From: a virus
DNA: 32,757 bases
IMG/VR virus record: IMGVR_UViG_3300032116_000811
Span: 1-32,757 of that record
Reading direction: 5' to 3' (one strand)
The translations under genes were made by a program, and so were the position numbers. Below, one piece after another: positions 1 to 32,757 of this stretch (within the stretch, counting starts at the first letter, position 1; every line of letters begins with the position of its first letter). The notes under the pieces were generated by a model, which was given only the letters and a program-made list of their open reading frames with translations, was not told the origin of the DNA and ran no database searches.

Positions 1-1
1 T

Positions 2-163
2 TCATCTTCCTCTTCGGTCAGTTGTATGATGTGCATTAACATTTGTGATACTATTTTTAAGTACAGTAAGTCGTAATTCCTTTACAATCAACTCAAGCCT
101 AGCTTCTAAGTGAGTCTTTTCTTTCATTAATTGGTTAATCTTAATGTCTACTTCTCTGGTCAT
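2..163 (-). CDS. Small coiled-coil hypothetical protein (53 aa)
   Basis: Complete short reading frame read from ATG at 163 to a TGA at 2-4, right at the window edge. The product begins MTREVDIKINQLMKEK and is a charged, heptad-like helix through about residue 35, with a basic, histidine-containing tail ending DRRGR. No family is recognised. It is the last minus-strand gene seen and lies downstream of a hairpin terminator candidate, so it may have its own promoter: TAAATTTG, which fits the Bacteroidota -7 consensus, sits only two bases before the ATG, unusually close. Real coding status is moderately supported by the uninterrupted frame and the gene order. Confidence 0.5.
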   Translation of the reverse strand: MTREVDIKINQLMKEKTHLEARLELIVKELRLTVLKNSITNVNAHHTTDRRGR

Positions 164-193
164 ACAAATTTACGATTTAATTGATATTGAAAT

Positions 194-236
194 AAAAAGT
201 GCATACCCCATTGACTACCAATGTAATACACACTTT
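194..236 (-). terminator. Hairpin terminator candidate after the phosphoesterase gene
   Basis: Read on the minus strand, an outer stem AAAGTG/CACTTT (231-236 with 196-201) encloses an inner perfect stem CATTG/CAATG. The 3' side runs into a T-rich stretch. It lies 23-65 bases past the phosphoesterase stop, the expected place for the end of the late transcript. Confidence 0.5.
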
Positions 237-258
237 CTTTATATTTACTAAACTATAG

Positions 259-963
259 TTACTTCTTAGGTAACCTAATAATCTTACTGCCTAGTGGCAT
301 TGGAACAAATATAGCAACTCTTCCACCATCCAGAACAACTCCACAGCCTAATGTGGGTCTTTTGGGGAAAGGTCGTGAATACTCCATAGCATAGGCATCT
401 ATATCTATGCCACAGCCTACATTCATGCCGAATATCATATCCTTATCAGATGAACTATAAAGAACACCTCCAAAGCTATGAATATGACCAATTACTGTTG
501 ATTGTCGAGCATCTCTTGCTCTATTGATTGCACCTGCTTGTCCTGATGATCCTGTACCATGAGTATATAAAACACTATCTATTTCCCATTCTAAAGCCCA
601 TTTCCAGCCTCTAGGAGCATCCCAAGCTTGTTCATAGGATTTAATAAAACGTTCTGGTAAACCGCTTGTTTGAGCCTTTCTTTTATGAAGGGCTGAGTGG
701 TTACCAATACATACTTTTACGTTAGGGAATTGTTTGTACCATTTGTACATAGCAGCTTGTGCTAAGTCTGCTTCTCTACCTGCTCCATGTCCGTCAGGTT
801 TAGATTCGTGATAACTGATGGCATGATTGTCAACTTCATCTCCAATGTGTACAACCTCAGAACATTGAAACTTATTCGCTACTTCATAGCAAAAAGCTTT
901 ATAGCCTGGATGACAAAATGGCTCATGAGTGTCGCCTATTACTAGGACATTTTTCTTGCTCAT
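259..963 (-). CDS. Calcineurin-like metallophosphoesterase
   Basis: A 234 aa protein with the full set of calcineurin-like phosphoesterase metal motifs in order: GDTHEP (D11, H13), GDEVDNH (D42), GNHS (N88, H89), THG (H135) and GHIH (H160, H162). Such enzymes use two metal ions to hydrolyse phosphomono- or diesters. The substrate cannot be told from sequence. Phage members are often encoded near tail, lysis or nucleotide genes, and this one follows the M15 lysis peptidase in the late operon. No signal peptide is visible, so it is probably cytoplasmic. The ATG is preceded by an A-rich CCAAAACCAAAACCAC leader. Confidence 0.85.
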   Translation of the reverse strand: MSKKNVLVIGDTHEPFCHPGYKAFCYEVANKFQCSEVVHIGDEVDNHAISYHESKPDGHGAGREADLAQAAMYKWYKQFPNVKVCIGNHSALHKRKAQTSGLPERFIKSYEQAWDAPRGWKWALEWEIDSVLYTHGTGSSGQAGAINRARDARQSTVIGHIHSFGGVLYSSSDKDMIFGMNVGCGIDIDAYAMEYSRPFPKRPTLGCGVVLDGGRVAIFVPMPLGSKIIRLPKK

Positions 964-968
964 TATAT

Positions 969-984
969 GTGGTTTTGGTTTTGG
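969..984 (-). promoter_or_regulatory. A-rich translation leader of the phosphoesterase gene
   Basis: The minus strand reads CCAAAACCAAAACCAC just before the phosphoesterase start. The same type of leader precedes starts on the other arm (22455, 23499, 23973, 25235, 25663, 32278), which argues that it is a functional Shine-Dalgarno-free initiation signal. Confidence 0.45.
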
Positions 985-1443
985 TTATTTGTAAGGTGCG
1001 TAGGCTGTTTTGCCGTTTACCTTTAGTGCTCTCAACACTTGTTTTCTATTCTTACCAGCATTATAGCTTACATGAACCCAATCAGGATTAGTTGCAGTAC
1101 CGAACTCATAAATTAACTGATCGAAATCCAAAGTATCTTTAATGAAGTCAAAAATCTCTTTGTTAGTAGGTCCACCCATTCCATCCATATCAATATCTGC
1201 CGCTTTAGCCTCACAATGTTGTGAATTTAAGCTTCCTCCAATGTAATGGTTAAGAGTCTTAGATCTGTATCCAGAAGAAATATTAATAGGACCAAATTTC
1301 ATTCTGATTGGTTCTAATACTTTCTCACAAAGAACAATAAGGTTCTGTAAATGCTCAGGAGTTGGCTCGTTAGATACTCCATGTCTTTTTGCTGATTCAC
1401 TTCTAGTAAATTCTGCTAATGCAAAGTGTGCTGTTAATTTCAT
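985..1443 (-). CDS. M15-type peptidase, probable endolysin
   Basis: A 152 aa protein of the small zinc D-Ala-D-Ala carboxypeptidase / L-Ala-D-Glu endopeptidase type (peptidase M15_3-like). The family motifs are visible: SGYRS at 57-61, SQHCEAKAADID with zinc ligands H76 and D83, and DWVHVSY with H124. It would cleave peptide cross-links of host peptidoglycan. There is no signal peptide, so release needs a holin. The adjoining small membrane genes fit that. The whole protein is the catalytic domain, without a separate cell-wall-binding module. A structural role in the tail tip is possible but less likely given the neighbours. Confidence 0.85.
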   Translation of the reverse strand: MKLTAHFALAEFTRSESAKRHGVSNEPTPEHLQNLIVLCEKVLEPIRMKFGPINISSGYRSKTLNHYIGGSLNSQHCEAKAADIDMDGMGGPTNKEIFDFIKDTLDFDQLIYEFGTATNPDWVHVSYNAGKNRKQVLRALKVNGKTAYAPYK

Positions 1444-1444
1444 C

Positions 1445-1531
1445 TTAAATCATTTGATTTACAAAATATGCTAATCCTAGCAACCATAATAGGAAGCCAA
1501 GTGTTAATATTATCTTTTCGCTTTTAGGCAT
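1445..1531 (-). CDS. 28 aa single-pass membrane peptide in the lysis region
   Basis: A short frame starts at ATG 1529-1531 and stops at 1445-1447. The product begins MPKSEK and has a hydrophobic stretch (residues 7-24) rich in I, L, G, F and W, then ends VNQMI. The start overlaps the last eight bases of the upstream 71 aa membrane gene, and the stop lies just before the M15 peptidase start, so the peptide fills the gap exactly. A purine-rich AAGAAAG precedes the ATG. Size, hydrophobicity and position fit a small holin, antiholin or regulatory lysis peptide. This is inference; the peptide is too short for family assignment. Confidence 0.5.
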   Translation of the reverse strand: MPKSEKIILTLGFLLWLLGLAYFVNQMI

Positions 1532-1739
1532 CTTTCTTAAATATTTTCTCTATTGAGGTTAAACCTAAACAACCGAACGCTAACAAAGCTACTGATTCTA
1601 CAAGAATCGTACTTGGAGCTATATGCTCTTCACTAAAACTATTGTGATACATGGTAACACATAATGTAATTACACATAATAAACCACATAAACGCTTCAT
1701 GCTAAATCTACCGCTATCTTCTTGGAAAAACTGTTTCAT
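1524..1739 (-). CDS. Putative holin-like membrane protein (71 aa)
   Basis: A 71 aa protein with two predicted membrane segments, one at about residues 14-31 (CGLLCVITLCVTMY) and one at about 43-62 (ILVESVALLAFGCLGL), followed by a short basic tail (EKIFKKDA). The N-terminus is polar. Two-pass small proteins beside an endolysin are typical of class II holins. It lies immediately upstream in transcription of the 28 aa membrane peptide and the M15 peptidase. The holin call rests on topology and neighbourhood, not a recognised motif. Confidence 0.6.
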   Translation of the reverse strand: MKQFFQEDSGRFSMKRLCGLLCVITLCVTMYHNSFSEEHIAPSTILVESVALLAFGCLGLTSIEKIFKKDA

Positions 1740-1742
1740 AAA

Positions 1743-2135
1743 TTATAATTGACTAAATTGAAAAACGATTAAGAATATTAATATTATTTTTTGCCAAGCA
1801 TGGTATTTATCCATTTTGTCAAGTTCTCTTTCCCTAGTTTGGTAAACTTCGAGGTTTGCTTCGTAGCGAAACTTGTAATTTTCGAGCTTATTAGCTTTAT
1901 TAATGTAGACATTGAGAATAGAATCATCTTTTATTGTTTTAGATTTTAACGAGTCCTTATAAGCGATTATTGTATCGTTATAGGACTTATATAATTTATT
2001 TATGGTATCTGCTTGACCAATAGTCATTATAACAACAGAATCACCCTTAATCTTTTTTGTAGTGGGATACTGGGAGTAGCTTGAAACTGACAGCAGTATC
2101 ATTGCTAACACTATCCAAAGTTGCTTTAACTTCAT
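1743..2135 (-). CDS. Exported or anchored spanin-like protein
   Basis: A 130 aa protein. It has an N-terminal signal-type segment (residues 1-22, ending SVSSYSQ, a common Bacteroidota signal-peptide ending), a charged, mostly helical middle (about 40-112) and a hydrophobic C-terminus (IILIFLIVFQF, about 116-127). N-terminal export plus a C-terminal membrane segment is the topology of unimolecular spanins, which bridge and fuse the inner and outer membranes. However, no lipobox cysteine is seen, so the outer-membrane anchor is unexplained. Its first 89 bases overlap the preceding gene in another frame, reminiscent of nested Rz/Rz1 pairs. Spanin function is inference. Confidence 0.55.
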   Translation of the reverse strand: MKLKQLWIVLAMILLSVSSYSQYPTTKKIKGDSVVIMTIGQADTINKLYKSYNDTIIAYKDSLKSKTIKDDSILNVYINKANKLENYKFRYEANLEVYQTRERELDKMDKYHAWQKIILIFLIVFQFSQL

Positions 2136-2391
2136 TTAGCTCGGTTTTTAGTGTTGTTATCTCTTGCTTAATCTCAGCGAACTTGCTTACGGTAGAAGTC
2201 ACTATAGCTTCTTTAGCCTGATCAGCTTTAATTTGAACAGCTTTGTTCTTAGTCATAGTGCTATTAAAGTCAGTCATAAATTGCTCGAACTCCTTATCTT
2301 CAGTCACTGCCTTATCTTCCTTTTTAGCTGTAACATTTATAGTAGTTGCTGTAACTGTTAAAAAACCAAATATCAAAAGAATAGATTTCAT
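2047..2391 (-). CDS. Exported coiled-coil protein, lysis region
   Basis: A 114 aa protein with a clear signal peptide (MKSILLIFGFLTVTATT, cleavage plausible after INVTA) followed by a lysine/glutamate-rich helical body. Residues about 60-95 show coiled-coil spacing (EIKQEITTLKTELNEVKATL). It would act in the periplasm. The last 89 bases overlap the next gene, whose product is also exported. Overlapping exported partners suggest a two-component spanin-like or periplasmic complex. No cysteine lipobox is present and no family is recognised. Confidence 0.55.
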   Translation of the reverse strand: MKSILLIFGFLTVTATTINVTAKKEDKAVTEDKEFEQFMTDFNSTMTKNKAVQIKADQAKEAIVTSTVSKFAEIKQEITTLKTELNEVKATLDSVSNDTAVSFKLLPVSHYKKD

Positions 2392-2397
2392 TGCCTT

Positions 2398-2703
2398 TTA
2401 TTTAACTGTTGATTTAATAGCTCCCATAGCATCTAAGGTTTCAAGCTTAGTTGTAGTAGAACTTAATGCTGTTTTACACTCAATTAAAGCCTGAGTTTTT
2501 AGGCTATCCTTATACTCAAGATTAGTAATCCTAGCGTCTTGAGAGTCTATCTGATTGTTAAAATTGCCCCTAATGTCAACATAAAGGACAGTTATACCTA
2601 TGATAACTAGGAACATAGTTCCTTTTATTGGGTCTTTACTAAACTGAGAAAAGCTAATCGGTAGAGGATTAGCACTTACATTAACATCTTTTTTAGCTGC
2701 CAT
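2398..2703 (-). CDS. Single-pass membrane protein with coiled-coil tail
   Basis: A 101 aa protein with a polar N-terminus, one membrane segment at about residues 29-44 (GTMFLVIIGITVLYVD), then a heptad-like domain (residues 50-95). It resembles inner-membrane spanin or small holin-type proteins of Bacteroidota phages in layout only. It sits in the run of five or six membrane or exported products between the fibre genes and the M15 peptidase. Spacing to both neighbours is a few bases, so it is co-expressed. Exact role unknown. Confidence 0.55.
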   Translation of the reverse strand: MAAKKDVNVSANPLPISFSQFSKDPIKGTMFLVIIGITVLYVDIRGNFNNQIDSQDARITNLEYKDSLKTQALIECKTALSSTTTKLETLDAMGAIKSTVK

Positions 2704-2707
2704 TTAC

Positions 2708-3292
2708 TTATTTTTTACCTAATTTAAAATATACACTACCTGAGTAGCCTATATTAAAGTTTTTACTAATATTTACATTAAGCCCTATTAGAGCCTTATT
2801 TTTGGCATTAAGCATGATTCCAGGACTTAGTACCTCTAAGCCATTTGAGCCGCTTAAATCGCCTCTAAAGCCCAAATAAAGACTATTCTTAGCTTTAGCT
2901 TCCTTAGTGATGGTGGTAAATATGGTTTTTTCGGTTATTTTAGCCTCAAATCCCCTTGATTGAATCTTATTTTGGCTTATAGTGTCGTTGATGACAAAGG
3001 TATTAGAATCTACGTTAATGGTGTCAGAATAGGCATAAGTACGCATATAATCGGTTACTATGCGTATAGTATCATGTACGGTATATTGTACAGAATCATG
3101 TACAGTATCAGTAGCTATTATAACATAAGGAATCGAGTTTCCTTTCAGCCACCTGGAGGTCACTTTTGTTTGATACACAGTATCGGTCTTTACAGACTCT
3201 ATAACAGCACTTGATCTATGGCATGACTCATATAGCCAAACCATAGCAAAGAACGCAAGGATAATGATTAAATAGTCCTTAATAGCTGTCAT
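2708..3292 (-). CDS. Membrane-anchored protein with beta-rich C-terminus (DUF6808-like)
   Basis: A 194 aa protein. The N-terminal membrane anchor spans residues 7-22 (YLIIILAFFAMVWLYE), followed by a cysteine at 24 that is a poor lipobox. The middle has repeated TDTVHDSV / TVHDTIRIV strands (about 60-80), and the C-terminal third ends in strands like NIGYSGSVYFKLGK. This order resembles proteins I recall as DUF6808 from Bacteroidota phages and mobile elements; the name is from memory. The anchored, elongated beta-rich form would suit a spanin or periplasm-spanning role. The start overlaps the preceding gene's stop as TAATG. Confidence 0.55.
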   Translation of the reverse strand: MTAIKDYLIIILAFFAMVWLYESCHRSSAVIESVKTDTVYQTKVTSRWLKGNSIPYVIIATDTVHDSVQYTVHDTIRIVTDYMRTYAYSDTINVDSNTFVINDTISQNKIQSRGFEAKITEKTIFTTITKEAKAKNSLYLGFRGDLSGSNGLEVLSPGIMLNAKNKALIGLNVNISKNFNIGYSGSVYFKLGKK

Positions 3293-3609
3293 TATTCAGC
3301 AGTTTCAATAGTTTCTTCAACAATTGGCTCTGGTTCTGGAGGTGCTGGTGGTACATAATCACCTGTGATTGTTAGATTAAGTTTAGATGCTATATAATCC
3401 CAAGCATATTGATTAGTTTGATAGTCAATATAATCTTGACCTGAAATACCTACAATACCATTGTTTACATTAATAAAATCAGCATCTAAAAGCATATAAG
3501 CAAAAGATGCGTAATCTATAAGATTATCAGATTGTACTTCTGCTTTTAAATATATGGCTTGAACATTTTGTCCATTTTGCCAAATTAATACAGGTTGAAT
3601 TGTCTTCAT
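3292..3609 (-). CDS. Hypothetical protein downstream of the tail fibre
   Basis: A 105 aa protein of unknown family. The first 85 residues look like a small folded domain (MKTIQPVLIWQNGQ, then strands and a helix near YAWDYIASKL). The last 20 are proline- and glutamate-rich (PPAPPEPEPIVEETIE), probably disordered. The gene starts two bases after the fibre stop, so it is tightly linked to it, like tail fibre assembly or chaperone genes. No sequence motif supports that role directly. Confidence 0.55.
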   Translation of the reverse strand: MKTIQPVLIWQNGQNVQAIYLKAEVQSDNLIDYASFAYMLLDADFINVNNGIVGISGQDYIDYQTNQYAWDYIASKLNLTITGDYVPPAPPEPEPIVEETIETAE

Positions 3610-3610
3610 A

Positions 3611-6600
3611 TTATTTATTTTCTAATTGTTTAATTCTTGCTTCTAATTCTTGAATGGCTTTTACTAAAGAAACAAATATTGCATCCTTGTCTAAGCCTAA
3701 TCTTTTGATTGAAACTTCCCTTTTTTCATCTTCGTATGAATCAAATTCAGTTACTAATTGTGGTAATACCTTTTGCACCTCTTGAGCTATAAATCCATAT
3801 TGAGTAGATTGATTTGCTACATTATTTTTCCAATCATAAGAAACTGGTCTAAGTTGTAGTATTTCATTTAATCCAAATGTTAAATCAGTAATATTCTCTT
3901 TTAAGTTCGCATCTGATGGATTTGTATTTGTTAATACACCACCATTTGAATATACTGTTCCTGTACCTAAATATGAAATATAAAGATTATTACAACTTAA
4001 GTCCATATTTCCTTGAGAACCATTAAAAATAGCTTGTATATCTCTACCATTTCCTTGTGATAAAACTAATTCTCCTGAACCATTTTTAACATTAAAATAT
4101 CCTCTTGGTGATTGAGTATTAATTCCAACATATCCCCCCGATGTGATTCTCATTCGTTCGGTATTGTTAGTACCAAATATCATAGCAGCATTAGACCTAT
4201 TAAAAACATAGGCTATTGAATTATTATCTGATATTAAAGAAAAACCTGCACTACTTCCTTGACCACTATGGCTATTTGTTAATCTTATTTCTGTATTAGT
4301 ATTGCTTCCATTATATACTTCTAATGTTGTAGCAGCAGCAGTTGTACTTGGGCTATTCGTTCCTATTCCAACGTTACCACCGCTTGTGATACGCATACGT
4401 TCGGTAATCGTAGCGTTACTACCTGCACTTCCAGTAGCAGCACTTGAAATTGAAAATGTACCACCATCAACGTTTTCTAATTGCATAAATGTTCCGCCAC
4501 CTGTAACTATTCTTTTCCAATTTGCACCGTCATAATAAAGATTATTAGAAGTGTAAATAACGTCATTAACTGCAAGTTTAAATAAACCACCTCTATCAGA
4601 AATAGCTAAACCAGTAAGAGTTGTAGCACCAGCAAATGGATTACTCGTTCCGATTCCAATGTTTTTGTTTGATGCAATAGTTAATGCTCTATTACCACTA
4701 CTAAATAAATCCCCTGCTCCTATATAGAAATTACCTGTTCCATCGTTTGTCATACCCATTGAATAATCACAAACACCTGCCCAAGCAGTTCCATTTGTAA
4801 CTACAACTCCTGTACTAAACATTAAAGTAGCTTGATTTCCTACTCCATTTCTATTTATAAATGCTCTTGCAGTACCACCACCATATTGTGAGTCTACCCA
4901 AAATTCAGTATTAACTCCTTTAGCCAATAATTGACTTGGATTAGCTGAACTTTGCATATATAAATTTCCTGTTAAAGTACCACCTGTTAAAGCAAGATAG
5001 GTACTTGCTGCTGCACTCGTTGTTAAGTATGTACTATTATCATAGCTAATTGTAGTGCCAGAAGCCTTTACAAATCCTGTTCCGTTTAATTGTGTTTGTG
5101 GAGTTAAGTTACCAGCGTTCCAAATCTTAAAACCATTTACCATTGCAAAATCAACCGAAGGAACAGATAAATTTATTTTATCTTGTGAAATACCTGTTCC
5201 ATCGTTTTGACAATAAAGTTCTAATATTTGAGCTTCTACTCCTGTTGATGTGTCTGCATATAATCTCAATCCACTTGTATCACTTCCACCACCATAAGGG
5301 TCATTAGGGAATCTTAATCCTTTAGTATAATCAGTTGAGTTTGTACCTTCTTTTAGTACAATCTGACCAGTCATTGTACCACCTGATAAAGGTAAATAAG
5401 CACTTAAAGCAGAACCATAATTAGGTATATTAAATACCCCTGTTGTATTGTTATAAGTTGCATCACCGCTTGAACCTGTTGTAGTTAAACTAATCGCTGC
5501 TCTTGCTAATGCATCTGTATATTGAGTAATCGTTGAAGCTATAGTAAACGAAGGATAAGTACCAGTAATTGATATTCCAGCACCTGCCGTTAAAGAAACA
5601 GTTTGGTCTGGAGCAGAATTAGTAATTACTCCTGTTGTATTATTATAGCTTATTCCTGTACCAGCACTTAAACTTGTTAAGGTTATAAAAGATGCACCAT
5701 TAGTAAGTTGGTTAGTGTTTGTAGGTATTGTAATTACCCCTGTTGTGCTATTGTAAGCACCACTACCAGCAGCAAAAGATAAAGCTGCTCTTGCTCTTGC
5801 ATCCGTAAAGTAAAGGTTTGTTGCTTCTACAACTGCCGTTGTATCTAAAGTTTGGAATGTCTTATCGCCTCTATAATATTGTAATGTAGTTCCAGCAGTA
5901 ATAGCAGGTTCTTTCGCATTAAATACTGACCAATCCGTTGAACTTAACTTACCAGTATTTGTAGCCGAAGCGACAGGTAGGTTAAAAGTATGTGTATCCC
6001 CACTTGAAACAATGTTAAAGTTTGTTCCGCTTGTTCCTGTAGTTATAAATTGTGATTGATCTGTTAAGTTATTTAAAGAAACCATACCCTTAGATAGGGT
6101 AGTAACTACTTGACATAAATGACCATTCTCGGTATGTAAAGTAACTGTTCTACCATCTACATTTACATAGATTCTAATTGCCAATCTATCTGTTAAAGCT
6201 AAGGCAGCAGTAGCTACAGGAATAGCAAAATAGTAAGGTGCTATTATAGTTCCTTGATTAATATACTCTGGAACTCCAACGCTACTACCTAATAAGGTAA
6301 AAGTTGTTCCATCGTATTTATAAAGTTCTGCATAAAAAAAAGGGTTTCCTGTGTTATTGTTTACACTAAAATAAAACTCACAATTAAAGTTACCGCCAGG
6401 AATTGATAATACATCAGGGTCATTAGCATCAGTAATATAACTTGCCACATATCCTGTTGTTGAAATAGCAATATCAGTTCCAGCACCTATGATTGGTTCT
6501 TTACTTAACTCTCTATAAGCTACCCCACCAATAGTACCTTGTGAAACACTTGAGTTAAGATAGTAACTAACCGAACTACCACCACCTGATGATGTTGGAA

Positions 6601-6739
6601 AGTCAGCTAATGTACCATCTCCTCGTACATATTGAGAAGCAGCACCATCTAAAGCGGTTATAACACCACTATTAGCCACTACTGGACCTTGTATATCCCT
6701 AATCTTTGCTTCGCCTGTTACTTGTAATTGTGAACTCAT
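3611..6739 (-). CDS. Tail fibre protein with S74 intramolecular chaperone
   Basis: A 1042 aa receptor-binding-type fibre. Residues about 59-218 form a domain also present in the neighbouring 391 aa protein. The middle is low-complexity fibre sequence with repeated LSGGTMTG / LTGGTLTG and NNTTGVI elements. Around 783 and 860 are two copies of the ERMRITSGG-VGI motif common in fibre shafts. The C-terminus (about 940-1042) is a peptidase S74 / intramolecular chaperone domain: SDANLKENI with the Ser-Lys pair, RPVSYDW, YGFIAQEV and a final coiled coil. In this family the domain trimerises the fibre and then cleaves itself off. It probably determines host adsorption. Confidence 0.9.
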   Translation of the reverse strand: MSSQLQVTGEAKIRDIQGPVVANSGVITALDGAASQYVRGDGTLADFPTSSGGGSSVSYYLNSSVSQGTIGGVAYRELSKEPIIGAGTDIAISTTGYVASYITDANDPDVLSIPGGNFNCEFYFSVNNNTGNPFFYAELYKYDGTTFTLLGSSVGVPEYINQGTIIAPYYFAIPVATAALALTDRLAIRIYVNVDGRTVTLHTENGHLCQVVTTLSKGMVSLNNLTDQSQFITTGTSGTNFNIVSSGDTHTFNLPVASATNTGKLSSTDWSVFNAKEPAITAGTTLQYYRGDKTFQTLDTTAVVEATNLYFTDARARAALSFAAGSGAYNSTTGVITIPTNTNQLTNGASFITLTSLSAGTGISYNNTTGVITNSAPDQTVSLTAGAGISITGTYPSFTIASTITQYTDALARAAISLTTTGSSGDATYNNTTGVFNIPNYGSALSAYLPLSGGTMTGQIVLKEGTNSTDYTKGLRFPNDPYGGGSDTSGLRLYADTSTGVEAQILELYCQNDGTGISQDKINLSVPSVDFAMVNGFKIWNAGNLTPQTQLNGTGFVKASGTTISYDNSTYLTTSAAASTYLALTGGTLTGNLYMQSSANPSQLLAKGVNTEFWVDSQYGGGTARAFINRNGVGNQATLMFSTGVVVTNGTAWAGVCDYSMGMTNDGTGNFYIGAGDLFSSGNRALTIASNKNIGIGTSNPFAGATTLTGLAISDRGGLFKLAVNDVIYTSNNLYYDGANWKRIVTGGGTFMQLENVDGGTFSISSAATGSAGSNATITERMRITSGGNVGIGTNSPSTTAAATTLEVYNGSNTNTEIRLTNSHSGQGSSAGFSLISDNNSIAYVFNRSNAAMIFGTNNTERMRITSGGYVGINTQSPRGYFNVKNGSGELVLSQGNGRDIQAIFNGSQGNMDLSCNNLYISYLGTGTVYSNGGVLTNTNPSDANLKENITDLTFGLNEILQLRPVSYDWKNNVANQSTQYGFIAQEVQKVLPQLVTEFDSYEDEKREVSIKRLGLDKDAIFVSLVKAIQELEARIKQLENK

Positions 6740-6759
6740 TTATATATAAATTTTAACTA

Positions 6760-7935
6760 TTATTTTGCAATTATTCTAACAAACTCATCAGCCTCTAAAG
6801 CTCTGCCAAAGGTAACAACTCCTGTCGTAGCATTAAATGTAACATTGTCGCCTGTAGGTACACCTGTTGTTTGTATTGTTCTAACTTCCATACCACCTCT
6901 TGTAACTGATAAGCAAGTTCCACCAATTGCTGCAGTAAACGTAACTGTAGTTTCACCACCAGTAGCAGTATATTGATACATAATCACATTTGATGTTTCT
7001 ATTACCACTCCACCAGGAGTAACTTGAGTACCTGTTAATGTATAAGCACCAGAGCCTTGTAGTGACACGCTATATGTTGATGCTGCCTCTACCCCTGCAC
7101 TTATGCTAAGTGAGCTTAAATTGGCTGTACCTGTGAATATAGAGTATCCTAGAGTACCACTACCATCCCCATTATCATTATCTACTTGAAACTTAATTAA
7201 TATAGGTTGCCTAGTCAACTGAAGGTTAGCTAAGAATAAGTAAGAATAGTCGCTTAAAGCAACAAAACCATCAGCATTGATAGTCCATGAAGCTACATCA
7301 TTCTTATACTCCTTAAACCATGCAGAAGATGCCGAAGTAACTTCTACCTGATCTACTGAAACCTCAAAAGAACAGTTTGTAGCTGCTCCAAATGGGATAC
7401 CTACAGAGATATTAGTGGTTGTTATGCCAGGATTAGTTGATTGAGTGTATAAAGTGATTTCATTAGTAGTTGTACCTAAGTAAAGTACCTCTATGATTAT
7501 TCTATCTGTGTTTAATAAAGCTGTTGTAGGAACAGCCATAAAAGTAGTATATAATGTCTTACTAAGAGATGTTAATGTTGTTTCTTCTGAAGTAGTTATT
7601 AAGGTAGCTGTTGAACCAGCATATTTATATAACTTGTATTGTACTTTAGCACCTGCAAAGGCAGTAGCTATAGAATAATAAGCTGCTATACTCCATGTAC
7701 CAGCAGTAATCTGAGTAATATTAGGATCACTAGCATCTGTTATAAAAGAAGCTATTACCCCTGCTCCAGTCTTACCAAAATCAGTTGAACTAGCAACTAT
7801 TTGAGTTGTGCTTAACTCTCTACAAGCAAAGCCATTTACAGTTACTCCTTGATTTATAGAACCATTGAAATAGTATTGCTTATTTGTGTCGTACTTATAT
7901 AATACTATATTCGTTCCGTTTATTACTGATGCCAT
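6760..7935 (-). CDS. Composite tail protein: fibre-shared domain plus tail-tube-like domain
   Basis: A 391 aa protein in three parts. Residues about 20-180 match the N-terminal domain of the downstream fibre (YYFNGSINQG versus YYLNSSVSQG; FITDASDPN versus YITDANDPD; ELYKYDG-type and TDRIIIEV-type strands in the same order). Residues about 185-303 resemble the tail tube protein encoded at 12613-13047 (paired SWTINADGF/SWSLTTDGL and STYSVSLQGSG/ATYSVSFTGTG). The last 85 residues are a beta-rich tip with ATTGVVTFGRALEADEFVRI. It probably joins the tail tip to the fibre or decorates the tail. Function is inferred from these similarities. Confidence 0.75.
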   Translation of the reverse strand: MASVINGTNIVLYKYDTNKQYYFNGSINQGVTVNGFACRELSTTQIVASSTDFGKTGAGVIASFITDASDPNITQITAGTWSIAAYYSIATAFAGAKVQYKLYKYAGSTATLITTSEETTLTSLSKTLYTTFMAVPTTALLNTDRIIIEVLYLGTTTNEITLYTQSTNPGITTTNISVGIPFGAATNCSFEVSVDQVEVTSASSAWFKEYKNDVASWTINADGFVALSDYSYLFLANLQLTRQPILIKFQVDNDNGDGSGTLGYSIFTGTANLSSLSISAGVEAASTYSVSLQGSGAYTLTGTQVTPGGVVIETSNVIMYQYTATGGETTVTFTAAIGGTCLSVTRGGMEVRTIQTTGVPTGDNVTFNATTGVVTFGRALEADEFVRIIAK

Positions 7936-7953
7936 TATTTATAAGTTATTATT

Positions 7954-9927
7954 TTATAGATTTATATTTAAGTTTAGATTCCAGAAAGGACCAAGTTGAC
8001 CTACATCTGTGATATAATTAGGAACTAAGAATATTAAAGATTCATCATAATATATTTCAATTAATTGTAATGAGTTTGTTTCATCTGCATAAGGAGATAA
8101 AGTAAGCCTATTAGCAGTAAACTTTTTACCATTATAGCTTAAACTACCTGTACTAGAATCAGTAACAGTAAATACTTTATCTAAATACACATAGCCATTT
8201 GTTCCTTTTATAGCTCCTATGTCAGCTTCAAGAGTTGCAATGTTTCTTTGGTATATTTTTATATATTGATATGCCAAGTATTCTATTGGTAAAACACCAC
8301 CTACAAGTAAGCCTACGCTTTGGAAATTCCAAGTCTTTAAAAATACGCCTGAACTATTAAATAAAGAACCAAATGTTAAAATCTGTTGGTTATAGGTATT
8401 AGGATATATTTGACCATAAGGTTGTTCAAAAACCTCTGCCGTACTCTTGTCAGTAGAAGTACTATTTTGTATTACAGCAAACTTTACCTCTGTTTCTCCT
8501 TGTATTAATTTAAAGTTTCTTATAAATGTAGATCCTGCATCACATCTTATTTTTACATTTATATAGCCCATTAAAAACTGTTCTAAACCTGAATTAAAAT
8601 TTGTAAAAAATGGAGGTATTTGTAAACTAAATACGTCATAATTAGCTGTTTGGGAAGCAGCAGGAAAAGTTATATAAGTACTTGATGATGTTACCCAAGC
8701 TCCGCTATTATTTAAATATTTATTACCTGAACCAGTTTCTAATAAAGCAATTTGTATTTTTATTGCATTAGTATTTTTATGCTCACAGCTAAAAGTAATT
8801 GGGAAACCACCCATATAAGGGGTGTAAACGTATGGTTGTATTATTTGTAGTATTTCTAAGTCAGCAATGCCTGTTCCAGCAGTTAAACTATAATCATTTA
8901 ACTGTTGAGCAGGGTCATCAATAACAGTCGCTGCTGCTGTACCAGTTAAAGTAGTTCTCCATCCAGTTGCTGATATATTAGGTGCAGTTCCTGTTATAGT
9001 TTTTAAATCAGCATTGTGTATAAGGTTAATTGGACTCCTATATTCACTTCTTACCTCTACATTAAAAAAACCTTTTCTTAATATTTTAGTTTGAGAGTTA
9101 TTGATAAAATGCACATTATTGCTTGTATAAGGTGCAATATTAATAGTATTATTAAGTACACCTGATGAATCTATTGTTATACTAGATGGTCCAATTAAAT
9201 ATCTTGTAAAATATCTTGTTGATGCAGCAGTTTCCATAGTCGCAGATATATACCAATCTCCATTAGCTTGGTACATTCTACAGTTAAACGTTCTAAGTAT
9301 ATTTTCTAGTATATCATAATAACTAACTCCTACAAAATCTCTTCTATATTGATATATCTGACTAAATGGTTCATTTGATATATTATCAGCCCTTTTTTGC
9401 ATACCATCAGCAAAAAATGAACAAGCTATATTTAAATATAAATCAGAAGGATAACCAAGATATCTTAAAGCAATACCAATTATATCAAGATGCTGTGCTA
9501 ATGAATTTATACTATTATCTACTACATATTCTTGATCTTGCAAAAAAGATATACCATCTATAGCAATTAAAGATGATTGAGATAATCCTGTAGAAAATCC
9601 TACTTCAGAATAGTCATTAAATAAGTAACCTCTCCATATTACTGTAGAAGCTTCTTTTAATAAAACATAATATAATCTAGCATTAGATGATAATACATTT
9701 GGATATTGATTATAGTCATCTTCTGTTTCAAGTAAAAAACTAAACTCTAACTGAGTTGATATAATAGCAGGATATGGATATTCGTTTGATGAGTTAGGTC
9801 TTAAACTTATAGATGTTGGTATGTATGTTTTTACACTACCTACATAATCCTCTTGATATATTTCAATAACTTGAGAATTACCATTTTTAAGTATCTGACT
9901 TAATGTATATCTTAATCCGTATGCCAT
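7954..9927 (-). CDS. Tail-tip / baseplate hub-type protein
   Basis: A 657 aa protein placed directly after the tape measure, where siphophages encode the distal tail and tail-associated hub proteins. The N-terminal ~290 residues are strand-rich with VIWRGYLFNDY- and YYDILENILRTFNC-type segments. From about 300 to 480 there is a jelly-roll-like stretch (NLIHNADLKT, GWRTTLTG, then alternating strands) similar to carbohydrate-binding modules. The rest is unassigned. It starts within the TAATG overlap with the tape measure stop. Assignment rests on gene order, size and fold impression; no motif was recognised. Confidence 0.65.
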   Translation of the reverse strand: MAYGLRYTLSQILKNGNSQVIEIYQEDYVGSVKTYIPTSISLRPNSSNEYPYPAIISTQLEFSFLLETEDDYNQYPNVLSSNARLYYVLLKEASTVIWRGYLFNDYSEVGFSTGLSQSSLIAIDGISFLQDQEYVVDNSINSLAQHLDIIGIALRYLGYPSDLYLNIACSFFADGMQKRADNISNEPFSQIYQYRRDFVGVSYYDILENILRTFNCRMYQANGDWYISATMETAASTRYFTRYLIGPSSITIDSSGVLNNTINIAPYTSNNVHFINNSQTKILRKGFFNVEVRSEYRSPINLIHNADLKTITGTAPNISATGWRTTLTGTAAATVIDDPAQQLNDYSLTAGTGIADLEILQIIQPYVYTPYMGGFPITFSCEHKNTNAIKIQIALLETGSGNKYLNNSGAWVTSSSTYITFPAASQTANYDVFSLQIPPFFTNFNSGLEQFLMGYINVKIRCDAGSTFIRNFKLIQGETEVKFAVIQNSTSTDKSTAEVFEQPYGQIYPNTYNQQILTFGSLFNSSGVFLKTWNFQSVGLLVGGVLPIEYLAYQYIKIYQRNIATLEADIGAIKGTNGYVYLDKVFTVTDSSTGSLSYNGKKFTANRLTLSPYADETNSLQLIEIYYDESLIFLVPNYITDVGQLGPFWNLNLNINL

Positions 9928-11906
9928 TATGCTAAGCTAATATTTTGTCCTTTTAGATTAGATGCCTTTTGTGCTCTATTTGTAGCCAATAATAAATCTT
10001 GTCCTCTAAGTACAAATGTACCGCCTCCTCCGCCACCAATCATTGACTTTAATTTATCTAAAGGTGCGATAACCTCAGGGTTATTAGCAGCACCTGGATA
10101 TTCTCCTACAAGACCCATAGTTGGTCCTGATACGATACCACCATTAGCAAATGCTGTAGCTTTTTGGCTATTTATTTTATTCTTTAAAAAAGCACCTGCT
10201 GCAATAGCTGCAACACCAGCCACAATAGCTGCTGGCCATGTACCAGGATTCTTAAATAATTCTTGAGCTGCACCATTAGTAACAGCAAAAGCAATAAGTG
10301 CTTTACCTATTGATGATAAAGCATCTGCTAAAATATTTCCTAATGCTGTAAAATCAAATTCTTTACCAGACATTAATTGTCCTAATTGTTCTCCAAACGT
10401 AGACAATAAATCAATATTTAATTGATTAAATGTGCTTTGTAGTGTTTGGTTTAATTGTTCCAAAGGATTTACTAAACCTTCAATCTTAGCTTTGTTATTG
10501 CCTATTGCCTCATCTAATTTAAGCATACCTTCTGCACCGCCTATACCAGCCATTCTGAACACACCTAATTTTACAATAGCATCTTCTAATGCTTGTTTTT
10601 GTGCTTGGTAATTGCCTCTATTAGCTCTTATAGAAGCATCTGCCTCTGTTTCAACAGCTTTAATTCTTTGATTGGTATAATATACTGATCTATCTAATAG
10701 TTCTTTTTGTATCTTTTCAGCCTTCTCTAGCTCTTCTTTATTAAACTTGGTTGTTCTATCTGCTGCATCATTTCTAATTTGTTGGATACCTTCAAGCGTT
10801 GATTTTTCAACAGCAAGTCTTTTAATCTTAAACTGTTCAGCAATATTAGATAAAGTATCAATACTTGACTTATTAAAAATAGCTTCCATTAAAGCTAATT
10901 TCTCTTCTTCTTTAAGAACTTCTAATGCGTAATATCTACGCATAAATAAATCATCCTTATAGTAGTTTTCTTGAGCTTTTAGTAAATCTAAATTAGAGGT
11001 ATCAGCCTTAAATGATTCTTTAGTTGTTTCTCCTCCTTTCTTCTTTTTGCCACCAAATAAAGAAAATACATCAATTTTTTTACCAGCTTTTTCTACTTCT
11101 TTAAATGCAAACTTAAATTCCTCTGAAAATTTATTAGCAGTATATTCTGTTGATTTAGTTATTGTATCACCTAAATCTTTGTTAAATATTCTTGTAAAAG
11201 CACCTATTGCATTTCCTACCATTTTTAAACTAAATGATAAAAATTGAACTATAGCATTCCATGCGTATTTAAATATGTTTAATAATGATTCTCCAAATTT
11301 ACTCCAATCACCTTTAATAACACTTGTAACTAAATTAAATGCTTCGGCTAAAATATTACCAGCTATTTTAGTAAAAGCTAATAAATTTTCCCATATATAT
11401 TTAAATTGGTTAATAAGATTATTACCAAACATATCCCATAAAAACATAATTGATTTTACTATTGAATCAAACGCAGGTTTTAATGTATTGTAAACCTCAT
11501 TAACTACACCATTAATAAACTCTTTAAATGTTTCATATATCTTCTTTGTGTCTTTAGACATATTATCTCCTTGCATAACAAAATATGTCATTGCTGCTGT
11601 CACAGCAGATATAGCTAAATATAAAACACCGAATCCCTGAGCTAATGCAGGGATGTTATTTTGAATACCTCTAAAACCATAAGGTAAATCTTGTAGTATC
11701 AATGAGATACTCATTATACCCTTGTTAAACTTCTTAGATGAACCATCAAAGCCTTTCATGGCATTAGAAGTCTGCTTTATGTTACCTTCTAATATTTCAA
11801 AGTTCTTACCTAGTTTACCTAGTTCTGTATTAATAATACCAGCAACAATTTTAAATTCTTCTGCGTTTGCCTGTATCTTAATTTTAATTGATTCTTCTAC
11901 TGCCAT
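9927..11906 (-). CDS. Tape measure protein
   Basis: A 659 aa protein with the layout of phage tape measures: a charged helical N-terminus (KIKIQANAEEFKIVAGIINTE), hydrophobic segments near 85-110 (LAISAVTAAMTYFV) and 530-575 (ALIAFAVTNGAAQ, AAIVAGVAAIAAGAF), long coiled-coil regions between, and the familiar C-terminal end with FANGGIVSGPTMGLVGEYPG and a glycine run. It sets tail length and is expelled during DNA entry. By the usual rule of about 1.5 angstroms per residue the tail would be roughly 100 nm, an estimate only. It is flanked by the assembly chaperone pair and the tail-tip gene. Confidence 0.92.
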   Translation of the reverse strand: MAVEESIKIKIQANAEEFKIVAGIINTELGKLGKNFEILEGNIKQTSNAMKGFDGSSKKFNKGIMSISLILQDLPYGFRGIQNNIPALAQGFGVLYLAISAVTAAMTYFVMQGDNMSKDTKKIYETFKEFINGVVNEVYNTLKPAFDSIVKSIMFLWDMFGNNLINQFKYIWENLLAFTKIAGNILAEAFNLVTSVIKGDWSKFGESLLNIFKYAWNAIVQFLSFSLKMVGNAIGAFTRIFNKDLGDTITKSTEYTANKFSEEFKFAFKEVEKAGKKIDVFSLFGGKKKKGGETTKESFKADTSNLDLLKAQENYYKDDLFMRRYYALEVLKEEEKLALMEAIFNKSSIDTLSNIAEQFKIKRLAVEKSTLEGIQQIRNDAADRTTKFNKEELEKAEKIQKELLDRSVYYTNQRIKAVETEADASIRANRGNYQAQKQALEDAIVKLGVFRMAGIGGAEGMLKLDEAIGNNKAKIEGLVNPLEQLNQTLQSTFNQLNIDLLSTFGEQLGQLMSGKEFDFTALGNILADALSSIGKALIAFAVTNGAAQELFKNPGTWPAAIVAGVAAIAAGAFLKNKINSQKATAFANGGIVSGPTMGLVGEYPGAANNPEVIAPLDKLKSMIGGGGGGTFVLRGQDLLLATNRAQKASNLKGQNISLA

Positions 11907-12193
11907 TATCCTATAGGTTTAACATTATTATATTTCTTTAGTACCTCTTGTAATTCTTCATTACTCATTACTCTTTGTTTCACAAAGTTACGATTATCGC
12001 AGTCAAGCTTTAAAAGCTCTTCAGGCATAATCTTTTTACCCTTTGGTAGCTGAATATTAATTAAAAGTGTAGTCTGCCATCTTACTCTTAACCATTCTTG
12101 TTCTTCTTTATGTCGGTAACCATACCAAATAAAATCTAGCTCAGCCATCGTCATATCCCAAAACAAATGGGGAAGCACTTGGCACTCCCCCAT
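11906..12193 (-). CDS. Tail assembly chaperone, frameshift-extension part (gpT-like)
   Basis: This 95 aa frame is very probably translated mainly as the extension of the upstream gene through a -1 frameshift on an A9 run (12224-12232). Reading in the -1 frame after the slip gives LEWIDIERYT and then this frame without a stop, a fusion of about 228 aa. The sequence (LFWDMTMAELDFIWYGYRHKEEQEWL) has the aromatic-rich look of the T domain of lambda gpGT-like chaperones, which bind the tape measure. The ATG at 12193 lies inside a hairpin. The stop overlaps the tape measure start as TAATG. Confidence 0.8.
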   Translation of the reverse strand: MGECQVLPHLFWDMTMAELDFIWYGYRHKEEQEWLRVRWQTTLLINIQLPKGKKIMPEELLKLDCDNRNFVKQRVMSNEELQEVLKKYNNVKPIG

Positions 12194-12219
12194 TGTATAT
12201 CTTTCAATATCAATCCACT

Positions 12220-12591
12220 CTAATTTTTTTTTACATCTGAACTCTTGCCTTTCTTAGAAGGTGTATCATCAACCCCACTTACCATACTTTCTGACAATAC
12301 TTTAAATATGTCTTGTAGTTTAGTACTTGCAATACCTCCAATATCATCTATCCAATCACAAACCTCTAAATCAGTAAAGCTAGGAGTAATACCTTCTTTG
12401 TATAAAGGATACTCTGCTGCTGATCTAAGCAAATTTACAATAGCGTCAATAGTTGATTCTCCAGATAAAGCATCTCCTATTTCAGCAGGTGATATACCTT
12501 GAATTTGACAGAATCTTTTTAAAGACCATGTACAAAACCTCATAGGTATTTTAGACCCATCACTAAGGGTTAGTTCGTAATGTCCTCTCAT
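12220..12591 (-). CDS. Tail assembly chaperone (gpG-like)
   Basis: A 123 aa protein encoded between the tail tube and tape measure genes, where G-type tail assembly chaperones are found. The body (YELTLSDGSKIPMRFCTWSLKRFCQ, then helices to about 105) fits a small helical tail chaperone. The tail is hydrophilic and lysine-rich (PSKKGKSSDVKKN), encoded over an A9 slippery run that produces the longer G-T fusion. The start follows an A-rich CACCAAAA leader. The free and fused forms would coat the tape measure during tail assembly, in a fixed ratio set by frameshifting. Confidence 0.8.
   Translation of the reverse strand: MRGHYELTLSDGSKIPMRFCTWSLKRFCQIQGISPAEIGDALSGESTIDAIVNLLRSAAEYPLYKEGITPSFTDLEVCDWIDDIGGIASTKLQDIFKVLSESMVSGVDDTPSKKGKSSDVKKN
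12224..12232 (-). other. Programmed -1 frameshift slippery site (A9)
   Basis: The minus strand reads GTA AAA AAA AAT TAG, so a run of nine A lies just before the stop of the upstream chaperone gene. It contains the heptamer A AAA AAA. A one-base backward slip leads straight into the open -1 frame of the downstream gene. About 32 bases further on, a stem GGGGGAG/CTTCCCC (12185-12191 with 12169-12175) could add a pause, though the spacing is longer than usual. The pair occupies the classical G/GT position between tail tube and tape measure. Confidence 0.8.
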
Positions 12592-12612
12592 ATTTTGGTG
12601 TTTTTGGTGTTA

Positions 12613-13047
12613 TTATGCGTTAGTAGCCTGAGTCAATACTCCTGTTCCTGTAAAAGAAACTGAATATGTTGCTGGTGATTCCATGTCAGCAGTAATATCC
12701 AAACTTTCTATAAATGCAAGACCAGACCAAATCAAGTCACCTACTATTGGAGTTGAACCATTTACTGTAGTAAACTTAACAGTAACTGCTGTTCTATTAT
12801 TCCACGCAGTGAAAATATCTCCTACAATATAACTTGCACCTGATGGATCAACTGTTGCAAGACCATCTGTAGTTAAAGACCAAGACTTTAATCCACCAAT
12901 TTGATCAGCCCATCCACCACTTGATTTAGTTGTTGAATCTGGTAAGTCTGCACTTACTGATAAAGAACAAGATGTAGAGTGAGCTACAACTTCAGTTCCT
13001 ACTAGAACTACTAGGTTTGTACCGTTAAAAATTCCTGTTGTTGGCAT
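12613..13047 (-). CDS. Major tail (tube) protein
   Basis: A 144 aa beta-rich protein, the length and position expected for the tail tube subunit of TP901-1-like siphophages. Visible signals are the FNGTNLVVLVG start, paired strands CSLSVSADLP and SWSLTTDGLATVD, a helix near FTAWNNRT, and the closing strands ESPATYSVSFTGTG. Hexamers would stack to form the tube around the tape measure. A related domain occurs inside the 391 aa protein at 6760-7935. The gene lies between the tail terminator and the chaperone pair. Confidence 0.85.
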   Translation of the reverse strand: MPTTGIFNGTNLVVLVGTEVVAHSTSCSLSVSADLPDSTTKSSGGWADQIGGLKSWSLTTDGLATVDPSGASYIVGDIFTAWNNRTAVTVKFTTVNGSTPIVGDLIWSGLAFIESLDITADMESPATYSVSFTGTGVLTQATNA

Positions 13048-13067
13048 TTTATTTTATTTTAATTTTT

Positions 13068-13496
13068 TTATAATATTTGAGTTACAAAATGTTCGAATAC
13101 AATGACTCTTTTAAACACATAAGCCTCATCCACATAATCAAAGGTAGCTTCATTTGATGACATTCTACGAGTGACTATTTTAAAGTCAGGAGAAGCACTT
13201 GGGTAATTTGGCACATTAACGCCTATGATCTCTAACAATTCGTTAGCCCACTGGTCTACCGATTTCTGCCCTACTTCACCTGACTTAAATGTTCTATAGA
13301 CAATATCAAATTGAAGAGTAACATCAAAGTTGTAACTCTGCTTGTCACTATTTTCAACTGATGTTTGACTACTAATGATTAAGAACGGAGGCTGTACTTC
13401 GTCAGGTGCAATAGTATCGTAAACACCCAAAGAAAAACTTTGTGATGCTAACTTATCTACATAAGCCTTTCGTATAGCTAATCCGCAATCTTTCAT
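13068..13496 (-). CDS. Tail terminator / DUF3168-like protein
   Basis: A 142 aa protein just upstream of the tail tube gene. The pattern fits DUF3168 / lambda gpU-like tail terminators: an N-terminal helix (MKDCGLAIRKAYVDKL), a PPFLIISSQT strand, central strands (FDVTLQFDIVYRT), a helix (VDQWANELLEIIG) and a closing VFKRVIVFEHFV strand. Such proteins cap the tail tube and join it to the head. The N-terminal MKDCGLAIRKAY begins one base into the stop of the preceding small gene (TAATG-type overlap). Confidence 0.7.
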   Translation of the reverse strand: MKDCGLAIRKAYVDKLASQSFSLGVYDTIAPDEVQPPFLIISSQTSVENSDKQSYNFDVTLQFDIVYRTFKSGEVGQKSVDQWANELLEIIGVNVPNYPSASPDFKIVTRRMSSNEATFDYVDEAYVFKRVIVFEHFVTQIL

Positions 13497-13648
13497 TAAG
13501 CTTCTGTTTCAGCTTTTACTTCTTCAGGATTTTGCTCCTGAGCAAGTTTTGATAAGAACTGAGTTAAAGGTAAACCATACTTAGTTGGCAATTCTTGGAT
13601 GAATGCGTCTAATTGTTTTACCTGCTCTTCGTTTAATGTAATTGTCAT
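13496..13648 (-). CDS. Small acidic hypothetical protein (50 aa)
   Basis: A 50 aa protein starting MTITLNEEQVKQLDAF. The frame is open further upstream to 13735, but that longer form would run over the end of the gp10-like gene, while ATG 13648 leaves a clean 34-base gap, so the short start is preferred. The product is a helix-turn-helix-like pair (7-20 and 27-38) with an acidic end. TAAATTTG, a possible Bacteroidota -7 element, lies about 14 bases before the ATG. No family is recognised. Confidence 0.55.
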   Translation of the reverse strand: MTITLNEEQVKQLDAFIQELPTKYGLPLTQFLSKLAQEQNPEEVKAETEA

Positions 13649-13682
13649 GGTATTGATTTTGTACAAATTTAACGAAATATAT

Positions 13683-14135
13683 TTATATCTTAAATTCTTT
13701 AATCTTGAATATAAGTTGACTATACCTCTTATCAAAAGTGGTCATCAAAAATGGTCTAGTTGCCTGATTGGTAAACTTTTTAGGGCTTTGTACTATATAT
13801 TGCCTAGCAAATTTACTTTGCTCACTTGGGGTTATATTAATAAGTGCAGGTAAATTAATATTACGCCTTGTTCCAAACTCTACATAAGGAGCATATTTAA
13901 CATTCTTATTACCAGCACTTACATAAGCTGTGCCTGTTTTATCTGTTTTCCTATGTGTTATACTTCTTTGTAATGCACCTGTTTTTACCTTTACTTCAGC
14001 TTTAGCATCTTGTTGAATATTAACAACAGTTTGATTTATAGCCTCTGCAACGTGCTTCTCTAATCTTTCTGAAGCATTAGAAAACTTAGCTCTTAGAGTG
14101 TCTAAGCCAGTTATACCCATTGAAAATGCAGCCAT
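13683..14135 (-). CDS. HK97 gp10-like head-tail / tail completion protein
   Basis: About 150 aa from ATG 14135 (MAAFSMGITGLDTLRAKF). An alternative ATG six codons upstream (14153) gives 156 aa. I prefer 14135 because it forms the TAATG overlap used at most junctions of this operon. The pattern AEINQTVVNIQQDAK-type helix, KTGALQRSI, and YAPYVEFGTRR is characteristic of the HK97-gp10-like family, which joins the neck to the tail. It follows the head closure gene, as in many siphophages. Confidence 0.75.
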   Translation of the reverse strand: MAAFSMGITGLDTLRAKFSNASERLEKHVAEAINQTVVNIQQDAKAEVKVKTGALQRSITHRKTDKTGTAYVSAGNKNVKYAPYVEFGTRRNINLPALINITPSEQSKFARQYIVQSPKKFTNQATRPFLMTTFDKRYSQLIFKIKEFKI

Positions 14136-14455
14136 TATTTCATTGTTGAACAACCAATTAAAAAATATTGATTACGATCAGATTCATTTATGACTGAATT
14201 GATTAGATATAAGTTATTTTTAAATGATATAACTAATTTATTATCAAATACTTTTGAAGTAGTATATCTTATTCTAAATGTAATTTCATTATTTATAGAA
14301 TCTTTTTCTACCAAATTAGTCTTGCTTTCGCCATCTCTAACTATTTGAGCCCAACAAGTATAATAAGCTACAAGAGTATTTACAAATCCTCCTGCATTAT
14401 CAGTTACGCTAGTTTTACTATTAAAAGTAATTCTATTATTTAATCTTCCTATCAT
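14135..14455 (-). CDS. Head closure protein (phage head-tail joining family)
   Basis: A 106 aa protein. The start MIGRLNNRITFNSKT, the middle CWAQIVRDGES and the strands ITFRIRYTTSKVF and LYLINSVINES follow the order of the Phage_H_T_join family (SPP1 gp16-like), which closes the portal channel and docks the tail. It overlaps both neighbours by a single base in TAATG junctions. Length matches the family (about 100-115 aa). Confidence 0.8.
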   Translation of the reverse strand: MIGRLNNRITFNSKTSVTDNAGGFVNTLVAYYTCWAQIVRDGESKTNLVEKDSINNEITFRIRYTTSKVFDNKLVISFKNNLYLINSVINESDRNQYFLIGCSTMK

Positions 14456-15000
14456 TAGATAATAACGTTTATACGTTTAAATGGCTTCATAAGCTCGTAT
14501 GCGGTCATCAAATTAGCTGAAGGCTTGGTTGCCTCAACTGAAGACTCTCTGTACTCATATAGGTCTGAAACCATCTTTAAAAGGGCAGTCTTCATTGTTG
14601 TAGGAGTTGTAGCATAACCACAAGTGTAAGTAAACCTAAACTCGTTATTATATATGCTAGTCATGTATACCTTTTTGGTAGTTTCGCCAAGAACTTGATA
14701 TTCACCAACTGCCATTGAAACCCATGCAGTATAATCCCAATATTCTACTAATGATATATTATTTGTAGGAACATAAGGTAATTCTATAAAGTCATCTACA
14801 TAAGCTACAACTCTTAAAGTTCTAGGAGTCATTGCGACACCTGCATATTGCTCAAGTCTTGTTTGAGCTGTATTGATTAAAGATGTAATCAAAGTATCAT
14901 CTTCACTATAATCTACTCTAAGGTAATTCTTAGCCTCAGCTAAAGTAACCACCGTTGCTGAAGGTGCTACTGTGGTCGTTATATCTCTTACTATTTGCAT
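14455..15000 (-). CDS. Head-tail connector (gp6-like)
   Basis: A 181 aa protein. The N-terminal stretch VVTLAEAKNYLRVDYSEDDTLITSLINTA, with an L-R-V-D core, is the signature of HK97 gp6-like head-tail connectors, which sit directly below the portal ring. The second half has FTYTCGYATTPTTMKTALLKMVSDLYEYRES, also typical. It lies downstream of the capsid gene across a terminator hairpin and a possible promoter, so it may be expressed separately from the capsid. Confidence 0.82.
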   Translation of the reverse strand: MQIVRDITTTVAPSATVVTLAEAKNYLRVDYSEDDTLITSLINTAQTRLEQYAGVAMTPRTLRVVAYVDDFIELPYVPTNNISLVEYWDYTAWVSMAVGEYQVLGETTKKVYMTSIYNNEFRFTYTCGYATTPTTMKTALLKMVSDLYEYRESSVEATKPSANLMTAYELMKPFKRINVII

Positions 15001-15016
15001 TATGCCATTGTTTTTA

Positions 15017-15024
15017 CAAAAATA
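15017..15024 (-). promoter_or_regulatory. Possible -7 promoter element before the connector gene
   Basis: The minus strand reads TATTTTTG, matching the Bacteroidota TAnnTTTG element, 16 bases before the connector ATG and just beyond the capsid terminator. A TTG-type -33 element is not evident at the normal distance. Its placement after a terminator is the main support. Confidence 0.3.
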
Positions 15025-15043
15025 ACTAAAATATAGCGGACAT

Positions 15044-15072
15044 AAAAAAGGGATAGCTTTTTAGGCTACCCC
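15044..15072 (-). terminator. Rho-independent terminator after the major capsid gene
   Basis: On the minus strand GGGGTAGC (15065-15072) pairs with GCTATCCC (15050-15057), eight pairs including one G-T, around a seven-base A-rich loop, followed by a run of six T. It ends 24 bases after the capsid stop. Partial termination here would leave the capsid message more abundant than the connector and tail messages. Confidence 0.8.
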
Positions 15073-15095
15073 TTGTATTTTAGATTAATCTAAGA

Positions 15096-16262
15096 TTAAG
15101 CTACGTTACCGAAATCACCATATACAAACGCATTGTTGTAATAGATAGGGAAAGCAATACGAGCTTCAACTCTTACAGTAATCAAGTTCTTTTGGAAGTT
15201 ATCGCTATCCATTTCAGAGAACTGAACAGAAATACCTTGATTTTGCATGATTTGAGCACCCATTGACCAGTCACCTACTAAGAACTTATCAGCAGTAATT
15301 GCTGTAGATTGGAATACTGGAATACCAGCAATAGTCAAAGTACCATCAGTTGTAACAACTGTAGAACCTGGAAGGCTATAAGCAGCGTTAGTATTCTTAG
15401 TGTTCATGATATTAGCCCAATCAGTTGGGTTGATCAAGATACCATTTGCAGAGTAGTTAGTAGCAGAAACTTGTGCAATAGCTTGTACTAATTGCTCAAC
15501 GTCTACAGTTGCAGCACCAGTTGGAGCAGAAGCATTTACAGTCAAACCAGTCAAGTTTGGAGCACTACCATTACCAAATAATAATTGAGAATCTTCAGCT
15601 AATAAATACTTCTCTAACAAACGAGCTTGTAAGAAAGAAGTCATAGCAGGTACATCATCTAACATTTGACGAGAGATTCTTACGAAACCAGCGATGTACT
15701 GAGCAGGAGCATCAGTCATTGTGATATCGAAATCGATTTGTGGTTTAGTAGAACCTTGAGTTTGTGGTCCTGCTTCGCCTTCACCACCTGTTTCCTTAGG
15801 GAAAGTGAATAAACCTGTAGAGATAGTTCCTACTGGTACTAAGCTTCTGATATGCACCTTACGAGAAGGAAGAGCATATACTTGTGGAGCATATTGTCTT
15901 GGGATATCACCAGTTAAGTTAACTGCTTCAGTCATGTTACCTACTGCCTTAGTGTCTAAGATAAAGCCAGAACGCTTCTGCTCACCACGACCTAATTTTG
16001 CGATGCTGTCAGCATTCTTCTCGATTGCTTCAGCAAGGGATACGTTAAACCCTTTTACTTGATTTTCGTTCATAGTCTTACGATTGTTTTTTGCCTCTAA
16101 TTTGTCAGCAGCGTCTTTTACTACAGCAACTTGAGATTTTAATTCTTCTAATTCTGATTTTAAGCTGTCTACCGCTACTGCGTTATCAGCTTTTAATGTT
16201 TCGATAGCACCGTTTACTTCGGTTTTAACGCCTTCGAAAGCACTTTTAATTTCTTCTACCAT
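15096..16262 (-). CDS. Major capsid protein, HK97 fold
   Basis: A 388 aa phage capsid protein. Residues 1-60 are a coiled-coil delta (scaffold) domain with KSELEELKSQVAVVKDAADKLE. The mature coat follows, with the family's usual elements: SLVPVGTISTGLFTFPKE, an FVRISRQMLDDVPAM backbone-helix region, LLFGNGSAPNLTGL, ILINPTDWANIM and FPIYYNNAFVYGDFG at the end. The upstream prohead protease presumably removes the N-terminal domain, with a cut site probably near residue 100 (not determinable by eye). A strong terminator follows the gene. Confidence 0.93.
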   Translation of the reverse strand: MVEEIKSAFEGVKTEVNGAIETLKADNAVAVDSLKSELEELKSQVAVVKDAADKLEAKNNRKTMNENQVKGFNVSLAEAIEKNADSIAKLGRGEQKRSGFILDTKAVGNMTEAVNLTGDIPRQYAPQVYALPSRKVHIRSLVPVGTISTGLFTFPKETGGEGEAGPQTQGSTKPQIDFDITMTDAPAQYIAGFVRISRQMLDDVPAMTSFLQARLLEKYLLAEDSQLLFGNGSAPNLTGLTVNASAPTGAATVDVEQLVQAIAQVSATNYSANGILINPTDWANIMNTKNTNAAYSLPGSTVVTTDGTLTIAGIPVFQSTAITADKFLVGDWSMGAQIMQNQGISVQFSEMDSDNFQKNLITVRVEARIAFPIYYNNAFVYGDFGNVA

Positions 16263-17026
16263 TAGTTGAAAATTTTAAATGATTGTAAATATTTGTTTAT
16301 CTCAATTTCAACGGAAATCATCGGGTCTTCCTCTTCCTCCAATGCTTCACCTTCTGGCTTTTCGACTTCGCCTTCAGATGATGGTTGCGGTTGTTCTTCA
16401 AGGTCGACTGACTCTTCGTCTTCCATCTCAGCAAGATATTGTTGTAATTGCTTAAGTTTAAGTTCCAACAATTCAAATGTTTCATCAGTAAAGTGACCGT
16501 TTCTTAAAGATTTGATAGTTTTACCCATCTCATCTACAAGAACAGACTTTATTTGACTCTTCACTCCTACTGTTGGTGTATTTGCGTTTGCACCCCACAA
16601 TACTGAACTACCCTCAAACAATTTAATTTCATTGATTTCGTTATAGCCTGACTTTGCTTGTGACTTGATAGTCTGAAAGCCGATGCTATGTTCTGTGATA
16701 TGACCTTCTTTATACAACTCATAAGTATCGTTACCTAATGTTGTATTAGGCATCTTTACTCTAGCCTTTAAACCAAATCCATCTTCCATCATCTCAAATG
16801 GTTTAGCAATTGGCTTCTCGGTTGAATGGTTAAATAAATGCCAGATTCTATTCTTGGCACTAGGTCCGTTTTCTTTTAGGGTTTTAGTGAATGCACCTGG
16901 TACAATAACATCGCCATCGCTGTCAACATTACCAAACGCAGAATAGTAGACTGTGATAATTCTACCATTATCTTCCATGTCTACTGGAGCACCACTTACC
17001 GCTTTCTTGTTATAAAAGTTACTCAT
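16262..17026 (-). CDS. Prohead protease (S78 / HK97 gp4-like)
   Basis: A 254 aa protein. The catalytic region (about 25-160) has the family elements ITVYYSAFGNVDSDGD, LFNHSTEKPIA (likely catalytic H67), and TEHSIGFQ (likely nucleophile S114). The last ~70 residues are a very acidic, proline-containing tail (EDEESVDLEEQPQPSSEGE), presumably disordered or scaffold-like. The enzyme matures the capsid by removing the delta domain. It overlaps the capsid gene by one base in a TAATG junction. Confidence 0.9.
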   Translation of the reverse strand: MSNFYNKKAVSGAPVDMEDNGRIITVYYSAFGNVDSDGDVIVPGAFTKTLKENGPSAKNRIWHLFNHSTEKPIAKPFEMMEDGFGLKARVKMPNTTLGNDTYELYKEGHITEHSIGFQTIKSQAKSGYNEINEIKLFEGSSVLWGANANTPTVGVKSQIKSVLVDEMGKTIKSLRNGHFTDETFELLELKLKQLQQYLAEMEDEESVDLEEQPQPSSEGEVEKPEGEALEEEEDPMISVEIEINKYLQSFKIFN

Positions 17027-17035
17027 ATTTTTTAT

Positions 17036-17875
17036 TTAAGCTATATAAACTGTGCAGCATCTACAGTTGCAGTTATTTACTGCTAACCCTGCTGCATCAT
17101 GTGCATATTGCATTTCTATTAGTCCATAGTCAGGAGTGTTTACTAGGAATGGTTGATTAACAGGGATTCTTACACCTTTGTTGTCAGGATTCGTTTGTCT
17201 ATCTAAATCCCTGTGCCATAATCTTGGCTTACCACTCTTAGCTGGATATTCAGCAGCTATCCATTGTTTTAATACTGGAACACCTGCTAACCTAACCGCA
17301 CCTATAGCACCTGTACTTAATGCCTGATGGCTTTCAGTCCTTGCTATAAGTAAACTCCTTGCGTTATTTATCTTCCCTTCTCTGAGAGTTTGTATTGCCA
17401 ATGAATTAACTTCATTTTGTGACAATCCATTCTCACGACCGTACTTTATAACATTCGCTAATATACGAGCTATTTCGTTTTCAGTAGTATTCTCTATGCC
17501 TTGCATCTTTAGTCCGCTAATCGCAGTCCAATAGGATAACATAAATACTAACCACTCATCCAAAATGTTTAAAGGATCAAGGTCAATCTCTTCCGCTTTC
17601 TTATTCGTTTCAAACATCTGTTGGTATCTCATAGCAGTATAACCGCCAGTTGATTCATACAAAGTTCGTAAAATATTATTAATCTTATCGCCAGTAAAAA
17701 ATCCTGCACGATTATTAGCCGCTTGTTCTACCCCTAATGCCTCAACCATTTGAGCAGCTTTATCAAAGTCAGCTTGTAAAGCCTCTTTTATTTTAGGCTG
17801 AAATTCTCTGATTGATTTCCTTGCAATCTTTTGTTGCAAAGCAAACTGCTGTGATGGTGTAAGTGGTTTAGCCAT
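17036..17875 (-). CDS. Head morphogenesis protein, Mu gpF / SPP1 gp7-like
   Basis: A 279 aa minor head protein. The C-terminal half carries the family pattern ARTESHQALSTGA, LKQWIAA, RLWHRDLDRQ and a cysteine-rich end NCNCRCCTVYIA. The N-terminal half is helical. These proteins bind the portal inside the prohead and may be ejected with DNA. The order portal, small protein, Mu F-like, protease, capsid is normal for siphophages. Confidence 0.85.
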   Translation of the reverse strand: MAKPLTPSQQFALQQKIARKSIREFQPKIKEALQADFDKAAQMVEALGVEQAANNRAGFFTGDKINNILRTLYESTGGYTAMRYQQMFETNKKAEEIDLDPLNILDEWLVFMLSYWTAISGLKMQGIENTTENEIARILANVIKYGRENGLSQNEVNSLAIQTLREGKINNARSLLIARTESHQALSTGAIGAVRLAGVPVLKQWIAAEYPAKSGKPRLWHRDLDRQTNPDNKGVRIPVNQPFLVNTPDYGLIEMQYAHDAAGLAVNNCNCRCCTVYIA

Positions 17876-18270
17876 TATCCTTTTGCGTCTATAGCTTCAA
17901 TCATTTTTCCAGCAGCCGCATAAATTGAGTTCATATTGTTTTGAGCTGCGTATTGTCTTATAGCTGATAATCCTCTTCTGTCTACTGTTTTAAAGTCAGA
18001 AGTATAAATATAGCCGTAATGACCTTTAGTATCTTCACTAAGCTCTGGGTCTACACCAAGAAACCATAGACAGTATTTATCATATCCATTTTCTTCTAAA
18101 TACGCATTCTCCATTTCAGCCGTTGGTCTTACCCAACTATCAGGTCTGATTACATCTCCAGATGCTATAAGTTTATTTGCATGATTAATACCCTTAGTGT
18201 TTTTCTCAGTTAACCTTTTTAATTCTAAAAGGTTGTTAATTGCTTTTTCTAAGATTTCAAATGATTTCAT
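17875..18270 (-). CDS. Hypothetical head-region protein (131 aa)
   Basis: A 131 aa protein starting MKSFEILEKAINNLLELKRL. The frame is open to 18300, but that start would overlap the portal gene, whereas ATG 18270 follows the portal stop by a few bases, so the short form is chosen. After an N-terminal helix the sequence has YCLWFLGVDPELSEDTKGHYG and a C-terminal helix (LSAIRQYAAQNNMNSIYAAAGKM). I do not recognise the family. Its fixed place between portal and Mu F-like genes suggests a capsid or portal-associated role. Confidence 0.65.
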   Translation of the reverse strand: MKSFEILEKAINNLLELKRLTEKNTKGINHANKLIASGDVIRPDSWVRPTAEMENAYLEENGYDKYCLWFLGVDPELSEDTKGHYGYIYTSDFKTVDRRGLSAIRQYAAQNNMNSIYAAAGKMIEAIDAKG

Positions 18271-18275
18271 AATAT

Positions 18276-20012
18276 TTATTTTGATGGATCGTAAGCCCAA
18301 TTTTTAAGTGATATATCTCTTTTAGAAGGACAACCTTCTGATGCTGGTTTACCTTGTTCTGCTCCTTTCATTCTGCTCACAAAGCTTATAGTTCTGTTTG
18401 CGTCTTCCGCATCTGCTGTAGTCCAATCTTCTTTCTTCTTAGACAATAGTCTTAGGTTTCTATTGATAGGGCTTCTGTCAAGTGATGCTTTCTTAGAACA
18501 CTCTGTATTTGACCAGGCTTCTAATTCTGAGTAGCTCATGTTAGTAATTGACTTGTACTTTGCATACACTTCATCTACTTGCTCGTTCTTACTCAAAAAA
18601 AAACCTTCACTTTTTACAGGTGGCAAATTATAATCACTTTGTTGTTGAGCATCTCTAGGGTCTTGTAACATAGTCAACTCATCTATAGGCAAATAACCTG
18701 CTGGGATAAATATCTCATCCATTTCAGTTCCTTCCATAGTATCATAACGCATAGCTGCTCTCTTCTCGTTTGGAGTAATCCACCAAGATTGAGAAAGAAT
18801 AGCACTAAGCTCTTTCATGTCTTCTTGTAACTCTGGGAATACTGTCAAATCAAAATCGATATAGTAACCTTGACCAATCTCTGTTGAGAAGAATCTATTG
18901 AACGCATCACGAAGAGCTACTAACTCAGGAAGCACTACTTGAGTCAACATTTCCTTCTTAGCTTCCTTCATGTTGTTATAAGTCTTGTTATCAGGATCGT
19001 TAAATAACGCAGAGTTTACACCGTAAACATTACAAAGTTCTCTAAGTGTTACTTTCTCTGATTCTAACAACTGCAAGTCGATAGGACTTAAACCCATGTT
19101 AATCCAATTCAACTTTGCACCTGCAATCAAAATCTTACCAGCATTCTTTAAAATACCAGCTTGAGTTTTTGTTCCGTACTGATTGTAGAAATCTTCCTTA
19201 AGCTTTCCTGCTGCTTCTGGTCCGAAATCATTTGATTCATCAGCAGACAAAATACCTTTAGGTCCTTGATTCTGTAACATACCTACCGATGTATCTTTTG
19301 CATCGTTAGAACGCTGTACAGTTCTATATGCAGCTTGTAAAGGACTCAAGCCGTAAAGCTGTTGTCCGTTAGTGTCAAAGTAAGGGTTGAAGTATTTTAG
19401 ATGGATTACGTCTTTCGCATCTAATTGATCCCATCCAACTAGCGTAAAAGAATAACCTTCAACCCCATTTATTGTACCATCAGAAATAATGGCAACGTAT
19501 TGAGATGGGAGTGTAACAAGTTCAGCAACCTTACCATTGGAAAGTCTATTCGCCCAAATGTAAGTATTACCAGTAATAAGTTTATAACCTACAGCACTCT
19601 CGATAAATTCAGAGAATGATTGATATTCATTTGGTTTTTCTAATAGGTCGTTTAAAGGTGAATCAGCAATCTCGGCAACTGCTTTAACACGAACTAACTC
19701 AGCTTTAGCAATATCTGTAGTAGATGTTGCATTATTTAGCATTGACTTGTATCTTGCTAACTCTTTCTTGTTCTTTATCTGATAAACATAAAAAGGAACA
19801 GTAGAAATAGTTTTAGAGATACGTTTGATGATAGCATATACCTCACTATTATTTTTATAGTCAAGTACAAATTTTTGCTGGTCTAATTCTGGATAAAGTG
19901 TTCTTCCGCCAATCAATCCACCGAAATCAGTAAAAGGATTGTTAAAAGTCACCTTTGGAGCTGCCTTTTGTTGAAAAGGGTTAGCTGCCTTTAGTATGTC
20001 CGTTAAATTCAC
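18276..20012 (-). CDS. Portal protein, HK97 family, with extra C-terminal domain
   Basis: A 578 aa protein. Residues about 40-440 follow the HK97-type portal pattern: YAIIKRISKTISTVPFYVYQ, YKLITGNTYIWANR, VIHLKYFNPYFDTNG, YGLSPLQAAYRTVQ, ESEKVTLRELCNVYGVN and KEMLTQVVLPELVALRDAFN. This ring channels DNA in and out of the head. The last ~90 residues are unusual for a portal: YSELEAWSNTECSKKASLD, RNLRLLSKKKEDW, and the ending SKRDISLKNWAYDPSK. That block resembles a small stand-alone domain found in other phage proteins and looks like a fusion. Confidence 0.92.
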   Translation of the reverse strand: MNLTDILKAANPFQQKAAPKVTFNNPFTDFGGLIGGRTLYPELDQQKFVLDYKNNSEVYAIIKRISKTISTVPFYVYQIKNKKELARYKSMLNNATSTTDIAKAELVRVKAVAEIADSPLNDLLEKPNEYQSFSEFIESAVGYKLITGNTYIWANRLSNGKVAELVTLPSQYVAIISDGTINGVEGYSFTLVGWDQLDAKDVIHLKYFNPYFDTNGQQLYGLSPLQAAYRTVQRSNDAKDTSVGMLQNQGPKGILSADESNDFGPEAAGKLKEDFYNQYGTKTQAGILKNAGKILIAGAKLNWINMGLSPIDLQLLESEKVTLRELCNVYGVNSALFNDPDNKTYNNMKEAKKEMLTQVVLPELVALRDAFNRFFSTEIGQGYYIDFDLTVFPELQEDMKELSAILSQSWWITPNEKRAAMRYDTMEGTEMDEIFIPAGYLPIDELTMLQDPRDAQQQSDYNLPPVKSEGFFLSKNEQVDEVYAKYKSITNMSYSELEAWSNTECSKKASLDRSPINRNLRLLSKKKEDWTTADAEDANRTISFVSRMKGAEQGKPASEGCPSKRDISLKNWAYDPSK

Positions 20013-20050
20013 GCTATATATTATTTTTACAAAAGTAACAAATTTTTATG

Positions 20051-21187
20051 CTATACAACCCACCCTCTTTTCGGTTTCGCATATTTTGTGTATATGGCAT
20101 ACCTCATAGAGTCCATTAAGTGATCTCGAAACTTCACAGGTTCATCAAGTGTGTTACCATCTGTATCGGTCTTCCACTTATAGTTTTTAATCTCATCAAG
20201 CAAATCTAAGGACTCTGACCTAATATGCAAAGGAAATGATTTTACCTTGTTGATTCCTGCATAAACATCTTTCACAGCACTCTTCAAGTTAAATCCTGCC
20301 TTATTCACCTCCGAGATGGTTTTTGGTTCAGCAGGGTCGGCATATATCTCCGAGTTTCTATCAAGCCCTAATGACCTCATCCTATCAATTAGTAAAGCAG
20401 TCGACATTTTTGTATCATAGATTAATTGGTCGACAAATAACTCACCATCAAAGTTCTTAACCCTAACGAGGGCTGTTTGGTTGTTAAAGCCAAAGTCAAG
20501 TCCGTAAAACACATCTCCTCCATCTGGGAAGTTGCGTCTTCGCTTCCAATGCGTATAAATGGTTGCTTGGGATATTGCTCTCTCTCCTAAGCCATAAACT
20601 CGCCAATATTGATGGTCGGCTGTTTTAAGCCTTTCAATCTCATCTACGATTGATTTTTCAAGAAATGGGTTGTCTTTGTAGGTAGTAATGGTAAAGTCAG
20701 CATCTTCTCTAGGTACAACCTTGTCATAAATCCAAGAATAATAATCTGAAGGATTATAGTCAATTACAATCTTTTCTGTGGTTCTTAATGCTAACTGCAT
20801 CCAAGATTCATAGTTTACCTCGTTAGCCTCGTTTATAAACAAGTAGTTTCTTTTACGTCCTCTTATTTTTTGTGGCTGATCCGTAGAGACGAACTCTACG
20901 ATGTTGCCTCCTAGAAAGTAAAGATTTTCTGATTTGTTGTGCTTTTCTTCTGAGTATAATCCATATTTCGAGAGTATTTCGATAAAGTCTCTCATCACTG
21001 AGCCTTTTATGGATGGCAACGAGGATCTGCAAATGGTTAGGGTTTTTCCCTTCTCTTGTAATAATTTCACGATAAACCATGTCAATACATTGTAAGTTTT
21101 GCCAGACCTTGTTCCGCCTTGCATAACTGATATTTTTTTTTGGCTGTTTTGTAGTACTTCGAAGACGATGTTTGTGGTTACATTCAT
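20051..21187 (-). CDS. terL: Terminase large subunit
   Basis: A 378 aa DNA-packaging motor. The ATPase domain has Walker A GGTRSGKT (24-31), an RGRKRNYLFINEANEV segment with Walker B (about 115-123, an INE form), and a coupling-motif position near DYNPSD (143-148). The nuclease domain keeps its acidic residues: GLDFGFNN (D231), YADPAEP (D284) and HLMDSMRYA (D359). Length and motifs fit Terminase_3/6-type proteins. It is followed in gene order by the portal. Confidence 0.93.
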   Translation of the reverse strand: MNVTTNIVFEVLQNSQKKISVMQGGTRSGKTYNVLTWFIVKLLQEKGKTLTICRSSLPSIKGSVMRDFIEILSKYGLYSEEKHNKSENLYFLGGNIVEFVSTDQPQKIRGRKRNYLFINEANEVNYESWMQLALRTTEKIVIDYNPSDYYSWIYDKVVPREDADFTITTYKDNPFLEKSIVDEIERLKTADHQYWRVYGLGERAISQATIYTHWKRRRNFPDGGDVFYGLDFGFNNQTALVRVKNFDGELFVDQLIYDTKMSTALLIDRMRSLGLDRNSEIYADPAEPKTISEVNKAGFNLKSAVKDVYAGINKVKSFPLHIRSESLDLLDEIKNYKWKTDTDGNTLDEPVKFRDHLMDSMRYAIYTKYAKPKRGWVV

Positions 21188-21294
21188 AAGACATAGGAAA
21201 AAAAATTAAAAAATTGTTTGTGTGTTTACCATTAGAAAACTTTTGGTTTTATAGGAAGGTAGGGGGGTGTCTATCCTATTTGCTATTTTAAGCC

Positions 21295-21402
21295 TCATTT
21301 AAGCCTTTCAATTATTAAATGGATACATAGTACTACACATAGGGTTAAAAGCCCTAGAATCGCCTTAAAATGCGAAATAAAGGCATTGTAGCTACTCTTC
21401 AT
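21295..21402 (-). CDS. Possible 35 aa membrane peptide between terminase genes
   Basis: The frame is open up to 21522, but the likely start is ATG 21402, 11 bases inside the end of the terminase small subunit gene (overlap coupling). The product MKSSYNAFISHFKAI is followed by LGLLTLCVVLCIHLII, a membrane-length hydrophobic stretch, and ERLK. The remaining 21188-21294 holds a 6-bp hairpin (ATAGGA/TCCTAT at 21251-21279) around a G-rich loop and no gene I can support. The peptide is plausible but not certain. Confidence 0.35.
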   Translation of the reverse strand: MKSSYNAFISHFKAILGLLTLCVVLCIHLIIERLK

Positions 21403-21949
21403 AGTCACCGTCTTCATTAATATCCAATAATTCCCCTTTATCATGGTTGTAAAGTGGGATTTCATCACTTTCTCCAGCTTTGTAAGCAGGTACGACCATT
21501 CCTGGCTCTGTTTGTGTATCAAAATTGATTATCTCACCCTGTGGTAACGCTTTGTGCTCATCCCCATCAATCTGTTTCATAATATCTCCAATTTGATTCG
21601 GTTTAACTACGTTGACTGTAATTTGCTTCACAACATCTCCTTCATGAGCAACCTCAGTCTTCTCGATATACCCTCTTCTCTTGCCTCTAGTCTTTAGCAA
21701 GAACATCGTAGCTAAGGTATCACCCCTAGCAATCCTTTCCATTAGCTTTTGTTCGCCAAAGTCAAGCATTATCTCCTCAGGCTCGATTTCAGCTAATCTC
21801 TTAGCAAACTCAGGATCATCCTTCAACCAAGTCTTATACTGCGTCCTACCGACTCCAGAAGCCTCACATGATATCGTGATATTCCCAAAGTTCTCCTTAT
21901 AAGCTATGATAAAAGCCTCTTTAGCTATTTCCTTGAATTGTGCGTTCAT
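21392..21949 (-). CDS. terS: Terminase small subunit
   Basis: A 185 aa protein. The N-terminal part (about 5-60) is a helix-turn-helix domain with FIIAYKENFGNITISCEASGV-type helices and GRTQYKTWLKDDPEF, as in small terminases of the phBC6A51-like type. It should recognise the packaging start and feed DNA to the large subunit. The middle holds a helical oligomerisation region (KLMERIARGDTLATMFLLKTRG). The final third is acidic and probably flexible (GELLDINEDGDYEE). It is the first minus-strand gene leaving the divergent control region. Confidence 0.8.
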   Translation of the reverse strand: MNAQFKEIAKEAFIIAYKENFGNITISCEASGVGRTQYKTWLKDDPEFAKRLAEIEPEEIMLDFGEQKLMERIARGDTLATMFLLKTRGKRRGYIEKTEVAHEGDVVKQITVNVVKPNQIGDIMKQIDGDEHKALPQGEIINFDTQTEPGMVVPAYKAGESDEIPLYNHDKGELLDINEDGDYEE

Positions 21950-22210
21950 ATTATACCTTTTGGTGTGTCAAATGTTTAAAAATGTTAAAATCTTTGTTTT
22001 ATATCAGAATTTTAGGGGGCACAAGGGGTCTCCCCTATTATCTACGCTAAAAAATAGGGTAGGGGGTTGTTATTTAACATAATATATACTATAAGCTGCT
22101 CTCCCCTGTTCATTGGTTGGTTCATTTGTGGTGGTTTAGTCCGCTAAGTTAACAACTAATATTTAATGATTGCAGAGTGACTCAAAGGGCAAAAGTAAAA
22201 ATTGCGGTTA

Positions 22211-22336
22211 GTATTATATTAATACATAAACCACTAATTTAATTGTAAAGTACTTAAGTAGTTAATTACTTACTATATTAATATAGTATATTTTATTCAA
22301 TATTAAATTAGTTATTACATACTTTATACTAGTATA
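22211..22336. repeat. Series of four AT-rich palindromes, operator-like
   Basis: The inverted repeats are GTATTA-tat-TAATAC (22211-22225), TACTTAAGTA (22251-22260), an 18-bp perfect palindrome TACTATATTAATATAGTA (22271-22288) and TATACTAGTATA (22325-22336). Three share TACT/AGTA half-sites. Their position between divergent arms suggests binding sites for a regulator or an early-melting region. Confidence 0.5.
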
Positions 22337-22351
22337 CTATATAATTATATC

Positions 22352-22370
22352 CTCCAGGGATCGCTCCAGG
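22352..22370. repeat. CTCCAGG direct repeat (12-bp period)
   Basis: CTCCAGG occurs at 22352-22358 and again at 22364-22370, separated by GATCG. The pair is the only GC-rich patch in the surrounding AT-rich region and lies about 30 bases before the promoter candidate, so a regulator site is possible. Confidence 0.35.
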
Positions 22371-22401
22371 TTAAAAATAATTTATAAATATTTTAATATT
22401 T

Positions 22402-22434
22402 TTGAACTTTGTATTAATTAGATCCTTATCTTTA
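22402..22434 (+). promoter_or_regulatory. Early promoter candidate (Bacteroidota type)
   Basis: TTG at 22402-22404 lies 22 bases before TATCTTTA (22427-22434), a one-base variant of the Bacteroidota -7 element TAnnTTTG. The spacing is in the reported range. The A-rich leader AAACAAAACAAAAC and the first early ATG (22455) follow within 20 bases. Confidence 0.4.
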
Positions 22435-22454
22435 TATCCTAAACAAAACAAAAC

Positions 22455-22565
22455 ATGCAAAACTTTAGCAACATTTTACTAGTATGTCAACTAGTACTTT
22501 TTATTCTAGTTATATCAAATATGGCTAGATTAGTATCTGATTATTTAATAACTAAAATAAAATAA
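22455..22565 (+). CDS. 36 aa membrane peptide, first early gene
   Basis: The reading frame begins MQNFSNILLVCQLVLFILVIS and ends DYLITKIK: a single membrane segment with a short basic tail. The ATG follows a strong A-rich leader (CAAAACAAAAC) typical of this genome. It is the first gene downstream of the early promoter candidate and lies two bases before a second tiny membrane peptide gene. Such early membrane peptides of phages often alter host functions, but no family is recognised and function is unknown. Confidence 0.5.
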   Translation: MQNFSNILLVCQLVLFILVISNMARLVSDYLITKIK

Positions 22566-22567
22566 AC

Positions 22568-22663
22568 ATGATAAACTTTATTGATCTAGTGATCTACTTA
22601 ATTATTGGGACGCTAGTAATTACCTTAATCAAAACAATATTTCAAGAACTACAAAACAAATAA
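22568..22663 (+). CDS. 31 aa membrane peptide
   Basis: The product is MINFIDLVIYLIIGTLVITL followed by IKTIFQELQNK: one membrane segment and an amphipathic tail. The ATG lies two bases after the stop of the preceding peptide, and the Gp88-like gene starts two bases after this stop, so the three form a tight operon. Too short for family assignment. Confidence 0.5.
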   Translation: MINFIDLVIYLIIGTLVITLIKTIFQELQNK

Positions 22664-22665
22664 AA

Positions 22666-23394
22666 ATGTCAACTACACTACAAAACAAAACTTACAAAGC
22701 GGTTAAACATTTATTGAGTAAAGGATCAACCAATACAAAAACCGCAAAGAACGATCTTGAAACATATATTTTGTATATGGCTCCCGCTAATCAGGTGACA
22801 GGTTTAAACCTTTGCCCTTTCGCTTCGACAGGTTGCAAAGCTTCGTGTCTCTATAGTGCGGGGCGTGGTAGATTTTCAAACGTGCAAGAATCAAGGATCA
22901 ATAAAAGTAAATTTTGGGGATATGATCGATCAACCTTTTATATCCAATTAGCTAACGAACTTTTGAATATACACGATAAAGCAATAAAGCAAAATAAACA
23001 AATAGCGATCCGTTTAAATGGCACTAGTGATATTGATCACTTAGATTTGTTACGTAGATATTCGGGTATTGATTTTCTAGAAACCTTTTACGATAATTTA
23101 CTTTTTTATGACTATACTAAGAATTTCAACCACATTAAAAAGTATATTGGATCAACTTATAAGATCACTTTTTCAAGATCTGAAACAAACGAAAATGACG
23201 CATATCTAACCCTAAAAAATGGTGGGAACGTCGCTATTGTTTTTGCGGATCAATTGCCTGAATATTGGAACGGATATCCCGTAATTAATGGAGATGAAAC
23301 CGATCTAAGGTATTTCGATCCTGTTAATGTAGTGATAGGTTTGAAAGCTAAAGGAGACGCTAAAAAGGATAAATCAGGTTTTGTAGTTAGATAG
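22666..23394 (+). CDS. Gp88-like protein with cysteine cluster
   Basis: A 242 aa protein resembling the phage 'gene product 88' family (mycobacteriophage gp88 and relatives, also seen in Bacteroidota phages). Visible conserved features are NLCPFASTGCKASCLYSAGRG, with cysteines spaced C-x6-C-x3-C, then VQESRINKSKFW, IRLNGTSDIDH, FYDYTKN, TFSRSETNEN, GGNVAIVF, and VVIGLKAKGDAKKDKSGFV. The cysteines could bind metal or an iron-sulfur cluster, but the spacing is not the radical-SAM CX3CX2C. The biochemical function is not known to me. The gene is unusually rich in GATC and ends at a terminator hairpin. Confidence 0.7.
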   Translation: MSTTLQNKTYKAVKHLLSKGSTNTKTAKNDLETYILYMAPANQVTGLNLCPFASTGCKASCLYSAGRGRFSNVQESRINKSKFWGYDRSTFYIQLANELLNIHDKAIKQNKQIAIRLNGTSDIDHLDLLRRYSGIDFLETFYDNLLFYDYTKNFNHIKKYIGSTYKITFSRSETNENDAYLTLKNGGNVAIVFADQLPEYWNGYPVINGDETDLRYFDPVNVVIGLKAKGDAKKDKSGFVVR

Positions 23395-23403
23395 TAGATA
23401 AAT

Positions 23404-23430
23404 AAGGGAACCCTAAAAAAGTTCCCTTTA
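23404..23430 (+). terminator. Terminator candidate after the Gp88-like gene
   Basis: AAGGGAAC (23404-23411) pairs perfectly with GTTCCCTT (23421-23428) around a nine-base A-rich loop, followed by a short T-rich stretch (TTTATCCTTT). It lies 10 bases past the gene's stop. Confidence 0.55.
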
Positions 23431-23498
23431 TCCTTTGCCTTTGTTGGTAGGTTTATGCGTTCGATCCGCACAAAGGAACAAACCAAAACAAAACAAAA

Positions 23499-23684
23499 AT
23501 GAACATTAGAGATTTAAAGGTAATTATCTTGAAATTAGAGCAAGAAAATAACCCAAACGATGCAAACCTTTTGCAATTTTACAAAGATCTTTATACTGAA
23601 ACGCTCGAAAAAATTGCGCATAAAGTAGCAAAAGAACTAGAGGAACAAAGTAAGAAAAGTTGGTTTGAACATTTAGCAAGATAA
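23499..23684 (+). CDS. Small helical hypothetical protein (61 aa)
   Basis: A 61 aa, highly charged, mostly helical protein (MNIRDLKVIILKLEQENN, NLLQFYKDLYTETLEKIAHKVAKELEE). The start is well supported by a long A-rich leader (ACCAAAACAAAACAAAA) directly before the ATG. It stands alone between a terminator hairpin and the candidate origin segment. No family recognised; a DNA- or protein-binding accessory is possible. Confidence 0.6.
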   Translation: MNIRDLKVIILKLEQENNPNDANLLQFYKDLYTETLEKIAHKVAKELEEQSKKSWFEHLAR

Positions 23685-23972
23685 GGCGAAATAAGACAAC
23701 CAAATAAAATTTTAATGATATGATAAGCTAGAAAAAAGATATAGCCAAAATAAGCCTAAAAATAGGCATAAAATTGATATTTATATCGGTATTGGTATTG
23801 GTATGCAATTTCCAGGACAATTGCCCTTGCAACTGTTTTGTAGTTGCGTATGCCAAAAATCTAGCAAAAAACCCCAAAAACCCTTGGCAAAAATCTTTGA
23901 CAAAAACCCTACAAAAATTTGGTAGGACAAAAACTTTTATATATTTTTAAACATTCAAACTAAAACAAAACA
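23685..23972. other. Hairpin, iteron and phased A-tract region, candidate origin
   Basis: No gene is seen in this 288-base stretch. In order it holds a hairpin GCCTA-AAAA-TAGGC (23754-23767), the palindrome GATAT-TT-ATATC (23776-23787), a tandem 6-bp repeat GGTATT x2.8 (23788-23805), hairpin GCAATT/AATTGC (23805-23824), hairpin GCAACT/AGTTGC (23829-23847), and seven A-runs of five or six starting at 23855, 23866, 23876, 23889, 23902, 23913 and 23929, about one helical turn apart. The end is AT-rich (TTTTATATATTTTTAAAC). The combination fits a replication origin or bent regulatory DNA. Function is inference. Confidence 0.5.
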
Positions 23973-24242
23973 ATGAAAAAAACCTCAATCACTTGGTCAC
24001 TAACAAACCAAGCAAAAAACCTTCAAACAAATGAAACCGTATATACATATATGGATTCAGTTGGTAGGATTTTTAAAATGGAGTCACATCCCAAAAAACC
24101 TTTTACATACTTGACACAAGCTACGGAGTCAGTTACAAAAAAGGAACAAGCAAAAATCTTGGACGGATACATTAAAAACGGAATCAACCAACACGATTTT
24201 GTTGGAGGATTTCAAGAAGCAATATCAAAAATTACAATTTAA
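23973..24242 (+). CDS. Hypothetical protein (89 aa)
   Basis: An 89 aa basic protein, MKKTSITWSLTNQAKNLQTN followed by ETVYTYMDSVGRIFKMES and a helical C-terminal half ending in FVGGFQEAISKITI. It starts after the leader ACTAAAACAAAACA, which matches other starts of this arm. No family is recognised. It is the first gene after the candidate origin segment and leads the run to the methyltransferase-like gene. Confidence 0.6.
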   Translation: MKKTSITWSLTNQAKNLQTNETVYTYMDSVGRIFKMESHPKKPFTYLTQATESVTKKEQAKILDGYIKNGINQHDFVGGFQEAISKITI

Positions 24243-24252
24243 AACTACAACT

Positions 24253-24513
24253 ATGTTAAAGCAAATCTACTTAGAACTAATTAGAAGCGGAGTAAACCCA
24301 AGAGATTACACATTGGCTAATGATTTTGAAGAAACAGACGGTCAAATTAATTTAGATAAGGATTTTTATATACAGATAGGCGATTCCTATCTAGTACTAT
24401 GGAAGTCTGTAGAAGGTGGGGAGAAATTATTATTTGATATTAATACAGATCAAATAGACAACACAATAGCAGTTAAGCAATTTATCAATAAAGTAAAAAC
24501 ACATCTAAACTAA
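24253..24513 (+). CDS. Hypothetical protein (86 aa)
   Basis: From ATG 24253 (MLKQIYLELIRSGVNPRDYT) the product is 86 aa. An upstream ATG at 24199 in the same frame would overlap the previous gene by 44 bases, so the later start is preferred. The sequence alternates strands (KDFYIQIGDSYLVLWKS) and helices, with a final helix AVKQFINKVKTHL. No family recognised. The stop overlaps the methyltransferase-like start by one base (TAATG), so the two are coupled. Confidence 0.6.
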   Translation: MLKQIYLELIRSGVNPRDYTLANDFEETDGQINLDKDFYIQIGDSYLVLWKSVEGGEKLLFDINTDQIDNTIAVKQFINKVKTHLN

Positions 24514-25148
24514 TGGCAAAAATTTTAGTGGCTTGTGAAGAAAGCCAATCAATTACTAAAGAGCTTCGTGATTTAGGTCACGAGGCTTTTTCTTGCGACA
24601 TTCTACCTTGTAGTGGTGGTCATCCTGAATGGCATATACAGGCGGATGTTTTTACGATCGTTAACCAAGGATGGGATCTTATGATCGCACATCCTCCATG
24701 TACATATTTATCGGTAAGTGGTGCTAGGCATCTTTACAATAAGGATGGATCTAAAAATCTTGAACGTTGGGAGAACCAAAAAATCGCTTTAGATTTTGTA
24801 CAAAAGCTTATGGATTGTCCGATCCCACGAATAGCAATTGAGAACCCTGTTTCGGTTATATCAACAAAAATCCGTAAACCTGATCAAATTATTCAACCAT
24901 ATATGTTTGGCGATGAGGCTACCAAAACAACATGTTTATGGCTCAAAAACCTTCCAAAGCTTGAACCGACCAAGATAGTTGGTAAAGGTGAAAGAACTGT
25001 TTTCAAGAGTGGTAAATCACATCCTAAATGGTATGCTGATGCTTTAGCCAATGCAAAAACTCCTGCCGAACGTAGAACCCTGAGATCAAAAACTTTCCAG
25101 GGTATCGCCAGGGCTATGGCGGATCAATGGACTAAAAATCTTTTATGA
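24513..25148 (+). CDS. Small C5-cytosine-methyltransferase-like protein
   Basis: A 211 aa protein with the main motifs of the C5-DNA-methylase fold: MAKILVACEESQSITKELRDLG (cofactor-binding start with a GxG-like variant), HPPCTYLSVSG with the Pro-Pro-Cys catalytic motif (61-63), and IAIENP (110-112). It lacks the length for a target-recognition domain; known C5 enzymes are about 300 aa or more. It could be a methylase with relaxed specificity, a nucleotide or base-modifying relative, or an anti-restriction enzyme. It is rich in GATC, unlike neighbours. Confidence 0.7.
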   Translation: MAKILVACEESQSITKELRDLGHEAFSCDILPCSGGHPEWHIQADVFTIVNQGWDLMIAHPPCTYLSVSGARHLYNKDGSKNLERWENQKIALDFVQKLMDCPIPRIAIENPVSVISTKIRKPDQIIQPYMFGDEATKTTCLWLKNLPKLEPTKIVGKGERTVFKSGKSHPKWYADALANAKTPAERRTLRSKTFQGIARAMADQWTKNLL

Positions 25149-25234
25149 TTTCCTTAACAAAAAACCTGCTAAAAACTTTTAAATATATGCAAAAACTTAC
25201 TAATTTTACATTCAACAACCAAAACAAAAAACCC

Positions 25235-25432
25235 ATGCACGAATTAATCACACTCAGCTACCAAATGAAGTGCGGTATCACTGGCACGATCATCGACAAA
25301 GGCGAACAAGCCTATTACAACCATCAGACAAAAACTTGCATTCATCCATTGGAATATGAGAAGAATATGAGCCAAGTTAAGATTGGTGATCCAAAAACCT
25401 ACTTTACTAGACTCCAAAAACTTAACAAATAA
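25235..25432 (+). CDS. Hypothetical protein with paired cysteines (65 aa)
   Basis: I place the start at ATG 25235 (MHELITLSYQMKCGITG) because it follows the genome's typical leader CAACCAAAACAAAAAACCC. An alternative ATG at 25145 gives 95 aa and overlaps the preceding stop as ATGA. The product contains CGITGTIIDKGEQAYYNHQTKTC, where the spaced cysteines and histidines suggest a small metal-binding fold, though the pattern is incomplete. No family is recognised. Confidence 0.55.
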   Translation: MHELITLSYQMKCGITGTIIDKGEQAYYNHQTKTCIHPLEYEKNMSQVKIGDPKTYFTRLQKLNK

Positions 25433-25444
25433 AACATACAACAC

Positions 25445-25651
25445 ATGAAATTCGAATTTGTAGCAGAAACAGACCAATTACTTAACGACACAATCTACTT
25501 TACCAAGCAAGATGGTGTATTTATCAGTGGAACTATAAGCTCTAAAAAAGAGGTAGCTTATGCCATCTTTGAGAAGCTTAGTCAAGGTCTACCACTTAGA
25601 ACAACAGAAATATTAGAAACAAAAAACTATCAAAAACCCTCGCAAGAGTAA
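25445..25651 (+). CDS. Hypothetical protein (68 aa)
   Basis: A 68 aa protein, MKFEFVAETDQLLNDTIYF then TKQDGVFISGTISSKKEVAY, strand-rich at first and helical in the second half (AYAIFEKLSQGLPLRTTEIL), ending in a polar tail. It follows the previous stop by 12 bases and lies in the early operon of small genes. No family recognised. Confidence 0.55.
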   Translation: MKFEFVAETDQLLNDTIYFTKQDGVFISGTISSKKEVAYAIFEKLSQGLPLRTTEILETKNYQKPSQE

Positions 25652-25662
25652 AAACCAAAACA

Positions 25663-25893
25663 ATGCTCAAACTAACCCTAGAACAAAAGAAAAAAGGTAT
25701 CAAAGAAGAATTTACCTATGTAAACAGTAACGGAAGGATGTCAAAACAATACACCTACAAAGGGATGTATATAACATGGGATAACCAAATCCTACATGGC
25801 AAATGGTATTACTGGAGAGCAAGTTATTACGCTTCATTAGATGCCGCAGTTCAAGGAATAGACAGACATATCAATCACTATAAAATCAAATAA
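25663..25893 (+). CDS. Hypothetical protein (76 aa)
   Basis: A 76 aa basic, aromatic-rich protein: MLKLTLEQKKKGIKEEFTYV, then the strand segments YKGMYITWDNQILHGKWYYWRASYY, and a final helix (DAAVQGIDRHINHY). It is preceded by a typical A-rich leader (AAAACCAAAACA). The strand-strand-helix layout could be a small nucleic-acid- or protein-binding module, but I recognise no family. Confidence 0.55.
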   Translation: MLKLTLEQKKKGIKEEFTYVNSNGRMSKQYTYKGMYITWDNQILHGKWYYWRASYYASLDAAVQGIDRHINHYKIK

Positions 25894-25897
25894 ACAA

Positions 25898-26095
25898 ATG
25901 CTAGTCATTAAAGATTACAAGAGCCTATTTAAGTATGGGGACATGAAAAAGATTATGGAGATAACAGGCTATAGTCGTTACGTTATTGAAACAAGATTAA
26001 AGAACAATGATTACGAAATGACCGAGTTAATCAAAACATTCTATGACAAAAAACTAGAAATACTTAAAAACCAAATATGGGAGCATCAGAAATAA
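25898..26095 (+). CDS. Small helix-turn-helix-like protein (65 aa)
   Basis: A 65 aa protein with KKIMEITGYSRYVIETRLKNNDYEMTELIKTFYDKKLEIL, a pattern of helix, turn (TGYSR) and recognition-type helix seen in small DNA-binding proteins of Bacteroidota phages. It overlaps the start of the DnaA-like gene by 19 bases, so it may act with it or regulate it. A transcriptional or replication accessory role is inference. Confidence 0.55.
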   Translation: MLVIKDYKSLFKYGDMKKIMEITGYSRYVIETRLKNNDYEMTELIKTFYDKKLEILKNQIWEHQK

Positions 26096-26451
26096 GCTAT
26101 TACGTTATGCCAGGACTAAAACATAGAGAGGTAAGATTTGAGCAAGTTATTAGAACTGTATGTGAGGTTATGAAAGCTGATAGACGTAAAGTACTGACGC
26201 CAAACAGAAGTAAAAACTTGGTGTTTGCTAGAAATATGTGTTACTTTATTTTTAGACGTTATTTTTCGATGACGCTAAAGGAGATAGGTCAAGCATTCGA
26301 TAGGGATCACACTACAATCATTCATGGTATTATGACATTCCAAAATGATATTGAGTGCATCAAGTTCTATAAATCACAGTTTCAAGAGGTGCAACAGTCA
26401 TTAGGATTACACTTAAACAACAAAAAATTAAACATTTTAAACACAAACTAA
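26077..26451 (+). CDS. Stand-alone DnaA domain IV-like protein
   Basis: A 124 aa protein matching only the C-terminal DNA-binding domain of bacterial DnaA. The signature is visible: KNLVFARNMCYFIFRRYF, SMTLKEIGQAFDRDHTTIIHG with DHTT at 77-80. It has no AAA+ ATPase domain. An alternative ATG (26107, MPGLKHRE) would remove 10 residues. DnaA domain IV binds DnaA boxes, so the product may bind the phage origin or compete with host DnaA. It lies upstream of the helicase module. A canonical DnaA box was not found by eye. Confidence 0.8.
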   Translation: MGASEISYYVMPGLKHREVRFEQVIRTVCEVMKADRRKVLTPNRSKNLVFARNMCYFIFRRYFSMTLKEIGQAFDRDHTTIIHGIMTFQNDIECIKFYKSQFQEVQQSLGLHLNNKKLNILNTN

Positions 26452-26456
26452 ACATT

Positions 26457-26654
26457 ATGCTATCAACATTCGCAGAATTAAACGAAACAGACAAAAGACT
26501 ATTTGTCGCTAAAATCATCCACAACATTAATTACAGCCAATCAAGTTTTGACACTGTACAAGCTTTAGTTAAGATGTGGGATGAATACCCAAGAAGACAA
26601 GCAACTTTTTTTACAAAATTAAATCAAATAACAAATGGAATTACAAACAACTAA
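26457..26654 (+). CDS. Hypothetical protein (65 aa)
   Basis: A 65 aa mainly helical protein (MLSTFAELNETDKRLFVAKI, HNINYSQSSFDTVQALVKMWDEY). It begins just after the DnaA-like gene and overlaps the following recombination-type gene by 20 bases. No family recognised. Confidence 0.55.
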   Translation: MLSTFAELNETDKRLFVAKIIHNINYSQSSFDTVQALVKMWDEYPRRQATFFTKLNQITNGITNN

Positions 26655-27312
26655 CACCGAAATTCAAGCACCTAGTTACCACATGGTAAACAAGGACTCT
26701 ATGCTTTCTTTATCTAACGAGTTAAAGAGATTCGTTAAAGAAGCACACTTAGTATCTAACATTAAAGGCAAAGACTATTGTAATGTAGAAGCCTGGCAGA
26801 TGGCAGGAGCATCACTAGGCTTATTCCCTATCATTACAAGTGTACAAGACTTATCTAGTGAAACAGAGGTTAAGTACATGGCAACTTGCGAAGTTAGATC
26901 GTACCAAGACAATAAATTAGTATCTGTAGGTATAGCAATATGCTCTAACAAAGAGGGTAGCAAAAAGTTCTTTGATGAGTATGCTATCTTATCTATGGCA
27001 CAGACTAGAGCAGTAGGTAAAGCATTCCGTAATCAGTTAGCATGGTTGATGAAAGCTGCTGGATTCGAGGCGACACCTGCTGAGGAGATGGATTTTGTAC
27101 ATGAAGAGCCAAAAAAAACCTCTAAGCCAGTACAAACAGTTGTAGCTGAAATCTTAGAAGATGAGCCTACAAGAGAAGAAATAATGATGGAGGTAGCTAA
27201 ATGTACTAAGGTTAAGCAATTAACTGACACATACTTTACTTACAAGCAATCATTTGATTCTGATGAAACATTGATGAAGGTATTAAAAATGAAAAAAGAA
27301 AACCTAAAATAA
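26635..27312 (+). CDS. Possible single-strand annealing (Erf/Rad52-like) protein
   Basis: A 225 aa protein. The core (about 45-150) has CNVEAWQMAGASLGLFPII, then strands YMATCEVRSY and KLVSVGIAICSNKEG, and the helix LSMAQTRAVGKAFRNQLAWLMKAAGFEATPAEEM. The SMAQTRA-x-KA-R motif is shared with phage proteins resembling Erf/Rad52-type single-strand annealing proteins. The C-terminal ~70 residues are a linker and a small helical region. It would bind ssDNA in phage recombination. The family link is by pattern memory, not a search. Confidence 0.5.
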   Translation: MELQTTNTEIQAPSYHMVNKDSMLSLSNELKRFVKEAHLVSNIKGKDYCNVEAWQMAGASLGLFPIITSVQDLSSETEVKYMATCEVRSYQDNKLVSVGIAICSNKEGSKKFFDEYAILSMAQTRAVGKAFRNQLAWLMKAAGFEATPAEEMDFVHEEPKKTSKPVQTVVAEILEDEPTREEIMMEVAKCTKVKQLTDTYFTYKQSFDSDETLMKVLKMKKENLK

Positions 27313-27313
27313 A

Positions 27314-27778
27314 ATGAATTTAACATTATTACCAAAAGTAGAACTTAGTTCTATAGAACCGAACAAATTTGCTATTGAGTTAATCAAGTCGCAGATAGTA
27401 GATCACTTTACGCAGACTGGTGAGTCACCATTAGAACTACTCGTTAAGTCAGAGGCTGTTGTACAGCTTTTAGAAGGCATTAGAGCCGATTTAAAGGAGT
27501 TAGTACTAGATGAGCTTAGTAAGTATCCTGGAGGCAAAGCTGAGGTATTAGGAAGTGAAATGGCTAAGTTTGAATCAGGTGTTAAGTATATCTATGACCA
27601 AGACTATACTTGGAGCAAAATGAATGAAGAGATTGAGTCTTTAAAGTTTGCTTTAAAGGAAAGAGAAAAGATGCTTAGAACATTGCCAACCGCTATGGTT
27701 GATCCTGAATCAGGAGAAATGGTCCACCCAGCACCTAGAATAAGCACAACAACCTTTAAGATAAGCTTAAAGAAATAA
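27314..27778 (+). CDS. Conserved phage hypothetical, coiled-coil (154 aa)
   Basis: A 154 aa protein, helical overall (SEAVVQLLEGIRADLKELVLDEL, YTWSKMNEEIESLKFALKEREKMLRTLP) and ending with PESGEMVHPAPRISTTTFKISLK. Similar proteins ending in a VDPETGE-STTSFKVTL tail follow recombination genes in Bacteroidota phages, so it may partner the annealing-type protein one base upstream. Function unknown. Confidence 0.6.
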   Translation: MNLTLLPKVELSSIEPNKFAIELIKSQIVDHFTQTGESPLELLVKSEAVVQLLEGIRADLKELVLDELSKYPGGKAEVLGSEMAKFESGVKYIYDQDYTWSKMNEEIESLKFALKEREKMLRTLPTAMVDPESGEMVHPAPRISTTTFKISLKK

Positions 27779-27787
27779 AAATCCTCC

Positions 27788-27852
27788 ACCACCTCAAGAT
27801 ACCAATATTAATAACCTGATAGTAATTTATACAAAACTTGGGGTGGTTTTTT
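27788..27852 (+). terminator. Long-loop terminator candidate
   Basis: ACCACCTCAAG (27788-27798) pairs with CTTGGGGTGGT (27837-27847), eleven pairs with one G-T, enclosing a 38-base AT-rich loop, and runs into six T (27847-27852). The strong stem and T-run support termination after the 154 aa gene. The long loop is unusual and might carry a regulatory site. Confidence 0.6.
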
Positions 27853-27858
27853 AAACTT

Positions 27859-27930
27859 ATGATAATTATCTTAACAATAGCACTTTGGGAACTAGGCAAG
27901 ACCTTATTCTATAAACTTATAAACAAATGA
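27859..27930 (+). CDS. Possible 23 aa membrane peptide
   Basis: A frame MIIILTIALWELGKTLFYKL then INK starts six bases after the terminator T-run and overlaps the next frame by ATGA. Very short, so coding is uncertain. The coupled chain of overlaps is the main support. Confidence 0.3.
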   Translation: MIIILTIALWELGKTLFYKLINK

Positions 27931-28043
27931 AAGAAACACTTATTTTCTTATATGAATTAGTATATTTTGTAGTAATATCATTACCATTAGCTTTAACAAT
28001 TTATTTAACAGCATTAATTATCGGTAAATTTAAAAATATATGA
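27927..28043 (+). CDS. 38 aa membrane peptide
   Basis: The product starts MKETLIFLYELVYFVVISL, followed by a hydrophobic stretch (PLALTIYLTALIIG) and a basic tail (KFKNI): one or two membrane passes. It overlaps the upstream frame by ATGA (27927-27930) and the downstream gene by ATGA (28040-28043), a chain of coupled starts that favours real translation. No family recognised. Confidence 0.45.
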   Translation: MKETLIFLYELVYFVVISLPLALTIYLTALIIGKFKNI

Positions 28044-28252
28044 TGGAGATTGCAGGATTAGAGAACTCAGTACCAGTGAGGATGATTTATATTGATGACA
28101 AAAGTGAAGTATTGTTTAAATCTTTAGCTCATGCAGCAAGGAATACAAGAATCACACAAGACTCAATAAAGAAATCACTTAATCCATTACTAAAGAGGAA
28201 ATTTAAGCACAATAATAGAGATGTGGTTTTTAGGATAGTAAAGGATAAATAG
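28040..28252 (+). CDS. NUMOD-like small DNA-binding protein (70 aa)
   Basis: A 70 aa protein starting at either of two adjacent ATG (28040 or 28043). The segment EVLFKSLAHAARNTRITQDSIKKSLNPLLKRKFKHNNRDVVFRIV follows the pattern of NUMOD-type helix-turn-helix modules: strand, F-S-A-A-A helix, turn, T-x-x-S-I-K-K helix, then a strand with an F-x-I end. In phages such modules are often found alone or in homing endonucleases. The call is by pattern; target unknown. Confidence 0.55.
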   Translation: MMEIAGLENSVPVRMIYIDDKSEVLFKSLAHAARNTRITQDSIKKSLNPLLKRKFKHNNRDVVFRIVKDK

Positions 28253-28260
28253 TATATTTG
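28253..28260 (+). promoter_or_regulatory. Promoter -7 element before the structured RNA
   Basis: TATATTTG exactly fits the Bacteroidota TAnnTTTG consensus and lies five bases before the first hairpin arm of the structured RNA candidate, so transcription could start near 28265. A TTG -33 element is not clear upstream, so this is moderate support only. Confidence 0.4.
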
Positions 28261-28264
28261 TCGA

Positions 28265-28347
28265 TGCAAACCGTACTTTGCAGTTAAAACTTATTGCCCG
28301 AAGAGGCGTGGGGGTGTACGGACTCCCGCAAATCTGAGGGCTTTTTT
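28265..28347 (+). ncRNA. Structured RNA with complementary loops and terminator
   Basis: Hairpin 1 is TGCAAA (28265-28270), loop CCGTAC (28271-28276), TTTGCA (28277-28282). After a 13-base AT-rich linker, a second structure starts with GCCC (28296-28299) pairing GGGC (28338-28341), tandem G-A/G-A (28300-28301 with 28336-28337), AGA/TCT, an internal G/AAA loop and GGGGGT (28310-28315) pairing ACTCCC (28322-28327), closing loop GTACGG (28316-28321). The two six-base loops are perfect reverse complements, as in a kissing loop. A T6 run (28342-28347) follows the closing stem, as in a terminator. The next ATG (28353) is six bases on. It may be a small RNA or a leader attenuator of the replication gene. 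Class unknown. Confidence 0.55.
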
Positions 28348-28352
28348 ATTTT

Positions 28353-28994
28353 ATGAATACAGGAATGATTGTTAAGAGCAGATCGGCTGAGAAGTTTACT
28401 GCCATCGACAACGAGATTATTAGGAATGTCGAATTAACATTAGAGGAGAGAGGATTATTAATTTACTTACTTAGTATGAGGCATGATTGGGTGGTTTATA
28501 AAACTAACCTACATGAACGATTAGGTTGCACTAAAGGTCAACTAGACAGAGTTTTTAAGGGATTACAAACAAAGAACTATATCTTGTCTGTAAAGGTTAT
28601 AAATGAGCTTGGAAGATTTACTGGATGGAATCATGTAGTATATGATACACCAGCAATCCGAGATGATAAATCACCGAGTTCTATAAATGCCGAAGTCGGT
28701 GAAAGTGCCCCTATAAGTAATACTAATACAATTAATAGTAAATTAAATATTAAGAAGACTAAGTTTATAAGACCAACAGCTAATGAGATAGACTTATATG
28801 CTAAAGAAATAGGCTTTTTAACTCTTGATCCTTCTTATTTTATAGACCATTATGAATCTAATGGTTGGTTAATAGGTAAAAATCCCATGAAAGATTGGAA
28901 AGCTACTGTAAGAACTTGGAAAAGAAATAGTTCTAAATTTAATACTACTAACGTACCTACAAACAAAATAACTACACAAATAAAACTTAAATAA
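28353..28994 (+). CDS. Winged-helix replication initiation / helicase-loading protein
   Basis: A 213 aa protein. The N-terminal half (about 10-100) is a winged-helix domain with EIIRNVELTLEERGLLIYLLSMRHDWV, KTNLHERLGCTKGQLDRVFKGL and a wing of strands. The C-terminal half has FIDHYESNGWLIGKNPMKDWKATVRTWKRN, a motif common in DnaD-like or replication-O-type phage proteins that bring DnaB to the origin. The neighbouring DnaB gene supports this. It follows the structured RNA, which might regulate its expression. Confidence 0.75.
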   Translation: MNTGMIVKSRSAEKFTAIDNEIIRNVELTLEERGLLIYLLSMRHDWVVYKTNLHERLGCTKGQLDRVFKGLQTKNYILSVKVINELGRFTGWNHVVYDTPAIRDDKSPSSINAEVGESAPISNTNTINSKLNIKKTKFIRPTANEIDLYAKEIGFLTLDPSYFIDHYESNGWLIGKNPMKDWKATVRTWKRNSSKFNTTNVPTNKITTQIKLK

Positions 28995-29233
28995 TGACAC
29001 CAAAACAAAAAGCAAAAGAATTAGTAGATAAGTATAATAAAGATATAATACTATATTGGGATTTATCTTATAACCAAGCTAAAAAATGTGCATTAATAGC
29101 ATTAGATGAAATGATAGCAGAATTAGCTTATATAAGAAATTATGATGAAGAAATAGATGAAAAAATGATTATAAAAATAGACCAAAGACAAGATTTTTTA
29201 ATAGAAGTTGAAAAAGAAATAGAAGCATTATGA
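28994..29233 (+). CDS. Conserved phage hypothetical (79 aa)
   Basis: A 79 aa helical, acidic protein (KQKAKELVDKYNKDIILYWD, QAKKCALIALDEMIAELAYI). Similar short proteins with the KAKELVDKY...AKKCALIALDE pattern occur in replication modules of Bacteroidota phages. It overlaps the upstream stop as TAATG and the DnaB start as ATGA, so its product is made in step with the helicase. Function unknown. Confidence 0.6.
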   Translation: MTPKQKAKELVDKYNKDIILYWDLSYNQAKKCALIALDEMIAELAYIRNYDEEIDEKMIIKIDQRQDFLIEVEKEIEAL

Positions 29234-30567
29234 TTGCTATAAACCTACCAAAAGCTTTAGATATTGAATCTAACATACTTGGTGCATTGCTTTTAGACAA
29301 AAGAATTATCCCATTGGTTATAGGTCATCTAAAAACTGACATATTTTACGATCTAAAGCACCAAAAAATCTTTAATGCTATTAAGGAAATGTATGATAGT
29401 AACATATCTATAGACCTTACAACTGTAGCTCAAAAACTCTCACAAGATGAGGACATTATACGAGAAGGTGGTGCTTACTATCTATCTAAGTTAACTGATA
29501 ATGTAACTACAACAGCTCATATCAATACCCATATTGAGATTGTTATTGAGATGTATAAGAAGCGTGAAGCTTATAAAGTGCTTAGAATAGCTGAGAATAG
29601 TTGTTTAGACAACGATAGTCAGTCATTAAACCTTTTATCTGACCTAAATAGTCAACTTATAGGTTTACTAGAATATGGCAATCTTTATGAAAAAAGCATA
29701 ACAGACGTAGTTATGGCTATCAACTTTGCTAGGGATTTAGCAAGTAATGGCGAACTTTTAGGATTTAATACTGGTTTTGATGAATTAAACAAGACAATAG
29801 CAGGATGGTGTAAACCTGACCTATGTATTATAGCTGCAAGACCTGGTGCAGGTAAGACAGCAATGATGCTTTCAAGTGTTTATCACTTATCTATCTTAAA
29901 TAACGTCCCTACGGCTATTTTTAGCCTTGAAATGAGCTCCGAACAGCTTGTTGAAAGGTTAGAGTCAATAACGAGTCAAGTGCCCTTAAAACGCCTTAGA
30001 ACGAATAATTTGAATGACTACGAAAGAAAGCTACTTTTAAAGACCGATGACAAGATAATCACAGCACCCATCTACATAGAGGATACTGGAGGAATCAGTA
30101 TCTCACAACTCAGAGCTAAGGCTACTATTCTAAAGCAGAAGTATGGTATTAAGGTAATATTCCTAGACTATCTTCAACTTATGAGTGGTCAAGGTAAGCA
30201 AAACCAAAACCGAGAGCAGGAAGTAAGTTTTATAAGCAGAAGCCTTAAAGCCTTAGCCAAAGAGTTGGAAGTGCCTATTATTGCTTTATCGCAGTTAAGT
30301 CGTAAGGTAGAAGAAAGAGCTGATAAGCTACCTATGTTATCCGATCTTAGAGAATCAGGTAGTATTGAGCAAGATGCTGACATTGTTATTATGCTTATGA
30401 GACCATCTTACTACGAAATGAAAGAGCCTGTAGAGATTGGTGGTAAAGAATACCATCCTGACGACCTTGTTATTGTTAAGGTAGAAAAGAATAGACATGG
30501 TAAGACTGGTAATATACCTATTAGATTTATTGGAGAAACAACCACATTTGAAGATTATAAAATTTAA
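29230..30567 (+). CDS. dnaB: Replicative DNA helicase (DnaB family)
   Basis: A 445 aa hexameric helicase. The N-terminal helical domain (about 1-110) has the DnaB pattern (EILGALLLDKRIIP-type helix, AIKEMYDSNISIDLTTVAQKL, GGAYYLSKLTD). The RecA-type motor has Walker A ARPGAGKTA (about 203-211), the Walker B region IKVIFLDYLQLMSG and LSQLSRKVEERADKLPMLSDLRESGSIEQDADIV with the conserved SGSIEQDAD. It unwinds DNA at the phage fork, loaded by the upstream winged-helix protein. Length is near the bacterial DnaB norm. Confidence 0.95.
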   Translation: MIAINLPKALDIESNILGALLLDKRIIPLVIGHLKTDIFYDLKHQKIFNAIKEMYDSNISIDLTTVAQKLSQDEDIIREGGAYYLSKLTDNVTTTAHINTHIEIVIEMYKKREAYKVLRIAENSCLDNDSQSLNLLSDLNSQLIGLLEYGNLYEKSITDVVMAINFARDLASNGELLGFNTGFDELNKTIAGWCKPDLCIIAARPGAGKTAMMLSSVYHLSILNNVPTAIFSLEMSSEQLVERLESITSQVPLKRLRTNNLNDYERKLLLKTDDKIITAPIYIEDTGGISISQLRAKATILKQKYGIKVIFLDYLQLMSGQGKQNQNREQEVSFISRSLKALAKELEVPIIALSQLSRKVEERADKLPMLSDLRESGSIEQDADIVIMLMRPSYYEMKEPVEIGGKEYHPDDLVIVKVEKNRHGKTGNIPIRFIGETTTFEDYKI

Positions 30568-30571
30568 AACT

Positions 30572-30784
30572 ATGAAAACAGCAATGCAAGAATTACTAGA
30601 TGAATTAAAAGAATATCAACTAGAATTTAATATACCTATTGAAGTAATAGATATGTGCGAAAGTCAAATAAATGTAGAAAAAGAGCAGATAATGAATGCT
30701 TTTAGTAGAGGGTTAGGTACAGAATTAAGTGATTGGGAAAATTCAGAACAATATTATGATAGAACCTATAACCAAAACAAATAA
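30572..30784 (+). CDS. Conserved phage hypothetical (70 aa)
   Basis: ATG 30572 (MKTAMQELLDELKEYQLEFN) lies just after the DnaB stop. The longer in-frame start at 30497 would lie within DnaB and is rejected. The pattern ESQINVEKEQIMNAFSRGLG, then SEQYYDRTYN, recurs in small proteins of Bacteroidota and related phages. Function unknown. It probably shares the replication transcript. Confidence 0.65.
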   Translation: MKTAMQELLDELKEYQLEFNIPIEVIDMCESQINVEKEQIMNAFSRGLGTELSDWENSEQYYDRTYNQNK

Positions 30785-30785
30785 A

Positions 30786-31016
30786 ATGGAAACAAACATT
30801 ACACTTATCGACCAAAAATTCCCTGAAGTGGAATATGTGCAAGGCGAAGACCTTAATATAGAGAACATGAAAGAACGTATCGTTACTAAAGCATGGTATG
30901 ATACTGCTAGATTTAATGACATAACAGATATAGCAGTTGGTATCGGTATGGGTACTAGAACACTTTATTTTTATGCTAAGAAATTAAAACTACCTAGAAG
31001 AAGTGGACTTAAATAG
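30786..31016 (+). CDS. Hypothetical protein, possible HTH end (76 aa)
   Basis: ATG 30786 (METNITLIDQKFPEVEYVQG) follows the previous stop by one base. An earlier in-frame ATG at 30729 would overlap that gene and is rejected. The C-terminal segment NDITDIAVGIGMGTRTLYFYAKKLKLPRR looks like a small helix-turn-helix or DNA-contacting end. Function unknown; a role in transcription or replication is possible. Confidence 0.6.
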   Translation: METNITLIDQKFPEVEYVQGEDLNIENMKERIVTKAWYDTARFNDITDIAVGIGMGTRTLYFYAKKLKLPRRSGLK

Positions 31017-31374
31017 GAACTATAAGAATACTCGTAAGTTCGACATAGAACAAGCTAAGGCTAATGACGGAACTTATCAAGCATTGTTATTGTTTGCCAG
31101 GAACACAAAAATCTTGGTTATACAACAGCCAAAAGCATTGAAACAAAAATTCATGTGGCTTGAATATGAGAATAATGGTAAACCTAGTGGGATAGCTGAT
31201 ACAAGAGTAGAGTTCTTTGCTATCAACTTTGACCTTAAAGATAGGATATACTTTATACGAGCTGAGATGCTTAGAATAAAGGCAAGAAGGCACTTTAAGT
31301 GGGGTAAAACTAAGATAGTTGAGGGCATAAGATATGTAAAAGTTCCAACTGTGGAGATGATCCGTTTCGATTAA
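31003..31374 (+). CDS. Hypothetical protein with GTG start (123 aa)
   Basis: The frame begins at GTG 31003, overlapping the previous gene by 14 bases. No usable ATG occurs before about 31152. The product has an alternating strand/helix core: AKANDGTYQALLLFARNTKI, LVIQQPKALKQKFMWLEYENN, YFIRAEMLRIKARRHFKWGKTKI. The basic, aromatic-rich centre could bind nucleic acid. No family is recognised. It lies between replication and VRR-NUC genes. Confidence 0.55.
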   Translation: MDLNRNYKNTRKFDIEQAKANDGTYQALLLFARNTKILVIQQPKALKQKFMWLEYENNGKPSGIADTRVEFFAINFDLKDRIYFIRAEMLRIKARRHFKWGKTKIVEGIRYVKVPTVEMIRFD

Positions 31375-31393
31375 TTAATGTAATTTCGTTTAT

Positions 31394-31774
31394 ATGACAT
31401 ACAAAACAGCAAGTGACTTAACCAAGATGATGCTAGAATATTTAGATAGTTTAGGTTATGAAGTATGGAGGAATAATAACCTAGCAGTTAAAGGAAGGTC
31501 TTTCATTGGTAAGAAAGGTTTACCTGACATCATAGGTTACCATAAGAACTATGGTCAGTTCATTGCTTGTGAGATTAAAGCTATAGGAGATAGATTAAGC
31601 GTATCACAAACAAGTTTCTTAACTCACTTAGGTATGTGCGGTGGCACATCTATTGTATGTCAACAAGTATCAGACGGAACAATTAATTTAACAATATTTT
31701 TAGACAATGGCGAAAGCAAAATCAGCATCTGGAACGAGTATGAAGGTGAGTTTCGGAACGAAGAAGACAGGTAG
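31394..31774 (+). CDS. VRR-NUC domain endonuclease
   Basis: A 126 aa VRR-NUC-type nuclease of the PD-(D/E)xK superfamily. The catalytic elements are GLPDIIGYH (D45) and FIACEIKA (E60, K62), followed by DRLSVSQTSFLTHL (Q72). Single-domain VRR-NUC proteins are common in phages and may cut branched or Holliday-junction DNA during recombination and before packaging. It shares its last 68 bases with a nested basic gene in another frame. Confidence 0.85.
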   Translation: MTYKTASDLTKMMLEYLDSLGYEVWRNNNLAVKGRSFIGKKGLPDIIGYHKNYGQFIACEIKAIGDRLSVSQTSFLTHLGMCGGTSIVCQQVSDGTINLTIFLDNGESKISIWNEYEGEFRNEEDR

Positions 31775-31838
31775 AGCAAAGAAATCTTATAACAAACATA
31801 GTCCAAGACCTAAAGCATATCGTGGTCAAGGACGTTAA
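31707..31838 (+). CDS. Nested small basic protein (43 aa)
   Basis: A frame starts at ATG 31707, inside the last part of the VRR-NUC gene (+1 frame, 68-base overlap), and ends at TAA 31838. The product MAKAKSASGTSMKVSFGTKK then TGRAKKSYNKHSPRPKAYRGQGR is very basic (about 13 Lys/Arg in 43) with no hydrophobic core, so it likely binds nucleic acid. It exactly fills the space to the next gene. The charge bias and orderly end favour a real gene, but a chance frame is possible. Confidence 0.5.
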   Translation: MAKAKSASGTSMKVSFGTKKTGRAKKSYNKHSPRPKAYRGQGR

Positions 31839-31848
31839 AACAACAATT

Positions 31849-32061
31849 ATGGAAAATCTAGAATTAGAAAACAAATCAGAAAAAGTATCTAAGACAACTA
31901 CAAAAGAAGTTAAAGTTACTGTAGTTCCTAAGGAAAACAAGTTTGTAACTGCTGAAACTATTAAGTTAGTAGAAGACATCTTAAACGATGGTACAGTAGA
32001 CATCAAATGGAGAGCACAACTTAAAGAACAAGTAAGAAAATACAAAGGGCATGGAGAATAA
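31849..32061 (+). CDS. Acidic/basic hypothetical protein (70 aa)
   Basis: ATG 31849 (MENLELENKSEKVSKTTTKE) follows a short leader. An in-frame ATG at 31822 would overlap the nested gene and is less likely. After a disordered lysine/threonine-rich start (to about 28) comes a helical end: AETIKLVEDILNDGTVDIKWRAQLKEQVRK. No family recognised. Confidence 0.6.
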   Translation: MENLELENKSEKVSKTTTKEVKVTVVPKENKFVTAETIKLVEDILNDGTVDIKWRAQLKEQVRKYKGHGE

Positions 32062-32260
32062 TTATGAGTATGATTCAGTCGTAGAGAGTGTTATTAATCG
32101 TTTAAAAGATAGGGCAAGGATTGGTTTTGAAAAGTATGGAACAGACCTTGACAGAAACGACTTAATAACAGAGCAATGGATTGAACACGCAATAGAAGAG
32201 GCATTAGATTTTAGTCTATACCTAACCAAGCTTAAAAATCAATTAAAAAAGAGTTTATAA
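32051..32260 (+). CDS. MazG-like or related small helical protein (69 aa)
   Basis: A 69 aa helical protein. NRLKDRARIGFEKYGTDLDR, then ITEQWIEHAIEEALDFSLYL, resembles small phage proteins related to MazG-like nucleotide pyrophosphohydrolases (the EAxD pattern with acidic residues on the helix). Such proteins may lower (d)NTP or alarmone levels. It is short for an active MazG (usually near 100 aa). The call is by pattern only. Confidence 0.5.
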   Translation: MENNYEYDSVVESVINRLKDRARIGFEKYGTDLDRNDLITEQWIEHAIEEALDFSLYLTKLKNQLKKSL

Positions 32261-32277
32261 ACCAAAACAAAAATAAC

Positions 32278-32532
32278 ATGGCAACGCAAAAAGAGAACTT
32301 CTTAGGAAGATGTTTCACACTTAGATCAGCTTACGGATCATTCAGAAAAGTATCATTCGGTCCAGAGGACTTAAAGAAACTAAATGAGTTCGCAGCATCT
32401 AACAAAGGATGGTGTTCTATCCTTATCAAAGACAAAAAGAACGCAGGACCTGAACAAAGTGATTTCTATTGTGAAATGGACACATTTAAAGCAGGTGATT
32501 ATAAACCAACGGATAAAAAATTACCATTTTAG
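32278..32532 (+). CDS. Small protein with SSB-like C-terminal tip (84 aa)
   Basis: An 84 aa protein starting after the A-rich leader AACCAAAACAAAAATAAC. The body is strand-rich (CFTLRSAYGSFRKVSFGPED, SNKGWCSILIKDKKN). It ends GDYKPTDKKLPF, similar to the LPF/IPF tip of single-stranded DNA-binding proteins that recruits partner proteins, but with lysines in place of the usual acidic run. A role in ssDNA metabolism is possible. An OB-fold is not demonstrable by eye. Confidence 0.55.
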   Translation: MATQKENFLGRCFTLRSAYGSFRKVSFGPEDLKKLNEFAASNKGWCSILIKDKKNAGPEQSDFYCEMDTFKAGDYKPTDKKLPF

Positions 32533-32534
32533 TT

Positions 32535-32723
32535 ATGAATCCAAAAATTTACAAAGAAATAATCATTAACCTATCACTTTTATTAGTAGGTTTGTATCTA
32601 CCATTTGCATTTATTATTAATAAGTACAACCCATTAGGTTGGGAATGGTATGAAAGATGTTTATACGTTATAGCAGTTGTAGCAACTATAGGTTATGCTT
32701 CATCGGTATATAACAAAAAGTAG
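32535..32723 (+). CDS. Two-pass membrane protein (62 aa)
   Basis: A 62 aa protein with two predicted membrane segments: about residues 9-27 (IIINLSLLLVGLYLPFAFII) and about 41-58 (RCLYVIAVVATIGYASSVY), ending NKK. It follows the SSB-tip-like gene by two bases and is probably co-transcribed. No family recognised; it could be an early membrane effector. The last 34 bases of the window (32724-32757) hold nothing I can call. Confidence 0.55.
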   Translation: MNPKIYKEIIINLSLLLVGLYLPFAFIINKYNPLGWEWYERCLYVIAVVATIGYASSVYNKK

Positions 32724-32757
32724 TATGTTTTGTTTGTAGTTTAATAAGTTAGACCCT

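Follow-up and report, generated by a model that had tools for sequence, protein, structure and literature searches.

A structured RNA leader with two loop-complementary hairpins, located directly upstream of a phage replication gene, was found to represent an RNA family outside Rfam that is unannotated in the named isolates examined. The leader probably controls the amount of replication gene product made, and it is tentatively read here as the 5' leader RNA of a phage replication-initiation operon acting as a cis-acting transcription attenuator held by a loop-loop pseudoknot. It stands at a control point of phage replication, its loop pair is a natural case of frequent, concerted double change, and it provides a clean system for asking whether phage RNA-RNA specificity is selected or drifting. 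As elemo, lillamy, morran, and FCL-2 isolates exist, transcription, termination, and loop swaps are directly testable.

In the window (i.e., the whole stretch of DNA analysed, a virus record of 32.8 kb), the minus strand encodes tail, capsid, and terminase proteins, and the early genes are on the plus strand. The leader locus and the gene behind it comprise the following features, given with the basis of each assignment:

28253..28260, plus strand: TAnnTTTG promoter element of the Bacteroidota type, TATATTTG (sequence)
28265..28282, plus strand: hairpin 1 (HP1), stem TGCAAA/TTTGCA (6 bp), loop CCGTAC (fold)
28283..28295, plus strand: A-rich single-stranded linker between the hairpins, 13 nt (sequence)
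28296..28341, plus strand: hairpin 2 (HP2), terminator-like, with internal loops and apical loop GTACGG (fold)
28342..28352, plus strand: T6 run (28342-28347) and short spacer to the start codon (sequence)
28353..28994, plus strand: replication gene, DnaD-like helicase loader or replisome organiser, 213 aa (PHROG 186, 428, and others)

The promoter element, both hairpins, the matching loops, and the T6 run had been described at 28253-28352 in an earlier sequence-only reading and were all found where it had placed them. The promoter element lies immediately 3' of the stop codon of an ORF at 28040-28252. HP1 contributes the 5' kissing partner (28271-28276) and HP2 (28296-28341, GCCC-GA-AGA-GGC-GTGGGGGT-GTACGG-ACTCCCGC-AAA-TCT-GA-GGGC) the 3' kissing partner in its apical loop (28316-28321). 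The end of the leader RNA is followed after 11 nt by the ATG at 28353 of the DnaD-like gene, whose product matched PHROG 186 (1.2e-11), had no Pfam match, and is succeeded by a DnaB-type helicase gene; in the window sequence, no promoter element occurs between HP2 and this start codon. A short ORF upstream, which reads MQTVLCS in the window, was rejected, as relatives did not show it. The preceding transcription unit is closed by a long-loop terminator (ACCACCTCAAG ... CTTGGGGTGGT, then T6) at window positions 27787-27852.

In the minimum-energy fold of the window leader, both hairpins were formed and both loops were free (-30.9 kcal/mol; z = -2.5, with 5 of 200 shuffles equally good), and when relatives were folded without the kiss, the minimum-energy structure of most likewise had both hairpins and unpaired kissing bases. 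Searches with Rfam 15 covariance models bore out the earlier impression of an unknown RNA family: the window had no match at the gathering threshold, the leader region at E ≤ 10 had a single sub-threshold Dictyostelium match on the opposite strand, ten related loci yielded tRNA and DUF805b only (both elsewhere than the leader), and the FCL-2 region had no match. The DUF805b RNA (RF02914, 52 bits) is located in Flavobacterium phage morran9-1 (L292:12838-12872), just upstream of the ParB-like gene gp40.

Relatives were collected by searching IMG/VR with the replication protein (100% down to ~45% identity and below), and the DNA upstream of their start codons showed the same part order in different letters. 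The comparative set consisted of 34 non-redundant RNAs (93% similarity cut), in which the order and spacing of promoter, HP1, linker, HP2, T-run, and ATG are kept, so that a compact RNA with loop-complementary hairpins and a predicted terminator before the replication gene, as first proposed for the window, also appears in the homologues. Medians (n = 34) were 3 nt from TAnnTTTG to HP1, 6 bp for HP1, 7 nt for the kiss, 18 nt for the linker, 19 and 18 nt for the HP2 arms, and 11 nt from the stem to the ATG; T content after the stem was 6-9 of 10 nt in all members (median 8 of 10). TAnnTTTG is degenerate in a few relatives, and the T-run is imperfect in L084 and L085 (TTCTTATTT, TTATTATTT). A variant leader of ~150 nt was found in L101 and L104 (about 2834-2990), with the 3' kissing segment beside an inner hairpin and not in the apical loop; L097, L110, L116, and L118 resemble it.

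The HP1 and HP2 loops of the 34 members are complementary via 26 different kissing sequences of 6-9 nt, and when the loop of one type was compared with HP2 of another, pairing of at least 6 nt was found in just 7 of 1082 cross pairs. Homologues were checked for stems or loops varying without compensation, and strong compensatory change was seen instead: each HP1 stem position uses 4-5 pair types across the 34 relatives, the outer HP2 stem pairs vary with compensation, and over all stem positions the range is 4-6 pair types per position, G-U pairs among them (7 of 170 in HP1, 9 of 136 in the HP2 outer stem). A cruciform at the DNA level was disfavoured, as the G-U pairs in the stems, the promoter, and the T-run favour RNA. 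When all members were aligned with MAFFT, the loops came out misaligned, and a sequence-only model (R1) was left out of the results.

As a promoter and loop complementarity are built into the main descriptor, a strict, promoter-free version was run as an unbiased test on 31 non-redundant regions selected solely for preceding a homologous ATG. The motif was detected in 25 of these regions versus 159 of 3100 shuffled copies (5%). Three further regions (L032, L129, L131) show the motif by eye with a short stem or weak T-run and were missed by the strict descriptor; L099, L108, and L112 are without it. Genome-wide, the descriptor is unspecific (54 matches in 4.9 Mb of shuffled DNA), and a loose pattern scan of IMG/VR returned mostly chance matches. 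Hence, only matches adjoining start codons or homologous genes were counted.

Several features of the window did not extend to the family. The tandem G-A pairs of HP2 are not conserved (e.g., L027 has AA/GC there). The alternative TTTGC/GCAAA helix, suggested earlier as a switch, is real in the window and unconserved: the 5-nt match between HP1 arm and HP2, the one form of antiterminator helix searched for, occurs in 7 of 34 members with 5.3 expected from cross-pairing. A ligand-sensing leader, likewise suggested, is unlikely, as unpaired sequence is not conserved across subfamilies and HP2 in some members such as L125 can be interpreted as a nearly uninterrupted helix; no conserved unpaired ligand-binding nucleotides were found, and internal-loop motifs are shared within subfamilies only.

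Among Flavobacterium phages, the leader is present in five or more named genera, and contigs of many metagenomes carry it as well. Named isolates carrying it without annotation include FCL-2, members of Lillamyvirus, Muminvirus, and Hattifnattvirus, and Elemovirus; elemoA-D, the lillamy/morran group, and FCL-2, all virulent, share the layout. The kissing pair is TGAGAGC/GCTCTCA in Flavobacterium phages elemoB, elemoC, and elemoD, GTGAGATG/CATCTCAC in elemoA, GTGAGACG/CGTCTCAC in lillamy, hemulen, sniff, snork, stinky, filifjonk, tooticki, and hattifnatt, GTGAGAAG/CTTCTCAC in morran, and CATCCAC/GTGGATG in FCL-2, where the leader lies between gp53 and gp54. The first (N-terminal) domains encoded by the downstream genes are unrelated (DnaD-like, DUF1376, HTH_36, Phg_2220_C, NUMOD4-HNH, MUG113/T5orf172). 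As the ATG nevertheless usually follows 6-21 nt past the stem before such non-homologous genes, the fixed neighbour of the leader is a start codon and not one gene; the distance to the next ATG is 27-51 nt in elemo and lillamy. Contig L013 carries two leader copies with unrelated loops. Scans of phages 6H, P2559S, P12002L, and parts of C1_85S2P and AS73P1 gave no convincing leader copy. A protein scan of host genomes found no relative, one subfamily pattern matched host genomes only three times, in unrelated organisms, and plasmids contained only distant relatives of the replication protein, with no Bacteroidota among the source organisms listed.

Hairpin lengths are traded against each other across relatives. 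HP1 length was negatively correlated with the length of the HP2 5' arm (rho = -0.62, p = 4e-4, n = 28), and the sum of HP1, kiss, and HP2 arm was 32.2 ± 1.7 bp, with 0 of 5000 permutations as tight, in statistics that ignore the relatedness of the sequences and include a few hand-set helix ends. The set leaves out L097, L110, L116, L118, and L101, in which the kissing segment lies beside an inner hairpin. In the 28 relatives with symmetric HP2, the linker measured 16.5 ± 3.2 nt, which by our own span estimate is just long enough to span a rod of ~32 bp. The near-constant reach of ~32 bp maintained by this trade therefore favours, as judged from the sequences, loop pairing within one molecule.

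In the proposed attenuator, host RNA polymerase would start a few nt past TATATTTG and HP1 would form at the extreme 5' end of the transcript. The linker would allow the HP1 loop to pair with the HP2 loop of the same molecule, as the preserved complementarity suggests, and HP2 with the U-run would constitute an intrinsic terminator right before the start codon. Most transcripts would stop there, yielding a stable terminated leader of about 80-85 nt as a by-product, and the replication protein would be made from read-through alone, with the kiss setting the speed and firmness of terminator formation. The succession of putative promoter, leader, and terminator-like hairpin without an intervening promoter is seen in the 34 members. 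With no promoter between HP2 and ATG, the gene would depend on read-through unless the T-run fails to terminate, and for this reason a cis-acting attenuator is preferred. As the module stands before unrelated genes, its input would be of a general kind (polymerase, RNases, a shared phage protein, or the level of the RNA itself) and not the gene product. Against attenuation stand the lack of a conserved antiterminator helix in the form searched for, the imperfect T-run of some members, and the larger ATG distance in elemo and lillamy, and attenuation alone does not explain the frequent rewriting of the loops. Literature searches found no transcript data for these phages. The phage small RNA and the attenuator, offered earlier as separate options, may both be correct.

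Loop turnover was assessed in 33 close pairs, in which 23% of kissing, 20% of linker, 14% of HP1 stem, and 7.5% of HP2 positions differ. Kissing bases thus change as fast as the unpaired linker, although each change needs a match. Turnover is bimodal: in 12 pairs the loops are unchanged, and in 11 their divergence exceeds that of the rest more than twofold. The RNAs of L101 and L104, whose loci are 95% identical over 3.6 kb, are identical save three compensated kissing pairs, and between L019 and L154 there are differences at 10 of the 14 kissing positions and at 3 of the 41 aligned positions of HP2. Such concerted change can mean that private loops are selected for, or that the two inverted repeats correct each other in concert.

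The fast and bimodal turnover, the L101/L104 comparison, the unrelated loops of the two L013 copies, and the leader's own putative promoter and terminator are the evidence for a trans-acting, self-recognising sRNA of the incompatibility or superinfection type, which is conceivable, if unlikely. The terminated RNA would pair with the same RNA from other genome copies and limit the replication gene of like genomes, and phages would escape by rewriting both loops. However, the geometry favours closure within one molecule, and antisense TAnnTT[TC]G elements, in a search covering consensus promoters only, were found in just 5 of 34 regions at scattered positions, none conserved. Inverted-repeat-templated mutation or relaxed constraint on loop identity could also give fast concerted change. 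Phages of the mumin group (PMC7077304), to which lillamy- and morran-type isolates were assigned in this analysis, and FCL-2 (PMC8092290) are described as virulent and have no need of lysogenic immunity, which weakens that version of the idea. Self-recognition by one RNA in virulent phages is a similarly doubtful form of it: each lineage would have a private loop pair, the leader would target the replication gene of its own phage or of similar co-infecting phages, and loop switching would create mutually blind types comparable to plasmid incompatibility groups.

Plasmid replication control systems offer partial parallels. In ColE1, loops of ~7 nt of RNAI and RNAII kiss, with stems directly beside the paired loop as in the leader; in contrast to the leader, the partners are sense and antisense RNAs and no rep gene lies downstream. 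I-complex plasmids have a pseudoknot with a role at rep. Kissing loops at a replication gene are shared with RNAI and stem-loop I of these plasmids, among which the RNAI of IncK1 and IncK2 differ by five nt and few loop changes make new types (PMC10724649). In those plasmids, the other strand supplies the partner as an antisense RNA, whereas here both loops are on one RNA and no conserved antisense promoter was found. Given that neither such a promoter nor a conserved antiterminator helix was detected, the leader is, as tested, neither a plasmid antisense system nor a classical two-state attenuator. Leader attenuators of the pT181 type have a promoter, structured leader, and terminator directly before the replication gene, the same order as here; they differ in that the phage leader shows no conserved antiterminator helix and no detected antisense RNA, the terminator loop being complementary to the 5' hairpin instead.

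The T4 gene 32 mRNA pseudoknot, an autoregulatory leader of a phage replication protein, is the model for a translational operator, which we regard as rather improbable. In this scheme, the pseudoknot by the AUG would govern ribosome access or bind a shared phage protein (e.g., single-strand binding protein), and the U-rich stretch would be the initiation region and not a terminator tail. Consistent with it are the usual stem-ATG spacing before non-homologous genes and the position of the start codon in a U-rich, structure-free stretch. However, a T-rich tail typical of terminators is right behind the stem in all 34 members, the spacing is larger in elemo and lillamy, and the unrelated downstream proteins make no common autoregulator evident, which also argues against autoregulation by the gene product as for gene 32. 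In both systems, the start codon for a replication protein lies at an A/U-rich stretch behind a phage mRNA leader pseudoknot (here predicted); the T4 structure is an H-type pseudoknot without a terminator, whereas here two hairpins would kiss, the second with a T-run. By analogy, the leader would work most like such a phage leader pseudoknot with ColE1/IncI-like kissing-loop chemistry.

GC skew is clearly positive from ~27 kb (window 27000-32757), plus-strand genes already start near 22.7 kb, and the turn near 27 kb might be a sign of a replication origin near the leader. A transcript priming or opening an origin beside the replication gene would fit this skew and the promoter and predicted short terminated RNA adjoining that gene, but the HNH-associated leader copy of L013 is away from the replication gene and the skew could track gene direction, making an origin RNA improbable. 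Nor is there much to recommend a multimer-forming structural RNA in the manner of the phi29 packaging RNA, a phage small RNA that pairs its loops between molecules, has a three-way junction, and serves the packaging motor. Two mutually complementary loops with little sequence conservation are common to both; those of the leader RNA are fully complementary, arbitrary in sequence, and could form rings or chains, but intermolecular pairing, a three-way junction, and a packaging role are not indicated here: the fold shows two separate hairpins, the length trade-off fits closure within one molecule, and the leader adjoins replication genes, with terminase and portal ~7-10 kb off on the other strand. 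Hairpins arising by chance, or an ordinary terminator whose loop match is a coincidence, are suggested by the descriptor's matches in shuffled DNA and are refuted by the excess over shuffles in the unbiased regions and the 26 different matching loop pairs, leaving this explanation with hardly any credibility.

A homing-endonuclease-like gene is located directly behind the leader in L013, L065, L068, L080, L197, L303, L315, and L326, i.e., NUMOD4-HNH in L013, HNH-like by eye in L065, L068, and L080, and MUG113/T5orf172 in L197 and L315 and by similarity in L303 and L326. Insertion may be favoured at the leader junction, or these genes may carry the leader along. In L197 and L068, the gene lies between leader and replication gene, and in L013, the second leader copy (L013:3254-3350) and its HNH gene occupy the position equivalent to the upstream long-loop terminator of the window.
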